Assembly (NCBI RefSeq): GCF_000773685.1
Contig: NZ_JPQO01000206.1
Coordinates: forward strand, 1 to 64,000
Source: Acinetobacter sp. HR7
GTDB taxonomy: Bacteria > Pseudomonadota > Gammaproteobacteria > Pseudomonadales > Moraxellaceae
Direction: 5' to 3'
Length of the DNA: 64,000 nt
A model generated the notes under the pieces. That model worked only from the letters and a program-made list of their open reading frames with translations. It was not told the origin of the DNA and did no database searches. Each line of letters starts with the position of its first letter. The first letter of the stretch is position 1. A program made the translations under genes and the position numbers. Positions 1 through 64,000 of this stretch are shown here, piece after piece.

Positions 1-15
1 TTACGGCTAAAGGGA

Positions 16-58
16 TAAAAAGATGCCATGAATACGAGGCATTCATAGCATCGGGATA
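16..58 (-). terminator. Terminator of the CoA-transferase gene
   Basis: A 12-bp stem with one mismatch (22-33 pairing with 41-52) is followed on the minus strand by a T-run (17-21). It lies 90 bases past the stop of the leftmost gene. The same hairpin sequence recurs at 5070-5109. Confidence 0.7.
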
Positions 59-144
59 TTATCTCTGGAATCTTTAGCTTAGAGCATTGGTAGGCTCTTT
101 TATAGAGCAAACCTAATTAACAAGATTTTCGAATTTGTTTCATA
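17..144. repeat. Direct repeat, left copy (partner 5071-5200)
   Basis: The first 17 bases (aaaaagatgccatgaat) are identical in both copies. Further blocks match, including ttatctct and a ttag-ttagagcatt segment, with indels between them. The two copies are in the same orientation and enclose the CoA-transferase, thiolase and acyl-CoA dehydrogenase genes. Confidence 0.6.
60..144 (-). pseudogene. Decayed 3' end of a lipoprotein gene
   Basis: Read on the minus strand, 86-135 resembles the last codons of the lipoprotein gene at 5144-5494. Residues like NLV and LYKRA stand where the intact gene has NLVGSGSIYKKAK. The frame is broken by a stop and small indels and no open frame remains. The similarity continues into the 3' flank and terminator. 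It is a remnant of a second copy, not a working gene. Confidence 0.5.
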
Positions 145-1644
145 TTATGTCGTTTTATGCATGCTGCCCGTTTTTTCAAAGTTTGCATGCCAAGACAACG
201 CCTCTTCCAACAGATGTGGCGTTTGTCCACCACGGGCACAGGCACGTTCAAAGTAATCATTCAGGGCATCTCGATAATCGGGATGAGCACAGATATCGAT
301 CATTTTGCGGGCGCGTTCACGCGGAGCCAAGCCACGTAAGTCTGCCAGGCCATTTTCAGTGACCAGCACATCAATATCATGTCCGGTATGATCAACATGA
401 CTGACCATTGGCACTACAGAAGAAATCGCCCCGCCTTTGGCTACAGATTTGCTCACGAAAATCGCAATATGTGCATTCCGGGTATAGTCGCCTGAACCGC
501 CAATGCCGTTCATCATTTTGGTACCGGTGACATGGGTTGAATTGACGTTGCCATAAATATCGAACTCAAGTGCAGTATTAATCGCAATCACCCCAAGACG
601 ACGAATAATTTCAGGATTATTGGATATTTCTTGCGGACGCAGCACAATTCGGTCTTTGTATTGCTCAAAATTCTTCATGACATGTTTTGCACACGAATCT
701 GATAGAGTCATGGAACAGCCTGAAGCAAAAGTCATTTTACCAGCGTCGATCAGCTTAAAAGTACAGTCCTGCAACACTTCGGAATACATTTCCAGGTGAT
801 GAAAATTGGAGTGTTCAAATCCGGAAAATACTGCATTAGCAATCGAGCCTACCCCGGATTGAAGTGGTCCGAGATGTTGTGGCAAACGCCCTGCTGCTAC
901 TTCTCCCTCAAAAAACTGAATCAGGTGTCGAGCAATCGCCAAAGTATCATCATCCGGTTCATCCATATGGAAAGAGGTATCCGGAATGTCATTTAGCACA
1001 ATGGCAGCAATTTTTTCCGGATTGACCTGAATACCGCCAGTACCAATCCGGTCACCGGCATGAATGATCGGAATAGGTGAACGGTTTGGGCGAGCTTTAG
1101 GCACATAAATATCATGTACGCCTTCGAGAATCGGATTGATGCTGTTATCAATTTCCACAATCACCTGCTCTGCCATTTCCACAAAGTTGGCCGAGTTGCC
1201 GCATGAACCAGTCGGAATAATCTCCCCATCTTCAGTAATGGCTGTGGCTGCAATAATCGCTACATTGATCGGCGGCAGGTTGTGATGCCGGATATGATCC
1301 GCCATTTCAGAAAGATGCTGGTCGATATACATCACTTCACCAGCATTGATTGACTTGCGCAAGTCTGGATCCGCCTGATAAGGATAACGGCGTTCGATCG
1401 CATGCGCTTCATTGAGTCGGCCATCAATCTGATTACCCAGGCTTGCACCTGTGGCCAAGGTGATTTTTAGCGGATGTGCTTTGGCATGATCAGCCAAAGC
1501 GAGCGGTACAGTTTTCGCCTCACCTGCACCGCCAAAGCCACTTAAACCCACGACAGCACCGTCTTGAATCAATTCAATCGCCTGCTCAGCAGACATCACT
1601 TTGTCTTGGAGAGCGACACAGCGGATGCGATCTAAACCATTCAT
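145..1644 (-). CDS. Acetyl-CoA hydrolase / succinyl-CoA:acetate CoA-transferase family
   Basis: This 499-residue protein has the length and layout of the Cat1/AarC/Ach1 family, cytoplasmic enzymes that move CoA between acetate and succinate (or hydrolyse acetyl-CoA). Visible marks are the N-terminal GLSGFGGAGEAKTVP loop and the EMYSEVLQD segment, whose Glu should form the acyl-glutamyl intermediate. It is followed by the GIGGSGDYTRNA and ENGLADLRGLAPRERA blocks. It is the most downstream gene of a minus-strand run after a thiolase and an acyl-CoA dehydrogenase, fitting acetyl-CoA or short-chain acid balance. The Shine-Dalgarno is weak (AGA about 8 bases upstream), but the start fits the family. 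The substrate pair cannot be told from sequence. Confidence 0.9.
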   Translation of the reverse strand: MNGLDRIRCVALQDKVMSAEQAIELIQDGAVVGLSGFGGAGEAKTVPLALADHAKAHPLKITLATGASLGNQIDGRLNEAHAIERRYPYQADPDLRKSINAGEVMYIDQHLSEMADHIRHHNLPPINVAIIAATAITEDGEIIPTGSCGNSANFVEMAEQVIVEIDNSINPILEGVHDIYVPKARPNRSPIPIIHAGDRIGTGGIQVNPEKIAAIVLNDIPDTSFHMDEPDDDTLAIARHLIQFFEGEVAAGRLPQHLGPLQSGVGSIANAVFSGFEHSNFHHLEMYSEVLQDCTFKLIDAGKMTFASGCSMTLSDSCAKHVMKNFEQYKDRIVLRPQEISNNPEIIRRLGVIAINTALEFDIYGNVNSTHVTGTKMMNGIGGSGDYTRNAHIAIFVSKSVAKGGAISSVVPMVSHVDHTGHDIDVLVTENGLADLRGLAPRERARKMIDICAHPDYRDALNDYFERACARGGQTPHLLEEALSWHANFEKTGSMHKTT

Positions 1645-1758
1645 AATCAGAATCTCAAAAATAAACTTTTTTTGTTGCTACCTTCCCAGCGTACTGAAAA
1701 AGTGGCTTTTATGAATAATGCATTCCCGTTCTAAATTAATTACTCCATTAAGAAAGCC

Positions 1759-2928
1759 TTAGATCAGTTCAACTGCAATGGCAGTGGCTTCACCTCCACC
1801 AATACATAAAGCAGCAATCCCTTTTTTACCACCGGTACGTTTTAAGGCATGTAATAAGGTCACAATGATGCGTGAGCCTGAAGAACCCAATGGATGGCCC
1901 AATGCACAGGCACCGCCATTGATATTTACTTTTGCCGGATCAAGTTGAAAGGCATCAATCGCCGCCATCGTCACCATCGCAAAAGCTTCATTAATTTCCC
2001 AAAGATCAACTTCTGCTGCATCCCAACCGGCTTTTTTCAGGACTTTTTCAATCGCGCCAACCGGCGCAATGGTAAATTCAGAAGGATGACGCGAGTTGGC
2101 GGCATAAGCCACTATTTTCGCCCATGGTTTGAGGCCCCGATCTGCCGCAATTTCTTCGGAAGTGAGAACAAGTGCTGATGCCCCATCTGAGATGGAACTG
2201 GCATTAGCGGCGGTAATGGTACCGTCTTTTTTAAAGGCTGGACGTAAGCTGGGAATTTTTTCAGGTTTTGCGCTTAAAGGTTGTTCATCCGTATCCACAA
2301 TGGTGTCGCCTTTACGGGTGGATACTGTAACCGGCACAATTTCTTCCTGAAAATAGCCTTGATTAATTGCGTTTAGCGCCTTATTCAGTGAATTTATGGC
2401 AAAAGCATCCTGCTGTTCACGGGTATAGCCTTTCTTGTCTGCCATTTCCTGTGCCAGAGCACCCATCGAAAGTCCGGTTTCCGCATCTTCAAGGCCTTCC
2501 TGAAGCATATGGTCGGTGATTTTGCCATGCCCCATACGATGACCCGCACGCGCCTTGTCCAAGATATAGGGTGCATTACTCATGGATTCCATACCGCCAG
2601 CCACCACAATTTCTGCTGAACCGGCTGTGATCGCGTCCGCTGCCTGCATGACAGCTTTCATGCCAGAACCACAGATTTTATTGACTGTGGTTGCACCTGT
2701 AGTATCCGGTAAACCTGCCTGACGCATGGCCTGGCGAGCCGGAGCCTGCTTTAAACCCGCGGGCAGGACGCAGCCAAAAATCACCTCATCAATATCGTTC
2801 GGTTGTAAACCAGCACGTGCCACAGCTTCTTTAATGGTTGCTGCACCTAAATCTGGTGCCGTAAGTGCAGAGAGCGAACCGTGGAAACTGCCCATTGCGG
2901 TACGAACACCATTTAGAATTACTGTCAT
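1759..2928 (-). CDS. Acetyl-CoA C-acyltransferase (thiolase)
   Basis: A type II thiolase of 389 residues. The nucleophilic Cys lies in NKICGSGMKAV, the His in GGACALGHPLGSSG and the second Cys in ALCIGGGEA; NEAF is also present. Family members condense two acetyl-CoA or cleave acetoacetyl-/3-ketoacyl-CoA in the cytoplasm. I chose the ATG at 2928 because AGGA lies about 8 bases upstream. An ATG three codons earlier (2937) touches that AGG and would have no room for a ribosome site. Its place between a CoA-transferase and an acyl-CoA dehydrogenase points to beta-oxidation or acetoacetate use. It is a different thiolase from catF at 25.5 kb. Confidence 0.9.
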   Translation of the reverse strand: MTVILNGVRTAMGSFHGSLSALTAPDLGAATIKEAVARAGLQPNDIDEVIFGCVLPAGLKQAPARQAMRQAGLPDTTGATTVNKICGSGMKAVMQAADAITAGSAEIVVAGGMESMSNAPYILDKARAGHRMGHGKITDHMLQEGLEDAETGLSMGALAQEMADKKGYTREQQDAFAINSLNKALNAINQGYFQEEIVPVTVSTRKGDTIVDTDEQPLSAKPEKIPSLRPAFKKDGTITAANASSISDGASALVLTSEEIAADRGLKPWAKIVAYAANSRHPSEFTIAPVGAIEKVLKKAGWDAAEVDLWEINEAFAMVTMAAIDAFQLDPAKVNINGGACALGHPLGSSGSRIIVTLLHALKRTGGKKGIAALCIGGGEATAIAVELI

Positions 2929-3007
2929 CTTTTGCATCCTAATTTATAACTTTTGTGGTTGAGCCTAGGTTTTACCCTCTGCCATTTCCAGCTTTGTTTA
3001 AGCACCT

Positions 3008-4789
3008 TTAAGATTGTGCAGTGAAGTATTCTTCCGGTAACTGCATCATCAGATCAGCGCCGGCTTGAATACGCTGTAGTCGTGCAACCAGATCCGGTAA
3101 AACTTTGCTAACGTAGTACTGCGCCAAAATCAGTTTATTTTGAAAGAAGCTTTCTTCTTTCGCCTGAGCTGCCTGACTGATCCGGGCATACATATACACA
3201 AAGCTCAGCAAGCCAACTGCATGTAAATAATCCACCGCAACCGCATTACTAAAGTCCGGGGATTGTTTTGCCTGTTCAAGAATAAATTGGCTAATATCTT
3301 CGACCTGCTGGCAGACATCTAAAACTGTCGCTTTAATGGATAACGCATCATCCATGCCTTGCGCAAACTCACGGATTTCAGCGATATATTCGGCAATATA
3401 AGCGCCGCCACATTTGATGGTCTTACGACCGATCAGATCTTGCGCCTGTACACCATTAGTTCCTTCGTAAATCTGGGAAATACGCAGGTCACGAATACAC
3501 TGCTCCATGCCCCATTCACGAATATAGCCATGCCCGCCAAACACCATTTGTGCTTCCAGACATGAATCCAGCGCTTTATCAGTCAGATAGGCTTTGGCTA
3601 CTGGGATGAGCAAGGCAACGCGGTCAGTCGCTTTACGCACCGCCTCAGCATCGGTGGAGTATTTAGTTATGTCGAGCTGTTGCCCCACATAGACGGCAAA
3701 GGCTCGTGATGCTTCGTTATTGGCACGTGCATTCAGCAACATACGACGCACGTCACCATGCACCAAAATCGAATCTGCCGGCTTTTCTGGAGATTTGGTA
3801 CCGGATGCAGAACGACCTTGTAGGCGGTTGGTCGCATATTCTGCAGCATTCTGGTAAGCAAATTCCGCTGCACCAATGCCCTGGATTCCCATGGATAAAC
3901 GTTCGTAATTCATCATTACGAACATGGCAGCCAGCCCTTCATTTTCATTACCGACCAGATAACCTTTCGCACCATCAAAATTCATGACACAAGTCGCAGA
4001 GCCCTTGATCCCCATTTTGTGCTCAACCGAACCTGCGGCTACTGCATTCCGTTCACCAATTGAACCATCTGCATTGACCAAAAATTTCGGCACGATAAAC
4101 ATGGAAATACCACGTGAACCGGCGGGTGCATTCGGTGTTTTTGCCAGAACCAGGTGAATGATGTTTTCACATAGGTCATGTTCACCGCTGGTAATAAAGA
4201 TTTTAGTTCCTGTAATGCTGTAGGAACTGTCGTCGTTGGGTTCGGCCTTGGTTTTAATCATCCCAAGATCGGTTCCGGCATGTGGCTCGGTTAGACACAT
4301 GGTGCCAGACCATTCACCTGTATAGAATTTTGGTAAATAAGTCTGTTTTTGTTCTTGTGAGGCACGGTCATTGAGGGCCATTCCTGCACCCACCGTCAAC
4401 AGCGGATAGAGCATAAAAGAGGGATTGGTACTCCAGATCATTTCATCTGCCAGCACGGTCAGCATTTTTGGCATGCCCTGACCGCCCCATTCTTCAGGTG
4501 CGCCAAGCCCTACCCAACCACCTTCAGCAAACTGTGTAAATGCCTCTTTAAAACCTTTCGGTGTTGTTACTTCACCATTATTAAAATGGACACCGCCTTC
4601 CTCATCACTGGAACGGTTCAGGTCCAGGATGACATTTTTAGAAAACTTCGCCATTTCTTCCAGAATGGCATTGGCGGTGGACATGTCCAGATGCGCGAGA
4701 TTTTCATTGCCCTGCCAGAATTCATCAGCCTTAAACACATCATTTAAAATAAACTCCATGTCTTTAAGGGGCGCGTTATAAATAGACAT
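3008..4789 (-). CDS. Acyl-CoA dehydrogenase with C-terminal extension
   Basis: This FAD-dependent acyl-CoA dehydrogenase has 593 residues, about 200 more than a standard one. The extra C-terminal domain is typical of the 3-methylmercaptopropionyl-CoA (DmdC-like) branch. The N-terminal domain has GWVGLGAPEEWGGQG. The flavin-binding middle domain has MCLTEPHAGTDLG. The catalytic Glu is expected in IYEGTNGVQAQDL. Such enzymes make the alpha,beta double bond in acyl-CoAs and pass electrons to ETF. GGAAAG stands just before the ATG. It heads the run acyl-CoA dehydrogenase, thiolase, CoA-transferase, with 70-114 base gaps, probably one transcript. Acyl chain preference is unknown. Confidence 0.9.
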   Translation of the reverse strand: MSIYNAPLKDMEFILNDVFKADEFWQGNENLAHLDMSTANAILEEMAKFSKNVILDLNRSSDEEGGVHFNNGEVTTPKGFKEAFTQFAEGGWVGLGAPEEWGGQGMPKMLTVLADEMIWSTNPSFMLYPLLTVGAGMALNDRASQEQKQTYLPKFYTGEWSGTMCLTEPHAGTDLGMIKTKAEPNDDSSYSITGTKIFITSGEHDLCENIIHLVLAKTPNAPAGSRGISMFIVPKFLVNADGSIGERNAVAAGSVEHKMGIKGSATCVMNFDGAKGYLVGNENEGLAAMFVMMNYERLSMGIQGIGAAEFAYQNAAEYATNRLQGRSASGTKSPEKPADSILVHGDVRRMLLNARANNEASRAFAVYVGQQLDITKYSTDAEAVRKATDRVALLIPVAKAYLTDKALDSCLEAQMVFGGHGYIREWGMEQCIRDLRISQIYEGTNGVQAQDLIGRKTIKCGGAYIAEYIAEIREFAQGMDDALSIKATVLDVCQQVEDISQFILEQAKQSPDFSNAVAVDYLHAVGLLSFVYMYARISQAAQAKEESFFQNKLILAQYYVSKVLPDLVARLQRIQAGADLMMQLPEEYFTAQS

Positions 4790-5069
4790 ATTGCTTTCCT
4801 TGTATGAAGACTGTGCATGAAGATATGGCTTAAATATTTAGCTGTTTTAAGAAGCAATTTGAAATCACGGTTTTATTTGGATGTACATTGGATCAGATCT
4901 TATTGGATTTTCTATGAGCTATTTAAGGTTGGTAGAGAAAGTTAGAGCATAAAACCGTATTTGATTGCTTGACTCTTCAGCTTAAACATTAAGCATATCT
5001 TGATGACTTCATCATCACGCTTATATGTGACGAATAAAACATGGTTTCTGTAAATTAATTTGACGCAAT
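4790..5069. other. Intergenic, upstream of the acyl-CoA dehydrogenase
   Basis: AT-rich stretch that must hold the promoter of the minus-strand acyl-CoA run. I see no clear operator or small gene in it. The right end passes into the lipoprotein terminator. Confidence 0.4.
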
Positions 5070-5109
5070 AAAAAAGATGCCATGAATGATTCCCGTTTCA
5101 TGACATCTT
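5070..5109 (-). terminator. Terminator of the lipoprotein gene
   Basis: AAGATGcCATGAA pairs with TTCATGaCATCTT with one mismatch. On the minus strand a run of six T follows. It lies about 35 bases past the lipoprotein stop. Confidence 0.75.
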
Positions 5110-5200
5110 GGTGTGTTATCTCTAGAGTGATTAGATTAGAGCATTATTTGGCTTTTTTGTAGATCGAGCCTGAACCTACAAGGTTGCCAGTTTTTTCGTC
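5071..5200. repeat. Direct repeat, right copy (partner 17-144)
   Basis: This copy contains the intact lipoprotein 3' end and its terminator. The left copy is the decayed version. See the finding on module flanks. Confidence 0.6.
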
Positions 5201-5494
5201 GATGGCAAAGTCGACTTCACCTGCACCGGTATTCACCTGCAGGAAACCGTTCTCATCCACTGCTGCTGGCATTGGATTTTTCTTATCAGTTTTACCTGTT
5301 TCTTTCACTTTTAAGGTATTAGTGATGAAGTAATTTTCACCATTTTTGCTAATCACCAGAATATTTTCTAGCTTTGGATCTTCCAGAGTATTTTTCCAGG
5401 TGCCTTGATAATCCGGTGCTGGTGCTTTAGTAGGGTTACAAGCAGTTAACAGCACTAATAAGGAGATTCCTGAAAAATATTTAAGATATTTCAA
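5144..5494 (-). CDS. Small putative lipoprotein
   Basis: A 116-residue protein that begins with a lipoprotein signal: basic KYLKY, hydrophobic ISLLVL, then the lipobox LTAC with the lipidated Cys near residue 19. The mature part is short, hydrophilic and probably beta-rich (YQGTWKN, LVISKNGENYFI, VDFAIDEKTGNLVGSGSIYKK). It looks like a small lipocalin-like or META-type periplasmic domain, but I do not recognise the family. The start is TTG at 5494, needed to keep the signal peptide; AAGG lies about 10 bases upstream and no ATG fits. It is monocistronic with its own terminator. Confidence 0.7.
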   Translation of the reverse strand: MKYLKYFSGISLLVLLTACNPTKAPAPDYQGTWKNTLEDPKLENILVISKNGENYFITNTLKVKETGKTDKKNPMPAAVDENGFLQVNTGAGEVDFAIDEKTGNLVGSGSIYKKAK

Positions 5495-5785
5495 AATTAA
5501 GGACCTTGAGCTTTACAACGCGCTCAATTATAGAAACTACACTATTCAAGTGTACCCACAGCGTGTAGGCAAAGCGTTTCAGCCGTATGGTGTCCGTTTT
5601 TCTTTGGTGATTTTTTGAAAAATATCTCCATATTTCATCCATAAAATAAGCGTAATTAATTACTATTTCTAAGCAATCTTTATTTTTATCGAACAAAATA
5701 TGAGATTTTCAGCAATTTAAGAGAAGGTCTGAAGCTAACGATATTGCTAGCTAAAGCTTGCTTTAGAGACATAAAAAATACAGGC
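5495..5785. other. Intergenic between desaturase terminator and lipoprotein start
   Basis: AT-rich. It should hold the lipoprotein promoter on the minus strand. A 71-codon minus-strand frame here (5481-5696) has no ribosome site or protein-like composition and I do not count it. Confidence 0.35.
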
Positions 5786-5826
5786 AAAAAAAAAATCCTC
5801 AATAACCCATCCAAAGATATTGAGGA
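5786..5826 (-). terminator. Terminator of the desaturase gene
   Basis: TCCTCAATA (5796-5804) pairs perfectly with TATTGAGGA (5818-5826). A long A-run on the plus strand gives about ten T on the minus strand after the stem. Confidence 0.85.
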
Positions 5827-5877
5827 GTACCAAACTGGCAAGAAACATCAGCGCTTGATGTTAGAAAGAAACTCGTT

Positions 5878-7044
5878 TTAAGCAAACAGTTTTGCTTTTA
5901 ATCCCTTAAATACTGATTTCACACCTTGTACTTTTTCCGCGATCTGGTCATTCCATTCATTTGGCAATGAACATTTCGCCAGACGTACCCATACAGTCGA
6001 GAACTGCTTCATAAAGCTGGCTTCGTTATAGTGAATGCCATATTCAGCGCAAAGCGCTTTAATTTTCGGCGCCACTTCGGCATAGCGGTTCGCTGGCATA
6101 TCCGGGAATAGGTGATGCTCGATCTGATGGCTTAAGTTACCGCTCAGGATATGCAGCCATTCGGTACCGCTAAAGTTACTCGAACCGCGAATCTGGCGCA
6201 GATACCACTCTGCACGAGTTTCATTGTCGGTGTTATCCATTTCAAAGGTTTCAGCATCTTCTGTGAAATGACCATTAAAGATCACCGCTGAAGCCCACAG
6301 ACTACGGATTACGTTCGCCACGGCATTGCCGGCAAATACCGGAATGGCATTTGGACCTGCGATCAGCGGGAAGAAGACATAATCTTTTAAAACCTGACGG
6401 CGCATTTTCTTGCGCAGCGGTGCTGCCTCTTGCCATACTTCTTTCCAGGTTTTGGTCTTATAAGCAATCACATCTTCCAAATGCAGACGTTGTACACCCA
6501 CATACCATTCAAAGAACACCATTAACTGGATCGCTAGTGGAATATTCCAGATAAAACGCAGTTCCCACGGCTGAGATTCACTGACACGGATCAGGCCATA
6601 ACCCACATCGTGATCCATACCGACAATATTGGTATAGGTATGGTGGATATAGTTATGCGTATATTTCCAGTCATCCCCAGTGGCAATGGTGTCCCAGTCA
6701 TAGGTAGTGCCGTTCAGGGTCGGATCATTCATCCAGTCAAACTGGCCGTGCATCACGTTATGACCCAGTTCCATATTTTCCACAATTTTGGAAATACCCA
6801 GCAGACCAGTACCAACTAGCCAAACCGGCGGTAACCATCCCGCTACCATCAGCATGCCACGGGAAGCAATTTCGCTATAGCGCACAAAATTACGGATTTT
6901 ATAAATATATTCGGCATCTTTTTCACCGAGGTTGTCCATCACTTCACGACGGATCGCATCGACTTTGGCACCAAACTCTTCGATTTGTTCTGGTGTTAAA
7001 TATTGAGATTTACTGTGCCGCTTCAGATCAATTTGCATGTTCAT
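5878..7044 (-). CDS. Membrane fatty acid (acyl-CoA) desaturase
   Basis: A di-iron fatty acid desaturase of 388 residues. The three His boxes are HNVMHGQ, HNYIHHTYTN and HQIEHHLFPD. Hydrophobic segments (MLMVAGWLPPVWLVGTGLLG and FFPLIAGPNAIPVFAG) should anchor it in the inner membrane. The family puts a cis double bond into acyl chains using O2 and two electrons. The next gene upstream encodes a ferredoxin-type reductase 31 bases away, giving a two-gene unit like the Pseudomonas desaturase/reductase pair DesB/DesC. No TetR regulator of the DesT type lies beside it. Delta-9 action on acyl-CoA is inferred from this pairing, not shown. Confidence 0.9.
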   Translation of the reverse strand: MNMQIDLKRHSKSQYLTPEQIEEFGAKVDAIRREVMDNLGEKDAEYIYKIRNFVRYSEIASRGMLMVAGWLPPVWLVGTGLLGISKIVENMELGHNVMHGQFDWMNDPTLNGTTYDWDTIATGDDWKYTHNYIHHTYTNIVGMDHDVGYGLIRVSESQPWELRFIWNIPLAIQLMVFFEWYVGVQRLHLEDVIAYKTKTWKEVWQEAAPLRKKMRRQVLKDYVFFPLIAGPNAIPVFAGNAVANVIRSLWASAVIFNGHFTEDAETFEMDNTDNETRAEWYLRQIRGSSNFSGTEWLHILSGNLSHQIEHHLFPDMPANRYAEVAPKIKALCAEYGIHYNEASFMKQFSTVWVRLAKCSLPNEWNDQIAEKVQGVKSVFKGLKAKLFA

Positions 7045-7075
7045 ATGGGAGTACCTTCTTATTTTTCTATACGGT

Positions 7076-8098
7076 TTAAAGATTAATCACCACAGGGCTT
7101 ACTGCCTGTGAGATACACAACTTAATCGGAGTATTGTTTTCGTGATCAATTTCGCCGGTCAGGATGTTTTTGACTGAGCCACTGACCTTGGTACAGGAAC
7201 AGGTATTACAGATGCCCATACGGCAGCCATTTGCCGGACGTAAGCCTGCCTGTTCTGCACTTTCTAAAATCGTTGACGTTGCTTCAAATTCACGGTGTGA
7301 ACGCAGGAACTGCACCGGTTGTGCCTTGATCTTTTCATCCACCACGATCTGGAAATATTCCGAGTGGAAACTGGATTTCACACGCAATTTGTTGGCAATA
7401 CGCTGCGCTGCTTTCATCATGCCCGCTGCGCCGCAGGCATAAATTTCACACTGTTCATAATCCGGTACAATCTTGTTTAGCAACTGTACACTCAGGTGCT
7501 GCTTATGTTCGACCGTGTTGAAATGGTGATATTTAAAATGTGGATGCATCAATGCCAAGGTTTTTAGTTCGGCATGAAAGGCATCATCACGGGTGAAATA
7601 CACCAGATCAATCGGATGCTTAAACTGCACCACAGCTTTTTGCAATAATGAATAGATTGCAGTAATACCACTACCTGAAGCCAAAAACAGAACCGGTTTT
7701 GGCGAATTCAGCAAGATAAATTCACCCTGTGGCTGCGACAATTCCACTACTGCACCTAACTGTAGTGAGGTAATCGCACGGGAAACTTTACCCTGCTGTT
7801 TGACTGCAATAATGACGTCACCATTTTTCAGAATGGTTACAATGGAATAGTGACGCTGATGCAAGACTCCATCCAGACGGACGATCACCGCCACATGCTG
7901 GCCTGGCTGGAATGACTTCGCCTGAAAGTTAAAATTTGGACGTAGCTGGATTTTATAAAAATCATCGCCAATCAGCTGGATATTGATGACTTCCGCTTTG
8001 ACTTTTTTTAGCGCCCAAGTTGGATGCACTTTTTCAGCGATAAAATCAATAAAATCTTCTCTAATCCAATGAGGCTTGTAGCTTTGCATGCTTGTCAT
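7076..8098 (-). CDS. Ferredoxin reductase-type electron donor to the desaturase
   Basis: This 340-residue flavoprotein has three modules. An FAD domain carries RHYSIV near residue 95, and an NAD(P)H domain carries PVLFLASGSGITAIYSLL. A C-terminal plant-type 2Fe-2S domain carries CRMGICNTCSC and a final Cys in KLCISQ. The order FAD, NAD, 2Fe-2S is that of class IA-like reductases with a C-terminal ferredoxin. It would carry electrons from NAD(P)H to the desaturase next door. AGGTAATAAAA precedes the ATG. It is the first gene of the two-gene unit, so the promoter lies in 8099-8380. Confidence 0.88.
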   Translation of the reverse strand: MTSMQSYKPHWIREDFIDFIAEKVHPTWALKKVKAEVINIQLIGDDFYKIQLRPNFNFQAKSFQPGQHVAVIVRLDGVLHQRHYSIVTILKNGDVIIAVKQQGKVSRAITSLQLGAVVELSQPQGEFILLNSPKPVLFLASGSGITAIYSLLQKAVVQFKHPIDLVYFTRDDAFHAELKTLALMHPHFKYHHFNTVEHKQHLSVQLLNKIVPDYEQCEIYACGAAGMMKAAQRIANKLRVKSSFHSEYFQIVVDEKIKAQPVQFLRSHREFEATSTILESAEQAGLRPANGCRMGICNTCSCTKVSGSVKNILTGEIDHENNTPIKLCISQAVSPVVINL

Positions 8099-8382
8099 TT
8101 TTATTACCTCGCATCACGACAGAATTTGAATTAATGTACATCTGTCTATTTATTATGCGTTCAGAATATAGGCTTTTCAGAATCAAACCATATCAATGTA
8201 GGCCAAATCATGTGTAATTTAGCCAAAATAGTGTGTTTTGTTAGACAAAAAGAGTGGTTTAAGATGCATCCAATGTTTCAGAATGTAATGTGAGTTGTCA
8301 TTTTATGCCAATTGTATGGCCGACAAAGTGCACCGAACATCGAAGAAAACAGTTGGTTAATATGTGAAAAAAATGTGAAAAA
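8099..8382. other. Intergenic, promoter region of the reductase-desaturase unit
   Basis: Holds the minus-strand promoter of the reductase/desaturase pair and ends at the ligase terminator. No gene is supported here; the short frames seen have no ribosome sites. Confidence 0.4.
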
Positions 8383-8420
8383 TAAAAAAGGAGCTGGCTG
8401 CAAGCATACAACCAGCTTTT
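8383..8420 (-). terminator. Terminator of the acyl-CoA ligase gene
   Basis: AGCTGG (8392-8397) pairs with CCAGCT (8412-8417); on the minus strand CCTTTTTT follows. Confidence 0.8.
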
Positions 8421-8435
8421 GGGGTGGAGAGAAAC

Positions 8436-10091
8436 TTATTCAACTTCTGGCGTCAAAGCCTCTTCCTGATCCAGCAATACTGTACCAAATTGTTCACGCA
8501 GATCTTTTTTCAGCATCTTACCCGTACCACTAAGTGGAATCGCATCAACAAAAATCACCTTGTCTGGAATCTGCCATTTGGCCACTTTGTGGGCATAGTA
8601 ATTCAGCAGATCCTGTTCCGTTAGCTGGCTTTCCGGCTTTTTCACAGCGATCAACACCGGGCGTTCGTCCCATTTTGTATGCTGCGCGGCAATGACGGCT
8701 GCCATGGCAATATCCGGATGGCCCATGGCCAGATTTTCCAGCTCAACCGAAGAAATCCATTCACCGCCCGACTTGATCAGGTCTTTGGCCCGATCTGAAA
8801 TGGTCATAAAACCGTCCTGATCTAGGGTTGCTATGTCACCAGTATCAAACCAGCCATCTATGGTCAGTGCCGATTCTTCCTTGCCAAAGTAATTATTGAT
8901 GATCCAGTGACCACGAATCTGCAAGTTCCCCGTAGTTTCGCCATCCCGCTCAATTTCATGGATGCCATTTTCACCATCCGTCAGACGCAGATCAACCCCA
9001 AATGGCGGACGGCCTTGAGATAAGCGGATTTGTAGCTGCTCTTCTTCACTCAAGTCAAGATGCTTCGGCTTCAGCTGATTGGCAGAACCCAGCGGACTGG
9101 TTTCAGTCATGCCCCAAGCATGGATGGTTTCGCAGTCAAACTGTTCTTTAAAGACTTTGAGCATGGAAGGCGGACAGGCTGAACCACCCACCACATTCCG
9201 TTTCAGGCTTTCCAGTCGAGAGCAAGACTGCTGCGCAGCGGCAATCAGGCCCTGCCAGATCGTTGGTACACCAAGTGCAACAGACACTTGATAAGTATCA
9301 ATCAGATTCACCAGACTAGCACCATCCAGACCTGGACCTGGCAGTACCAAAGTACATCCCACCATAGCAGCAGCATACGGCGTTCCCCAGGCATTGACAT
9401 GGAACATTGGCACTACCGGTAACATGATGTCACGTGCAGAGACATTTAAGGAATCCGGCAGGCTGATGGCAAAACTGTGCAAAGTAGTCGAACGATGGCT
9501 ATACAGCACGCCTTTGGGATGACCCGTGGTTCCAGAGGTATAACACAGTGAACTTGCCGCATTTTCATTTAACACAGGCCAGTCGAAAACGTCGGATTGA
9601 TCAACAATCAACTCATCATAGAATTTGACCTCGGGAATAGCATCTACGATAGCCCCGTCCCGGGCATCCAAACAGATAAAATGTTCCACAGTACTCAGCA
9701 TCGGTTTTACCGCTTTGATAAGTGGCGCGAAAGTTTTATCAAATAAAATCACCCGGTCTGCAGCATCATTAATAATAAACACCAACTGTTCCGGGAATAG
9801 ACGTGGATTGATGGTATGGCAGACAAAACCACCTCCTGAAATCGCGTACCAGGATTCCAGATGGCGATGGTTATTCCATGCAATCGTTGCAACGCGGTCA
9901 CCATGTTCCAGACCAAACTGATTCAGCACATTGGCAAAGCGTTTGGCATTGCTGCGGATTTCACCCCAGGTGGTATGAGTCATACTGAGATCGGTATTCT
10001 TAGAAATGACTGCAGTATCAGCATGATAACGTCCTGCATGTTCAATCATATTGCTGATGAGTAGCGGCTGAAACATCATATTTCCAAGCAT
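8436..10091 (-). CDS. Fatty acyl-CoA ligase, AlkK-like
   Basis: An adenylate-forming acyl-CoA synthetase of 551 residues. Marks are the P-loop YTSGTTGHPKGVLYSHRS, VPMFHVNAWGTPYAA, the GWFDTGDIATLDQDGFMTI block and the C-terminal PLSGTGKMLKKDLR with its catalytic Lys. Many stretches match from memory the medium-chain AlkK of the Pseudomonas alk system (for example VGGSACPPSMLK and IKSGGEWISSVELE). It would activate free fatty acids with ATP and CoA in the cytoplasm. Gene AGGAG lies 8 bases before the ATG. It sits apart from alkane hydroxylase genes. Neighbouring desaturase and beta-oxidation genes fit general fatty acid use. Confidence 0.9.
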   Translation of the reverse strand: MLGNMMFQPLLISNMIEHAGRYHADTAVISKNTDLSMTHTTWGEIRSNAKRFANVLNQFGLEHGDRVATIAWNNHRHLESWYAISGGGFVCHTINPRLFPEQLVFIINDAADRVILFDKTFAPLIKAVKPMLSTVEHFICLDARDGAIVDAIPEVKFYDELIVDQSDVFDWPVLNENAASSLCYTSGTTGHPKGVLYSHRSTTLHSFAISLPDSLNVSARDIMLPVVPMFHVNAWGTPYAAAMVGCTLVLPGPGLDGASLVNLIDTYQVSVALGVPTIWQGLIAAAQQSCSRLESLKRNVVGGSACPPSMLKVFKEQFDCETIHAWGMTETSPLGSANQLKPKHLDLSEEEQLQIRLSQGRPPFGVDLRLTDGENGIHEIERDGETTGNLQIRGHWIINNYFGKEESALTIDGWFDTGDIATLDQDGFMTISDRAKDLIKSGGEWISSVELENLAMGHPDIAMAAVIAAQHTKWDERPVLIAVKKPESQLTEQDLLNYYAHKVAKWQIPDKVIFVDAIPLSGTGKMLKKDLREQFGTVLLDQEEALTPEVE

Positions 10092-10332
10092 GGTCTGCTC
10101 CTTTTTTATCCTTGTTATACATCCATTTACTGTTTTAGGTATTGTTTAAATCATTGTTATTGGTACATGAGCCGCAGGCCAATCAGTGGCGCTTCATAAA
10201 CTCATCACATGTTTGAATCTAGCAAGGAAAAAGGCGAAATCAAGTAGCAAAATGTGACAAAAACAAAGCCACCCACGGATGCGATGAGAAAGGAGAATTC
10301 TGAATTTTTATGGTGCAATAAGCATAGAAATA

Positions 10333-10359
10333 AAAATCCCGGCATGGAACCGGGATTTT
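10333..10359 (-). terminator. Terminator of the small membrane protein gene
   Basis: AAAATCCCGG pairs perfectly with CCGGGATTTT around a 7-base loop. It lies directly after the stop at 10363 on the minus strand. Confidence 0.8.
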
Positions 10360-10362
10360 GAA

Positions 10363-10530
10363 TTATTTGATGCCTGAGAAGAATAGGTTATCGGCATTGA
10401 CCACAAAGGCGACGCCCAGACAGAACAGTCCTGCATAAATCGCGAACCAAATAATCATCTTTTTAAAAGCTTCATCAGAAATGCTGCTGTCCGCATATTT
10501 CGGTGCTTTCTTTTCTTCGTCTGGAGTCAT
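10363..10530 (-). CDS. Small single-pass membrane protein, unknown function
   Basis: A 55-residue protein with a charged N-terminal half (MTPDEEKKAPKYADSSISDE) and one hydrophobic helix (MIIWFAIYAGLFCLGVAFVV). It probably sits in the inner membrane with the N-terminus in the cytoplasm. I chose the ATG at 10530 because AGGTGAG lies about 7 bases upstream; a TTG at 10545 is the alternative. It has its own terminator and is divergent from the MocR-type regulator. I do not recognise a family. Confidence 0.6.
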   Translation of the reverse strand: MTPDEEKKAPKYADSSISDEAFKKMIIWFAIYAGLFCLGVAFVVNADNLFFSGIK

Positions 10531-10715
10531 CTGCTCACCTGCCAATGGATTTGGGACTGTCTCTAGTGTCTATGAACACATTCAAAAAATGTAGATACAA
10601 AAGCGATCTAAAAAAATATAACAGATACTGTATAACTGGCCAAACTGTTATATTTAATCCGACTAAATATGTTATATATGCAGATAAATTTCTATTTTTA
10701 TCTTTTTCTTGATGC

Positions 10716-12125
10716 ATGTACAAATTTGAAAAGCTTGCGCACAGCATTCGCCAGATGATTGAAGAAGGCATCTGGAAAGCGCATGACAAACTCCCTTCCT
10801 TACGCGAACAATCCGAACTTTCCGGCTATAGCCTGATGACGGTACTGAATGCTTATCAGGAGCTTGAAGCACAAGGCTGGCTATATGCCAAAGATAAATC
10901 CGGTTATTACATTGCAGAACGTGCCGAGCTGGAAATTTCCCAGAAAGAAGCACCAGCGGCACAAGAAAAAATACAGATCAATTCGGTAGTATTTAATTAC
11001 CTAAAAGATACCCAGGCACCGGATATTGTGCCGTTGGGATCGGCATTTCCCAATCCGGAACTGCTATTTAACAGCAAATTTATGCAGTTGCTGTCCCAGC
11101 ATGCCAAACGTAAAAACAGTTATCTGAATCATCCGAATATGCCACCAGGTAATTTGGAACTGCGCCAGATCATTGCCGGACGCTATCAGTTGCAAGGCAT
11201 ATCATGCCATTCAGATGACATTGTCATTACATCCGGTGCTTTAGATTCCCTGAATTTATCCCTACAAGCCCTGACTCAGCCAGGTGACTTTATCCTGCTA
11301 CAGGAAACCGTGTTTTATGGCGCCTGGCAGGCAGCGGAACGTTTAGGGTTGAATGTGATTACCCTACCTGATCACCCTGAATCTGGTTTTGATCTGAAAG
11401 CTTTTGAAAAAGCCTTAAAACAGTATCCAATTAAAGTCTGTTGGTTGATGCTAAATGCACAAAATCCAATTGGTTATACCGTATCAGCAGAGATCAAAGA
11501 ACAAATTGCTCGGTTACTGGCTAAATATCAGGTGCATCTGATTGAGGATGATGTCTATCAGGAACTGAATTTTGGTAAGGAAAAACCGGTATCCGTGAAA
11601 TACTTTGACCAGCAGCATCTGGTGCTGCACTGCGGTTCATTTTCCAAGACTTTGGGTATGGGTGCCCGGGTCGGTTGGGTTTTTGCTGGTCCCTATTCCA
11701 ATGCCATTCAGCATGTACAGCTGATGAGTACACTCACCGTTAGCCCACTTCTGCAAAATGCCTTGGTAGATTTTGTCGCGCACCATCATTATGAAAAGCA
11801 TCTGCGTAGCCTGCGCCGTGCACTGGACCAGAACAAGAAACGCTTTTATCAGGAACTGAAAGCTCGACTGCCAGCAGACTGTAAGATTCACTATTACCCG
11901 ACGGGTTACTTCCTGTGGGTGGAACTACCTGAAGGTATGGATTCTCAGCAGCTGTATACTGACCTGTTGGCACAGAACATTTCCATTGCCCCAAGTCTCC
12001 TGTTCAGGCCCAAACATCAAGCACAGAACTTTATTCGTCTGAACTGTTCTTTTGACTGGAATGACAAACTGGCAGCCGCGGTGGATCAGATCGTGCAGCA
12101 AATTGAAACCCATAAAAAAGCGTGA
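10716..12125 (+). CDS. MocR-type transcriptional regulator (GntR HTH plus aminotransferase)
   Basis: A 469-residue fusion. Residues 1-70 form a GntR winged helix (LPSLREQSELSGYSLMTVLN). The rest is a fold type I aminotransferase with a likely PLP-binding Lys in HCGSFSKTLGMGARVGW. Members (GabR, PdxR, TauR) use PLP or its adduct with a substrate as signal. The target is unknown. It is divergent from the small membrane protein and convergent with the porin, so neither is a clear target. The ATG at 10716 has a poor ribosome site, so weak or leaderless translation is possible. Confidence 0.88.
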   Translation: MYKFEKLAHSIRQMIEEGIWKAHDKLPSLREQSELSGYSLMTVLNAYQELEAQGWLYAKDKSGYYIAERAELEISQKEAPAAQEKIQINSVVFNYLKDTQAPDIVPLGSAFPNPELLFNSKFMQLLSQHAKRKNSYLNHPNMPPGNLELRQIIAGRYQLQGISCHSDDIVITSGALDSLNLSLQALTQPGDFILLQETVFYGAWQAAERLGLNVITLPDHPESGFDLKAFEKALKQYPIKVCWLMLNAQNPIGYTVSAEIKEQIARLLAKYQVHLIEDDVYQELNFGKEKPVSVKYFDQQHLVLHCGSFSKTLGMGARVGWVFAGPYSNAIQHVQLMSTLTVSPLLQNALVDFVAHHHYEKHLRSLRRALDQNKKRFYQELKARLPADCKIHYYPTGYFLWVELPEGMDSQQLYTDLLAQNISIAPSLLFRPKHQAQNFIRLNCSFDWNDKLAAAVDQIVQQIETHKKA

Positions 12126-12143
12126 ACCGAGTTCACGCTTTTT
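12114..12143. terminator. Bidirectional terminator between regulator and porin
   Basis: AAAAAAGCGTGAAC pairs with GTTCACGCTTTTTT around a 3-base loop. The stem overlaps the stop of the MocR gene and serves the convergent porin gene too. Confidence 0.9.
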
Positions 12144-12165
12144 TATTAACATAATGAATGTTCTT

Positions 12166-13443
12166 TTAGAAGCTATAGATCGCCACGGCATTAATACGGT
12201 TGTCTTCACCTGTATTGCTACCATTTGCTGCTTTCACAACAGCTTCACGCTCTCCATAAACATATTCCAAGCCAAAGCTTAAAGGTTTAGTTGGACTATA
12301 GAAAATGTTGGCCCAGCCTTGCCAGAGTTCTTTGTTCACTTCTAACAGATTTAACCCGGCACCAGTTTTATAACGGTCGCTGACATCGGATTTCATATAG
12401 CCATAACCCAGTGTGCCACGCCACTGTTCATTAAATTGCTGGGTTAAACCCACGGTAATGGAGTCAAACTCATTTTCATCCAGTATCTCACCCGCGGCAT
12501 TTTTACTGATGCCCGGATTGGTCCAAAACACAAAGCTGCTATCGCCTTTGACGTGATAATAATCTGCTTTCAAGGTCGTACTTGGTGCAAATTTGTATTG
12601 CAGACCAAGTCCTAGCCCCCAAGCCATGCTTTCATCAGCATCGGTTCTTTTTTCATTAGCTAAGGCACGCAGACTGATACGCCCATCTTCATTAATTTGA
12701 TGATTCAGACGTGCAGTGACTGCTGGAATACGAGTATTAGAGATTTTATCCTTCGGGTCTTCAGCTGCCAGCACTAACGACGTATCAGCGCCGAGATTCT
12801 GCGTATAGCGCAGCTGAGGTGTACGGGTGACTGCACCACCAACATAGCCCAAGGCATCAATGGTTTCTGGCATATAATCCGGTACGGCGAAATTAGACCA
12901 TGTTTGGCCAATCAGCCAGTTGCCATAATTCATATAGGCATGGCGAATCCGCAAATTATCAAAATTGGCCCCGCCGAGGAAATCGACTTCAATTTTTCCT
13001 CCAACATCTTGTCCATTCAGCTGGCTTTTCACATCCATACCTAAACGGGTTGCGGCTAAGGTTGATTTAAAACGTTCACTAGCTTCACCATTTCCTTCCA
13101 GCGGTACTTTATTAATGTTGTTATATAACCGATCTGCTGCACTGCCTTCAGATTGATAAGACGCGTCCAGACGGACATTGCCATAGACTTTAAATGTTGT
13201 ACCTGTAGAGGTTGCCACTGATGTTGCAGGCGCTACAGGTGATTTTTCCTGAATCTTTGCTACAGCTTGTGAAGTTTGCGTTTGTTGTACTTGCTGTTGT
13301 TCAATCAGCGCACGAAGGGCCTGAACTTCCTGACGCAGGCTGTCGATTTCTGCTTGCTGGGTAGTATTGGCAAATGCTGGCATAGAAACTGCAACAGCCG
13401 CGGCTAACAGGCTTAATTTAAAATTTGGTTTAAAGCTGATCAT
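12166..13443 (-). CDS. DcaP-type outer-membrane porin, probably for aromatic acids
   Basis: A 425-residue outer-membrane protein. It has a signal peptide (LSLLAAAVAVSMPAFA) and then an N-terminal coiled coil (AEIDSLRQEVQALRALIEQ) typical of the trimeric DcaP family. A long series of amphipathic beta strands ends in YSF, with the terminal Phe expected for barrel assembly. DcaP proteins pass small organic acids. It lies 100 bases downstream of the benK-like transporter on the same strand and so probably serves benzoate entry, the role given to BenP in A. baylyi. The substrate is inferred from position only. Confidence 0.85.
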   Translation of the reverse strand: MISFKPNFKLSLLAAAVAVSMPAFANTTQQAEIDSLRQEVQALRALIEQQQVQQTQTSQAVAKIQEKSPVAPATSVATSTGTTFKVYGNVRLDASYQSEGSAADRLYNNINKVPLEGNGEASERFKSTLAATRLGMDVKSQLNGQDVGGKIEVDFLGGANFDNLRIRHAYMNYGNWLIGQTWSNFAVPDYMPETIDALGYVGGAVTRTPQLRYTQNLGADTSLVLAAEDPKDKISNTRIPAVTARLNHQINEDGRISLRALANEKRTDADESMAWGLGLGLQYKFAPSTTLKADYYHVKGDSSFVFWTNPGISKNAAGEILDENEFDSITVGLTQQFNEQWRGTLGYGYMKSDVSDRYKTGAGLNLLEVNKELWQGWANIFYSPTKPLSFGLEYVYGEREAVVKAANGSNTGEDNRINAVAIYSF

Positions 13444-13473
13444 CCTAATCTCACTTTTTAAAGTTAAAGCGCT

Positions 13474-13505
13474 CCTGAGAGATAGCCAATCATGGCTATC
13501 TCAGG
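13474..13505. other. Hairpin between benK and the porin gene
   Basis: GAGATAGCC (13479-13487) pairs with GGCTATCTC (13494-13502), extended by CCTGA/TCAGG with a two-base bulge. No T-run follows on the minus strand, so it looks like an intercistronic stem rather than a terminator. Confidence 0.6.
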
Positions 13506-13543
13506 CATTTTTAAAATGGGTTGATTGAGTCTTGTAGAAGTTT

Positions 13544-14905
13544 TTATTCAGTGACAGGTGTAGCTGAAACTCGCGTTTCCGTCTGGATTTCACCATCCAC
13601 AGAGGCTTTCAGATTCACCAGGAAAATAGCCAGTGCAGCGATCACACCAGGAATGGCAATGGCGAAGAAGTTCATTTGGTGTGGCAGTTCCATAGTCAGC
13701 AATGCACCTGTTAATACTGGTCCTACAATGGCCCCGATTCGACCAATGCCTGATGCCCAGCCCATACCGGTAGAACGCACAGTCGATGGGTAATATTGCG
13801 CAACAAAGGTATACAGCAGGATTTGTGAACCAATGGTTGCTGCACCGGCAATGGCAATCAGGGTATACAGTACAAACTGCGGGCTGTTAAAACCAAGCAG
13901 AATCAAGGCAGATGCACCGCACAGGAACATAATGGTTAGCACTTTTTTGATATGGAATTTATCTGCCAGATAACCCCCACCAATGGCACCGACCATACCG
14001 CCAATATTCAGGGCAAACAGGAAGATCATGCTGGCACCAAGTGAATAACCGGCCTGAATCATCAGTTTTGGCAACCAGCTACCTAGCGCATACACCATCA
14101 ACAGGCACATAAAGAAAGCAATCCAGAACATAAACGTACTGAAGGTACGACCTTTCTGGAACAAGGCTTTCAGCGGTGCTTCATCGCCTTTTTTCACTTC
14201 TTTCAGGACAAACTGGGTATTTTCAGTCACGTCTTGTGCAGGTGAAATTTTTTTAATGATGCCACGTGCCTGTGCGGTCTGATTCTTAACCGTCAGGTAC
14301 ATCAGTGATTCAGGCAGGAATTTCCAGATCAACGGTAAAGCCACGAATGGAATACCCGCGATGTAGAACATGATTTTCCAGCCAAACTGTGGCACTAACC
14401 AGGCACCTAACAGTGCTGAAGTCATACCACCAATGGCATAACCACTAAACATCAACGCGACCAAGGTGCTGCGAATACGCTTTGGCGCATATTCTGTCAT
14501 TAGTGCCACTACGTTTGGCATTACCCCGCCAATGCCCAGACCAGCCAGAAAACGCAGAATACCGAACTCAACTGGAGAGCTAGCGAAAGGTCCTAAAAAA
14601 GTAAAACCGCTAAAAATCGCCACACACAGCATGATGGTTTTTTTACGGCCGATTTTATCCGACAAGGTACCGAAGCTCATGGCACCAAACATCATGCCAA
14701 AGAGCGCAGTACTGGCCAGCATCCCAGCCTGCACGGCACTCAGCGCCCATTCCTGCATCAATAGTGGCAAAGCCACCCCATAAATGACCAGGTCATAACC
14801 GTCAAAAATAATAATGATCAGACACCAGAGCAGTACGCCCCAATGGAAAGGAGTAAATTTTGCTTCATCAATCAGGGTATTGATATTGACTTTGGTTGCT
14901 TCCAT
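13544..14905 (-). CDS. benK: Aromatic acid:H+ symporter, MFS (BenK-like)
   Basis: A 453-residue major facilitator with about 12 membrane spans. The AAHS family marks are DGYDLVIYGVALPLLMQEW in helix 1, with the key Asp, and GTLSDKIGRKK after helix 2. RFLAGLGIGGVMPNVVALM is also present. Family members (BenK, PcaK, MucK) import benzoate, protocatechuate-type acids or muconate with a proton across the inner membrane. AGGAGG precedes the ATG. It is transcribed away from benM with the porin behind it. A BenM-like site at 14996-15010 supports benzoate control. Benzoate rather than muconate is inferred from context. Confidence 0.85.
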   Translation of the reverse strand: MEATKVNINTLIDEAKFTPFHWGVLLWCLIIIIFDGYDLVIYGVALPLLMQEWALSAVQAGMLASTALFGMMFGAMSFGTLSDKIGRKKTIMLCVAIFSGFTFLGPFASSPVEFGILRFLAGLGIGGVMPNVVALMTEYAPKRIRSTLVALMFSGYAIGGMTSALLGAWLVPQFGWKIMFYIAGIPFVALPLIWKFLPESLMYLTVKNQTAQARGIIKKISPAQDVTENTQFVLKEVKKGDEAPLKALFQKGRTFSTFMFWIAFFMCLLMVYALGSWLPKLMIQAGYSLGASMIFLFALNIGGMVGAIGGGYLADKFHIKKVLTIMFLCGASALILLGFNSPQFVLYTLIAIAGAATIGSQILLYTFVAQYYPSTVRSTGMGWASGIGRIGAIVGPVLTGALLTMELPHQMNFFAIAIPGVIAALAIFLVNLKASVDGEIQTETRVSATPVTE

Positions 14906-15261
14906 TTTTGCCTCCTGCTAATGCAACATTCCAATGTATGCGCCAACAATGCATTACGGCCGAAAAAATGTCCAAAACCGAATATATCTATATCTATACC
15001 TTCAAAGTTTATTGCAGGTCAAATCTGTCTTTCAGCGGGATTTTTTCACTCGAAAAAACACAGTATTCTGTCAAAAGCAGCACAAATAGTCTCCCAAATC
15101 AGACTGGAATCAGACCTGAAAGGTTAAATGCCAGATTATAAAGATTCGCAATGATGGGAAGGTTTTAGAGAGCAGAATCAAATCATTTTTGATCTAAAAA
15201 CTTGGGAGGTGAACCTAATTCGTAGCTGATGCTATCTCTTTTGCAGGCAGTAGTAGATGTA
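14906..15261. other. Intergenic between benK start and benM terminator
   Basis: Holds the benK promoter (minus) with a candidate LysR site at 14996-15010. The remainder, up to the benM hairpin, shows no gene. Confidence 0.4.
14996..15010. promoter_or_regulatory. Candidate BenM/CatM site upstream of benK
   Basis: ATAC-N7-GTTT, one base from the ATAC-N7-GTAT consensus known for BenM and CatM. It lies about 90 bases before the benK start. Confidence 0.4.
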
Positions 15262-15306
15262 TTTAGCCCAGGCATTAGACTTAGGTCTAAAACCTGGAAG
15301 GGCTAA
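15262..15306 (-). terminator. Long hairpin after benM
   Basis: TTAGCCC (15262-15268) pairs with GGGCTAA (15300-15306), with inner pairs AGG/CCT and TTAGAC/GTCTAA. It lies about 15 bases past the benM stop. No T-run follows, so it may be a weak terminator or a stabilising stem. Confidence 0.5.
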
Positions 15307-15321
15307 GCGACTTAATAGAGC

Positions 15322-16236
15322 TTAGAAACTATTTCTATCATAACGAATTGCTTCTAAATCATATACTTGGTAAATACAATCGAATAAAGACATAATGTCT
15401 TCACTCTCATCCATATTACGCATGGTCAGGAAAATCGGGGTAACGGCACTCTCATCCAGAATCGGGATATAGTTAAGATGAGCTAACTGAATTGAGCGCG
15501 CACTTTCCGGCACAATACATACCCCTTCACCCGCAGCAACCAGTCCTAAAGCCAGCTGGATTTCACGAACAATCCGGACATGTTGCGGTTCCAGATTGTA
15601 TTCTGCGAACAAACCTTGTACCTGTGTTGCAAAGCTTGGCGTCGTATGGTTCGGATAGAGAAATATTTTTTCATCGACAATATCAGCCAGATACACACCA
15701 TCCTTGAGAGCTGACAAAGGATGGCTAGCATGTGCACCGAGCACCAGACGCTCTTCACGTAACAGCATCCGCTTCAATGCCGGATCGGAAATACGCAAAC
15801 GACCAAAGCCGACATCAATTCTCCCTTCTTTCAATGCCTTAACCTGTTCCATAGTAGTCATTTCAACCAGTTCTATTTTCAAATGCGGCTGTTGCTGTCG
15901 ATATAAATAGACGATTCGGGAGAGCAATCCGTACAGCAAAGAACCGACAAATCCCATGGTCACAGTACGTTCGACCATACCAATCCGCTTGGTCATGGAC
16001 TTCACTTCTTCCGCATTGGCCAGAATTTTGACCGCATGCTGATAGAAGAAATGTCCAGCTTGGGTGGTTTTTAACGGTCGGCTGCCCCGCTCAAATAATG
16101 AAATTCCAAGCTCGGATTCGAGGTTCTGGATCTGACGACTTAATGGTGGCTGGGCAATAAAAAGTCTTTCTGCAGCTTTAGTAAAACTTTGCTCTTCGAC
16201 CACTGCAACGAAATACCTTAAATGTCTAAGCTCCAT
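15322..16236 (-). CDS. benM: LysR-type regulator of benzoate/catechol genes (BenM/CatM-like)
   Basis: A 304-residue LysR regulator. The N-terminal winged helix (MELRHLRYFVAVVEEQS, then AAERLFIAQPPLSRQIQ) matches BenM and CatM of A. baylyi. I use the ATG at 16236 because it matches that family start; an open frame runs 18 codons further up. From memory, BenM binds benzoate at a second site through Arg160 and Tyr293, where CatM has His and Phe. Here Arg160 and an aligned Tyr292 are present (one residue is missing earlier), so it is BenM-like. It is divergent from catB and the only regulator beside the whole ben-cat array. It probably responds to both benzoate and muconate. Confidence 0.88.
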   Translation of the reverse strand: MELRHLRYFVAVVEEQSFTKAAERLFIAQPPLSRQIQNLESELGISLFERGSRPLKTTQAGHFFYQHAVKILANAEEVKSMTKRIGMVERTVTMGFVGSLLYGLLSRIVYLYRQQQPHLKIELVEMTTMEQVKALKEGRIDVGFGRLRISDPALKRMLLREERLVLGAHASHPLSALKDGVYLADIVDEKIFLYPNHTTPSFATQVQGLFAEYNLEPQHVRIVREIQLALGLVAAGEGVCIVPESARSIQLAHLNYIPILDESAVTPIFLTMRNMDESEDIMSLFDCIYQVYDLEAIRYDRNSF

Positions 16237-16243
16237 GACATAT

Positions 16244-16310
16244 ATACCTTTTAAATATATTAAAATGCAAAAATGGTCTTCGACAGCCATTTATGATTCT
16301 TTTAAGGTAT
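16244..16310. promoter_or_regulatory. Divergent benM-catB control region with LysR sites
   Basis: Two near-consensus sites occur: ATAC-N7-ATAT at 16244-16258, beside the benM start, and ATTC-N7-GTAT at 16296-16310, about 40 bases before catB. Consensus for BenM/CatM is ATAC-N7-GTAT. I recall the ATTC-N7-GTAT variant as site 3 at the A. baylyi benA promoter. The centres are 52 bases apart. Confidence 0.55.
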
Positions 16311-16350
16311 CTCACATCAGATACACAAAGCAAGAATGCATAGAGTGGAA

Positions 16351-17460
16351 ATGTACAAATCAATAGAAACGTTGCTTGTCGAGATCCCAACCATTCGCCC
16401 TCACAAGATGGCAGTGGCGACAATGCAAACTCAGACATTGGTGCTGATCAGAATTGAAACCCAGGACGGGTTTATTGGCTGGGGTGAAGCCACCACCATT
16501 GGTGGCCTGGGCTATGGTGAAGAAAGTCCGGAAAGCATCAAAACCAATATTGATACCTACTTCAGCCCATTGTTGAAGTCACTCCATGTACAAAATGTTG
16601 CGCAGACCATGCAGGTTCTGAAAAAGAACATCAATGGCAACCGCTTTGCCAAATGCGCAATCCAGACTGCTCTATTGGACATTCAGGCACAACGATTAGG
16701 CCTGCCACTTTCTGAACTGCTCGGTGGCCGTCTGCGTGACAGCGTACCGGTGCTGTGGGTATTGGCCTCTGGTGATACTGAAAAAGACATCGCTGAAGCA
16801 CAGAAAATGCTGGCAGCCAAACGCCATAACTTCTTCAAACTGAAAATCGGTTCTCGTGCAGTTGAAGCGGATGTAGAACACGTTCTGGCAATTAAAAAAG
16901 CACTCGGTAATGAAGTTTCCATCCGCGTCGATGTGAACCGTGCCTGGTCAGAACTGGATGCAATCAAAGGTATCAGTCTGCTGCAAGCCGGTGGTGTAGA
17001 TCTGATCGAACAGCCATGTGCGATTGACAATATTGATGCCATGCAGCGCCTGACTCGCCGTTTTGACATTGCCATTATGGCTGATGAATCGCTGATGGGT
17101 CCAAGCACCGCTTATAAGCTGGCGAAAACCAATGCAGCGTCCGTATTTGCAGTGAAAGTGGCCCAGTCTGGTGGCCTATTGGAAGGTCGTGATGTTGCAA
17201 CGATCGCCAACCTGGCAGGGATCGATCTTTATGGCGGCACCATGCTGGAAGGTGCAATCGGTACGATTGCTTCGGCACATCTGTTCTCGACCTTTGAAAA
17301 CCTGGCCTTTGGTACCGAACTGTTTGGCCCGCTGCTGCTGACTGAAGAAATTCTGAAAACCCCGCTGCAATACCGTGACTTTGCATTACACCTGCCACAA
17401 GGTGCCGGTCTGGGGATCCAGATGGACGAAGACAAGATTGATAACTTACGCCGTAAATAA
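16351..17460 (+). CDS. catB: Muconate cycloisomerase
   Basis: A 369-residue enolase-superfamily enzyme that turns cis,cis-muconate into muconolactone. It has FKLKIGSR with the catalytic Lys pair region, then the metal ligands in RVDVNRAWSE, LIEQPC and MADESLMG, and a C-terminal GGTMLEGAIGTIASAH. The start MYKSIETLLVEIPTIRPHK matches CatB of A. baylyi from memory, so I use the ATG at 16351 rather than 16336. It is the first gene of the plus-strand catabolic array, opposite benM, and catC follows after 23 bases. Confidence 0.95.
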   Translation: MYKSIETLLVEIPTIRPHKMAVATMQTQTLVLIRIETQDGFIGWGEATTIGGLGYGEESPESIKTNIDTYFSPLLKSLHVQNVAQTMQVLKKNINGNRFAKCAIQTALLDIQAQRLGLPLSELLGGRLRDSVPVLWVLASGDTEKDIAEAQKMLAAKRHNFFKLKIGSRAVEADVEHVLAIKKALGNEVSIRVDVNRAWSELDAIKGISLLQAGGVDLIEQPCAIDNIDAMQRLTRRFDIAIMADESLMGPSTAYKLAKTNAASVFAVKVAQSGGLLEGRDVATIANLAGIDLYGGTMLEGAIGTIASAHLFSTFENLAFGTELFGPLLLTEEILKTPLQYRDFALHLPQGAGLGIQMDEDKIDNLRRK

Positions 17461-17483
17461 GCAAACGGATCAAGGAGTGAGAC

Positions 17484-17774
17484 ATGCTGTTTCATGTACG
17501 TATGGATGTAAATATCCCGCTGGATATGCCAGCTGAAAAGGCAAATGAAATTAAGGCTGTAGAAAAAGCATATTCGCAAGAACTACAGCAACAAGGCAAG
17601 TGGCGTCACATTTGGCGCATCACCGGTCAGTATTCAAACATCAGTATTTTTGATGTGGAAAGCAATGAAGAGTTGCACAACATTCTGCAGGGCTTACCAC
17701 TGTATCCATACATGAATATTGAAGTGATGGCACTCAACCGTCACCCATCTTCCATCCGTGAGGATGATACCTGA
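17484..17774 (+). CDS. catC: Muconolactone delta-isomerase
   Basis: A 96-residue protein, the usual size of CatC, a small decameric enzyme that moves the double bond of muconolactone to give 3-oxoadipate enol-lactone. MLFHVRMDVNIP and the GLPLYPYMNIEVMALNRHPS end are family marks. AAGGAG stands just before the ATG. It follows catB and precedes catA, so the gene order here is catB, catC, catA. Confidence 0.95.
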   Translation: MLFHVRMDVNIPLDMPAEKANEIKAVEKAYSQELQQQGKWRHIWRITGQYSNISIFDVESNEELHNILQGLPLYPYMNIEVMALNRHPSSIREDDT

Positions 17775-17923
17775 TCCACTGTGGCTCAGACCTGGAGCAT
17801 TCCGGGTCAGCCAAATCTGAATTCATTCAGAGGGTAAATCAAACAAGGACTGTGGCAGCCACGTTTCAAAGCAGATTTGAAACACCAGCCACCAAAAAAC
17901 AAACATACTTAAGGAGTTATAGT

Positions 17924-18844
17924 ATGAACCGTCAAGAAATCGATGCTCTAGTGAAAAAAATGAACGTGGACACTGCAACTGGTCCAGTGGATGAACGCGT
18001 TCAACAAGTAATCGTACGCCTTGTAGCCGACCTGTTCCAGGCAATTGAAGACCTGGATCTGTCTCAATCAGAAGTATGGAAAGGTCTGGAATACCTGACT
18101 GATGCGGGTCAAGCCAACGAACTTGGTCTACTGGCTGCCGGTTTAGGCCTAGAACATTTCCTTGACTTACGTGCAGATGAAAAAGATGCCAAAGCAGGTA
18201 TTACTGGCGGTACGCCACGTACCATCGAAGGTCCTTTATACGTCGCAGGTGCACCTGAATCTGTTGGCTTTGCGCGTATGGATGACGGCTCTGAATCAGA
18301 CAAGGTTGATACCCTGTTTATCGAAGGCATCGTGACTGATACTGATGGCAACATCATCGAAGGTGCCAAAGTTGAAGTTTGGCATGCAAACAGCTTGGGT
18401 AACTACTCATTCTTCGACAAATCACAATCTGACTTTAACCTGCGTCGCACCATCTTCACTGACCAAGATGGCCGTTATGTTGCGCAAACGACGATGCCAG
18501 TCGGTTATGGCTGCCCGCCAGAAGGTACCACTCAAGCACTACTGAACAAGTTAGGCCGTCATGGTAACCGCCCTTCTCACGTGCATTACTTCGTCTCTGC
18601 ACCGGGTTATCGCAAACTGACCACCCAGTTCAACATCGAAGGTGACCAATACCTGTGGGATGACTTCGCATTCGCAACCCGTGAAGGTCTTGTTGCAACT
18701 GCTGTAGATGTAACTGACGAAGCTGAAATCGCGCGTCGTGGTGTAGACAAGCCATTCAAACACATCCAGTTCAACATCGAACTTGTGAAAGAAACTGAAG
18801 CTGCACCTTCTACTGAAGTAGAACGCCGCCGCGCAAGCGCTTAA
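17924..18844 (+). CDS. catA: Catechol 1,2-dioxygenase
   Basis: A 306-residue intradiol dioxygenase that opens catechol to cis,cis-muconate with Fe(III) and O2. The iron ligands are Tyr161 (GNYSFFD), Tyr195 (PVGYGCP), His219 and His221 (RPSHVHYF), in the spacing of the family. The N-terminal 90 residues form the helical dimer linker. I use the ATG at 17924 with AAGGAG 9 bases upstream. A 149-base gap separates it from catC and might hold an internal promoter, though I see none. In A. baylyi catA lies outside the catBCIJFD operon; here it is inside the array. Confidence 0.95.
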   Translation: MNRQEIDALVKKMNVDTATGPVDERVQQVIVRLVADLFQAIEDLDLSQSEVWKGLEYLTDAGQANELGLLAAGLGLEHFLDLRADEKDAKAGITGGTPRTIEGPLYVAGAPESVGFARMDDGSESDKVDTLFIEGIVTDTDGNIIEGAKVEVWHANSLGNYSFFDKSQSDFNLRRTIFTDQDGRYVAQTTMPVGYGCPPEGTTQALLNKLGRHGNRPSHVHYFVSAPGYRKLTTQFNIEGDQYLWDDFAFATREGLVATAVDVTDEAEIARRGVDKPFKHIQFNIELVKETEAAPSTEVERRRASA

Positions 18845-18858
18845 TACCCGGAGCGTAT

Positions 18859-18884
18859 GAGTGGTCGCAGGAATGCCACCACTC
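18859..18884. other. Hairpin between catA and benA
   Basis: GAGTGGT pairs with ACCACTC around a 12-base loop in the 79-base gap. No T-run follows. It may protect or separate message segments. Confidence 0.5.
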
Positions 18885-18923
18885 AGAAGCTTCTCAAAAA
18901 ATTTGGAAAGTCGGAGAACGGAC

Positions 18924-20315
18924 ATGCCACGTATTCCAGTAATTAATACCAGCCATCTTGATCGTATTGATGAATTACTTGTAGACAACTTTGAAACAGG
19001 CGAATTTAAGTTACATCGCTCTGTATTTACAGATCAGGCCCTGTTTGACCTTGAAATGAAATATATTTTCGAAGGTAACTGGGTTTACCTGGCACACGAA
19101 AGCCAAATTCCAAATAATAACGATTACTACACCACTTATATTGGCCGTCAGCCGATCATCATTGCACGTAACCGCAATGGCGAGCTGAATGCCATGATCA
19201 ATGCCTGCTCGCACCGCGGTGCACAACTGTGCCGTAACAAACGCGGCAACAAGGCAACCTATACTTGCCCATTCCATGGCTGGACCTTCAACAACTCCGG
19301 CAAACTGCTGAAAGTAAAAGATCCGGTGGATGCCGGCTATTCAGACTGCTTTAACAAAGAAGGTTCGCATGACCTGAAAAAAGTGGCACGTTTTGAAAAC
19401 TACAAAGGCTTCCTGTTCGGCAGCCTGAATCCAGACGTATTGCCATTGCAAGAATACCTGGGTGAAACCACCAAAATCATCGACATGATCGTGGGTCAGT
19501 CTGAACAAGGTCTGGAAGTGCTGCGCGGTTCTTCAACCTATACCTATGAAGGTAACTGGAAACTGACCGCTGAAAATGGCGCCGATGGTTATCACGTCTC
19601 TGCCGTACACTGGAACTACGCTGCAACCACCCAGCAACGTAAAGAAAAACAGGCCGGTGACAACATCCGTGCCATGAGTGCGGGTTCATGGGGTAAACAA
19701 GGCGGTGGTTCATACGGCTTTGAAAATGGCCACATGCTGCTCTGGACGCAGTGGGCGAATCCAGAAGACCGTCCAAATTATCCAAAAGCAGCAGAATATA
19801 CCGAAAAATTCGGTGAAGCCATGTCGAAATGGATGATCGAACGTTCACGTAACCTGTGCCTGTATCCAAACGTCTATTTGATGGATCAGTTCGGTTCGCA
19901 AATCCGTGTATTACGTCCAATTTCTGTCAATAAAACCGAAGTGACCATTTACTGTATCGCGCCTGTCGGTGAAGAACCGGAAGCACGTGCACGCCGTATC
20001 CGCCAGTATGAAGACTTCTTCAATGCTTCAGGTATGGCCACTCCGGACGATCTGGAAGAATTCCGTGCCTGCCAGGCAGGTTATGCCGGCATCGAACTGG
20101 AATGGAATGACATGTGCCGTGGTGCCAAACACTGGGTACAGGGTCCGGATGATGCAGCCAATGAAATCGGCCTGAAACCAAAACTGTCCGGCATCAAAAC
20201 TGAAGATGAAGGCCTGTATCTGGCACAACACCAGCACTGGCTGAACATGATGAAAGACGCAATTGCAAAGGAAAAACAATTGGCAGCTGCTGAGCAACAA
20301 GGAGAAGTGGCATGA
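18924..20315 (+). CDS. benA: Benzoate 1,2-dioxygenase, large (alpha) subunit
   Basis: A 463-residue Rieske oxygenase alpha subunit. The 2Fe-2S ligands lie in ACSHRG and CPFHGW. The mononuclear iron His pair is in [15 protein letters not shown]. With BenB and BenC it turns benzoate into the cis-diol 1,2-dihydroxycyclohexa-3,5-diene-1-carboxylate. The ATG at 18924 follows a GGAG and matches the family start. The gene overlaps benB by four bases (ATGA), implying coupled translation in equal amounts. Confidence 0.95.
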
Positions 20316-20821
20316 ACGCACCAGCAAATTTGAACCAGGTAGGCATCGAACAGATTTCCCAGTTCCTGTACCGCGAAGCGCGTTTGCTGGACGATGAGCA
20401 ATGGGATGAATGGCTAACCTGCTATGCCCCAACTGCTTCTTTCTGGATGCCAGCCTGGGATGATGATGACACTTTGACCCAGGATCCACAGTCTGAAATC
20501 TCGCTGATTTATTACCCGGATCGTCAGGGCCTGGAAGACCGCGTGTTCCGGATCAAGACTGAACGTTCTTCAGCGACCATGCCAGATACCCGTACCTGTC
20601 ACAACGTCAACAATATCGAAGTGGTTGAGCGTGATGGCAACAAGGTGACTGTCCGTTTTAACTGGAACACGCTGAGCTACCGTTACAAAACCAGCTACAG
20701 CTACTTTGGTATGTCGCGTTATGTAATCGATTTTTCAGGCGAACAACCACAGATTTTAAGCAAATACGTGGTGCTGAAAAACGATTACATCAACCAGGTG
20801 ATCGACATTTACCACATTTAA
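20312..20821 (+). CDS. benB: Benzoate 1,2-dioxygenase, small (beta) subunit
   Basis: A 169-residue ring-hydroxylating dioxygenase beta subunit with the cone-shaped SnoaL-like fold. Marks are [18 protein letters not shown] and [12 protein letters not shown], with the conserved C-terminal [15 protein letters not shown]. It builds the alpha3beta3 hexamer with BenA and has no metal site of its own. It starts inside the benA stop. Confidence 0.95.
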
Positions 20822-20840
20822 ATTATCCATCGCCTAAAAC

Positions 20841-20870
20841 CCTCCAGCCCAATGGAATGTTGGCTGGAGG
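20841..20870. other. Hairpin between benB and benC
   Basis: CCTCCAGCC (20841-20849) pairs perfectly with GGCTGGAGG (20862-20870). TCTCCC rather than a T-run follows, so it is an intercistronic stem. It may reduce benC relative to benAB. Confidence 0.65.
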
Positions 20871-20895
20871 TCTCCCAGATTTAAAGATTTGTTAA

Positions 20896-21924
<1,029 letters not shown>

Positions 21925-21940
21925 TTGAGGATATTTCGAG

Positions 21941-22726
21941 ATGACAGAACGTCAAAGATTTTTAAATAAAGTCGTGATCGTGACCGGTGCTGCCCAAGGC
22001 ATTGGTCGCGGTGTAGCTATCCAGGCTGCTGCTGAAGGCGCACAAGTAGTATTGGCTGATATTTCGGACTATGTACAGGAAACCCTGGCAGAAATCGAAG
22101 CGGCTGGCGGTGATGCCATCATCGTCAAGGCCAATCTGGAAACCTATGCCGGTGCAGAAGCTGTCATGGCTAAAGCACTAGAGACCTATGGGCGTATTGA
22201 TGTGTTGATCAACAATGTTGGCGGTGCGATCTGGATGAAACCTTTCGAAGAATTCTCTGAAGAAGAAATCGTCAAGGAAGTGAACCGTTCATTGTTCCCA
22301 ACCATGTGGTGCTGCCGTGCAGTGCTACCGCAAATGATCAAGCAGCAGCATGGCACCATCGTGAATGTATCCTCGATTGCGACCTGCGGGATCCATCGTG
22401 CGCCGTATTCAGCATCCAAAGGTGGCGTGAATGCGCTGACCGCTTCCCTGGCCTTTGCCTATGCCAAAGATGGTATCCGCGTGAATGCGGTGGCAACAGG
22501 TGGCACCGAAGCACCGCCACGCAAGATTCCACGTAATGCTAAACCGCTAAGCGAACAGGAAGAACGCTGGATGCAGGATGTGGTCGACCAGACCAAAGAC
22601 CGCAGCCACATGAAACGCTATGGCACGATCCAGGAACAGGTCAACGCCATTCTGTTCCTCGCTTCAGATGAAGCATCGTATATGACTGGAACTGTAGTTC
22701 CTGTTGGTGGCGGCGATCAGGGTTAA
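21941..22726 (+). CDS. benD: Benzoate cis-diol dehydrogenase (SDR)
   Basis: A 261-residue short-chain dehydrogenase that oxidises and decarboxylates the benzoate cis-diol to catechol. It has the NAD motif VTGAAQGIGRG, the NNVGG motif, Ser in VSSIA and the catalytic Tyr/Lys in YSASKGG. GAGG precedes the ATG, 16 bases after benC. Confidence 0.95.
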   Translation: MTERQRFLNKVVIVTGAAQGIGRGVAIQAAAEGAQVVLADISDYVQETLAEIEAAGGDAIIVKANLETYAGAEAVMAKALETYGRIDVLINNVGGAIWMKPFEEFSEEEIVKEVNRSLFPTMWCCRAVLPQMIKQQHGTIVNVSSIATCGIHRAPYSASKGGVNALTASLAFAYAKDGIRVNAVATGGTEAPPRKIPRNAKPLSEQEERWMQDVVDQTKDRSHMKRYGTIQEQVNAILFLASDEASYMTGTVVPVGGGDQG

Positions 22727-22770
22727 ACCTGATTGCATACAGGCTCATTGACCGCAAGGAGGCAACCGCA

Positions 22771-23991
22771 ATGACACACCTGTTTCAAACCCTGAAGGAT
22801 GACTGGTCGATTTCAGCCACGGTGGCAGGATTTTTAGCCGTGCTGATTTCCTATTCTGGTCCCCTGATTATTTTCTTCCAGGCGGCCCAGCAGGCGCAAG
22901 TCTCGCCAGCCATGATGATTTCATGGATCTGGGGCATTTCTATCGCTGCTGCTATTTCCAGCATTTACCTGTCATTGAAATTCAAGGTACCGGTAGTAAT
23001 GGCCTGGTCGGCACCAGGAACAGCCCTGCTGGTGACCCTGTTTCCGGAAATTTCCCTGAATGAAGCCATTGCCGCCTATATCACCACAGCTGTGGTGTTG
23101 TTCGTGATTGGTGTTACCGGCTATTTCGACAAATTACTGGCTTTGATTCCACAATCTGTCGCTGCCGGGATGATGGCTGGGATTCTAGTGAATTTTGGTC
23201 TGGGGCTTTTTACTGCTACCGAAAACATGCCCATCATCGTGACCAGCATGCTGCTGGTGTTCCTGATCGCGAAACGTTTTAACCCGCGTTATGCCATGCT
23301 CTGGGTACTCGGTGTGGGGCTGATCCTGAGTTTGATCTTTGGCAAATTCCAGCCCGTTACTATGAATTTCAGTATCGCCATTCCTCAATTCATCCAGCCG
23401 GAATGGAGCTGGAATTCTACCCTGAACCTGGCACTCCCGCTGATTCTGGTTAGCCTTTCGGGCCAGTTCCTGCCAGGCATGAGTTTATTAAAACTGTCCG
23501 GTTATAACGTTCCAGCCAAACCGATTATTACCACTGCCAGTATCACCTCACTGATTTTTGCCTGTTTTGGTGCCATTACTACAGTGCTTGGTTCGATTAC
23601 TGCAGCCCTGTGTATGGGTGCAGATGCACATGAAGCCAAAGACAAACGCTATATCGCTGGTATCTGTAATGGCCTGTTTTACATCCTCGGTGGCCTGTTT
23701 GCCGGCAGTATTGTGTTGCTGTTTAGCCTGTTTCCAAAAGAACTGGTTGCTGCACTGGCCGGCTTGGCCTTGCTCGGTGCGATTTCTAGCAACCTGACTG
23801 TGGCCATGCAAACCGAAAACCAGCGTGAATCTGCCCTGATTACCTTTCTGGCTACTGCTTCTGGCATGAGTCTGTTGGGCATGAGTTCCGTGTTCTGGGG
23901 CATCTGTATCGGCCTGCTGGCGCACTTTGTACTTAGCCCGAAAAAATCTTCACTGCAAACCAATTTAGCTTCTGATTCAAAACGTGCCTGA
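22771..23991 (+). CDS. benE: Benzoate:H+ symporter
   Basis: A 406-residue inner-membrane transporter of the BenE family with about 12 spans. It has the typical SWIWGISIAAAISSIYLSLK and AWSAPGTALL stretches and GADAHEAKDKRYIAG in a loop. It gives a second benzoate uptake route beside BenK. AAGGAGG stands before the ATG. The gene ends 24 bases before catI. Confidence 0.93.
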   Translation: MTHLFQTLKDDWSISATVAGFLAVLISYSGPLIIFFQAAQQAQVSPAMMISWIWGISIAAAISSIYLSLKFKVPVVMAWSAPGTALLVTLFPEISLNEAIAAYITTAVVLFVIGVTGYFDKLLALIPQSVAAGMMAGILVNFGLGLFTATENMPIIVTSMLLVFLIAKRFNPRYAMLWVLGVGLILSLIFGKFQPVTMNFSIAIPQFIQPEWSWNSTLNLALPLILVSLSGQFLPGMSLLKLSGYNVPAKPIITTASITSLIFACFGAITTVLGSITAALCMGADAHEAKDKRYIAGICNGLFYILGGLFAGSIVLLFSLFPKELVAALAGLALLGAISSNLTVAMQTENQRESALITFLATASGMSLLGMSSVFWGICIGLLAHFVLSPKKSSLQTNLASDSKRA

Positions 23992-24015
23992 GTGATAGGC
24001 AGTAAAGGAAAGATT

Positions 24016-24687
24016 ATGATTGATAAAAGTTCTGCTTCACTGGTTGAAGCACTTTCACAAATCAAAGACGGATCAACCATCATGATCGGTGGTTTTGGTA
24101 CCGCAGGTCAGCCTGCTGAACTGATTGATGGCCTGATCGAGCTGGGTGTGAAAGATCTGGTGATCGTCAATAACAATGCCGGTAACGGTGACTATGGTCT
24201 GGCGAAACTGCTGAAGACCGGTGCAGTTCGTAAAATCATCTGCTCTTTCCCGCGCCAGTCAGACTCCTGGGTCTTTGACGAGCTGTACCGTGCCGGCAAG
24301 ATCGAGCTGGAACTGGTACCACAAGGTAACCTGGCCTGCCGGATTCAGGCTGCAGGTATGGGACTTGGTCCGATCTACACACCTACCGGTTTTGGCACCT
24401 TGCTGGCTGAAGGCAAACCGACCCTGAATTATGAAGGTAAAGATTACGTTTTAGAAAATCCAATTAAAGCGGACTTTGCTCTGATCAAAGCGCATAAAGG
24501 TGATCGCTGGGGCAATCTGGTCTATCGTAAATCGGCGCGTAACTTCGGTCCAATCATGGCTATGGCGGCAGATGTGACTATTGCCCAGGTCGCTGAAGTG
24601 GTTGAACTCGGTGAGCTGGATCCGGAACACATCATCACCCCGGGCATCTTTGTCCAACATGTTGTCCAAGTACAACCGGCACAGTAA
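24016..24687 (+). CDS. catI: 3-oxoadipate CoA-transferase, subunit A
   Basis: A 223-residue class I CoA-transferase alpha subunit (MIGGFGTAGQPAELIDGL, NNNAGNGDYGLAKLL, GFGTLLAEGK). With CatJ it moves CoA from succinyl-CoA to 3-oxoadipate. I use the ATG at 24016, which follows AAAGGAAAG; an upstream frame overlaps the benE stop region. The pcaI and catI forms cannot be separated by sequence alone; the context gives catI. Confidence 0.93.
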   Translation: MIDKSSASLVEALSQIKDGSTIMIGGFGTAGQPAELIDGLIELGVKDLVIVNNNAGNGDYGLAKLLKTGAVRKIICSFPRQSDSWVFDELYRAGKIELELVPQGNLACRIQAAGMGLGPIYTPTGFGTLLAEGKPTLNYEGKDYVLENPIKADFALIKAHKGDRWGNLVYRKSARNFGPIMAMAADVTIAQVAEVVELGELDPEHIITPGIFVQHVVQVQPAQ

Positions 24688-24702
24688 TTCAGGAGCAAAA
24701 TC

Positions 24703-25356
24703 ATGAGCTATATCAAACTGACCCGTGACCAGATTGCTGAACGTGTTGCCCAGGACATTCCGGATGGTGCCTATGTCAACCTTGGTATTGGCCTGCCGAC
24801 CAAGATTGCCAGTTATCTGCCTGCAGACAAGGATGTTTTCCTGCATTCTGAAAATGGCCTGCTGGCTTTTGGCCCGCCACCTGCCAAAGGTGAAGAAGAC
24901 CCTGAACTGATCAATGCCGGTAAAGAATTTGTGACCATGCTGACCGGCGGTGCCTTTTTCCACCATGGCGATTCTTTCGCCATGATGCGTGGAGGTCATC
25001 TGGATATTGCGGTACTTGGTGCTTTCCAAGTGGCTGAAAATGGTGATCTGGCCAACTGGCATACCGGTGCACCAGATGCAATTCCTGCAGTCGGTGGCGC
25101 GATGGATCTGGCCGTCGGTGCCAAGAAAGTCTTTATCACTACCGATCATGTGACTAAAAAAGGCGAGCCGAAGATTGTGGCTGAACTGACTTATCCTGCG
25201 ACTGGCCTGAAATGTGTAGACCGCATCTATACCGACCTGTGTGTGATTGATGTCACGGTTGAAGGCATGAAAGTGATTGAAAAAGTTGAAGGTCTGTCAT
25301 TTGAAGAATTGCAGTCGATGACGGGTGCCAAACTGATTGATGCAACACAGGGTTAA
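24703..25356 (+). CDS. catJ: 3-oxoadipate CoA-transferase, subunit B
   Basis: A 217-residue beta subunit. The active-site Glu is in LHSENGLLAFGP, and GIGLPTKIASYL precedes it. It pairs with CatI, 15 bases upstream. A 166-base gap filled with GC-rich repeats separates it from catF. Confidence 0.93.
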   Translation: MSYIKLTRDQIAERVAQDIPDGAYVNLGIGLPTKIASYLPADKDVFLHSENGLLAFGPPPAKGEEDPELINAGKEFVTMLTGGAFFHHGDSFAMMRGGHLDIAVLGAFQVAENGDLANWHTGAPDAIPAVGGAMDLAVGAKKVFITTDHVTKKGEPKIVAELTYPATGLKCVDRIYTDLCVIDVTVEGMKVIEKVEGLSFEELQSMTGAKLIDATQG

Positions 25357-25374
25357 GTAATAAAGGAAAATTAA

Positions 25375-25500
25375 ATCCCCCCTATATTCCCTGAACAAGA
25401 CTTAAGCACTGCTTTAAGTCGATGTGTAAGAAAGGGGAACTTTCGAAAATATATGCCGGAAGCTCTCCTCCCTTTATCAAAGGGAGGTCGGGAGGAATTC
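25375..25500. repeat. GC-rich intergenic repeats between catJ and catF
   Basis: A CTCCTCCCTT arm and an AAGGGAGGTCGGGAGG arm (25465-25496) form a strong hairpin. To the left a related unit (25375-25440) starts with a C-run and ends AAAGGGGAAC. The same 3' arm recurs at 26796 and 43119. Confidence 0.7.
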
Positions 25501-25522
25501 AAAGATTCAGGAAATAGAAATA

Positions 25523-26728
25523 ATGAAAAACGCATATATCATCGATGCCATTCGTACTCCATTCGGTCGCTATGCCGGTGGGTTGGCACCTGTTCGTGCC
25601 GATGACCTGGGTGCGATTCCGATTAAGGCCTTGATGGAACGTAACCCAAGTATCAACTGGGAAAAAGTAGATGACGTGATCTACGGCTGTGCCAATCAGG
25701 CCGGTGAAGACAACCGCAACGTGGGTCGTATGTCAGCACTGCTTGCTGGTGTACCTTATCAAGTGCCAGCAACCACGATTAACCGTCTGTGCGGATCATC
25801 ACTCGATGCGGTAGCGATTGCGGCACGTGCCATTAAAGCTGGTGAGGCGAATCTGATTGTTGCTGGGGGTGTGGAATCCATGTCACGCGCCCCATTTGTA
25901 ATGGGCAAAGCCGAAACGGCTTATGGCCGTACACAAAAGGTTGAAGATACCACCATGGGCTGGCGTTTTATCAACCCGAAACTGAAAGAACTGTATGGTG
26001 TGGAAACCATGCCGGAAACTGCGGAAAATGTGGCAGCACAGTTCAATATAAACCGTGAAGATCAGGACAAGTTTGCCCTGACCAGCCAGCAACGTACTGC
26101 AGCAGCTCAAGCCAAAGGTTTCTTTCAAAATGAAATCGTGCCAGTGGTCATTCCTCAGCGTAAAGGCGAACCTGTCGTTGTTGATACAGATGAACATCCA
26201 CGTGCATCTACAACACTAGAAGGTTTAACCAAGTTAAAACCCGTCGTAAAAGCGGATGGTACGGTGACTGCCGGAAATGCATCTGGCATTAACGACGGTG
26301 CTGCGGCATTACTGATTGCATCTGATGAAGCGGTTGCAGAATATGGTCTTAAAGCGCGTGCCAAAATTATTGGTTCAACCGTGGTGGGCGTAGAACCCCG
26401 CATCATGGGTTTTGGCCCAGCACCTGCCATTAAAAAACTGCTGGCCCAGACCGGTTTGACGCTAGACCAAATGGATGTCATTGAACTGAATGAAGCCTTT
26501 GCTGCACAGGCACTGGCGGTGACTCGTGACCTGGGGCTGGCGGATGATGCAGCGCATGTAAACCCAAATGGTGGTGCCATTGCGATTGGTCATCCACTCG
26601 GTGCTTCCGGTGCCCGTCTGGTGACTACTGCCTTGAACCAGCTGGAACAGACCGGTGGTAAATATGCTCTCTGCTCCATGTGTATCGGTGTGGGTCAAGG
26701 TATCGCGCTGATTATTGAACGTGTGTAA
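25523..26728 (+). CDS. catF: 3-oxoadipyl-CoA thiolase
   Basis: A 401-residue thiolase. The nucleophilic Cys is in NRLCGSSLDAVA, the His in GGAIAIGHPLGASG and the second Cys in SMCIGVGQG. It splits 3-oxoadipyl-CoA into succinyl-CoA and acetyl-CoA, the last step of the pathway. The length and the MGWRFINPKL loop match PcaF/CatF rather than acetoacetyl-CoA thiolases. GGAAATAGAAATA precedes the ATG. Confidence 0.95.
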   Translation: MKNAYIIDAIRTPFGRYAGGLAPVRADDLGAIPIKALMERNPSINWEKVDDVIYGCANQAGEDNRNVGRMSALLAGVPYQVPATTINRLCGSSLDAVAIAARAIKAGEANLIVAGGVESMSRAPFVMGKAETAYGRTQKVEDTTMGWRFINPKLKELYGVETMPETAENVAAQFNINREDQDKFALTSQQRTAAAQAKGFFQNEIVPVVIPQRKGEPVVVDTDEHPRASTTLEGLTKLKPVVKADGTVTAGNASGINDGAAALLIASDEAVAEYGLKARAKIIGSTVVGVEPRIMGFGPAPAIKKLLAQTGLTLDQMDVIELNEAFAAQALAVTRDLGLADDAAHVNPNGGAIAIGHPLGASGARLVTTALNQLEQTGGKYALCSMCIGVGQGIALIIERV

Positions 26729-26748
26729 TGCACAATTAAAAATATAAA

Positions 26749-26817
26749 CTCCTCCCTGAATGTAGATTCAAAGTACGGCTTTGAATCAAATGCAAGAAAG
26801 GGAGGCCGGGAGGGATT
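26749..26817. repeat. GC-rich intergenic repeat between catF and catD
   Basis: Begins CTCCTCCCTGAATG and ends AAGGGAGGCCGGGAGGGATT, with an inner dyad (GATTCAAAG/CTTTGAATC). The last GGGAGGG lies 6 bases before the catD ATG and would act as its Shine-Dalgarno sequence. Confidence 0.7.
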
Positions 26818-26820
26818 TTA

Positions 26821-27600
26821 ATGCCAACATTTACATCAAATGATGCCCAGATCAATTACCAGACTTTTGGGGATGCTAGCAAACCTGCATTGGTATTTTC
26901 CAATTCACTGGGCACCAAATACAGCATGTGGCAGCCACAGATTGAACATTTCCAGCAGGATTATTACGTAATCTGTTATGACACCCGTGGTCATGGTGCA
27001 TCTTCTGCACCACAAGGCCCCTATAGTCTGGAGCAGTTGGGTCAGGATGTCGTGAATCTTCTGGATCATTTGAACATTGCAAAAGCAGCATTCTGTGGTA
27101 TTTCTATGGGTGGCTTAACCGGTCAATGGTTAGCGATTCATAAGCCAGAACGTTTTAGCGAGGTGATTGTCTGCAATACTGCAGCCAAAATTGGCCAGGA
27201 ACAGGCATGGCAAGACCGTGCTGCGCTTGTCCGTGAGCAAGGTCTTGCTCCGATTGCTGCAACTGCGGCATCACGCTGGTTTACCGATCCCTTTATCCAG
27301 AGCAACCCGGCAGTCGTTGCAGAACTTTCAAACGACCTCGGAGCTGGCAGCCCAGAAGGCTATGCAAACTGCTGTGAAGCTCTGGCTAAGGCGGATGTCC
27401 GCGAACAACTTAGTAGCATCCAAATCCCTGTGCTGATTATTGCGGGTCAGCAGGATCCTGTGACGACTGTTACAGATGGTCAGTTTATGCAGCAACGTAT
27501 TGCCAACAGCCAGTTGTTTGAAATCAATGCCTCGCATATTTCCAATATTGAACAGCCGGAAGCCTTTAATCAGGCAGTACAAACTTTTCTTGCTGTTTGA
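26821..27600 (+). CDS. catD: 3-oxoadipate enol-lactonase
   Basis: A 259-residue alpha/beta hydrolase that opens the enol-lactone to 3-oxoadipate. The nucleophile Ser is in GISMGGLTG, the acid is near QQDPVT and the His is in ASHISNIE. It is the last gene of the array and ends at a strong bidirectional terminator. Its ribosome site lies inside the repeat upstream. Confidence 0.93.
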   Translation: MPTFTSNDAQINYQTFGDASKPALVFSNSLGTKYSMWQPQIEHFQQDYYVICYDTRGHGASSAPQGPYSLEQLGQDVVNLLDHLNIAKAAFCGISMGGLTGQWLAIHKPERFSEVIVCNTAAKIGQEQAWQDRAALVREQGLAPIAATAASRWFTDPFIQSNPAVVAELSNDLGAGSPEGYANCCEALAKADVREQLSSIQIPVLIIAGQQDPVTTVTDGQFMQQRIANSQLFEINASHISNIEQPEAFNQAVQTFLAV

Positions 27601-27612
27601 TTCATGGTTGTA

Positions 27613-27640
27613 AAAAAGCCACGATATTTCGTGGCTTTTC
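27613..27640. terminator. Bidirectional terminator after catD
   Basis: AAAAGCCACGA pairs with TCGTGGCTTTT around a short loop, flanked by A- and T-runs. It separates the convergent catD and EamA genes. Confidence 0.9.
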
Positions 27641-27657
27641 TTTTATTCGTGTATTCT

Positions 27658-28545
27658 TTAAGCCCAGATCACCAGAATTGCTGCAATCACTACTAATCCT
27701 AAGCCCCAGTGCTCGGCACGTGCCAGTTTTTCTTTAAAGAAATAAGCGGAAATTAGCAGACTGAACAGGATTTCGATTTGTCCCAAGGTTTTCACGATTG
27801 GCACACTCATCATACTCATGGCAGTAAACCAGCCGAGGGATGCCATAAAGCTACAAAAACTGACTTTAAAAGTAAGTCCCAAACGTTGCCACATGGCGAC
27901 TAAGGTTTTTCGGCTAAACAGGCTCAGGTAAATCAGCATACTGATGCACTGGAAACCAATCACCGAAATTAGTACCCATGAAGCGCGATGTACGGTTGGC
28001 AACATCGGTAGTTCCAGACTGGCTTCACGGACCAAGAGTGAAGTAATAGCAAAGCTCAAACCACTACCGATGCCGATGGCTAAAGTCTTGGTGGATGAAC
28101 CGCTCAGCTGATTGCCTTTACTGAGCAGAAATACCGCATAACCCCCAATGAGCACCCCGATCCATGCCAGTACAGAAAGATGATCTGATAGAAAAATCAC
28201 CCCGATAATGGCAGCCAGAATCGCTTCACTTTTTGCCAGTCCAACACCAATCGCATAATTTTTCTGTTTAAATAGCTGCACCATCAAGGCGGTTGCCAGA
28301 ATCTGGCTGATACCGGCAATCAGAATATAGACCCAATACTTCGGGGTAAAATGCACCACACTTTCTACCGGTTTGAAGTGGTATAAAGCTGCGATGTAAA
28401 GCCCTGCAAGCGGAAAACCAAACAGGAAACGCGCTAGGGTCACGCCCCAAATATCGACAGTAGTACTGAGCTGTTTTTGAAAGGCATTTCGCCAGGCCTG
28501 CATAAATGCAGCCATTAAAGTGAAGAAAATCCAGCTGATCGCCAT
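27658..28545 (-). CDS. EamA/DMT-type permease
   Basis: A 295-residue inner-membrane protein with about ten spans in two repeated EamA halves. The second half starts near GIGSGLSFAITSLLVREAS. KNYAIGVGLAKSEAILAAIIG and FFKEKLARAEHWGLGLVVIAA are typical of the drug/metabolite transporter superfamily. The substrate is unknown. Its 5' end and promoter region are duplicated in decayed form at 39.75-39.85 kb. It is not clearly tied to the ben-cat genes. Confidence 0.85.
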   Translation of the reverse strand: MAISWIFFTLMAAFMQAWRNAFQKQLSTTVDIWGVTLARFLFGFPLAGLYIAALYHFKPVESVVHFTPKYWVYILIAGISQILATALMVQLFKQKNYAIGVGLAKSEAILAAIIGVIFLSDHLSVLAWIGVLIGGYAVFLLSKGNQLSGSSTKTLAIGIGSGLSFAITSLLVREASLELPMLPTVHRASWVLISVIGFQCISMLIYLSLFSRKTLVAMWQRLGLTFKVSFCSFMASLGWFTAMSMMSVPIVKTLGQIEILFSLLISAYFFKEKLARAEHWGLGLVVIAAILVIWA

Positions 28546-28622
28546 ACAGTCATCTGCGAATACATTAAAAGTAAATTAATTTTAAGCTTGAGATTGCAAG
28601 ATGACTAATTAAAAAAGGAATG
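28505..28622. repeat. Direct repeat, left copy (EamA 5' end; partner 39745-39853)
   Basis: From 28548 the sequence agtcatctgcgaatacatta matches 39780 onward with 23 of 24 bases. The far end (taattaaaaa-ggaatg) also matches nearly completely; the middle is diverged. The left part covers the first codons of the EamA gene. Confidence 0.65.
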
Positions 28623-28912
28623 TTTCCGAATAGCTAAAAGTTTTCTTTCAATTTCTGAATGATAAAAATTATTTGTAATTTTCAGCCAAACCAAAATGTG
28701 AAAGTGGTACTAACCTTGCTTAATAAATCAGGATAAAGATAAACACTGATTTTAGCAGTTGGATATGTTTAAAGTATGTAATTAAACCCTAAGTTTAATT
28801 GTACTGTGACACGGTTTCCTGCAATATGAAATCAATAACAATTAGTGTTTATCAGTGAAGATCAAGCACCCCTCTACCAGATAGCCGGACGCCATCAAAG
28901 GTAAGGAATATA
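28623..28912. other. Intergenic, promoter region of the two-component system
   Basis: AT-rich. It holds the palindrome at 28781-28799 and the kinase promoter. GTAAGGA stands right before the kinase ATG. No gene is seen. Confidence 0.45.
28781..28799. promoter_or_regulatory. Perfect palindrome upstream of the sensor kinase
   Basis: ATTAAAC-CCTAA-GTTTAAT, about 114 bases before the kinase start. The AAAC-N5-GTTT core resembles TodT/StyR boxes (AAAC-N4-GTTT). A related AAACCCTAGTGTTT lies before the catabolic operon at 39554-39567. Confidence 0.55.
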
Positions 28913-30394
28913 ATGACCAGCTTAAATTATTATCAAACCATTTTTGATAAAGCGGGTGATGCCATTTTTGTACATGATATCGGCAGTGTCGAGTTCATGG
29001 ACGCCAATGAAGCAGCTGAAAACCTGACGGGTTACAGCAAATCCGAATTAACAAAAATGAGTGTGGAAAAAATCAGTGCCCATAGCCATGGTTTTGATTT
29101 TCATCATGCCTTAAAAAAAGTTCAACAGGCTGCAAGCCACGAAGCCATTACTTTCGAGTGGATGATTCAGTCGCAGGATCAACGCCAGATTCCGGTTGAA
29201 GTCTGTTTAAAAACAGTTGAAATTGAAGATAAACCTAAACTGTTAGCCTTAGTCCGTAATATTAGCGAAATCAAGAAATATCAGTATGCCCTGCAATCCA
29301 GAGATCAGTATTTCAAACTTCTTCTAGAACATTCAGGTGATGGTATCGCCATTCTGGATTTACAAGGCAAACTACTTTATGCCAGCCCTTCTCTACAACG
29401 AATTCTCGGTTACCGAGACCGTTTTGTCCTGAATAAAAATGTTTTAAGTGTTATTCATCCTGATGACCGGATGAAAGTCCGTCAGCTTTTATTTAAACGC
29501 TCGGATGAATACGCACCAAGTGTGATTGACTACAAAATCATGCACCATAATGGTCAATGGCGACACCATGAAGCAACCTATCGTAACCTGCTCGATCATC
29601 CAGACATTCAAGGCATTCTGGTAAATTACCGGGATATTACCGAGCGGGTTGAGGCTGAAGAAATGGCCCGGGCACGGGAAAAACAGCTGGGGCATATGTC
29701 ACGCTGCAAAACCATGGGAGAGTTGGCTACAGCTTTGGCTCATGAACTGAATCAGCCGCTTGCTGCCCTAAATAACTATGTCGGTGGCAGTATCATCCGC
29801 ATCCAAAATGGTTTAGCTAATACCACTGAAACCCTAGATGCTATGAATGCTGCACTGGACCAGACCAAACGGGTCAATAGTATTATTCATAGTATGCGTA
29901 GCTTTTTGCGCAAAGGCGAAGCCAATTATCAGGTGCATGCTTTAAATAAACTGATTCAGGATCTACATCCTTTAATTGGTCTGAAAGCCGATCAAGGTGG
30001 ATGTGTCATCCACTATGAATTAGGTGTTGCCCCGATTTATATCTCTGCTGATGAAACGCTGTTTAGCCAGGTCATTATTAATCTTGTATTTAATGCTGTA
30101 GATGCCCTGCAACGTAATCCAGAAGGACAGCGCGATATCTTTATTCGTACCTGGCAGCACAACCAGCATGCCCGTATTGCGATTGCCGACAATGGCCCTG
30201 GGCTGCAAGGCCAAAATCCGGAACAGTTGTTTGAATCATTCTATTCCAGCAAAAAAGACAGCATGGGTATTGGTCTTACCCTATCACGCAGCATTATCGA
30301 AAATCATCACGGCTATTTATGGGTCTGTGAAGGTGAATCTGGTGCAATCTTTAATATTTCTCTGGCAGCACAGGAGCGTGCAAAATGTATTTAA
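28913..30394 (+). CDS. PAS-domain sensor histidine kinase (FixL/StyS-like)
   Basis: A 493-residue kinase with no membrane spans, so cytoplasmic. PAS 1 covers about residues 5-120 (YQTIFDKAGDAIFVHD), and PAS 2 about 130-250 (HSGDGIAILDLQGKLLYASP). The phospho-acceptor His277 is in ATALAHELNQPLAAL. The ATPase domain has an N box (INLVFNAVDAL), ADNGPG and MGIGLTLSRSII. I see no heme pocket evidence. It overlaps the response regulator by 10 bases. Position beside an aromatic operon with StyA-like genes suggests an aromatic signal, as for StyS or TodS, but the ligand is unknown. Confidence 0.88.
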   Translation: MTSLNYYQTIFDKAGDAIFVHDIGSVEFMDANEAAENLTGYSKSELTKMSVEKISAHSHGFDFHHALKKVQQAASHEAITFEWMIQSQDQRQIPVEVCLKTVEIEDKPKLLALVRNISEIKKYQYALQSRDQYFKLLLEHSGDGIAILDLQGKLLYASPSLQRILGYRDRFVLNKNVLSVIHPDDRMKVRQLLFKRSDEYAPSVIDYKIMHHNGQWRHHEATYRNLLDHPDIQGILVNYRDITERVEAEEMARAREKQLGHMSRCKTMGELATALAHELNQPLAALNNYVGGSIIRIQNGLANTTETLDAMNAALDQTKRVNSIIHSMRSFLRKGEANYQVHALNKLIQDLHPLIGLKADQGGCVIHYELGVAPIYISADETLFSQVIINLVFNAVDALQRNPEGQRDIFIRTWQHNQHARIAIADNGPGLQGQNPEQLFESFYSSKKDSMGIGLTLSRSIIENHHGYLWVCEGESGAIFNISLAAQERAKCI

Positions 30395-31032
30395 ATAATT
30401 CTCATGTTCCCGAGCCTATTGTTTATGTAATTGATGACGATCAGGATATTTGTAACTCTTTGACCTGGTTACTGGATTCTGTTCAACTTGAAACCAAAAC
30501 CTTTAACAGTGCCATTGAATTTCTAAATTACCAACGTCCAAATACACCTGCTTGCCTGATTTTGGATATTCGTATGCGTGGCATGAGTGGTTTACAGTTA
30601 CAGCAACAACTGAATCAGCAAAAGGCCAGCTTACCGATTATTTTCATGACCGGTCATGGTGATATCCCCATGTCAGTCAATGCCATGAAAGCCGGTGCCT
30701 TCGATTTTCTGGAGAAACCTTTTAATCCACAGCATATGCTGGACCAGATTCAGGCCTGTCTACAGCAAGCTGAACAGAACTTTATCGAAGAGGAAAAGCG
30801 CAAACAGCAAATTCAAAAACTAAAATCATTATCACCACGTGAGAATGAAATTATTAATTTGCTGGTAGATGGGCTGTCCAGCAAGCACATTGCCCAGGTA
30901 CTGAATATCAGTCATAAGACTGTAGAAATTCACCGTACCCATATTCGGCAAAAACTGGGTACAGAATCTATTGCACAGATTGTGAATATGGTCCTAATGT
31001 GTAGAGATAGAACCATGCAAGCGATGGGTTAA
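30385..31032 (+). CDS. FixJ/StyR-like response regulator
   Basis: A 215-residue regulator with a receiver domain and a LuxR-type HTH. The acidic pocket is VIDDDQD, the phospho-acceptor is Asp61 (CLILDIRMRG) and the Lys is in FLEKPF. The HTH is LSPRENEIINLLVDG to KTVEIHRTHIRQKLG. It is the partner of the kinase upstream. Candidate targets are the AAAC-N5/6-GTTT sites before the kinase and before the convergent ten-gene operon. Confidence 0.9.
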   Translation: MYLNNSHVPEPIVYVIDDDQDICNSLTWLLDSVQLETKTFNSAIEFLNYQRPNTPACLILDIRMRGMSGLQLQQQLNQQKASLPIIFMTGHGDIPMSVNAMKAGAFDFLEKPFNPQHMLDQIQACLQQAEQNFIEEEKRKQQIQKLKSLSPRENEIINLLVDGLSSKHIAQVLNISHKTVEIHRTHIRQKLGTESIAQIVNMVLMCRDRTMQAMG

Positions 31033-31048
31033 CCCATCGCTTTTTTTT
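31021..31048 (+). terminator. Terminator of the two-component operon
   Basis: GCGATGGGTT pairs with AACCCATCGC, followed by eight T. It overlaps the response regulator stop. Confidence 0.85.
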
Positions 31049-31080
31049 GATTGTTCATTAAAGAATTAAGGAATGAAAAT

Positions 31081-32073
31081 TTAGAAAAAGCGGTCGAAGT
31101 GGATCTGTTGTTGCGGAATACCCGCTTGATGTGCCATCTGTTCAATAGATTTCACCATTGGCGGTGGTCCTGCACAATAAATTTCATGCTGAATTAATTG
31201 TTCACCCAGTACATCATCAATCACTTCATGGATAAACCCAGAACGAATCCCTTCAATCAGCTCAGAAGAAGTCGCAGGAACATAATTTAAGCGTGAGCCT
31301 AATTCGGTCCAGTCACGTAATTGCTGCTCAGTAAGTAGATCTCGCTGTTCACGCCCGCCATGGAAGAACCAGACCTTATGATGTTGCAGCTGTGGATTAA
31401 CTGCAACTCCACGGGCAATGGCCAGCATCGGTGCCAGCCCTGACCCCCCCGCCACACAAACAATTGGTCGTGGCTGTTCCTGTAAATGGGCCAAACCATA
31501 AGGGCCATCAATCTGAATCACCGCATTTTGACGCTGCTGCTCATCAAACAGCAAATTGGTCATTTTGCCATCTGGTACACGGCGAATCTGGAATATCCAT
31601 AAACCTTCATCATTCGGCAAATTCGCCATGGAATAAGCACGTAATAACTGCTCATTTACCCAAAGTAAAGCATATTGACCTGGGATAAATTTGGCAGGCT
31701 CATCTGACTGTAAATGGATTTCTAGAATATCATGGGTGATTGGCTGTACATGCTTAAGCTTTACTGCTTGTTGTTTTGGTAAGATTTTCGGTGTGCATTG
31801 TTCATCCAAGCGGACTTTAATGACACAATCAGATTTAGGACGGCATTGGCAAGCTAATAGACGACCTTTACGACGGTCACGATCACTCAATCCAGGTGCT
31901 TCAGCCCACAGGTTGTCTACTTCACCAGACAGAACTTCTATTTTACAGGTTCCACAACCACCGGCATTGCATTCGTAAGGTAAACCAAGACCTTGGCGAA
32001 GGCCGCCGCGCAGCAGCACATCGTCTGCTGCACAATGAAATTCCCCTTGCCCTTCAATTTGGATTTTATACAT
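31081..32073 (-). CDS. NADH:ferredoxin oxidoreductase with N-terminal 2Fe-2S domain
   Basis: A 330-residue reductase. It has an N-terminal 2Fe-2S domain (CNAGGCGTC, LLACQCRP), an FAD domain (LLRAYSMANLP) and an NADH domain (CVAGGSGLAPMLAIA, YCAGPPPMVK). It is the last gene of the ten-gene minus-strand operon and should feed the Rieske ferredoxin or the Rieske oxygenase directly. I use the ATG at 32073, with GGAG 8 bases upstream; an ATG two codons earlier overlaps the previous stop. Having both this reductase and a separate Rieske ferredoxin is more than a two-component oxygenase needs. Confidence 0.9.
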   Translation of the reverse strand: MYKIQIEGQGEFHCAADDVLLRGGLRQGLGLPYECNAGGCGTCKIEVLSGEVDNLWAEAPGLSDRDRRKGRLLACQCRPKSDCVIKVRLDEQCTPKILPKQQAVKLKHVQPITHDILEIHLQSDEPAKFIPGQYALLWVNEQLLRAYSMANLPNDEGLWIFQIRRVPDGKMTNLLFDEQQRQNAVIQIDGPYGLAHLQEQPRPIVCVAGGSGLAPMLAIARGVAVNPQLQHHKVWFFHGGREQRDLLTEQQLRDWTELGSRLNYVPATSSELIEGIRSGFIHEVIDDVLGEQLIQHEIYCAGPPPMVKSIEQMAHQAGIPQQQIHFDRFF

Positions 32074-32078
32074 CGGCA

Positions 32079-32411
32079 TTACTCCACCAGATAAACCCGA
32101 TCTTCGCGGACAATAGACTGATAGGTTTTTAGCGGAATGGTACAAGGTGCTCCACAAGGCTCACCTGTTTTAATATCGAAAGCACCGGCATGAAACGGAC
32201 ATTCCACTTCACAACCATCTATTTCACCATCTGCCAGTGAGGCATCACCATGGGTACAGGTATCATCAGTGACATAGAATTCGCCATCTTCCAGATGGAA
32301 CACCGCCAATGGTGGATAGCCCTCAATAATCACCTGTAAACCTTCACCCTGTTCAATATCGGAAGTCAGGCAAAGGAATTTTTCTGCAATATTGGCCATT
32401 TTGATATTCAT
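32079..32411 (-). CDS. Rieske-type 2Fe-2S ferredoxin
   Basis: A 110-residue ferredoxin of the biphenyl/naphthalene dioxygenase type. The Rieske ligands are CTHG and CPFHAG. It would shuttle electrons from the reductase to the Rieske oxygenase at 35.9-37.1 kb. Its ATG overlaps the SDR stop (ATGA), so translation is coupled. A short tail (QSIVREDRVYLVE) ends it. Confidence 0.9.
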   Translation of the reverse strand: MNIKMANIAEKFLCLTSDIEQGEGLQVIIEGYPPLAVFHLEDGEFYVTDDTCTHGDASLADGEIDGCEVECPFHAGAFDIKTGEPCGAPCTIPLKTYQSIVREDRVYLVE

Positions 32412-33178
32412 TTGCTTAACTCCTCAATCGGTGAATCTGTCGCTTCAGGCCCCAAAGTGTGATAACCGCCATCAGCATGAATCACACTGCCAGTCAGCAG
32501 TTTAGCTTTCGGACTACATAACAGGCTTAAGGCTTCAGCCACTTCTTCTGCATCGGCAATGCGACCCAGTACATGGAAACGGCCTGCAACGCGATCAGTT
32601 TTAGGACGATCATTTCCTGAAATCATCTGCATCGGCACCGACCAAGTCCAGCCGAGGGATAAGGCATGTACACGAATACCATCAGCAGCCAGATCCAGTG
32701 CCATGCTTTTAGTCAGTTGTTCTAAGGTTGCTTTAGAGGCTGGATAAACCCAACGCTCTTTTTGGGCAATGCGGGCGCTAACACTACTAATATTAATGAC
32801 AGCCCCATCATTGCTGGCCTGCAGCAATGGTCTACATGCCTGTACCAAAGCTGCATGACCAAACACGGTCACATTAAATGTATTTTGCCAATCACTACGG
32901 GTTGATTGTGAGCCATGGTCTTCATACACACAGGCCAGATTCACTAAAATATCCAGTCGATTTAGTTTGCTACAGAGAGCTTGAATACTGTTATCACTGG
33001 CAAGATCCAGATATTCATAATGACTTTGGGTCTCGTCTGCCACCTGTTTGCCTTGTGTTTCATTAATATCGGCAATAATGACGTCGGCACCCAAACTTTT
33101 TAATTCTTTGACTACTGCCTGGCCAATGTGGGTTGCGCCCCCAGTGACCAGAACCACTTTATTATTCAGATCGGTCAT
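32408..33178 (-). CDS. Short-chain dehydrogenase in the catabolic operon
   Basis: A 256-residue SDR. It has the NAD motif VTGGATHIGQ, NLACVYEDHG in place of NNAG, Ser in NISSVSARI and the catalytic pair in VYPASKATL. The C-terminus has a glycine-rich DGGYHTLGPE. It would oxidise a diol or alcohol made by an oxygenase; in indole clusters (IifB) and indoleacetate clusters (IacE) an SDR fills a comparable step. I use the ATG at 33178, with AGGAGG just before it and a four-base overlap with the flavin reductase stop. Confidence 0.88.
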   Translation of the reverse strand: MTDLNNKVVLVTGGATHIGQAVVKELKSLGADVIIADINETQGKQVADETQSHYEYLDLASDNSIQALCSKLNRLDILVNLACVYEDHGSQSTRSDWQNTFNVTVFGHAALVQACRPLLQASNDGAVINISSVSARIAQKERWVYPASKATLEQLTKSMALDLAADGIRVHALSLGWTWSVPMQMISGNDRPKTDRVAGRFHVLGRIADAEEVAEALSLLCSPKAKLLTGSVIHADGGYHTLGPEATDSPIEELSK

Positions 33179-33699
33179 GAAACCTCCTTGTATTGTGGCC
33201 ATTCCGTAAATTGCCCTTTGCAGAACAGTAATGGGCGTTGATTGCTATGTCGGCACTGTTCAATTTTCCCCAAGAAAATCTGGTGATCACCTGCTTCAAT
33301 CTGCTGTTCACGACGGCAGATAAACTGCACTACGCAACCTTCCAGTACCGGTGCTTTAGTAGTTTCAAGATTCCAACTCCCATGCTGGAATTTGTCTGGA
33401 ATTGGCTTGGCAAAATTTAGTCCGATCTCTTGCTGATCTGCTCCCAGAATATTGATGGCAAAGTATTCTGCATTTTCAAAAACAGTACGGCTTGGTGAAT
33501 GATTTACCAGACTCCAAAGCACCAGCGCAGGATCAAGAGATACCGAGCTAAAAGAGTTAATCGTAAGACCAACAGGTTGTTGCTGTTCATCCAGACAGGT
33601 GACAATTGCGACACCTGTGGCAAAACCGCCGAAGGCCTGCCGAAGCGCTTTTGCTTCAGCCAGGTCAACGTCCTGCCACAAAACTTCAGGCAGCTGCAT
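33175..33699 (-). CDS. NADH:flavin reductase
   Basis: A 174-residue flavin reductase of the HpaC/StyB type (FATGVAIVTC, LTINSFSSVSLDPALVLWSL, GDHQIFLGKIEQ). It would supply reduced FAD to the StyA-like monooxygenase, whose gene end it overlaps by 14 bases. I use the ATG at 33699, with AAGGAG 7 bases upstream. An open frame runs 51 codons further up inside the monooxygenase gene but has no ribosome site. Confidence 0.88.
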   Translation of the reverse strand: MQLPEVLWQDVDLAEAKALRQAFGGFATGVAIVTCLDEQQQPVGLTINSFSSVSLDPALVLWSLVNHSPSRTVFENAEYFAINILGADQQEIGLNFAKPIPDKFQHGSWNLETTKAPVLEGCVVQFICRREQQIEAGDHQIFLGKIEQCRHSNQRPLLFCKGQFTEWPQYKEVS

Positions 33700-34957
33700 G
33701 TTGAAACTCCTTACGTGACAGATATTCTTTCGCCCCTTCTGCACCATCCACGGCTGGCCAGAAACCACGCGGATTATTAAAGTGGCCCATAAAGTCATCC
33801 GCAATTGCACTGTTTTGAGATGCTGCTCCCAGAACTTGAAGTAAGCTTTCACTTGGTGGATTCAACAACAAGTTGGTGAATTCTGTGGTATATCGGCCTG
33901 ATTTCTCCCAGAAGTCATCAAAGACTTGTGTCATCCATTCAGGTGTAAATGCGGCATCGCCATGCTCTAGAATGGCTTGCAAATAATGCTCGACCATACG
34001 CGTCGCATTGTTGGCACCCTGACCAGCAATCGGGTCATTGACCATCACTGTGTCCCCAATACCCCAAATCGAAGCACCATTTTCCAAAGTCGCAACCGGA
34101 TAACGGACTTCTGGACGGAAAGCACCTTTCAACCAGGCATTTGGATCACTGAGTTCCATATTGTCGACCATACGGAAACTTTGATCTGGTGTGACTTTGG
34201 CCACGGCTTGTTTCATGCGTTGCAGCATTTCTTCGCCGCTAGTGACATCATCAAAAATGTCCATCGGGCCGTTTGGTACACATTCAAACAGGAAGCTACG
34301 GCATGGACCATGCGTATGGCTGTAGAACGGCATACTGAAGTATTCACCTGCTCCAGCAACAAAGTTAAAGTGCAAGGTTTGTGATGGCTGACCTTGCCAG
34401 CTATCTGGACCACATAGATCATCACCTACAACGAGCGCTGCGGCCAGTTTACGTGGCGGAGTTTGGTGCACAGAACGTGATTCATTGCGTTTGAATAGAC
34501 TCGTAATATTGCCCTTACCTGCAGCGAGAATCGTTAAATCATTTTCAGCACAGATGATTTCCAGATCTTCAGGCGTGACATTCTGGATCACCAGCTTGCC
34601 TCCACGGCGTGGATATTCTTCTAGCCAGCGGTGATATTTGGTACGCTGGTCCATGGCAATACCTTTATTTTCATGCAGGAAGCCTGTTAATGGTAAGGCA
34701 ATCGAGCCATCTGGAGCGCGGAAATCCACATGAATGGCCTGTCCGTGATGCGCCTTACCATCCCAGAAATTCAAGCCCAGTTTGCGTTCCACTTCCAGCG
34801 TATTGGCGAAGAACATGGTCGTACTGACCATACGGCCATGTAATAGTTCTTCAGCTGGACGGTCCACATATAAAGTAACGTCGTATTTTTTTTCTAGTAA
34901 TGAGAATGCCAGTAATAAACCTGCCTGCCCACCACCAATAATTGCAATTTTTCTCAT
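33686..34957 (-). CDS. StyA/IndA-like FAD-dependent monooxygenase
   Basis: A 423-residue flavoprotein close in length to styrene monooxygenase StyA (about 415). It starts with the FAD motif IAIIGGGQAGLLLAFSLL and has the second flavin motif DPIAGQGANNATRM. The C-terminal half shares StyA-type patterns (TEFTNLLLNPPSESLLQVL, FNNPRGFWP). This class uses free reduced FAD and O2 to epoxidise styrene or the 2,3 bond of indoles. The flavin reductase gene follows directly, and no ring-opening enzyme of styrene catabolism (isomerase StyC, dehydrogenase StyD) is present. An indole-type substrate is therefore more likely than styrene, as inference. Confidence 0.88.
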   Translation of the reverse strand: MRKIAIIGGGQAGLLLAFSLLEKKYDVTLYVDRPAEELLHGRMVSTTMFFANTLEVERKLGLNFWDGKAHHGQAIHVDFRAPDGSIALPLTGFLHENKGIAMDQRTKYHRWLEEYPRRGGKLVIQNVTPEDLEIICAENDLTILAAGKGNITSLFKRNESRSVHQTPPRKLAAALVVGDDLCGPDSWQGQPSQTLHFNFVAGAGEYFSMPFYSHTHGPCRSFLFECVPNGPMDIFDDVTSGEEMLQRMKQAVAKVTPDQSFRMVDNMELSDPNAWLKGAFRPEVRYPVATLENGASIWGIGDTVMVNDPIAGQGANNATRMVEHYLQAILEHGDAAFTPEWMTQVFDDFWEKSGRYTTEFTNLLLNPPSESLLQVLGAASQNSAIADDFMGHFNNPRGFWPAVDGAEGAKEYLSRKEFQHAAA

Positions 34958-35013
34958 CTCTTGAATTCCTCTTCGGGCCGTTTCTGATGCAGCAGCTATC
35001 GTTATATTTGCGC

Positions 35014-35475
35014 TTATGTTGTCGGATACGGCTGATTAAACGTCAGGTTTAATTCCACCCGGTCAAATTTCCACTCACCTTCTGCATCACAGCGAACAGT
35101 GGCTTGATAAAATCCGCCTAGACAGCTGGTGCTTGCCTGCTGACCTTTTTCGGCCAGGTTACAAACTTCCCAGAGCATCCAGCTGACATTGGCATGTTGC
35201 TGATCCAGCACTTTGATATCCGGCATTGCCATAATGTGCAGGCTCCACAGCACTTGCGCTTCAGCAATCCCAGACAGCGCATCTAGAATGTTTTGTCGAC
35301 CTTGATATTCGCCAAAACCATTGGCACACCAAACCGCATCTTTATGAAACAGATGCTGCATAATGGCTGGGTTGTTGCGCTGATCAGCCGCTGTTGCGTA
35401 GCGACCCACCAGACTGCGAATGGCCTCGCAGCTTTCTAGGTAGTGCAAACGGGTTTCTAGATTGTGCTGGCTCAT
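35014..35475 (-). CDS. SnoaL-like protein, possible Rieske oxygenase beta subunit
   Basis: A 153-residue SnoaL/NTF2-fold protein (YLESCEAIRSLVGRYATAAD, then HKDAVWCANGFGEYQGRQNI, ending FDRVELNLTF). Such proteins are either small enzymes or the beta subunits of Rieske oxygenases. Its distance of only two genes from a Rieske alpha gene suggests it is the beta partner, comparable to IacD beside IacC. A stand-alone isomerase or hydratase role is the alternative. Confidence 0.75.
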   Translation of the reverse strand: MSQHNLETRLHYLESCEAIRSLVGRYATAADQRNNPAIMQHLFHKDAVWCANGFGEYQGRQNILDALSGIAEAQVLWSLHIMAMPDIKVLDQQHANVSWMLWEVCNLAEKGQQASTSCLGGFYQATVRCDAEGEWKFDRVELNLTFNQPYPTT

Positions 35476-35486
35476 ATTCAGTTCCT

Positions 35487-35840
35487 TTAAACGTTGACCA
35501 CGTCACCGGTTTCATAAACAAAACGGGTTTCTTCAAAGGCATAAGGAACACCCACTGAACCTTTATAGAGTTCGATATGCGGCGCTATTTCTGCAAAGCT
35601 CAGGCTAAGCCAGTACAGCTTGTGCAGTTCTTCTGGCAATGAACCCAATGGATATTGGTCTAATGCAGCCAGCAGTTTGCGCATTTCAGGCAGGATTGCA
35701 TCATAGAATGCCTGTAGCTCTTCTTTAGTCGAGTTCAGACGTGCTAGATGACGCTGTTTAGAGGTTCCTAAAGCCCATTTCGCTACAAAAGGTTCCAAAG
35801 CAGCAAAGTCAGCAGGTAGTTGTGAAATGATATTTGACAT
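35487..35840 (-). CDS. 117-residue protein of unknown function in the catabolic operon
   Basis: A helical, soluble protein (LEPFVAKWALGTSKQRHLAR, LQAFYDAILPEMRKLLAALD, LPEELHKLYWLSLSFAEIAP, PYAFEETRFVYETG). I see no metal, nucleotide or flavin motif. AGGAG lies before its ATG and 11 bases separate it from each neighbour. Indole-type clusters carry small proteins of similar place: IifA, described as a cofactor-free oxygenase, and IacB, of unclear role. It may be one of these, but I cannot confirm the family from memory. Confidence 0.75.
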   Translation of the reverse strand: MSNIISQLPADFAALEPFVAKWALGTSKQRHLARLNSTKEELQAFYDAILPEMRKLLAALDQYPLGSLPEELHKLYWLSLSFAEIAPHIELYKGSVGVPYAFEETRFVYETGDVVNV

Positions 35841-35851
35841 GCGAATTCTCC

Positions 35852-37054
35852 TTATGCGCGATTCAGGTATTGTTCAAGAACGTGGTAGCCATGACGAATC
35901 AGGATTTCTTCGTCTTGTAAATGCATGACTTTCTTCGCCTTAGATTCCAGAGCTTCTTGGGTATCTTCCATGGTTGCAGTATCTTCTAACCATGCATTGC
36001 GCTGTAAAACTTGCGCGAATTCCTGTGCCCAACGCTCTGAATAAGTTTTCGCTTTAGGCAGGTAGTAACGGCCTTCCCAACGAGTCTTGTTATGACCGAC
36101 TGGCCAGAACTGATGGGTAAACCACACGCCTTCTGTCACGTGTACAAGGATATTCGGGAAGATAACTGATAGTTCGAATGAAAAATCATCACGGTCATTT
36201 GGATTCACTGACTTCGGTAACTGGTTACGTTCATAGTGGTTGACCAGTGATGCTCCGGTAATTTCTCCGGAAAGTGCCGCAGCTGGTTTTGGATTGGCAT
36301 TTTTGGTTAAGCACACTGCACAGGTACGGTGGTCACCGAATAATTGAACTTCCTGTAAGCCAGAGGCAAATACATTCGGGAATGAGCCAGCATGAATGGT
36401 TGCAACGTGGTAAGCCTCGGCGAAGGCATCATGTGCCACTTTCCAGTTACAGTTCAGTACCGTGTTATAAGCAAAGCATTCTTCCATTTCATGGAATGGA
36501 TAACCGCCTAGGTGCTCACCCATGCCACCTAAAAATTCTTCAACACCTTGTGTACCTTCATTATCTAAATTAACAAAGATGAAGCCTTCCCAAACTTCAG
36601 TACGTACTGGCGCCAGACCATTGTGGCCTTTGTCAAAGCAAGAAGTGAATTTTTCTTCTTCAGGTACGCTAACCAGATCGCCTTTGGCATCATATACCCA
36701 GCCATGGAAACGACAGGTAACAACCGCAGCCTTACTTGAACCAAAAGTTTCATTATCAGTTTCTACAACGACTTTATTACCACGATGCGAACAGATGTTA
36801 TGGAAACCACGGATTTCACCGTCTTTGCCATGCATAAGGATTACAGAGGTTTTAGCGAAGTCCAGACGCTTCACTTTGTAATCACCTTTCTTTGGAATTT
36901 CTTCGACACGACCAACTTTCAGCCATACTTTAGAGAAAACTTTGTCGATTTCTTCCTGATAGATTTCAGGTGAAATACATGGTTCTGTTGGAATCGGTTC
37001 AATACCGAGTTCAGGATAAAGTTCGCCCCAACGGAGTTTAGAATTACTGTTCAT
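35852..37054 (-). CDS. Rieske non-heme iron oxygenase, alpha subunit
   Basis: A 400-residue aromatic ring-hydroxylating oxygenase. The 2Fe-2S ligands are Cys88, His90, Cys114 and His117 (CSH, CRFHGW). The catalytic iron ligands are His216 and His221 in DAFAEAYHVATIHAG, with Asp209 as likely bridge. It is shorter than BenA and clearly distinct from it. Electrons would come from the Rieske ferredoxin and reductase at the operon's end. The substrate is unknown; IacC-like action on an oxidised indole derivative, giving catechol, is an attractive option given the cat genes nearby. Confidence 0.88.
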   Translation of the reverse strand: MNSNSKLRWGELYPELGIEPIPTEPCISPEIYQEEIDKVFSKVWLKVGRVEEIPKKGDYKVKRLDFAKTSVILMHGKDGEIRGFHNICSHRGNKVVVETDNETFGSSKAAVVTCRFHGWVYDAKGDLVSVPEEEKFTSCFDKGHNGLAPVRTEVWEGFIFVNLDNEGTQGVEEFLGGMGEHLGGYPFHEMEECFAYNTVLNCNWKVAHDAFAEAYHVATIHAGSFPNVFASGLQEVQLFGDHRTCAVCLTKNANPKPAAALSGEITGASLVNHYERNQLPKSVNPNDRDDFSFELSVIFPNILVHVTEGVWFTHQFWPVGHNKTRWEGRYYLPKAKTYSERWAQEFAQVLQRNAWLEDTATMEDTQEALESKAKKVMHLQDEEILIRHGYHVLEQYLNRA

Positions 37055-37143
37055 ATGACATTCCTGTTCAAGTTTCTAAGTTCTTTACTTTCAATATGCA
37101 GTGGCATAGCACCACTGCAGTTGTTGGCTAATTTTGCTTTTGA

Positions 37144-38478
37144 TTAAATTTGATAATGTTCGCGAACCAGATCTGCAATGCCGAGTTTTTCCAGAATTGG
37201 CATCGGGCAAAGGAAAGTAGCGCGAACCATACCTGGCAAACGGCTGATTTCAATTGAACCTGTAATCGTGCAGCGGTTCATGACTTCGTCGTAGCTCAAG
37301 CCTGTAGTTTTTGCAGCACGGTTCAGAGCATTTTCAGTTGCATCATTCAGGTTCTTGCCTGTACCCATAAAAGTGATTGGGCCGCTTTCTTCAATTTCGG
37401 TTTGCCCCCAACGCTCACCCAGTGCTTTCACTTTTTCTTTCTCTTCTTTGGTAAATGGGCGTGCCATTGGTGGAAGATCATCTGGTGCTTGCAGCAGGAT
37501 TGGACCATCAATAGTCAGACCTTTGATCACTTCCACTTGCAGTTCAGTTTCCCCTGATACATCTGTTGCGTGACCGGCAATTTCGCCATTACCTTGCTGT
37601 GCATGCATATCGCCCATATAAACACCAGCACCTGGCACTTTTACTGGACAAATCAGAATACAACCCGGACGAATGGAGTTAGTATCCATATGACCGTCCG
37701 TTTTCGCTGCAACTAGTTCTTCTTCAGTCATTCCATATTTATGTGGTGCATCAATCAGGAATTGACCAAAATCATGGCAGTTATGTGAGTCTGGCAAGTC
37801 ACGTGCAGGTGTGGTACCAATATTGCCCAGGAATGGACGCATGTGCGCTGCTACACCTGGCATATCAGCACGTGCCAGTGACAGAATAGAGTGCTGTGCT
37901 GCATGCTCAGGAAGTGCTGAAAGTTCACTCGCATTTCCAGCGAGTTTGTTCGCAATCTCTTGATTTACAGTCAGACTGACTTTGTTTTCTTCATCTAGCA
38001 CAATCACATACCCGTGAGAGAAGCGGAAAGCACTTACTTCTGCACCACAGTTTTTACAGTGAATCGCATCTTCACCAATGCCTTCAACGTAACTGGCTGG
38101 CTGTTCAGTCCCACAAGCATTACAGTATTTCGCCACAAACGGGTCGCCATGGTAACGGCCTTCAACAAACTGCATCACACCTGAAGAAGTTGCGATTGAC
38201 GTTACTTTCATCTTTTTGATTTTCAGAGCAACAGCATCACCTACTTCTGCACCTTCAATCGCCACAGGTAAAGTCACTTCATGACCGCCCTGAAATGCAG
38301 GGGTAATCATGGGGCCCCAGCAGCCTGGTGGTGTACCGGTTTTTAAAGTGCCGCCATTTTTTAGTGGACCCAGCATGCGTTGGCTTGGGCCAACAATACC
38401 GCCAGAAAACTCATTAACGATCAGGTAATCCACAGCATTTGTGCTGCCTGCTGCATATTCTTGGTTTTCAATTTTCAT
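37144..38478 (-). CDS. Acetamidase/formamidase family hydrolase with zinc-ribbon insert
   Basis: A 444-residue FmdA/AmdA family amidase (TLKTGTPPGCWGPMITP, GHMDTNSIRPGCILICPV, GAGVYMGDMHAQQGNGE). Between residues 119 and 144 it has Cys-x2-Cys and Cys-x2-Cys (YCNACGT, CKNCGAE), which looks like a zinc ribbon. The family hydrolyses small amides. In this operon it could release formate or acetate from a ring-opened N-acyl aniline. It is the second gene of the operon, 34 bases after the channel gene. Confidence 0.85.
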   Translation of the reverse strand: MKIENQEYAAGSTNAVDYLIVNEFSGGIVGPSQRMLGPLKNGGTLKTGTPPGCWGPMITPAFQGGHEVTLPVAIEGAEVGDAVALKIKKMKVTSIATSSGVMQFVEGRYHGDPFVAKYCNACGTEQPASYVEGIGEDAIHCKNCGAEVSAFRFSHGYVIVLDEENKVSLTVNQEIANKLAGNASELSALPEHAAQHSILSLARADMPGVAAHMRPFLGNIGTTPARDLPDSHNCHDFGQFLIDAPHKYGMTEEELVAAKTDGHMDTNSIRPGCILICPVKVPGAGVYMGDMHAQQGNGEIAGHATDVSGETELQVEVIKGLTIDGPILLQAPDDLPPMARPFTKEEKEKVKALGERWGQTEIEESGPITFMGTGKNLNDATENALNRAAKTTGLSYDEVMNRCTITGSIEISRLPGMVRATFLCPMPILEKLGIADLVREHYQI

Positions 38479-38512
38479 AGTCTTACCCCTGTAGTCTTAA
38501 ATAATTGATTGC

Positions 38513-39397
38513 TTAAAATGGAACGGTAATGTCGAGGGCAAACTTTTGACCTTCAGGTCGGTTTTCCACATTAAATTCTTTTTGGTATTTGGCTGCTACA
38601 GCGATGCCTTTCGGGAATTGGTAACGAACCTGTGGACCAATGCTGGCTGCTTTGGCTTTGAAATCGCCAAGAATTGCGCCCTCTCCTGAGTCGCCTTCAA
38701 GCTGACGATGCACATAACCACCTAGTCCTACAGCTAATGGACCAGTGTGTTTGGCAACCAGATAATCCACATGTAAGGCATTGCCTGATTCATAGTTGGT
38801 ATCTTTGTTTTCGAAGTTGATGTCGTACATCCACTTGGTCGTTACTTCGATACCCTGCTTGTTCAGGTAAGTCGCAGAAACAATTGGCTGAATGGTGTAG
38901 TAGTTACGCCCGATATTGGACAGACGGTTTTTGTTGTAAGAACCCACTGGAATATAGAAATCTACGCCAGTTGCTACATGAAAATCGCCTTTGTGCCAGC
39001 CCAGCAGGAATGGATCGATAATCACATCACCCATAGATCGGGTTTCGTCTTGATTACCACCTAAGGTAATGTCGGCGTTGGCATAGACTAGGAATGCGTG
39101 CATACCCCAATTTGCACCAAGAAAAGTTTTGTCACTAACGTAAATGCCACGGGCTACTGTCGCGAAAGTGTCCAGTTTGAAATCATCAAATACTGGATGA
39201 TCATTTTTGAATTTGTCTGCTGAATAAAATTGGTTATAACTCATCAGGTAAGTACCTGGAGGCGGCATTGCACCACCGAAGAAACTTTCCGTGCCATCTG
39301 GATAAGCACTGCCACCATTTTCAGCTGCTAGTGCGAATGGTGCGCAACCGAACAGGCTTGTGGTCAATGCCACTGTTTTTAGATATTTTCTTACCAT
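38513..39397 (-). CDS. Outer-membrane channel, phenol-MetA-degradation family
   Basis: A 294-residue protein with a signal peptide (TVALTTSLFGCAPFALAA). The mature part of amphipathic beta strands ends in DITVPF, with a terminal Phe as in outer-membrane barrels. Proteins of this type (MetA-pathway) lie in many aromatic catabolic operons and are thought to admit hydrophobic substrates. It is the first gene of the ten-gene operon, so the promoter lies in 39398-39620. Confidence 0.78.
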   Translation of the reverse strand: MVRKYLKTVALTTSLFGCAPFALAAENGGSAYPDGTESFFGGAMPPPGTYLMSYNQFYSADKFKNDHPVFDDFKLDTFATVARGIYVSDKTFLGANWGMHAFLVYANADITLGGNQDETRSMGDVIIDPFLLGWHKGDFHVATGVDFYIPVGSYNKNRLSNIGRNYYTIQPIVSATYLNKQGIEVTTKWMYDINFENKDTNYESGNALHVDYLVAKHTGPLAVGLGGYVHRQLEGDSGEGAILGDFKAKAASIGPQVRYQFPKGIAVAAKYQKEFNVENRPEGQKFALDITVPF

Positions 39398-39744
39398 TTA
39401 CAGCATTCCCCTGGTTCCTAAAGTCTTTGTTTTTCAGGCTTTCAGCCCTTTAAGCTCATGACTTAATCTAGACCTGAAACATGGCAGGGAAATATAAGGA
39501 CGAATCTGTGTTGTGTTAGGTGAATGTTATGTAGCAGTAGCGAATGGCTTTATAAACCCTAGTGTTTTGTATAGGTTTAAATAGGAAAATGACAGATGGC
39601 TATAGGGGTTTTTACTTATATGATGGGCTGAAAATTGGCAAATTTTTTTTAATATTTTTTGGATTTAATACAGATAAGTAGGATTGAATTACTAAATAAG
39701 AAATGAAGTGCCCTAACAAATGGGGTTAAAGCACTTCTTAAAAT
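39398..39744. other. Intergenic, promoter region of the catabolic operon
   Basis: Holds the minus-strand promoter of the ten-gene operon and the AAACCC-type motifs at 39551-39615. Beyond that it is AT-rich without a gene. Confidence 0.45.
39551..39615. promoter_or_regulatory. Candidate response-regulator sites before the catabolic operon
   Basis: AAAC-CCTAGT-GTTT at 39554-39567, an inverted GGTTT at 39574-39578 (dyad with AAACC), and a third GGGTTT half-site at 39606-39611. The first site shares AAACCCTA with the palindrome before the sensor kinase. They lie about 150-215 bases before the first gene. Confidence 0.45.
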
Positions 39745-39853
39745 AAAGACAGGAAAATCACCTCATTCTCTGCCATTAAAGTCATCTGCAAATACATTAA
39801 AGGAAAAATATTTTATGCATTAGCAGAGCTTATGATTAATTAAAAATGGAATG
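39745..39853 (-). pseudogene. Decayed copy of the EamA gene 5' end and promoter region
   Basis: On the minus strand an ATG (39772-39774 on the plus map) opens a frame that reads MAENEVIFLSLF then stop. The start of the EamA gene reads MAISWIFFTL. The sequence before the ATG matches the EamA upstream region (see 28505-28622). It is a truncated remnant in the same orientation as the intact gene 11 kb away. Confidence 0.55.
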
Positions 39854-39964
39854 AAGGTTGATAGCAGAAAGTCTGGATTAACAAGGCGACGAATTATGTC
39901 GTAGTTCAATTGACTAGAAGCATAAATATTTTAAGATCTTCTTTAAAAAAAGATCGGAATTAAT

Positions 39965-40450
39965 ATGAAAATACCAAGTGATGCAAAACAAATTTTCTTA
40001 CTAGAGTTAGTAATATCTATTCTTAGCACATTTTTTTTAATGGGGCTTACCTTTTTATATTCTCGTAGTGAAGGTCTTGTCGAATTAATTAATGGCTATA
40101 ATGATCAATTTAAAACACCTAATTTAATGAATTTATTAATTTTACTCTTTATTGGTCTAATTACTTGGATTTTTTATTATTTCTTTAATTTTAAGCATAA
40201 GATTTTTCTTAAGAAATTATCTGTGGAGCTATTTAATATTTGCATCAATTTGCTTCGGTTAGCTAGTGGCATTATGTTTTCATTTATAATTTTACATTTA
40301 CTAGTAGAGGGATATTCAGAAAAATTACCTCGCATTTTTCTCTTTGGTTTCTTGGCGCTAGTTGAAGTCACTTGTTTTTCTTACTTTAAAGATTATTATT
40401 TTTTTAAAGAAAAATCATCATATACCCCAATAAAATATAGAGCCTCTTAA
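39965..40450 (+). CDS. AT-rich integral membrane protein, unknown function
   Basis: A 161-residue protein with four predicted spans (LLELVISILSTFFLMGLTFLY, LLILLFIGLITWIFYYFF, LASGIMFSFIILHLL, IFLFGFLALVEVTCFSYF). I recognise no family. The gene is far richer in A and T than its neighbours, a sign of foreign origin. It sits between the decayed EamA fragment and the urease genes. GGA lies about 8 bases before the ATG and a hairpin terminator follows its stop. Confidence 0.65.
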   Translation: MKIPSDAKQIFLLELVISILSTFFLMGLTFLYSRSEGLVELINGYNDQFKTPNLMNLLILLFIGLITWIFYYFFNFKHKIFLKKLSVELFNICINLLRLASGIMFSFIILHLLVEGYSEKLPRIFLFGFLALVEVTCFSYFKDYYFFKEKSSYTPIKYRAS

Positions 40451-40469
40451 ATTTATAGAGGCTCTTAAA
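40439..40469. terminator. Terminator between the membrane protein gene and ureC
   Basis: AGAGCCTCT (40439-40447) pairs with AGAGGCTCT (40457-40465). T-content after the stem is low on both sides, so it is weak. The stem overlaps the end of the plus-strand gene. Confidence 0.5.
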
Positions 40470-40472
40470 ATC

Positions 40473-42173
40473 CTAGAACAAGAAATACCTTTGCGCCATC
40501 GGCAATACTTCTGCCGGTTCACAGGTCAGCAATTTACCATCAGCCCGTACTTCATAAATCTCGGGATCAACTTCCATCACCGGACAGTAAGTATTCAGCT
40601 TCATATCTTTTTTCTGGATATTTCGCGTGTTCTTACATGGACTGATCAGCTTTTTCAGCCCCAGTTTTTCATGCACACCGGCATCAATTGCTATCTGCGA
40701 CAGGAAGGTAATACAGGTGTTATGCACGCCACGTGGATAGGCACCAAACATCGGACGGTAATGTACCGGCTGTGGCGTTGGAATCGAAGCATTAATATCA
40801 CCCATTGGCGCTGCTGCAATCATGCCACCTTTAATAATCATCGAAGGTTTTACACCAAAGAAAGCCGGTTTCCATAACACCAAATCCGCCAGTTTACCTT
40901 CTTCCACCGAACCAATTTCATGACTTAGGCCATGGGTAATCGCCGGGTTGATCGTATATTTGGCGATATAACGTTTCACGCGGTTATTGTCATGCGTTGC
41001 CTTATCACCTTCTAATGGACCACGCTGCACCTTCATTTTATGGGCAGTTTGCCAGGTACGAATCACTACTTCACCGACACGGCCCATCGCCTGCGAGTCT
41101 GAAGACATCATAGCAATCGCACCCATATCCTGCAAAATATCCTCTGCGGCAATGGTTTCACGACGGATACGGCTTTCAGCAAACGCCACATCTTCTGCAA
41201 TTGCAGGATCCAGATGGTGACAGACCATCAGCATATCCAGATGCTCATCAATGGTATTGATGGTATAGGGACGGGTTGGATTGGTTGAAGATGGCAATAC
41301 ATTTGACTGGCCAATCGCTTTCAAAATATCGGGCGCATGTCCACCACCCGCACCTTCGGTATGGTAAGTATGAATAGTACGATTTTTAAATGCCGCCAAA
41401 GTTTCTTCTAGAAAGCCACTTTCGTTTAGTGTGTCCGTATGGATCGCCACCTGCACATCATACTGATCTGCCACAGTCAAACAGTTGTCGATGGCAGCAG
41501 GTGTAGAACCCCAGTCTTCATGTAGTTTCAGTCCCACTACACCGGCTTTAATCTGCTCTGCTACTGGTTCCGGCTGGCTTAAGTTACCTTTACCCAATAA
41601 ACCAATATTCATTGGCAAGTCATCAATGGCTTGCAGCATAGTGGAAATGTGCCAAGGGCCTGGCGTCACTGTCGTTGCAGATGTGCCTGCTGCTGGACCT
41701 GTACCGCCACCAATCATAGTGGTAATACCTGACATCAACGCAGTTTCGACCTGTTGCGGGCAAATCCAGTGAATATGGGTATCTACACCACCGGCTGTCA
41801 GAATCTGTCCTTCACCGGCAATGGCTTCCGTCGCAGCACCTAGGGGAATGGTAATATCTGGCTGAATATCAGGGTTACCGGCTTTACCGATTTTCCAGAT
41901 GCGGCCATTTTTTAATCCCACATCGGCTTTGACGATTCCCCACCAGTCTACAATCAAGGCATTGGTAATCACCGTATCCGCGACTTCATCAGCGAGTAAC
42001 TGGGATTGCCCCATACCATCACGGATGACCTTACCACCACCAAATTTGACTTCTTCACCATAGGTGGTCAGGTCCTGTTCGACTTCAATAAACAGCTCGG
42101 TATCGGCTAAACGGACACGGTCACCCACCGTTGGACCAAACATTTCCGCATAAGCGCGGCGTGACATTTTCAT
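40473..42173 (-). CDS. ureC: Urease alpha subunit
   Basis: A 566-residue catalytic subunit of urease, which splits urea to ammonia and carbamate in the cytoplasm. The nickel site residues are HIHWI, the carbamylated Lys in [11 protein letters not shown], then HTDTLNE and [12 protein letters not shown]. The flap Cys/His block is MVCHHLD. Full length. It is the last gene of the urease run, 15 bases after ureB. GAGGA stands about 10 bases before the ATG. Confidence 0.97.
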
Positions 42174-42188
42174 TTTATAGTTATCCTC

Positions 42189-42497
42189 TTAGTCCAACTT
42201 ACCCATGACACGACCCGCAAAGCCATACACTTCACGCTTGCCTGCCAATGCTACTAGCTCTACATCGCGGCTTTGTCCTGGCTCAAAACGGACCGCGGTT
42301 CCAGCAGCAATATTCAGGCGATAGCCTTTGACCTGTTCACGGTCAAACTGCAAGGCGTCATTGGCTTCATAAAAATGAAAATGTGAACCCACCTGAATTG
42401 GACGATCACCGGCATTGGATACCGTGAGTTTTAAAATCTGCCGACCGACATTCATTTCAATGTCCAGATCTGGCGTAATAATTTCCCCTGGAATCAT
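42189..42497 (-). CDS. ureB: Urease beta subunit
   Basis: A 102-residue structural subunit ([19 protein letters not shown], then [17 protein letters not shown] and GIRLNIAAG-type block [17 protein letters not shown]). It assembles with UreA and UreC. It follows ureA by 9 bases. Confidence 0.96.
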
Positions 42498-42506
42498 AAT
42501 CTGCTC

Positions 42507-42809
42507 CTAGACAATCGGCTGATGCACAGTGACAAGTTTGGAACCATCCGGGAAAGTCGCTTCCACCTGAACTTCAGCAATCATTTCCGGTACGCCTTCC
42601 ATCACGTCTTCACGCTTGAGCAAGGTTGTACCGTAATGCATCAGTTCGCTCACGCTCATGCCATCACGCGCACCCTCCAGCAGCGCAGCAGAAATATAGG
42701 CGATTGCTTCCGGGTAATTCAGCTTCAGCCCTCGTGCTTTACGACGCTCCGCCACCAGTCCTGCAGTAAAAATCAGTAGCTTGTCTTTTTCTGTGGGATT
42801 GAGTTCCAT
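42507..42809 (-). CDS. ureA: Urease gamma subunit
   Basis: A 100-residue structural subunit ([56 protein letters not shown]). It is the first of the three structural genes. A 319-base stretch with GC-rich repeats separates it from ureD upstream. Confidence 0.96.
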
Positions 42810-42876
42810 ATCTCTTTCCTAATGTATTTCAATTTTTTTAAAGCAAATTTTGTGCAAGGTTGAATCATTATTAATT

Positions 42877-43130
42877 CTCCCTCCCAATGGGATGAGAGAC
42901 AGAGTCTCGCAAGAGAGGGATGGTTTATGGCAAATGCTTGACCTCTCCCTAATCCTCTCCTATAAGGAGAGGGAACTTTTCTCTAAATTCACAATGGAAG
43001 CTCCTCCCTTTGTAAAAGAGTGAGAAGCACTGCTTCGCAAGGAGGGATTCTTAAAAAATAATCTCCCCAAACCCCTCTTTTTCAAAGAGGGCTATCTCCT
43101 CCCTTTTACAAAGGGAGGTCGGGAGGGATT
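42877..43130. repeat. Cluster of GC-rich intergenic repeats between ureD and ureA
   Basis: At least five units occur: about 42877-42922, 42942-42974, 43009-43048, 43062-43091 and 43095-43130. Each has a CTCCCTT- or CCTCTTT-type left arm and an AAGGGAGG- or AAGAGGG-type right arm. The last ends AAGGGAGGTCGGGAGGGATT, the same 3' arm as in the cat cluster. Confidence 0.75.
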
Positions 43131-44010
43131 ATGTCCTCCAAATCCTCGGAAACTCTTCATCCAGCCCAAACCAGTAACGGCGTAAACGGGCACGAATTGC
43201 TGCAAATGCATCATGACATTGGCGTACATCATCTCCGAGATAACGGGCGGTAACCACATCATCCAGCAAAGTCAAAGTCACGGGTACATCCATGCGCATA
43301 ATCAGTTCACGAATCAGATCCAGATGCTCATCCAGATAAAAGCTGGCACGGTATTTTTCCGGCGGTACTGCCCAAAAGCTGCCCATGACGGCATGACCAT
43401 TCATGCCGAGGCAAGATTTTAACCAGCGATCCTGACCAAAAAATTTCAACTGATCTGCAACCAACAGCTTTGAACCGCGATACAGCAAAAATCGGCTACG
43501 ATAACCGCCTTGCTCAAACTGCTCGGATCGTGCCTGACGGCCAATCACCAGCATATCCCAGCCAATAAAGCTGGCAGTCTGATCGAGCTGAATCGTGGTA
43601 GAGGCATGCGCATTGGCACCATCAAACAGCATGGTTTCCTGTGGCAGCCATTCAAAAATGCCCTGTTCTTCCACCCGGATATCAATATGCTGATAGGCCT
43701 GTTTCAGGTTGGTTTTGTACCATTTGCCTGCGCCCGGTGTAGTGACCAGACCATGCGCATTTGGCCCAACTTTCATGTCAAAGCTGAGGTGGTCACCACC
43801 AGCAATCCCCGCAGGTGGATGCACAATAATGGCGTGGCAGACCCCAGTCTTTTCAGGCCACAGCATTTTCTGCACACGCACCGGCCCTTCATGTCTGCGA
43901 TGTTGCAGGATGGTTCGTCCGGTGCTGGCATCGGCTTCAAACCCCAGTTGCAAACGTGCAAACCAGAGTTTTGTTGCCGATCCGTGTTCTGCTTCTACCA
44001 CGCTATTCAT
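43129..44010 (-). CDS. ureD: Urease accessory protein UreD
   Basis: A 293-residue urease activation chaperone ([52 protein letters not shown]). UreD with UreF and UreG loads nickel into the apoenzyme. I use the ATG at 44010; a GTG four codons earlier is possible, with AGGA too close to it. The stop lies at the edge of the repeat cluster. It stands after ureG, not in front of ureA without a break as in many clusters. Confidence 0.93.
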
Positions 44011-44040
44011 CTTGCTGTGCACTAATCCTGACTGACCGAG

Positions 44041-44655
44041 TTAAGCCTTAAACAGACCTTGTTTTTCAATGAATTCGATAATCTGATCCAGACCATCTTT
44101 GGTTTTCATATTGGAAAACAGGAAGGGCTTGTCACCACGCATACGTTTCGCATCCTGATCCATCACTTCCAGGCTTGCACCCACCATTGGCGCCAGGTCT
44201 GTTTTGTTAATGATTAAAAGATCAGACTTGGTAATCCCCGGGCCACCTTTACGTGGAATCTTTTCACCACCGGCCACGTCAATGACATATAAAGTCAGAT
44301 CAGAAAGCTCAGGACTAAAGGTTGCAGCCAGGTTATCGCCACCACTTTCAATAATGATCAGCTCTAGCCCCTCGAACTTTTCACACAGGTCATCAATCGC
44401 AGCCAGGTTAATCGAGGCATCTTCACGAATTGCGGTATGCGGACAACCACCGGTTTCTACCCCAACAATACGGTCTGGCGACATCGCTTCATTACGGGTC
44501 AAAAAGTTGGAATCTTCCTTGGTATAAATGTCATTGGTCACCACGGCCATATTGTATTTTTCACGCAGTGCTTGACATAAATTCAGGGTCAATGCGGTTT
44601 TACCTGAACCCACTGGACCCCCGATACCAACGCGTAATGGACTACGTTCTGACAT
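44041..44655 (-). CDS. ureG: Urease accessory GTPase UreG
   Basis: A 204-residue SIMIBI GTPase. It has a P-loop [13 protein letters not shown], the nickel-binding CPH in [24 protein letters not shown] and NKTD. It drives nickel insertion into urease. It ends 18-30 bases before ureD. Confidence 0.96.
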
Positions 44656-44672
44656 AATTTTTCCTTTAATTT

Positions 44673-45338
44673 TTAAGATCTAAATAAACGTGAATATTGA
44701 TTTTCATGGCGCATGCTGAGCATGGCGTAATTCGGTAAAGCACTGCTCATCTCGTCATCAGTCAGGGTAATAGCACGCTGAATCAGTGCCGGAATTTCCC
44801 CATGCAAATGCCACAAAATCCGCTGACCACTCATTTGTCCCAATGGCACTGTTTTTACCGCTGCCAAGACCTGATTTTCCAGGACGGCAAAGGCATACGC
44901 GGTGAGCACATCATCGACTTCGAGGTGTAATTCTCCACACAGCTGCGCATACACCGGCACATAGCCATACTGTTTTTTCACTTTGACTGGTCGCTTTAAT
45001 ACATCGCGAATCCAGGCATTTAGTGAAAATGCCAGCTGCTGTGACTCTGCCAGCAATTCCCGGCTTTCCCGGCTGGCCCGATAAATTTCCGCCCAGTATT
45101 TAAAAGTGGCTTCATCGTCATAACTTTGCATCAGGCGTTTTAGAATCGGCAATTCAAAACGCAGCAACAACATTTCCAGTACTTCATTAAAGTAGGCAAT
45201 GCTAGAGGCTTCATCATGAATCAGGCCGGTATCAATCGCACTTTCTACCCCTTGCGAATAACAGTAAGCCCCGATCGGCAGCGCCGTCGAAGACAGGGTC
45301 AGCAGACTAAGGAGCTGAGAAGCCTTAATGTGCGACAT
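44673..45338 (-). CDS. ureF: Urease accessory protein UreF
   Basis: A 221-residue helical chaperone ([40 protein letters not shown]). It acts with UreD and UreG. It overlaps ureE by 14 bases, so the two are translated together. Confidence 0.94.
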
Positions 45339-45807
45339 GATGCAGTGACTTGATTGGGCTTAAACGGTGGTCATGCTGATGCTGTGAATAAGCGCCACTT
45401 TCCGGTTCAAAAGGATGCTGAACCGTAGTGACGTTCAAACCGAGTCCCTGCACCATTTCTGCCAGCACATGATCTGGCTCAAAATACAGCGCAGTTGGAG
45501 TCAGCATGAGTGGTACATGGCGATTGCCGAGGTGATACGCTGCTTTAAGCAAATCGAAATCGGTATCTGCAGTCACCCGCATCAGAATTTCTGGCTTGGC
45601 ATCGACACGTAATAATTCGCCACTTTCAGTGGCAATGACTGAACCGCTACGTAAAATGCCGGTACGAGGCAGGTCTGCACCAATATCAGTGCCATTTTTC
45701 AATGTCGCGCGAAAGCGGCTTTTTTGACGCGTATCAAAGCTGAGTTCAATGCTTTCAATATCAGCAGTCTCACTGACATTTTCCAGACGTTGGGTAAAAA
45801 TCTTCAT
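45325..45807 (-). CDS. ureE: Urease nickel chaperone UreE
   Basis: A 160-residue nickel carrier with [27 protein letters not shown] with the metal His, and a His-rich tail ([26 protein letters not shown]). I use the ATG at 45807 after AGGG, because MKIFTQRLE fits the family start; the frame is open ten codons more. It is the first gene of the urease run on the minus strand. Confidence 0.94.
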
Positions 45808-46124
45808 CTTGGCCCTATATGCATCAATTTGATCCATCGCGTTCCAAAGCGGAACAAATGATCAAAAAACAGTAAATATTGCATCAAAATAAAGCATTTA
45901 TCGTGCCAACAAGACTGGTTCAATTTTCTTACATAAATAGCACGAATGACATTTCACCTATCTTTTACACAGGCTAAACTATGAACAATATCTGTCGATT
46001 GAATGATGTGCATTGGATCGCACAACTATCTGAATTGAATGATTTTTATTTAACTCGTTAATTGATCATGTTATTCAGATAGATGACTTAGGCATGGAGC
46101 CACCATACTTTTCACGGAGTGCAG

Positions 46125-47192
46125 ATGAAATATTTCGAATGTCCCAAATGTGAGCATCAGATTTTTTTCCTTTCAACTGAATGCCGTCACTGTAAATATC
46201 CGATTGGCTATATTGCCTCGGAAAAGGACATGTGCACCTTTGAAAAAGTCAGTGAAGATGAATGGGTGCCGTTTAAATCTGCCTATCGTGCCACGCACTA
46301 CAAGCCCTGCTATAACTACACCCATTACCAGGTCTGTAACTGGATGATCCCGAGTGATTCGGATGAAGATTACTGTGAATCCTGCCAGCTGACCCATATC
46401 ATTCCCAATCTGGATGATCCTGAAGTCATTACCTATTGGCGCCGGCTGGAGGTCGCTAAACGGCGTTTTCTGTATCTGATGCAGCGTATGAACATCATGC
46501 CGCGTCCGAAACGTCATGATGATGATCCTTTTGGTTTGCGTTTCCATTTTCTTATGCCCATGGATGGCAAACCGGTACTCACTGGGCATACTAATGGCCT
46601 GATTACCATGAATGCCAGTGAAGCCGATGTGGTATATCGGGAAACTACACGGATCAATATGGGCGAAAACTACCGCACTCTTTTGGGTCACTTTCGCCAC
46701 GAAAGTGGGCATTTTTATTTCAATGTGATGCAGCATCTGCATCCGGAACTCATTGATGAATTTAGACATTATTTCGGCGATGAGCGTCAGGACTATGCAG
46801 CGGCATTGCAACGCCATTATGAAGAAGGTGCCCCAGAAAACTGGCAGGAACGCTATATTAGTACTTATGCTACAGCGCATCCTTGGGAAGACTGGGCCGA
46901 AACCTGGGCGCATTATCTGCACATCATGGAAACGCTGGAAACAGCCTTCTTTGCCGGTTTACGCGTAGATGGCAATGGTAGAACCCTGGCTAGCATGTCC
47001 TTTAAAGAATGCCCAATCGGGGGGCAGGATTTTGAACACATTCTGGAAAACTGGGTCACCCTGACCTTTAACCTGAATGCGCTCAACCGTAGTATGGGAC
47101 TGGAAGATGCTTACCCATTCGAACTGACCGAAGTGGTCAAAGACAAGCTGCGTTTTATTCACCGGCATGTGCTGGAAAAAGCTTTTAAATAA
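46125..47192 (+). CDS. Putative zinc metallopeptidase with N-terminal zinc ribbon
   Basis: A 355-residue soluble protein. The N-terminus has a zinc ribbon (Cys6-x2-Cys9 and Cys20-x2-Cys23) and further Cys pairs up to about residue 88. The HExxH motif is HESGH at 192-196, with a downstream DWAETWAHYLH that may give the third ligand. It resembles the zinc-binding peptidase family PF15887. The target is unknown. I use the ATG at 46125 after GGAG rather than the GTG two codons earlier. It is divergent from ureE and stands alone. Confidence 0.78.
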   Translation: MKYFECPKCEHQIFFLSTECRHCKYPIGYIASEKDMCTFEKVSEDEWVPFKSAYRATHYKPCYNYTHYQVCNWMIPSDSDEDYCESCQLTHIIPNLDDPEVITYWRRLEVAKRRFLYLMQRMNIMPRPKRHDDDPFGLRFHFLMPMDGKPVLTGHTNGLITMNASEADVVYRETTRINMGENYRTLLGHFRHESGHFYFNVMQHLHPELIDEFRHYFGDERQDYAAALQRHYEEGAPENWQERYISTYATAHPWEDWAETWAHYLHIMETLETAFFAGLRVDGNGRTLASMSFKECPIGGQDFEHILENWVTLTFNLNALNRSMGLEDAYPFELTEVVKDKLRFIHRHVLEKAFK

Positions 47193-47390
47193 ATTGCTTT
47201 TTACGCTTGAACTGCGTAAGTTTAAGATTCAAGGCACTAATAAAATAGTGTCCTGTTTTCATTATTTATTGATTAACCGTATAATTTTTCTTCAATTTAC
47301 ATCCACATGCACGACCTTAGTTTGATAGTCATTGTCGATAAAAAAACTTAGGCTGTTCATGTTCTTTTTCGACACATAAGTAAAGATAAA

Positions 47391-48002
47391 ATGACCAGTG
47401 TAAGACAACAGAACTTCCTTCTGCGTAAGGAAAAAATCCTGAGCATGGCTGAGAGCCTGTTACTGGACAATAATGAAGACATTACGCTGAATGAACTTGC
47501 TGCTGAAATGGATATTGCCAAGGGGACCATTTACAAGCATTTTAAAAGCAAAAACCAGTTGTATCTGGAACTGATCATTTTAAATGAAAAACGTCTTTTA
47601 GAAATTTCCAAACGTTTTAATGCGGATTTTCGTACTTATGTATCGGAATTTATGCTCTATCACCTGCATAATTCCAACCGTACCATCCTGCTGCATATGA
47701 TTGAGGAACGTCTGACCAATACTGAAAAAGGTCTAAAGGAATTATTTCAGGAACTGTATCAGGTGCGTGAAGAACGTATTCTTAGTATCCGTGACATTAC
47801 CCGTGACTATCTGGATGCCAACCATAGCAGCATGTCAATCCGTGATTACCTGTCCTTTATCTGGACGGTAACTTATGGTGCGTCGCTGTTACTCAATTCC
47901 ACCAGCTATCAAAAAGCCATTGGCTCACGGGAACGTCTGATTGAACTGTATGTGAATCAGGCGCTGATAATTGCCCCTGCAACCACCAATAAAAAAGCCT
48001 AA
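47391..48002 (+). CDS. TetR-family transcriptional regulator
   Basis: A 203-residue regulator with an N-terminal HTH (ITLNELAAEMDIAKGTIYKHFKS cut as LAAEMDIAKGTIYKHF) and a diverse ligand domain. Neighbours are a peptidase upstream and a convergent copper gene, so the target is not visible. It ends in a bidirectional terminator. The ribosome site before the ATG is weak. Confidence 0.88.
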   Translation: MTSVRQQNFLLRKEKILSMAESLLLDNNEDITLNELAAEMDIAKGTIYKHFKSKNQLYLELIILNEKRLLEISKRFNADFRTYVSEFMLYHLHNSNRTILLHMIEERLTNTEKGLKELFQELYQVREERILSIRDITRDYLDANHSSMSIRDYLSFIWTVTYGASLLLNSTSYQKAIGSRERLIELYVNQALIIAPATTNKKA

Positions 48003-48022
48003 CGTTCTTGTTAGGCTTTTTA
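47991..48022. terminator. Bidirectional terminator between TetR gene and copZ-like gene
   Basis: AAAAAGCCTAAC pairs with GTTAGGCTTTTT. It overlaps the TetR stop and serves the convergent copper operon. Confidence 0.9.
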
Positions 48023-48033
48023 TTTCAAGCTGC

Positions 48034-48228
48034 TTAGAGTACTTCTGGTGGAAAGCCATCTTCAGTCAGTGCTGCAATAATTTCATCCTGATGTACACCG
48101 CTTTCGACTTCGACCAGTTTTTTCTCTACATCAATTTCAACATGTGCATGTTCATCAAGATCTTTAATGGTCGCAGTCACACTACGCGCACAACCACCAC
48201 AAGTCATATTTTCAATACGAAATTTCAT
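48034..48228 (-). CDS. copZ: CopZ-like copper chaperone
   Basis: A 64-residue heavy-metal-associated domain with the copper motif MTCGGCARSV and a C-terminal EDGFPPEVL. It would carry Cu(I) to the CopA ATPase. AGGAG precedes the ATG. It is the last gene of the copA, cueR, copZ run, 55 bases beyond the end of the cueR remnant. Confidence 0.88.
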   Translation of the reverse strand: MKFRIENMTCGGCARSVTATIKDLDEHAHVEIDVEKKLVEVESGVHQDEIIAALTEDGFPPEVL

Positions 48229-48283
48229 GTATTTACTCCTTAAAGTGAATTTAATTTTATCTTGAAGTCTGTACTTTTGCAGG

Positions 48284-48687
48284 TTATTGATTTGTATCTA
48301 AACCCTGTTCAATATCTTTTAAAATTTCACAATCCGAACGTTCATCACCAGCACAACGCGCGACGGACTGCTTCAGCATTTTCACCATCGCCTGCATATC
48401 ACAGATTTTTTGTCCAGCATATCAATATGCTTTTGTGCCAGAGCTTTCACCTCGCTGCTCTGCCGTACTTCATTCAACCACAGACCCAGTAATTCCTTCA
48501 TCTGTTCCGAAGAAAAAACTAGTTCACGTGCATGCTGAATAAAACTCAACGTCCGGATATCTGCATCAGTATAATGACGATAGCCGCTTTCACTGCGTTT
48601 TGGCGCAGGTAACAGCCCAATCTCCTCATAATAATGGATCATTTTGGCGGAAATCCCCGAACGTTTTGCTGCCTGACCAATATTCAT
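48284..48687 (-). pseudogene. cueR: Copper-responsive MerR regulator, frameshifted
   Basis: The first 94 residues are a normal CueR (MNIGQAAKRSGISAKMIHYY, RHYTDADIRTLSFIQHARE). At a run of six A on the minus strand (48406-48411) the frame ends after a few wrong residues at 48382. With seven A it would continue ICDMQAMVKML, then CAGDERSDC, to TNQ and stop at 48284, giving 134 residues. The copper-binding Cys112 and Cys120 lie after the shift. So the product lacks the sensing loop unless the base is a reading error or is bypassed. AGGAGG precedes the ATG, 13 bases after copA. Confidence 0.8.
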
Positions 48688-48700
48688 ACCGCCTCCTTGC

Positions 48701-51373
48701 CTAACCTGGCTGATAGAGTTTCAGGCGCAGCGCATTGCTGACCACAAACACGGAAGACAAGGCCATCGCACCTGCAGCAAACATTGGCGAGAGTAAAATG
48801 CCGAAGAATGGATACAGGATTCCAGCTGCAATCGGAATCAGGGCAATATTGTAAACAAAGGCCCAGAACAGATTCTGCCGAATGTTTTTGATGGTGGCCT
48901 GACTAATGCCAATCCCGGTTGCCACATGTTGCAGGTTGCCAGACATTAACACCACATCCGCCGCTTCAATCGCCACGTCCGTTCCGGTGCCAATTGCCAT
49001 CCCCACATCCGCCTGAGCGAGAGCTGGTGCATCATTAATACCATCACCCACAAAAGTCACGATGCCATGCTGTTTTTGCAGTTCTTTCACAGCATTAACT
49101 TTTTCATGTGGTAGAACTTCTGCAATGACATGGTCAATCTTAAGTTGCTGCGCCACTGCATTCGCCGTATGAGGATTGTCCCCGGTGATCATGGCTACTT
49201 TCAATCCCTGATGGTGCAGTTGTTCAATGGCCTTAAAGGTCGTATCTTTAATCGGATCCGCTACAGCAATAATCGCTGCCAGCTGACTATTCATTGCAGC
49301 ATAGAGTGGCGTTTTTCCTTCTTGCCCTAATCTAGCCGCAATTTCAGCAAAGCTTTCAGTGCTTAAACCGAGCTGCTGCATCAAACGTTCCGCACCAATC
49401 TGGATTTCTTGATCACCAATTTTAGCTTTAATGCCAGCACCGGTAATCGAATCAAATTCACTGACTTCGAGTAATTCAATTTGCAACTCTTTAGCAGCCT
49501 GCACAATCGCATAGGCAATCGGATGTTCAGATTTGGCTTCGACTGAAGCAATCAGTTGCAACACTTGCTGCTCATCAAACCCTTCTTGTACCTGAAAATC
49601 GGTAAGCACCGGCTTACCTTCCGTCAGGGTTCCTGTTTTATCGACAGCGACCACCTTGGTCTGCTGGAGTAGTTGCAATGCTTCCCCTTTACGGAACAGC
49701 ACACCCAGTTCAGCAGCCCGACCTGTTCCAACCATAATGGATGTCGGAGTTGCCAGACCCATCGCACATGGACAAGCAATAATCAGCACTGCGACGGCGC
49801 TGACCAGTGCATAAGTCAATTGTGGTTCAGGTCCAACTAGGAACCAGATGATAAAGGTCAGTAGTGCCAGTCCCATCACTGCAGGTACAAACCACAAAGT
49901 GACTTTGTCTACCGCTGCTTGAATCGGCAGTTTGGCCCCTTGTGCCTGCTCCACCATTTTAATGATCTGTGCCAGTACCGAATCTTCGCCCACAGCAGTG
50001 GCTCGAATTTGCAAAGTACCATTCTGATTAATGGTGCCACCTACCACTTTGTCTTCAATATTTTTCGCGACAGGTACCGGTTCACCGGTCACCATCGCTT
50101 CATCGACATAGCTATGGCCAGAAGTGACCATGCCATCCACTGCAACTTTTTCACCGGGACGGATTTCGATGGTCATGCCTTGCTGCACTTCAGAAATCGG
50201 CAGGTCTAGCCCTTGTCCATCTTTTAAAACACGTGCAGTTTTCGGCTGTAGTCCAATGAGATATTGAATCGCTTGTGAGGTTTTACCCTTGGCACGTGCT
50301 TCCAAATAACGTCCTAACAGAATTAGAGCAATAATCACTGCTGCCGCTTCAAAATAGACATGTACCGTGGCTTGTGGCAGCAAAGACGGGAAGAAAGTTG
50401 CAATTACAGAGAACAGATAAGCTGCCGCGGTTCCGACTGTGACCAGCGAATTCATATCTGGTGCCAGTCGCAGCAAGGCTGGAATCCCATGCTGGTAGAA
50501 ACGCCGTCCCGGAAATAGTAGCACCAAGGTGGTCAGTAAAAACTGGATATACCAGCTGTTCTGGGTACCGATATTATGTGCAATCCAATGATGGAAAGAT
50601 GGAATCAGATGCGATCCCATTTCCAGAATAAATACTGGCAGCGCTAATGCTAGAGCAATCCATAAATCCCGATACAGCGATGCGGTTTCTTCAGCTTTTT
50701 TCTGCTGGAAATTTTGCTGTTCGGCAAAATTCACCTTTGCCGTTTTCAGCTGTGCCTCATAGCCAGCTTTTTTAACCCCTTGAATCAGATCGGCAGTATT
50801 CAGGTTGGAACCATAAACTTGCGCAGTTTCAGTCGCCAGATTCACATTGGCAGCAGTCACACCTTCTACTTTGCTGAGTGCCTTTTCCACCCGAGCCACG
50901 CAAGAAGCACAAGCCATGCCGTCGATACTGAGTTCCAATTTATCCGCTTTGGCATCAAAACCAGCTTTTTGAATGGCTTTGACCAAGGTTTGTTGCTGTA
51001 AAGAACTGACCGCAGTCACATAAGCCTTTTCGATAGACAGATTGACATTCGCTTCCAGAACTTCCGGAATTTTCTTGAGGGCTTTTTCGATACGGGCTGC
51101 GCAGGAAGCACAAGTCATCCCTTCTATATCCAGCTCGAATTTCTGCTGTACCACACTAAAACCACTACGCTCTATTTTCTGGATAATCTCAACGTACGGA
51201 ATCACGCGTTCAGCACTGATCGAAGCCTTTTCCGTAGATAAATTGACATTAGCCGAAACCACGCCTTCAATTTTCTTTAAAGCTTTTTCGACCCGTGCCA
51301 CACAAGATGCACAGGTCATACCTTCAATCTGTACAGTGGTTTGATACAGCTGAATGTCTGACCGTTCCTGCAT
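48701..51373 (-). CDS. copA: Copper-exporting P-type ATPase with three metal-binding domains
   Basis: An 890-residue PIB-1 ATPase. Three N-terminal heavy-metal domains start near residues 12, 79 and 147 (GMTCASC, GMTCASC, GMACASC). Other marks are TGEP in the actuator domain, the membrane CPC motif (IIACPCAMGLA), the phosphorylated Asp in DKTGT and GDGINDAPALA. It pumps Cu(I) out of the cytoplasm. AGGAG precedes the ATG and a CueR-type promoter lies upstream at 51417-51447. Many proteobacterial CopA proteins have two such domains; this one has three. Confidence 0.95.
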   Translation of the reverse strand: MQERSDIQLYQTTVQIEGMTCASCVARVEKALKKIEGVVSANVNLSTEKASISAERVIPYVEIIQKIERSGFSVVQQKFELDIEGMTCASCAARIEKALKKIPEVLEANVNLSIEKAYVTAVSSLQQQTLVKAIQKAGFDAKADKLELSIDGMACASCVARVEKALSKVEGVTAANVNLATETAQVYGSNLNTADLIQGVKKAGYEAQLKTAKVNFAEQQNFQQKKAEETASLYRDLWIALALALPVFILEMGSHLIPSFHHWIAHNIGTQNSWYIQFLLTTLVLLFPGRRFYQHGIPALLRLAPDMNSLVTVGTAAAYLFSVIATFFPSLLPQATVHVYFEAAAVIIALILLGRYLEARAKGKTSQAIQYLIGLQPKTARVLKDGQGLDLPISEVQQGMTIEIRPGEKVAVDGMVTSGHSYVDEAMVTGEPVPVAKNIEDKVVGGTINQNGTLQIRATAVGEDSVLAQIIKMVEQAQGAKLPIQAAVDKVTLWFVPAVMGLALLTFIIWFLVGPEPQLTYALVSAVAVLIIACPCAMGLATPTSIMVGTGRAAELGVLFRKGEALQLLQQTKVVAVDKTGTLTEGKPVLTDFQVQEGFDEQQVLQLIASVEAKSEHPIAYAIVQAAKELQIELLEVSEFDSITGAGIKAKIGDQEIQIGAERLMQQLGLSTESFAEIAARLGQEGKTPLYAAMNSQLAAIIAVADPIKDTTFKAIEQLHHQGLKVAMITGDNPHTANAVAQQLKIDHVIAEVLPHEKVNAVKELQKQHGIVTFVGDGINDAPALAQADVGMAIGTGTDVAIEAADVVLMSGNLQHVATGIGISQATIKNIRQNLFWAFVYNIALIPIAAGILYPFFGILLSPMFAAGAMALSSVFVVSNALRLKLYQPG

Positions 51374-51416
51374 GGCACATCTCCTTCATTTTATTGATGC
51401 TTTGAATCTAGCTTAT

Positions 51417-51447
51417 AGCTTAAACCTTCCCATAGTTGTAAGGTCAA
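51417..51447 (-). promoter_or_regulatory. CueR-type promoter of copA
   Basis: On the minus strand TTGACC (-35) and TAAGCT (-10) are 19 bases apart, the long spacer of MerR promoters. The dyad ACCTTAC-N7-GGAAGGT (51424-51444) lies in the spacer. It matches the E. coli copA promoter from memory almost base for base around the dyad. Confidence 0.8.
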
Positions 51448-51460
51448 GTATTTAACAAAG

Positions 51461-51491
51461 AAAAAGCCCGAATCATCGATCCGGGCTTTTT
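51461..51491 (-). terminator. Terminator of cysK
   Basis: AAAAAGCCCGaAT pairs with ATcCGGGCTTTTT around the loop, flanked by A- and T-runs. It follows the cysK stop on the minus strand. Confidence 0.88.
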
Positions 51492-51518
51492 GCTGTGCTA
51501 CTGAATAATTGCTAGAAA

Positions 51519-52517
51519 TTATTCCGCAGAAATATCTTCAAACAGCACAGAAGACAGGTAGCGTTCGCCACCGTCTGGCAGGATTACCACGATGTTTTTA
51601 CCGGCATTTTCTGGGCGAGCTGCCAGTTTCGCTGCAGCTGCCATTGCCGCACCGCTTGAGATACCGACCAAGATACCTTCCTGAGCTGCAGTTTTACGTG
51701 CCCATTCAACCGCTTCACCACTTTCGATGGCGATCACTTCGTCAATCAGATCCAGATCCAGGTTACCCGGAATAAAGTTGGCACCAATGCCCTGGATTTT
51801 GTGTGGTCCAGGAGTCAATGTTTCACCGCGTTTCGCCTGACCAATAATTGGTGATTCTGCTGGCTCAACCGCGACTGAGTAGATTGGCTGATTACGTACT
51901 TTTTCGAAGTAACGTGAAATACCTGAAATGGTACCACCAGTACCTACACCCGCCACCAGAATGTCGACCTTACCGCCAGTTGCTTCCCAGATTTCTGGGC
52001 CTGTGGTTTCTTCGTGGATTTTCGGGTTGGCTGGGTTTTCAAACTGTTGTGGCAGGAAGTATTTTTCTGGCTCTTCAGTCACCAGACGTACCGCTTCATC
52101 TACCGCACCTTTCATGCCTTTTGCTGGTTCAGTCAGAATCAGGTTGGCGCCAAACGCTTTCACGACTTTACGGCGTTCAATACTCATGCTAGCTGGCATG
52201 GTCAGCGTTAATGGATAACCTTTTGCTGCAGCAACAAATGCCAGTGCAATACCGGTATTACCACTGGTTGGTTCAACAATATGCATGCCTGGTTTAAGCT
52301 TGCCTGATTTTTCTGCATCAGCCACCAGCGCTGCACCAATACGGCATTTTACTGAAAATGCCGGGTTACGGCTTTCAACTTTTGCGAGTACAGTCGCCCC
52401 GCCTTGAATTGCACGATTAATACGTACCAGCGGAGTGTTGCCAATCGCTTCTGCATTGTTACTGTAAACCGCTATCCCAAGATTGCTGGGAGTAGGAAAT
52501 GCTGAATCTGTACTCAT
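51519..52517 (-). CDS. cysK: Cysteine synthase A (O-acetylserine sulfhydrylase)
   Basis: A 332-residue PLP enzyme that makes cysteine from O-acetylserine and sulfide. The PLP Lys is in [11 protein letters not shown], the substrate loop is [12 protein letters not shown] and the phosphate cup [11 protein letters not shown] use the ATG at 52517, with GGGA 9 bases upstream; the frame is open 16 more codons without a ribosome site. It is divergent from the ArsR-type gene, so the two may share control. Confidence 0.94.
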
Positions 52518-52738
52518 TCGTATGTCCCTGATGTTATATGTTTGAATTGCACTATCATCATACAAGCATTTTTAAATTTTGTAGATGACAATGGAATTTG
52601 CATTCTATTATGGCAAATCCACTATTGGATAAGTCGTTCATATGCAATAAAAATAACTGATTACTACAAAGAAAACATATAATTTTTCTTGATATTTAAA
52701 TTCATAAAAAACCATAGAAATAAGTTGTACTTAACGAT

Positions 52739-52763
52739 TTATAAGGCTTTCAGGGCTTTATAA
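52739..52763. promoter_or_regulatory. Inverted repeat upstream of the ArsR-type gene
   Basis: TTATAAGGC and GGCTTTATAA form an imperfect dyad around a 6-base centre, about 40 bases before the ArsR-type start. It is a candidate self-operator in the divergent cysK region. Confidence 0.45.
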
Positions 52764-52801
52764 TCACTCGCGCTGTACTTAAATCTCTATGGACATTCTG
52801 A

Positions 52802-53125
52802 ATGAATACCGATCTTGAAATCACCACCATGCGTGATTCAGCTGATCAGGTGGTAGGCATCCTCAAATCGCTTGCAAACACTGATCGTCTCATCATTTTA
52901 TGTCACCTTTCTCAAGCTGAGCTAAACGTTTCCCAGATTGAACATCTCACCAAGATCCAGCAACCGACGCTGTCCCAACAGCTGATGATGTTACGTAAAA
53001 GTGATGTGGTCAGTACCCGCCGCGATGGCAAGCAAATTTTTTATTCGATTAAAGACCAAAACCTGATCGTGATCTTAAAAACTTTATATCAGCTGTATTG
53101 CACTCCAAACGAATCCCTTGCATAG
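52802..53125 (+). CDS. ArsR-family regulator, likely persulfide sensor (BigR/SqrR/YgaV type)
   Basis: A 107-residue winged-helix repressor (LANTDRLIILCHLSQ, QQPTLSQQLMMLRKSDVV, RRDGKQIFYSI). It has only two Cys, at 34 and 100. The 66-residue spacing is the same as the sensing Cys pair I recall in SqrR and BigR, which form a polysulfide link on exposure to persulfide. It lacks the metal motif ELCVC of ArsR/SmtB metal sensors. It lies between cysK (divergent) and a SulP transporter, which fits a sulfur role. Confidence 0.82.
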   Translation: MNTDLEITTMRDSADQVVGILKSLANTDRLIILCHLSQAELNVSQIEHLTKIQQPTLSQQLMMLRKSDVVSTRRDGKQIFYSIKDQNLIVILKTLYQLYCTPNESLA

Positions 53126-53305
53126 AGATATAAATTCTCTCGGCTAAAGTTTTCTCAAAATTAGGTTAGTTCCCCATAACTTGCTTTAGCTGAGTATGAA
53201 ATCGCTTGTTTTTCTACCAATAAGCGTTGATGGGCTTCAGTCATTTTAAGATTTCTTAGCAGAAATTATGCATAATATATCTAAATTTATGATTTAGACT
53301 TTTTT

Positions 53306-55057
53306 ATGTCCAATTCGAAGCCCAAACTGCTGTCATTGCTCCCTGCCTGGACCTGGTTAAGCCATTACAGTCCGTTCAAATTCAAGTCTGATGTGCTGGC
53401 TTCGCTCATCGTCGTTGCGATGCTGGTACCACAAGGTATGGCCTATGCCATGCTCGCAGGTTTGCCGCCAATCATGGGGCTGTATGCCAGCATCCTGCCA
53501 ATGATCCTGTATGCCTTATTTGGCAGCAGTAGCACGCTATCGATTGGACCGGTCGCGATCATTTCCATGATGACCTTTGCGACATTAAATCCATTATTTG
53601 AAGTCGGCTCTCCGGTTTATATCGAAGCCGCGACTTTACTGGCTTTAATGGTGGGCATCATTTCCCTGTTGCTGGGACTTTGCCGTTTTGGCTTCCTGAT
53701 TCAGCTGATCAGCCATCCGGTGATTAACAGCTTTATTATTGCTTCTGCACTACTAATTGCGGTTGGACAATTCAAATTTCTAGTCAATGTTCCGTTAAAA
53801 GCCAATAACCTGCAGGAATTCTTTCTCAGCATCCTGGAATATATACACCTGATGCACTGGCCAAGTCTGGTTTTGGGCTTGGTTTCAATTGTTTTGTTAA
53901 TCTATCTACCCAAAATCCTGAAATCCCAAGCCGTACAAAGTCGTATTGGTTCGACTGACTTTGTGGTTCGCGCCGTGCCTTTACTACTTGTGGCTTTGGG
54001 TATTATTGCTGTAGTGTATTTAAACCTGCAGGCTGAAGGCATTAAAACCGTTGGTGCAATTCCTTCCGGTTTCCCACCGCTGAGCTTCCCGCATTGGAAC
54101 TGGGAACTGGTGATGACCTTACTTCCTGGCGCGACCATGATTGCCATGATCAGCTTTGTCGAGTCACTCTCGATTGCTCAGGCGACGGCGCTGCAACAAC
54201 GAAGCCAGCTCAACAGCAATCAGGAGCTAATAGCGTTAGGTCTTGCCAACATCAGTGCCGGGATCAGTTCAGCCTTTCCAGTGACCGGCAGCCTGTCGCG
54301 GACCGTGGTGAATGCCGATGCCGGTGCGCGTACCCCAATGGCAGGTGTGCTGTCTTCCCTGCTGATTGTAGTCGTCAGCCTGTTTTTTACCGGATTTTTT
54401 GAAGACCTGCCGCTGACCATTCTGGCAGCTACGATTATCGTGTCGATCTGGCGTCTGGTAGATTTCCAGCCGTTTATAGATGCTTGGCGTTATTCCAGAG
54501 CCGATGGCATCGCCATGTGGGTCACTTTCTTTGGCGTGGTATTTATTGACATCACTACCGGTTTAATCATCGGCATTATTTCCACCTTTGCTTTGATGCT
54601 TTGGCGCATCAGTCGTCCACATATCGCGGTGGTTGGTTTACTGGAAGGTACCCAACATTTCCGGAATGTACAACGCCATCAGGTTTTAACGTCAGATCGC
54701 GTGCTGTCTTTACGCATTGATGAAAATCTAACGTTTTTAAATGCCAATGCTTTTAAAGGCTTCCTGATTAATGCCGTCAGTGACAAACAACATTTAGAGC
54801 ATGTGATTATCAATTGCTCCAGTATCAGTGGAATCGACCTGAGCGCATTGGAAATGCTGGAAGATATCAATACCGAGTTGTCGAAACTGAAAATCCGCTT
54901 ACATTTGGCTGAAGTTAAAGGCCCAGTCATGGACAAATTGCAAAATTCCAAGCTGATGAAACATTTAAGTGGCCATATCTATCTGACCCATTATCAGGCA
55001 ATTCGTGAATTATCTCCGGAAATTTTCAGCGACTACAGTAAAGATTATTCCATCTAA
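53306..55057 (+). CDS. SulP-family anion transporter with STAS domain
   Basis: A 583-residue transporter with about 12-14 spans (MLVPQGMAYAMLAGLPPIMG, the SulP signature region) and a C-terminal STAS domain from about residue 445 (RIDENLTFLNANAFKGFL, HVIINCSSISGIDLSALEML). The family moves sulfate, bicarbonate or similar anions. Position after cysK and a sulfur-type ArsR regulator favours sulfate. A 180-base gap separates it from the regulator. The ribosome site is weak. Confidence 0.88.
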   Translation: MSNSKPKLLSLLPAWTWLSHYSPFKFKSDVLASLIVVAMLVPQGMAYAMLAGLPPIMGLYASILPMILYALFGSSSTLSIGPVAIISMMTFATLNPLFEVGSPVYIEAATLLALMVGIISLLLGLCRFGFLIQLISHPVINSFIIASALLIAVGQFKFLVNVPLKANNLQEFFLSILEYIHLMHWPSLVLGLVSIVLLIYLPKILKSQAVQSRIGSTDFVVRAVPLLLVALGIIAVVYLNLQAEGIKTVGAIPSGFPPLSFPHWNWELVMTLLPGATMIAMISFVESLSIAQATALQQRSQLNSNQELIALGLANISAGISSAFPVTGSLSRTVVNADAGARTPMAGVLSSLLIVVVSLFFTGFFEDLPLTILAATIIVSIWRLVDFQPFIDAWRYSRADGIAMWVTFFGVVFIDITTGLIIGIISTFALMLWRISRPHIAVVGLLEGTQHFRNVQRHQVLTSDRVLSLRIDENLTFLNANAFKGFLINAVSDKQHLEHVIINCSSISGIDLSALEMLEDINTELSKLKIRLHLAEVKGPVMDKLQNSKLMKHLSGHIYLTHYQAIRELSPEIFSDYSKDYSI

Positions 55058-55360
55058 TCCGTCATCCATTTTTAAAGAGAGCAATTTTTATGATGCACCC
55101 AATATCATGGGAATTAATCTCTTTTATTATTCCATTTTCCAAAAAAATATTGCCTGTTATTTTTTAAACAAAATGGGCATTATTTAGCTGTCATTGATGA
55201 AAAAACCAACTTCATTTTTCTTAAGTTTTTAATAATTAGCATTTATTTTCATAAACTTATATTTAACTTTAAATTAATATTTAAGCCGTTTGTATTTTAA
55301 GTATAAAATAATACAAATTTTTTCCGCATTTCGCCCTCGTAATTTACACAAGGCAACCTT
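55058..55360. other. Intergenic between SulP and sstT
   Basis: Very AT-rich. It should hold the sstT promoter. No gene, clear terminator or operator seen. Confidence 0.35.
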
Positions 55361-56557
55361 ATGTTCTCTGCCCTTTCGCGTATGAGTTTAGTCTCCCGAA
55401 TCATCATCGCTATCATTCTCGGTATCGGTGTTGCACTGATTTTTCCAGATTTTGCACCCTACTTAAGCCTGCTTGGCGACCTGTTCATTAAAGCGCTGAA
55501 ATCCGTCGCTCCAGTGCTGGTATTTATTCTGGTTCTGGCCTCTATTGCCAACTTTAAAGTCGGTCAGGGCGACTCTCGCATGCGCCCAATCATGCTCTTA
55601 TACGCGGTTGGTATGTTTCTAGCAGCCTTTAGTGCAGTCGTAGCAAGTGTTATTTTCCCTAGCACTTTATTCCTGGATATTGCTGCACAAGGTGACTTAC
55701 AGCCACCAGGCAGCCTGGCTGAAATCCTGAAAAACCTGTTGCTGAGCTTTGTGTCGAATCCGGTTGTTGCAATTTCTGAAGCCAACTTTATTGGTATTCT
55801 GGCTTGGTCAGTAGCACTCGGTATTGCCTTCCGTCATGCTTCAGAAACCACCAAAACTGTGCTGAATGATGCTGCAAACGCTATTAACTACGTGATTCGT
55901 TTAGTAATCAGCTTTGCCCCAGTCGGTATTTTTGGTCTGGTGGCGGTGACATTTGCTGAAGCGGGTCTGGAAACGCTGGAAAGTTATGGCCACTTATTAG
56001 CGGTATTACTCGGTACCATGGCGTTTGTTGCTTTAGTGATTAACCCGCTACTGGTTGCACTGGTAACTCGCAAAAATCCATATCCACTGGTATTTACCTG
56101 CTTACGTGAAAGTGGCATCACTGCATTCTTTACCCGTAGTTCTGCGGCCAATATCCCAGTGAATATGGATCTGGCAAAACGTCTGGGCGTATCTGAATCA
56201 ACTTCAAGTGTCGCAATTCCTTTAGGTGCTGCCATTAACATGGCTGGTGCTTCTGTAACCATTACCGTACTGTCTCTTGCTGCTGTGAATACATTAGGGA
56301 TCAATGTTGATTTCACCACCATGATTATCCTGTCTGTGGTGGCGACTGTATCTGCTTGTGGTGCTTCTGGTGTTGCAGGTGGTTCACTATTACTGATTCC
56401 GGTCGCTTGTGGCCTGTTCGGGATCTCTTCTGATATCGCGATGCAAGTCGTTGCGATTGGTATGGTCATCAGTGTTCTACAAGACTCCACTGAAACCGCA
56501 CTCAACTCATCAACGGATGTTTTGTTTACAACTGCTGTAGATCACGCTTCTAAATGA
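55361..56557 (+). CDS. sstT: Serine/threonine:Na+ symporter
   Basis: A 398-residue dicarboxylate/amino acid:cation symporter of the SstT branch ([60 protein letters not shown]). It imports serine and threonine with sodium. The length matches SstT rather than the longer GltP proteins. It is probably monocistronic with its own promoter. Confidence 0.92.
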
Positions 56558-56602
56558 TACAATATTGATTCTTCAATATTTTTTATTAGATGTTGAGTTA
56601 TC

Positions 56603-57277
56603 ATGCCATTACAACGTTTACCCACCTGGATACAACTGGGTGCATTTTTCCTTGCCGTGAATGCCGGCATGATTAATGTGCTCGGTCTGATTACCGTGCT
56701 GCATCAATCTGTCTCCCACATGACCGGCAATGTCAGTATGCTGGCCATGGCTTTGGTGAACTGGGAGCCGCAGCATATTGTGTATCTGGTGTTGGTAACG
56801 ACCTGTTATGTAATTGGCTCAATGTATAGCGGTTTAATTTTGGGAAATAGCCACTTTCAACTGGGCCGCCGTTATGGCTACCCGCTCAGCCTGGTGGCTT
56901 TTTTCATTCTACTGTGCTGGATTTTGCTGCCTTATTTTCCTCGTTATGGCTTGCTTTGGGCTTGTACCGCTATGGGTATCCAGAATGCCATGGTCAGCCA
57001 CTATAAAGGCACCATTATTCGTACCACTCACCTGTCTGGTGTACTGACCGACCTCGGACTGGCACTGGGTTACCGCTTGCGTGGACTGGCAGTGGAATCA
57101 CGCCGCACTATCCTACATCTATTAATCCTGATCGGATTTTTGATTGGTGGTATTCTTGCCAGCGCGATTTATCCTTCTTTAAAATTAAACTCATTCCTGA
57201 TTCCAGCCATACTCAGCCTTTCTTTAAGCCTGATTTACTGGGTCATCTATTTACGTTATCGACGCTCACAGCATTAA
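56603..57277 (+). CDS. DUF1275 (YoaK-like) membrane protein
   Basis: A 224-residue protein with six spans (LGAFFLAVNAGMINVLGLI, HMTGNVSMLAMALV, GIQNAMVSHYKGTIIRTTHL, YRLRGLAVESRR). These match the DUF1275 family, inner-membrane proteins without assigned function. It is close to sstT (45 bases) and directly followed by the DUF2058 gene, so it may lie in one transcript. Confidence 0.85.
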   Translation: MPLQRLPTWIQLGAFFLAVNAGMINVLGLITVLHQSVSHMTGNVSMLAMALVNWEPQHIVYLVLVTTCYVIGSMYSGLILGNSHFQLGRRYGYPLSLVAFFILLCWILLPYFPRYGLLWACTAMGIQNAMVSHYKGTIIRTTHLSGVLTDLGLALGYRLRGLAVESRRTILHLLILIGFLIGGILASAIYPSLKLNSFLIPAILSLSLSLIYWVIYLRYRRSQH

Positions 57278-57292
57278 TTTTTGGAAATAGTT

Positions 57293-57829
57293 ATGGTTAA
57301 AAATGCACTTCAGGCACAATTGTTAAAAGCCGGTCTGGTCGATAATAAAAAAGCGAAAAAACTGTCTAAACAGGCTGTACACGAAAAACGTACCGGTGAA
57401 AGCAGCGAAGCTGAAATCAAGGCTCAAATCGAAAAAGCTAAACAGGAAAAATTAGCCAAAGACCAGGCCATTGAACAGCAGAAAAAAGCTGCTTTGCAGG
57501 AAAAAGAATTAAAAGCTGCAATCATGCAAATGATCAACCAGCATAAAATCCGTGACACCGACGGTGAAATTTCCTACCAATTTATTGACAATAACAAAAT
57601 AAAAAAGGTCTATATCAACCAGCAAATTTATAATGCATTAGTAGCTGGCAGTCTGGTGATTGCCCGTGAAAATGACAGCTATGCTTACCTGCCTAAAGCA
57701 CTGGCAGAACGTATCAATGCCAAGATGGAAGGCTTTATCATCGTGGACAATTCTGAAAAGAATGAACAGACCACCGATGAAGAAGATCCATACGCAGCTT
57801 ATGTAATTCCTGATGACCTGATGTGGTAA
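57293..57829 (+). CDS. DUF2058 (YaiL-like) protein
   Basis: A 178-residue, charged protein. The N-terminus LQAQLLKAGLVDNKKAKKLS leads into a long Lys/Glu helix (about residues 30-90), probably a coiled coil. A compact C-terminal part has YLPKALAERINAK. It matches DUF2058, nucleoid- or RNA-associated proteins of unclear role. I use the ATG at 57293 after GGAA; a TTG four codons earlier is open. Confidence 0.85.
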   Translation: MVKNALQAQLLKAGLVDNKKAKKLSKQAVHEKRTGESSEAEIKAQIEKAKQEKLAKDQAIEQQKKAALQEKELKAAIMQMINQHKIRDTDGEISYQFIDNNKIKKVYINQQIYNALVAGSLVIARENDSYAYLPKALAERINAKMEGFIIVDNSEKNEQTTDEEDPYAAYVIPDDLMW

Positions 57830-57844
57830 TCAATTAAAGCTCAA

Positions 57845-57874
57845 TAAAAAAGCTCCCGTCCTGGGAGCTTTTTT
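57845..57874. terminator. Bidirectional terminator between DUF2058 and parA-like genes
   Basis: AAAAAAGCTCCC pairs perfectly with GGGAGCTTTTTT around a 5-base loop. Confidence 0.9.
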
Positions 57875-57907
57875 ATATATTTGAAAATAACAAATGGTCT
57901 ACCTTAA

Positions 57908-58555
57908 TCAAGCTGGTTGCGCTGTATCTGCCATCAATTCCTGAATAAACTGATCAAAACGTTTACCTTGTTCAGTTGAATATTCCCAAATACTACGTCC
58001 TAAACCTTGTGCTTCTTTAAAGGCTTCATCTTCATAAATAATGGTGTTCAGGAAATGTGCACCTGGAATCTCTTTCAGCAATTCCTGACGTGCTTTAATC
58101 TCAGCCAGCTCCAGATCCACTGGTGCACGCATCAGCACCCCATACACTTTTAAATGGGTATTAAACTGCAATATCCCAATCGCGAGTTGCAACATCTCAC
58201 GATAAACTTCCTGATCTTCCGCATCTGCTGACATCGGAATAATCAACTTATCTGCCTGCATGAGTACAGCATGCAGTACATGTGAATCATGCCCAGCGAT
58301 ATCGATCACGATATCATCATATTGCGCTTTGGCTATTTCCAGCCGATGCACCAGTTCATCCGGATGATCCTGCAAAGAAAAGTGCTCAAAGCCAAAACCG
58401 CTGCGATGCAAAGCAGCCCATTCAAAGTTCTGCTTGTTTTCATCAGTATCGATATACAGGGTTTTGCCTTGCGAACGTAAATATTCAGTCAGATTCATCG
58501 CTAAAGTACTTTTACCCGAAGCATGTTTCGGACTGGTCACGACAAATATCGTCAT
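57908..58555 (-). CDS. Orphan ParA/MinD-type ATPase
   Basis: A 215-residue ATPase with a deviant Walker A (SPKHASGKSTLAMNL, signature Lys10) and a Walker B-like DDIVIDIAGHD. No ParB gene or parS-like repeats lie nearby, so it is not a plasmid partition pair. Orphan ParAs place proteins such as chemotaxis clusters, carboxysomes or pili. Its partner is unknown. GGGAA stands before the ATG. Confidence 0.82.
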   Translation of the reverse strand: MTIFVVTSPKHASGKSTLAMNLTEYLRSQGKTLYIDTDENKQNFEWAALHRSGFGFEHFSLQDHPDELVHRLEIAKAQYDDIVIDIAGHDSHVLHAVLMQADKLIIPMSADAEDQEVYREMLQLAIGILQFNTHLKVYGVLMRAPVDLELAEIKARQELLKEIPGAHFLNTIIYEDEAFKEAQGLGRSIWEYSTEQGKRFDQFIQELMADTAQPA

Positions 58556-58668
58556 TGTTATTCCCCATTTTTATTCAAGAATTGTTGTTTTAAATACTTA
58601 AATTTTTTATGGATTTAACATGAACGATTTCATGCAAAAAGTCAAAGTTTAATCATATCTTTAAAATA

Positions 58669-58690
58669 TAAAGCACCCGCAGGTGCTTTA
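58669..58690 (-). terminator. Hairpin after the lipoprotein gene
   Basis: TAAAGCACC pairs with GGTGCTTTA around CGCA. The T-content beyond the stem is moderate on the minus strand. Confidence 0.6.
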
Positions 58691-58716
58691 TATTGCTGTG
58701 CAATTCTCTATATTTA

Positions 58717-59496
58717 TCAATCTGAAATTTTACGCCCAATAAAGAGTGCTGCATCCTGCTGGTTGCTATTTTCTGTCACAATATAAATGGACTGGCTTTC
58801 AATCTGATTTAACAGAATACCATCGACTTCCTGCTCGCCGATCAGGCAGTTCGTCCCTCCAGAACCGGTAAAGACGAGATGAATCTTGTAATACGCCGCA
58901 TTATTTTCTGAACTTACCCTTCCGGCAAAAGCACATTTCTCCTGTTCACCCACAATACCCGAAATCACACCACTGCTATCAATATTTACTGTGGTCGCTA
59001 CACCATTGAGCAAAGTAGTTGTTAAACCACTATAACGTCCAACCAGACTGGAGATGCCTGTATTCTCTCGGCTCAGTTCAGAATTATAAATCAGGTTAAA
59101 AGGCTGATTGATAGAATTGTTGAAGTTACCTTGAAGATTTCGTTCAGCTGTATAGCGGCCATTCAATACGGCCCTAGAGGTAGTGTTAAGCTCAAAATTA
59201 TAATTGCGGATTCCATTGGTATTAAAATTATTGCCAGATAAAGAAAATCGGCCACGCATCACGCCTGCATAGCCGGAAGAACCTGAGGGCGAATACAACA
59301 GCCAGAAATTGCTATTTTTCTCAATGACACCTAGTACCGAACGTTGACTGAGATTTTCATCTGTAAAACTACCAGAGTAAACGCCTGTCAGACGGCTTGA
59401 AGATGAACCATCTACACCTCTAAAAATATCATCACTGCCATCACCGCAGCCACACAACGCCAAGGCTAGACCAACAACTACACACTGTTTTTTCAT
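58717..59496 (-). CDS. Putative lipoprotein, unknown function
   Basis: A 259-residue protein with a lipoprotein signal (MKKQCVVVGLALALCGC, lipidated Cys17). A Ser/Gly-rich linker (GDGSDDIFRGVDGSSSS) and a beta-rich mature part with repeated GxYSG/GRYSG motifs (GVYSGSF, GRYTAERN, GRYSGLT) follow. The repeats suggest a lipocalin- or META-like barrel. The family is not known to me. GGGG precedes the ATG. Confidence 0.7.
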   Translation of the reverse strand: MKKQCVVVGLALALCGCGDGSDDIFRGVDGSSSSRLTGVYSGSFTDENLSQRSVLGVIEKNSNFWLLYSPSGSSGYAGVMRGRFSLSGNNFNTNGIRNYNFELNTTSRAVLNGRYTAERNLQGNFNNSINQPFNLIYNSELSRENTGISSLVGRYSGLTTTLLNGVATTVNIDSSGVISGIVGEQEKCAFAGRVSSENNAAYYKIHLVFTGSGGTNCLIGEQEVDGILLNQIESQSIYIVTENSNQQDAALFIGRKISD

Positions 59497-59863
59497 GATT
59501 CGCCCCTTATTATTTTTAGATCAGGGTAATCCTCTATTACTCATTTCAGCATAACCCGATCGTAGCTGAGCTACTATGAATTACCGACAAAGCTTACTGT
59601 TTGTCTGACATGATGAATTTCTTTACTGCTATACAATAGTGAGCATGCGGATCAGTTATCTTTACAACTGAACGCTAGAGGAAGAAAGTTTAATAAGATG
59701 CCAATTAAGCCTGCTATCTGTTTTTGTTGTATTTTCTAAGAAAATTTTTTAAGCATAAAAATGCCGTACTGCCCTAGATATGTTTTAAAACGTTACCCAA
59801 GCTTAATAAATAGACACTAAACCTTTAAACTGCATAAAATTTTTTGCATTTAAGGAAAGTTTA
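59497..59863. other. Intergenic between lipoprotein and mechanosensitive channel
   Basis: AT-rich. It holds two divergent promoters. A short palindrome GTAGCTGAGCTAC lies at 59562-59574. No gene is supported. Confidence 0.35.
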
Positions 59864-61120
59864 TTGGAACAGTTTCATTTTATTCAAAACCTTCAAGATT
59901 GGGCAGACCAATACCCTTGGCTGGAAATGCTGTCCTCTTTAAGCATTGTGATTGCACTGGCATTTATTGCCAACCTGTTTGCCAAACAAGTGGTGGTGCG
60001 TGGCATACGAAAACTGATTTCCAAACTGCCTTTTGCCAATAATGCGATTTTTGCCCAGCATAGTGTCATTCGCCGCATTGCCAATATTGTACCGGCCATC
60101 GTGATCATGAATGGCATTACCACGGTGCCTCATTTATCCGACAAAGTTCAGACTTTTGTGCAAATGGGTGCACAAGCTTTTATTTTCCTGACCATTGCAC
60201 TGGCACTGGCTGAATTACTGAATATCTTTAACCTGATTTATCAGCGCAATCCTAAATCAAGGAACAAGCCGATCAAGGGCTATTTGCAGTTGGTCAAGCT
60301 GGTCATTTTTATTGTCTGTGGTTTGATGATTCTGGGTACATTCTTGAAAAAAGACGTGTTTACCCTGCTGGCTGGTTTTGGTGCCATGGCTGCCGTGCTG
60401 ATGCTGGTATTTCAGAACACCATCCTGTCACTGGTTGCTTCGGTACAGATTTCCTCTTATGACATGGTGCGCATTGGCGACTGGATTGAAATGCCGTCCT
60501 TGAATGCTGATGGTGATGTAATTGATATGTCCTTACACACCGTGACCGTACAGAACTTTGACAAGACTGTAACGACTATTCCGACCAACAAACTGGTCAC
60601 CGATACCTTTAAAAACTGGCGTGGGATGCAGGAAGCGGGTGCACGACGGATCAAACGTTCAATTTATATCGATCAAAGCAGCGTGCATTTCATGACTGAG
60701 GAAGAACAGTCCAAGTTAAAGAACTTCATTCTGCTCGATCAATACCTGAATACCAAACAGGAAGAACTGGAACAATTTAACCAGCAACTGCAGCATCATT
60801 CCCAATATAACCAGCGCCGTCTGACCAATCTGGGAACGTTCCGTGCCTATCTGGAGTTCTATCTGCGACAACATCCAGGCATTGCCAAAAACTTTTCATT
60901 GATGGTTCGGCAGTTACAACCTACCAGTGAAGGCTTGCCCATGGAAATTTATGCTTTTACCAACACGACCGTTTGGGCAGAATATGAAAATATTCAGTCC
61001 GATATCATGGATCATATACTGGCGATTATTCCTGAATTTGGCTTGAAAGTGTATCAGGCACCATCTGGTAGCGATTTAAAAGAAGCATTTTCCAAACCAG
61101 CTTCACCCATTATTTCCTGA
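59864..61120 (+). CDS. Mechanosensitive ion channel, YbdG-like
   Basis: A 418-residue MscS-superfamily protein with about five N-terminal spans. The pore helix region GFGAMAAVLMLVFQNTILSLVASVQIS is followed by the MscS beta domain (RIGDWIEMPSLNADGDVIDM, TTIPTNKL). A long C-terminal domain carries LTNLGTFRAYLEFYLRQHP, as in YbdG/MscM. It would release solutes on osmotic downshock at the inner membrane. The start is TTG at 59864; AGGAAAG lies about 8 bases upstream and no ATG occurs before residue 19. Confidence 0.85.
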   Translation: MEQFHFIQNLQDWADQYPWLEMLSSLSIVIALAFIANLFAKQVVVRGIRKLISKLPFANNAIFAQHSVIRRIANIVPAIVIMNGITTVPHLSDKVQTFVQMGAQAFIFLTIALALAELLNIFNLIYQRNPKSRNKPIKGYLQLVKLVIFIVCGLMILGTFLKKDVFTLLAGFGAMAAVLMLVFQNTILSLVASVQISSYDMVRIGDWIEMPSLNADGDVIDMSLHTVTVQNFDKTVTTIPTNKLVTDTFKNWRGMQEAGARRIKRSIYIDQSSVHFMTEEEQSKLKNFILLDQYLNTKQEELEQFNQQLQHHSQYNQRRLTNLGTFRAYLEFYLRQHPGIAKNFSLMVRQLQPTSEGLPMEIYAFTNTTVWAEYENIQSDIMDHILAIIPEFGLKVYQAPSGSDLKEAFSKPASPIIS

Positions 61121-61137
61121 TTTTGAATAGCTAGACC

Positions 61138-61172
61138 AAAGCCAGAAATACTCATTGTTTCTGGCTTTTTTA
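61138..61172 (+). terminator. Terminator of the channel gene
   Basis: AAAGCCAGAAA pairs with TTTCTGGCTTT, followed by a T-run. It lies just past the stop. Confidence 0.85.
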
Positions 61173-61372
61173 TTGTTCGTTTTTCTAAAGCATTGCTCAT
61201 TACTTTTTAATTTTCTGCTGAATGATTCTCATCGTTTTGAAGTAAAGGCTCTGCAACCTAAAGTTTGATTTAGTTAATCTTTTTGTGGCAATTTCACCTT
61301 TTTATCGGCTTTCAAAAACTATAATCCATTATAATCCCTGAAAAGCGAAATTCATAAGTAAAGAGTACACAG

Positions 61373-63211
61373 ATGTTTCGATGGCTTGAACGACTGGTGG
61401 ATCCCTATCCCACCCAAAACCTGAACCAGCCCTTACCGACCAAATTCTTTCCCTTTGTCTGGCAGGCAGCTAAAGGTGTACGTCGTTATTTGCTGATTCT
61501 GGTGCTCTGTACCGCCGGTGCCGCCAGTTTCGAAGCTTTGTTGTATTCTCGTATTGGTGATCTGGTGAATTGGCTCAGTACCAGCCAGCCGGAAACTTTT
61601 TTAGATGAACATACGCGTAATTTAACCCTGCTGACGGCGATATTGCTGGCCAATATTTTCTTTGCCAGTGCCCAGTCCTTGATCAAACATCAAATTCTGT
61701 TCAGTAATTTTCCGATGCGGTTGCGCTGGCGGTTCCATAACCTGTTACTGAAACAAAGTCTGGATTTTTTCCATAATGATTTTGCCGGGCGTTTGTCTGC
61801 CAAAGTTATGCAGACAGCGCTAGCTGTGCGTGAGTTCTGGGTCATTCTGGGCGATATGGTCGCTTATGTGCTGATTTACTTTGTCACCATTAACTTGGTG
61901 CTCGGTGCTATTTCCCCTTATCTAATGCTGCCACTACTGGTCTGGCTGGTGCTGTTTATTATTGCTGCCAGTTATTTTATTCCACGACTGAGCAAAGTTT
62001 CCCATGAACAGGCCGATGCCCGTGCTGTGATGACTGGCCGCGTGACCGATGCCTATACCAATATCCAAACCGTGAAACTGTTTGCACATGCAGGTCGGGA
62101 AAGCCAATACGCCAAAGCATCCATGCAAGAATTTATGGTCACCGTATATAAACAGATGCGTCTCGGTGCCCAGTATGAAATCAGCATTCTGCTGCTCAGT
62201 GTGGTGCTCTACGGCGGTGTACTCGGTACGGCCATCTGGCTCTGGATGGAAGGACAAGCCCAGCTTGGAATTATCGCAGCAACTACAGCGATGGTATTGA
62301 AGCTGAACAGTATCGCCGAATTTATGATGTGGCAAACTTCACAGCTGTTTGAAAATGTCGGCACCATCCAGGATGGTATGGGTACACTCGGTAAACCGAT
62401 CAAGATTCAGGACAAGCCGGATGCCAAAGAACTCATGCTAAAACAGGGTGAAATCAAGTTTGAAAATGTCTGTTTTGCTTATAACGACAAGAACGTGATT
62501 GATGGCTTAAACCTGACTATCCGTCCGGGTGAAAAAATCGGGATCGTTGGACGTTCTGGCGCCGGTAAATCGACTCTGATTCAACTGTTACTTAACTTCT
62601 ATCGTATTGACCAAGGTCGTATTTTAATCGATAGGCAAAATATTGAAGATGTGACTCAGGACAGCCTGCGCAAGAACATTGCCATGGTGACACAGGATAC
62701 TTCCCTGTTACATCGTACTGTTGCTGAGAACATCAAGTATGGCCGCCCGGATGCGGCTGATGAAGAGATGTATGAAGCGGTGCGCAAGGCCAAGGCAGAT
62801 GAGTTTATTCCGCAGCTCAGTGATCTGCGTGGTCGTCGCGGTTACGATGCCTATGTGGGTGAACGTGGCGTAAAACTCTCTGGCGGTCAGCGTCAGCGTA
62901 TTGCCATCGCTCGGGTATTCCTAAAAGATGCACCGATTCTAATTCTGGATGAAGCAACCAGTGCACTGGACTCGGAAGTCGAAGCTGCGATTCAAAGCAG
63001 TCTGGATGACTTGATGAAAGGCAAAACCGTGATTGCGATTGCGCATCGTCTTTCAACGATTGCCCAGATGGATCGCCTGATTGTACTGGATCAAGGCAAG
63101 ATCGTTGAGCAAGGCACGCATGATGAACTGGTGGCCATGAATGGTATCTATGCACACCTGTGGCAGCGTCAGACAGGCGGATTTTTATTAGAACCGGAAA
63201 AACATAAATAA
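61373..63211 (+). CDS. ABC exporter, fused membrane and ATPase domains
   Basis: A 612-residue half-transporter. Residues 1-340 form six spans of the exporter type. Residues 370-600 form the ATPase domain, with Walker A GRSGAGKSTL, Q-loop VTQDTSLLHRTV, signature LSGGQRQRIAIARV, Walker B ILILDEATSALD and H-loop AHRLSTI. It works as a homodimer or with a partner not present here. The substrate is unknown (lipid, peptide or drug). Confidence 0.9.
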   Translation: MFRWLERLVDPYPTQNLNQPLPTKFFPFVWQAAKGVRRYLLILVLCTAGAASFEALLYSRIGDLVNWLSTSQPETFLDEHTRNLTLLTAILLANIFFASAQSLIKHQILFSNFPMRLRWRFHNLLLKQSLDFFHNDFAGRLSAKVMQTALAVREFWVILGDMVAYVLIYFVTINLVLGAISPYLMLPLLVWLVLFIIAASYFIPRLSKVSHEQADARAVMTGRVTDAYTNIQTVKLFAHAGRESQYAKASMQEFMVTVYKQMRLGAQYEISILLLSVVLYGGVLGTAIWLWMEGQAQLGIIAATTAMVLKLNSIAEFMMWQTSQLFENVGTIQDGMGTLGKPIKIQDKPDAKELMLKQGEIKFENVCFAYNDKNVIDGLNLTIRPGEKIGIVGRSGAGKSTLIQLLLNFYRIDQGRILIDRQNIEDVTQDSLRKNIAMVTQDTSLLHRTVAENIKYGRPDAADEEMYEAVRKAKADEFIPQLSDLRGRRGYDAYVGERGVKLSGGQRQRIAIARVFLKDAPILILDEATSALDSEVEAAIQSSLDDLMKGKTVIAIAHRLSTIAQMDRLIVLDQGKIVEQGTHDELVAMNGIYAHLWQRQTGGFLLEPEKHK

Positions 63212-63223
63212 TAAGGATAGTCG

Positions 63224-63673
63224 ATGTTATACCTCGAAGATTTGCATGTCGGAGATACTTTTCAAAGCCGTCGTTATCAGATGACCAAGGCAGAAATTTT
63301 ACAGTTTGCTGAAAAATTTGATCCACAGCCTTTTCATACTGATGCACAACAGGCACAAAAGCATCCGATATTTAAGGGGCTGGCTGCCAGTGGCTGGCAT
63401 ACTGCAGCAGTCGTGATGCGTTTATGGAGTGAATGCTTTCCGATTGCCCATGGTCTGATTGGTACAGACTCACACGTACGCTGGCCTTGCCCCACTCGTC
63501 CGGATGATGAAATCCGAATCACCGTCACCATTACAGACATCAAACCTTCGCAACGTAAACCGGATCGTGGCATCGTGCGGTATGAAACTCAGGCACTGAA
63601 TCAACATGATATGGTGTTGTTTACTTCGACCACCAATATTCTGGTTTTTAAACGGGATAGTTCTATAGTTTAG
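63224..63673 (+). CDS. MaoC-like hydratase
   Basis: A 149-residue hot-dog fold protein (MLYLEDLHVGDTFQSRRY, FAEKFDPQPFHTD with the catalytic Asp/His, SGWHTAAVVMRLW). The family hydrates enoyl-CoAs in lipid or aromatic acid metabolism. It follows the ABC transporter by 12 bases and may share its transcript. The substrate is not visible. Confidence 0.88.
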   Translation: MLYLEDLHVGDTFQSRRYQMTKAEILQFAEKFDPQPFHTDAQQAQKHPIFKGLAASGWHTAAVVMRLWSECFPIAHGLIGTDSHVRWPCPTRPDDEIRITVTITDIKPSQRKPDRGIVRYETQALNQHDMVLFTSTTNILVFKRDSSIV

Positions 63674-63714
63674 TTTGCTTTTTGCCCACTTTTCGGGCTA
63701 ATCTGCTAGCAGCC

Positions 63715-63743
63715 GTTGGACAAGGTGCTGCATTTTGTCCAAC
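63715..63743. promoter_or_regulatory. Perfect inverted repeat before the AraC-type gene
   Basis: GTTGGACAA and TTGTCCAAC, 9-bp arms with an 11-base spacer, 82 bases before the AraC-type start. It could be an operator or the MaoC terminator; only a few T follow (CAATTTT). Confidence 0.5.
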
Positions 63744-63824
63744 AATTTTGCTGATAAAAATGAACTTTTCATGCCAATATGGGCAAATAAATAGAAAAAA
63801 TTGACAGAGTGCAACGGATCGCGC

Positions 63825-64000
63825 ATGAAAACGATTGCTCCACGCCAGGACCAAGGCATCCCAGGTGTCTATGGACTGTTGCTTCTCGACGTTATCTCCC
63901 GCTGGGGCTATAACGATGAGTCGCTATTTAAACCTTTTAATCTGACCAGTGAGCAACTGGCTGATCCTGATTTCCGTATTCCAACTGCCGTGGCCAATGA
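63825..64000 (+). CDS. AraC-family regulator, N-terminal part (runs off the window)
   Basis: The frame opens at ATG 63825 and is still open at the window edge (58 codons). It reads MKTIAPRQDQGIPGVYGLLL and goes on LDVISRWGYNDESLF and FNLTSEQLADPDFRIPTAVA. This looks like the arabinose-type binding domain found before the AraC HTH (OruR/ArgR-like group). The HTH lies outside. The ribosome site is poor. Confidence 0.65.
   Translation, partial: MKTIAPRQDQGIPGVYGLLLLDVISRWGYNDESLFKPFNLTSEQLADPDFRIPTAVAN

Follow-up and report, generated by a model that had tools for sequence, protein, structure and literature searches.

What does a closely packed run of ten genes, set with its own regulatory pair between ben-cat genes and urease genes in Acinetobacter sp. 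HR7, degrade, and by what chemistry? We analyzed the first 64,000 nucleotides of contig NZ_JPQO01000206.1 (the window) and consider it probable that these genes form an accessory operon for skatole (and probably also indole) whose pathway ends in catechol for the neighboring cat genes. Skatole contributes strongly to the smell of manure and is the main fecal odor compound, and the later steps of its breakdown have been described as needing more work (PMC13101512). For indoleacetate, excerpts of two papers describe the step from 3-hydroxyoxindole to catechol as still to be determined (PMC9613470, PMC7225977). The operon supplies a small set of proteins and one predicted product, pyruvamide, which make this step testable.

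Gene content and recurrence of the operon

All ten minus-strand open reading frames listed in an earlier, sequence-only reading of the window are present between positions 31081 and 39397. From the channel gene on, they are separated by 34, 89, 11, 11, and 56 bp and then overlap by 14, 4, 4, and 1 bp; the starts of the flavin reductase, the short-chain dehydrogenase/reductase (SDR), and the last gene (31081 to 32079) were set by reading the sequence. Pfam supports nine of the ten protein assignments, and the 117-residue protein (p117) has no family. At one end lies a MetA-type outer-membrane channel (38513 to 39397; PF13557), which would admit the substrate, and at the other are a Rieske-type ferredoxin (32079 to 32411; PF00355) and the ferredoxin reductase of the Rieske system (31081 to 32079; Fer2, FAD-binding, and NAD-binding domains). 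NCBIfam models confirmed the ben-cat neighbors: a BenM-type regulator, catB, catA, benABCDE, a CoA-transferase subunit A, and an enol-lactonase.

Two Acinetobacter plasmids, one from pig feces and one from pig manure, carry the same ten genes and both regulator genes in this order. Among 77 loci with this Rieske gene, the gene for the StyA-like monooxygenase is present in 11, all of which have a full-length FmdA amidase, and the whole tested set (all seven other genes counted) is found in 9, spanning six genera; in the other 66, the Rieske gene lies in a cluster without StyA. The recurrence of the order on two plasmids and of the seven other counted genes in 9 of 77 loci indicates that the arrangement is not due to chance. 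Cat-pathway genes adjoin the operon in the window, in A. pecorum, in A. stercoris (catA only), and on one of the two plasmids, in line with the earlier suggestion that the product feeds into them; of nine Acinetobacter loci compared that carry the operon, five (L014, L017, L150, L151, and L152) have no cat gene within the stretch examined. The unit is a movable, accessory catabolic cluster of some manure-dwelling bacteria, recurrent in its own right.

The unit had been read as a hybrid of indole (iif) and indoleacetate (iac) pathways, a description that fits its logic only, the cluster being a recurrent one of its own. The iif-like first half was borne out: the StyA-like protein is 39% identical to an IifC-type protein, the SDR is 43% identical to the IifB-type neighbor of that protein, and the flavin reductase shares a Pfam family with the IifD homologue. 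The iif operons of A. baumannii (L100) and Burkholderia pyrrocinia (L118) encode a StyA-like protein, flavin reductase, SDR, and outer-membrane channel of the operon's families, but have a DLH-family protein, taken as IifA, where the operon has the Rieske, p117, SnoaL, and FmdA genes. Neither p117 nor the SnoaL protein matches this DLH protein, and no DLH domain was found in the ten operon proteins. The idea that the 117-residue protein is an IifA-like oxygenase was abandoned, as it has no BLASTP similarity and its gene follows the Rieske gene instead. The iac cluster of Pseudomonas putida 1290 and others resembles the operon in logic, by description: excerpts of the literature give it a flavin monooxygenase, an SDR, a Rieske pair, the SnoaL-fold IacI, the amidase IacH, a small IacB (125 aa in LB400), and catechol as product (PMC11676955, PMC11373566, PMC7225977). 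Unlike the operon, it has IacA, an acyl-CoA-dehydrogenase-type enzyme with a domain found in none of the ten operon proteins, and IacD serves its Rieske oxygenase as a beta subunit. Visual inspection of four A. baumannii regions revealed no iac cluster. There was no characterized non-indole pathway to which all ten operon proteins were best matched.

Proposed conversion of skatole to catechol

Experimental precedent comes from Acinetobacter piscicola p38, which uses skatole as a carbon source for growth. According to the accessible portions of that study, genes 1684, 1687, and 1690 are upregulated on skatole, and the purified products of 1687 and 1688, supplied with FAD and NAD(P)H, break down both skatole and indole (PMC11434297). 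The numbers 1684 (Rieske alpha), 1687 (StyA), 1688 (flavin reductase), and 1690 (hcaC ferredoxin) fit the operon order exactly: these four anchor genes agree in order and spacing, the genus is the same, and p38 comes from pig feces. A search of the text of PMC11434297 found 1684 only as “gene1684” in tables and did not find 1683, 1685, 1689, or “Rieske.” In gene order and numbering, the operon is a counterpart of the p38 cluster induced by skatole. In those same portions the biochemical work covers StyA and the reductase only (PMC11434297); this first enzyme pair is already known, published in p38. The ska cluster of Rhodococcus (skaCDZEFGHAIJKRLB) combines a group E monooxygenase with a ring-hydroxylating oxygenase, as the operon does, but differs in gene order and has a LuxR-type SkaR (PMC13101512).

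The operon is most likely a means of degrading skatole to catechol. In the first step, which has experimental support from homologues, the StyA-like protein (33686 to 34957) and its flavin reductase (33175 to 33699) would epoxidize skatole at C2-C3. The epoxide would be hydrated, and the IifB-like SDR (32408 to 33178; assigned by Pfam) would oxidize the diol to 3-hydroxy-3-methyloxindole. The Rieske oxygenase (35852 to 37054), acting with ferredoxin, reductase, and p117, would then add O2 across the ring-fusion carbons; the hemiaminal would yield a beta-hydroxy ketone, from which retro-aldol cleavage, with the SnoaL protein (35014 to 35475) as a possible catalyst, would release catechol and pyruvamide, which FmdA (37144 to 38478) would split into pyruvate and ammonia. 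The atom balance agrees with catechol plus pyruvamide; lactamide was rejected as a product since its balance fails.

Pfam assignment and residue comparison place Glu213 of the Rieske alpha subunit at the bridging position, occupied by Asp in biphenyl dioxygenase (2gbw). Glu is also found there in the oxygenase subunit of carnitine monooxygenase (6y8j), the best PDB match of the Rieske profile. That enzyme acts on carnitine, and no p117-like partner is known for it. In 66 of the 77 loci, no more than 400 bp separate the p117 gene (35487 to 35840 in the window) from this Rieske gene. The protein belongs to an undescribed four-helix family that has a model in neither Pfam nor NCBIfam and that accompanies one Rieske subfamily across several phyla. 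Comparison with solved structures gave weak matches (Foldseek best E value, 1.9; VIA-align best Z score, 4.5, with an rmsd of 4.1 over 68 aligned residues). Family matches of single p117 relatives (Pfam E values of 0.0062 and 0.0081; superoxide dismutase, 0.0058) and PDB profile matches (best E value, 0.006) were judged to be chance. A reverse test on 398 Pseudomonadota genomes found the source genome alone and carries little weight, as few candidates were scored per genome.

The SnoaL_4 protein (PF13577) matched LinA (E value, 4.8e-9) and BaiE (1.5e-5) in a profile search of the PDB. Its D31 and H80 are invariant in 10 of 10 sequences and align with an Asp and a His of LinA, which we take to be the LinA catalytic pair. 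A role as Rieske beta subunit was discarded: no Rieske subunit is named among the 15 PDB sequences at E values of ≤0.01, to which LinA and BaiE belong. FmdA/AmdA (PF03069, with a GDxHxxxGxGE stretch) is 77% identical to a protein of the skatole degrader Cupriavidus KK10, within 12 kb of which no such Rieske gene was found. An amidase is not obligatory for such chemistry, given that the Lum pathway, in excerpts describing it, loses the amide nonenzymatically. LumABCD, likened here by description, is an alpha-beta Rieske enzyme with another substrate: it converts a quinoxaline dione, a benzo-fused lactam, to a catechol by ring opening (PMC12746152).

It is possible, if somewhat short of probable, that three of these proteins constitute a new kind of oxygenase system. 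The Rieske alpha subunit, with its bridging Glu and with p117 as an obligate four-helix partner, would dioxygenate 3-hydroxyoxindoles at the ring fusion, and the SnoaL protein, as a LinA/BaiE-like lyase, would then release an alpha-keto amide, in the case of skatole pyruvamide, as the substrate of FmdA. Such a system would receive its substrates from more than one type of indole oxidase (StyA in the operon, perhaps an FMO in Polynucleobacter) and would give a general route from indoles to catechol without anthranilate, and the iac route would share this chemistry.

Alternatively, FmdA might act before the Rieske enzyme, opening the 3-hydroxy-3-methyloxindole lactam (or an isatin-like intermediate might arise). 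The Rieske enzyme would then attack a free aminophenyl compound in the manner of anthranilate dioxygenase, with catechol, ammonia, and pyruvate as products, or the route would run via anthranilate. The atoms balance equally well, and the Rieske protein weakly matches anthranilate dioxygenase models. Excerpts on the iad route of indoleacetate degradation describe a path through isatin to anthranilate (PMC9613470), and p38 on skatole is reported, in the accessible portions, to yield anthranilic and benzoic acids among many compounds (PMC11434297). The anthranilic acid is equally compatible with an anthranilate route. Opening of a 3,3-disubstituted oxindole is, however, chemically unfavorable. 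FmdA relatives at 75 to 77% identity in Cupriavidus and Paraburkholderia, with no such Rieske gene within the stretches examined, suit a small-amide hydrolase, and we regard this order of steps as rather unlikely. Catechol was judged a likelier end product than anthranilate. As for the fate of the side chain, the 20 flanking open reading frames scanned included no gene for use of a lactate- or pyruvamide-like product; 5 of the 20 lack a family assignment and are possibly not genuine genes. A lead from the lactate-dehydrogenase-like gene beside Marinomonas iacH led no further among these 20.

Substrate of the flavin monooxygenase

The StyA-like protein has an Smoa_sbd domain (PF17885) and an adjoining partner reductase (PF01613), a two-component organization. 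Its fingerprint, S-T-F-G, is neither that of indole monooxygenases (IMO; S46-Q48-M50, A96) nor that of styrene monooxygenases (SMO; N46-V48-H50, S96); positions 73 and 76 were left out, the IMO rows lacking the published residues there. G96 and the lack of either fingerprint are common to 16 of 16 operon-linked StyA rows. The protein falls outside both the indole- and styrene-type groups in the tree. Support for the skatole-type group was 89/93 in a first tree and 92/96, short of full, in a second, in which the 16 rows form one side of a branch. The second tree left out a Variovorax row (misread frame), A. vitis, Tsukamurella, and three near-copies; the partial rows L101 and L128 were in neither. 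A styrene-operon (styABC) monooxygenase was rejected, as S-T-F-G replaces N-V-H-S. The ska authors place the p38 enzyme in the SkaMO clade (PMC13101512). By its residues and its place in the tree, the operon enzyme is likely a group E flavin monooxygenase of this skatole branch.

That indole rather than skatole is the main substrate, making the operon a second indole pathway, accords with the homology of its first half to iif and, in the accessible portions of the p38 study, with indole degradation by 1687 and 1688 and upregulation of the Rieske gene 1684 on indole as well (PMC11434297). Those portions, however, list gene1687 on skatole and not on indole, and the iif-type gene1650 on indole (PMC11434297). 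Moreover, the operon StyA has no indole-type residues, and three of the seven Acinetobacter genomes with a skatole-type StyA carry a separate indole-type StyA. We find this reading improbable. The p38 precedent and the pig-feces and pig-manure plasmids uphold skatole, named earlier as an example, as the likely substrate. A different N-heteroaromatic compound or an indole derivative, such as one with another side chain, might be the substrate, with skatole oxidation a side activity of StyA. This reading is suggested by the 66 of 77 Rieske relatives in clusters without StyA, whose back half serves other compounds elsewhere, and by the restriction of the p38 evidence on skatole, in the accessible text, to the first step, but it seems quite improbable given skatole induction of the p38 genes, growth of p38 on skatole (PMC11434297), and the fecal sources of the plasmids.

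Regulatory genes and candidate signals

A kinase gene (28913 to 30394) and a regulator gene (30385 to 31032), both on the plus strand, converge on the operon as first described, with domains identified by Pfam. The kinase, present in nine of nine full-set loci, has two PAS stretches, HisKA, and HATPase, and is likely a sensor of skatole or a metabolite. The FixJ/StyR-type regulator has receiver and GerE domains and is 44% identical to StyR over 194 aa. The pair may sense skatole or its product and activate a promoter ahead of the channel gene. About 205 bp upstream of that gene lies a minus-strand box, ATAAGT-N6-CCCTAT (39602 to 39619), seen as a footprint across Acinetobacter operons; the pattern was derived from the same loci on which it was scored, and L152, which ends short of the promoter, was in neither set of the comparison. 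A first pattern was not enriched in the window at three mismatches (20 matches versus 19.7 expected), nor was a slightly wider one in the source genome (46 matches at ≤1 mismatch versus 119 for the reversed control). The box is thus a candidate regulator site by position and conservation only. Between the converging units, a pattern scan found a terminator-like inverted repeat of 10 pairs followed by T (31019 to 31042; region total, 14 repeats found versus 10.3 expected), which could mark a transcript end between the operon and the regulator genes.

The operon and its distribution in Acinetobacter

Ten minus-strand genes and a convergent two-component pair had been claimed from the sequence alone, and both are borne out. 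The operon (31081-39397) encodes a channel, an acetamidase/formamidase-type amidase (FmdA), a Rieske alpha subunit, a 117-residue protein (p117), a SnoaL-like protein, a group E flavin monooxygenase (StyA), a flavin reductase, an SDR, a ferredoxin, and a ferredoxin reductase. Nine of the ten proteins were assigned to Pfam families, p117 being the one without any match; among the matches listed, none reached an NCBIfam equivalog cutoff, and the SDR lies above one subfamily cutoff. On the plus strand, the kinase (28913-30394) has PAS, HisKA, and HATPase domains (Pfam), and the regulator (30385-31032), a receiver plus GerE protein (Pfam), is 44% identical to StyR. A benzoate/catechol cluster lies to the left of this pair, and a urease alpha gene lies to the right.

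The operon is an accessory unit. The same-species genome G174 is colinear with the source genome (3.12 Mb, 227 contigs) on either side of the site, where ~11.8 kb of the window (28644-40470) is replaced by 2.4 kb carrying a 303-aa open reading frame (ORF) and a gene that by eye is transposase-like. Of 175 Acinetobacter genomes, 7 have a StyA copy that is at least 77% identical, the remaining matches being 36 to 41% identical; either kind is found in 45 of the 175. Two plasmids carry the complete operon, L013 from pig feces and L014 from pig manure. Catechol pathway genes adjoin it in the window, Acinetobacter pecorum (L149), plasmid L013, and Acinetobacter stercoris (L018, catA), and none were present within the stretches examined of L014, L017, L150, L151, and L152.

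Several smaller features were seen at these loci. A 161-aa ORF lacking a Pfam family (39965-40450), between the operon promoter and ureC, falls within the stretch missing from G174, and an intergenic segment (43057-43131) has many short partial matches throughout G174, being a short interspersed repeat. Two transposase-like genes of G174 (L148, 5286-6614 and 9247-10602) share the same beginning; one occupies the operon's site and the other adjoins the urease genes. On the pig manure plasmid, BREX-type defense genes (pglZ, brxL; L014, 442-9929) adjoin the operon.

The exact inverted repeat ATAGGT-N6-ACCTAT lies upstream of the channel gene in five Acinetobacter operons; the A. stercoris copy has one mismatch, and the window copy reads ATAAGT-N6-CCCTAT. 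With at most one mismatch, ATARGT-N6-ACCTAK was found in 15 of 17 operon loci, whereas 118 other loci totaling 1.55 Mb gave 5 strand hits, located at 3 places, and no such site occurs in the Xanthobacter and Ideonella operon loci. Because the pattern was derived from the same loci on which it was scored and is not enriched in the source genome, this candidate regulator box is a lead only.

The monooxygenase and skatole

At StyA positions 46, 48, 50, and 96, the window protein has S-T-F-G. In a 40-row alignment, all 16 operon-linked rows fit [ST]-[TA]-[FLM]-G, and the residues are N-V-H-S in 4 styrene-type rows and S-Q-M-A in 17 indole-type rows; the Variovorax (misread frame), A. vitis, and Tsukamurella rows match none of these patterns. 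In a second tree, which also included 14 indole-type and 4 styrene-type rows, the 16 operon-linked rows are set apart from both with a support of 92/96, a separation that is suggestive, not conclusive. The SDR is 43% identical to that of the indole (iif) type. We also observed that PDB entry 9lrq, labeled “Alanine-phosphoribitol ligase,” matches the group E monooxygenase along its whole length.

Acinetobacter piscicola p38 was isolated on skatole from pig feces, and its genes 1684 (ring-hydroxylating alpha), 1687 (StyA), and 1690 (ferredoxin) are raised on skatole; in vitro degradation of both indole and skatole was shown for 1687 plus reductase 1688, and of indole for 1650 plus 1651 (PMC11434297). 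Judging from gene numbering, the p38 cluster would have the same order as the operon, 1685-1686 corresponding to p117 and SnoaL and 1689 to the SDR. A search of the text of that paper gave no mention of 1683, 1685, 1689, or Rieske.

A proposed route to catechol

Epoxidation by StyA, followed by SDR oxidation, would give 3-hydroxy-3-methyloxindole, and action of StyA on skatole is very probably the first step. Dioxygenation across the ring fusion, hemiaminal opening, and retro-aldol cleavage would then yield catechol and pyruvamide; we infer that the retro-aldol step is possible because the 3-hydroxyl is made in the first steps. SnoaL, which is similar to the dehydrochlorinase LinA and the dehydratase BaiE and whose Asp31 and His80 are invariant (10/10), could serve as acid-base catalyst. 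FmdA, which shares a GDxHxxxGxGE stretch with two solved family members, would act last, releasing pyruvate and ammonia. Catechol is the probable end product. The pyruvamide step is put forward tentatively. Pyruvamide fits the atom balance and lactamide does not, and opening the lactam first fits equally well.

Three precedents can be cited: LumABCD, where the amide is lost without an enzyme (PMC12746152), the speculated angular dioxygenation in indoleacetate breakdown (PMC8383072), and the suggested freeing of ammonia by the indoleacetate cluster amidase IacH (PMC11373566). The intermediates between DOAA and catechol are stated as not determined (PMC9613470). Among the papers listed in searches of the open-access literature, we recognized none that describes the second half of the route or p117. 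The novelty lies in p117 and in the proposed chemistry; the operon itself belongs to an already known kind.

p117 and the gene set across Rieske loci

A Rieske alignment scan with one genome per species gave 77 loci from the best 80 of 573 matches. All 77 share the Rieske ligands, His216, and Glu213, whereas His221 is conserved in 75 and Asp358 in 76. Glu213, at the bridging position, aligns with a Glu of carnitine monooxygenase, and the biphenyl enzyme has Asp there. In 66 loci, p117 and the matched Rieske gene are no more than 400 bp apart, with p117 downstream in 58 and upstream in 8. Among the other 11, contig ends truncate two, p117 is farther away in five, and it is absent from four, all Binatia. 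The source genome has ten Rieske domain matches versus one p117, and in each of the 7 of 175 Acinetobacter genomes with p117, it is beside such a Rieske gene. p117 has no convincing Pfam or NCBIfam family; its predicted structure is a confident four-helix model (pLDDT 93.5) for which no convincing structural relatives were found.

StyA is present in 11 of the 77 loci, each with full-length FmdA. Seven other genes were counted (StyA, FmdA, SDR [at least 40%], kinase, regulator, ferredoxin, and SnoaL), and nine loci have all of them (two each in Acinetobacter, Burkholderia, and Zoogloea, and one each in Xanthobacter, Cupriavidus, and Ideonella); the other two StyA-bearing loci lie on short contigs. 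Gene order varies, and among these loci the channel gene was matched in Acinetobacter and Xanthobacter only. Forty of the 77, the more distant, lack all seven. FmdA relatives (75 to 77%) occur without this Rieske gene in the examined stretches of Cupriavidus KK10, Paraburkholderia, and C. oxalaticus.

Further listed loci, many from sphingomonads, have FmdA (a partial match in some), Rieske, p117, SnoaL, and ferredoxin without StyA. In a Polynucleobacter metagenome-assembled genome (L032, 864-16511), an FMO-like monooxygenase and meta-cleavage-type genes surround FmdA-Rieske-p117-SnoaL, together with an IifB-like SDR (44% identical to that of the window), a second amidase of another family (PF01425), and a purine/cytosine-type permease. 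Because of the StyA-less loci and this alternative front end, the back half of the operon looks like a module accepting different first enzymes.

Another Rieske-p117 pair, with the Rieske protein about 31 to 33% identical, occurs in Acinetobacter genome G088 (L019, 6991-11064), accompanied by a flavodoxin, a metallo-beta-lactamase-fold protein, and a MetA-type channel, with an intradiol dioxygenase and a thiolase nearby; we read this set as a related system that handles a different substrate. Loci L031 and L042 each have two Rieske paralogues, of which one precedes SnoaL and the other precedes p117 and ferredoxin, as if SnoaL and p117 partnered two different oxygenase subunits.
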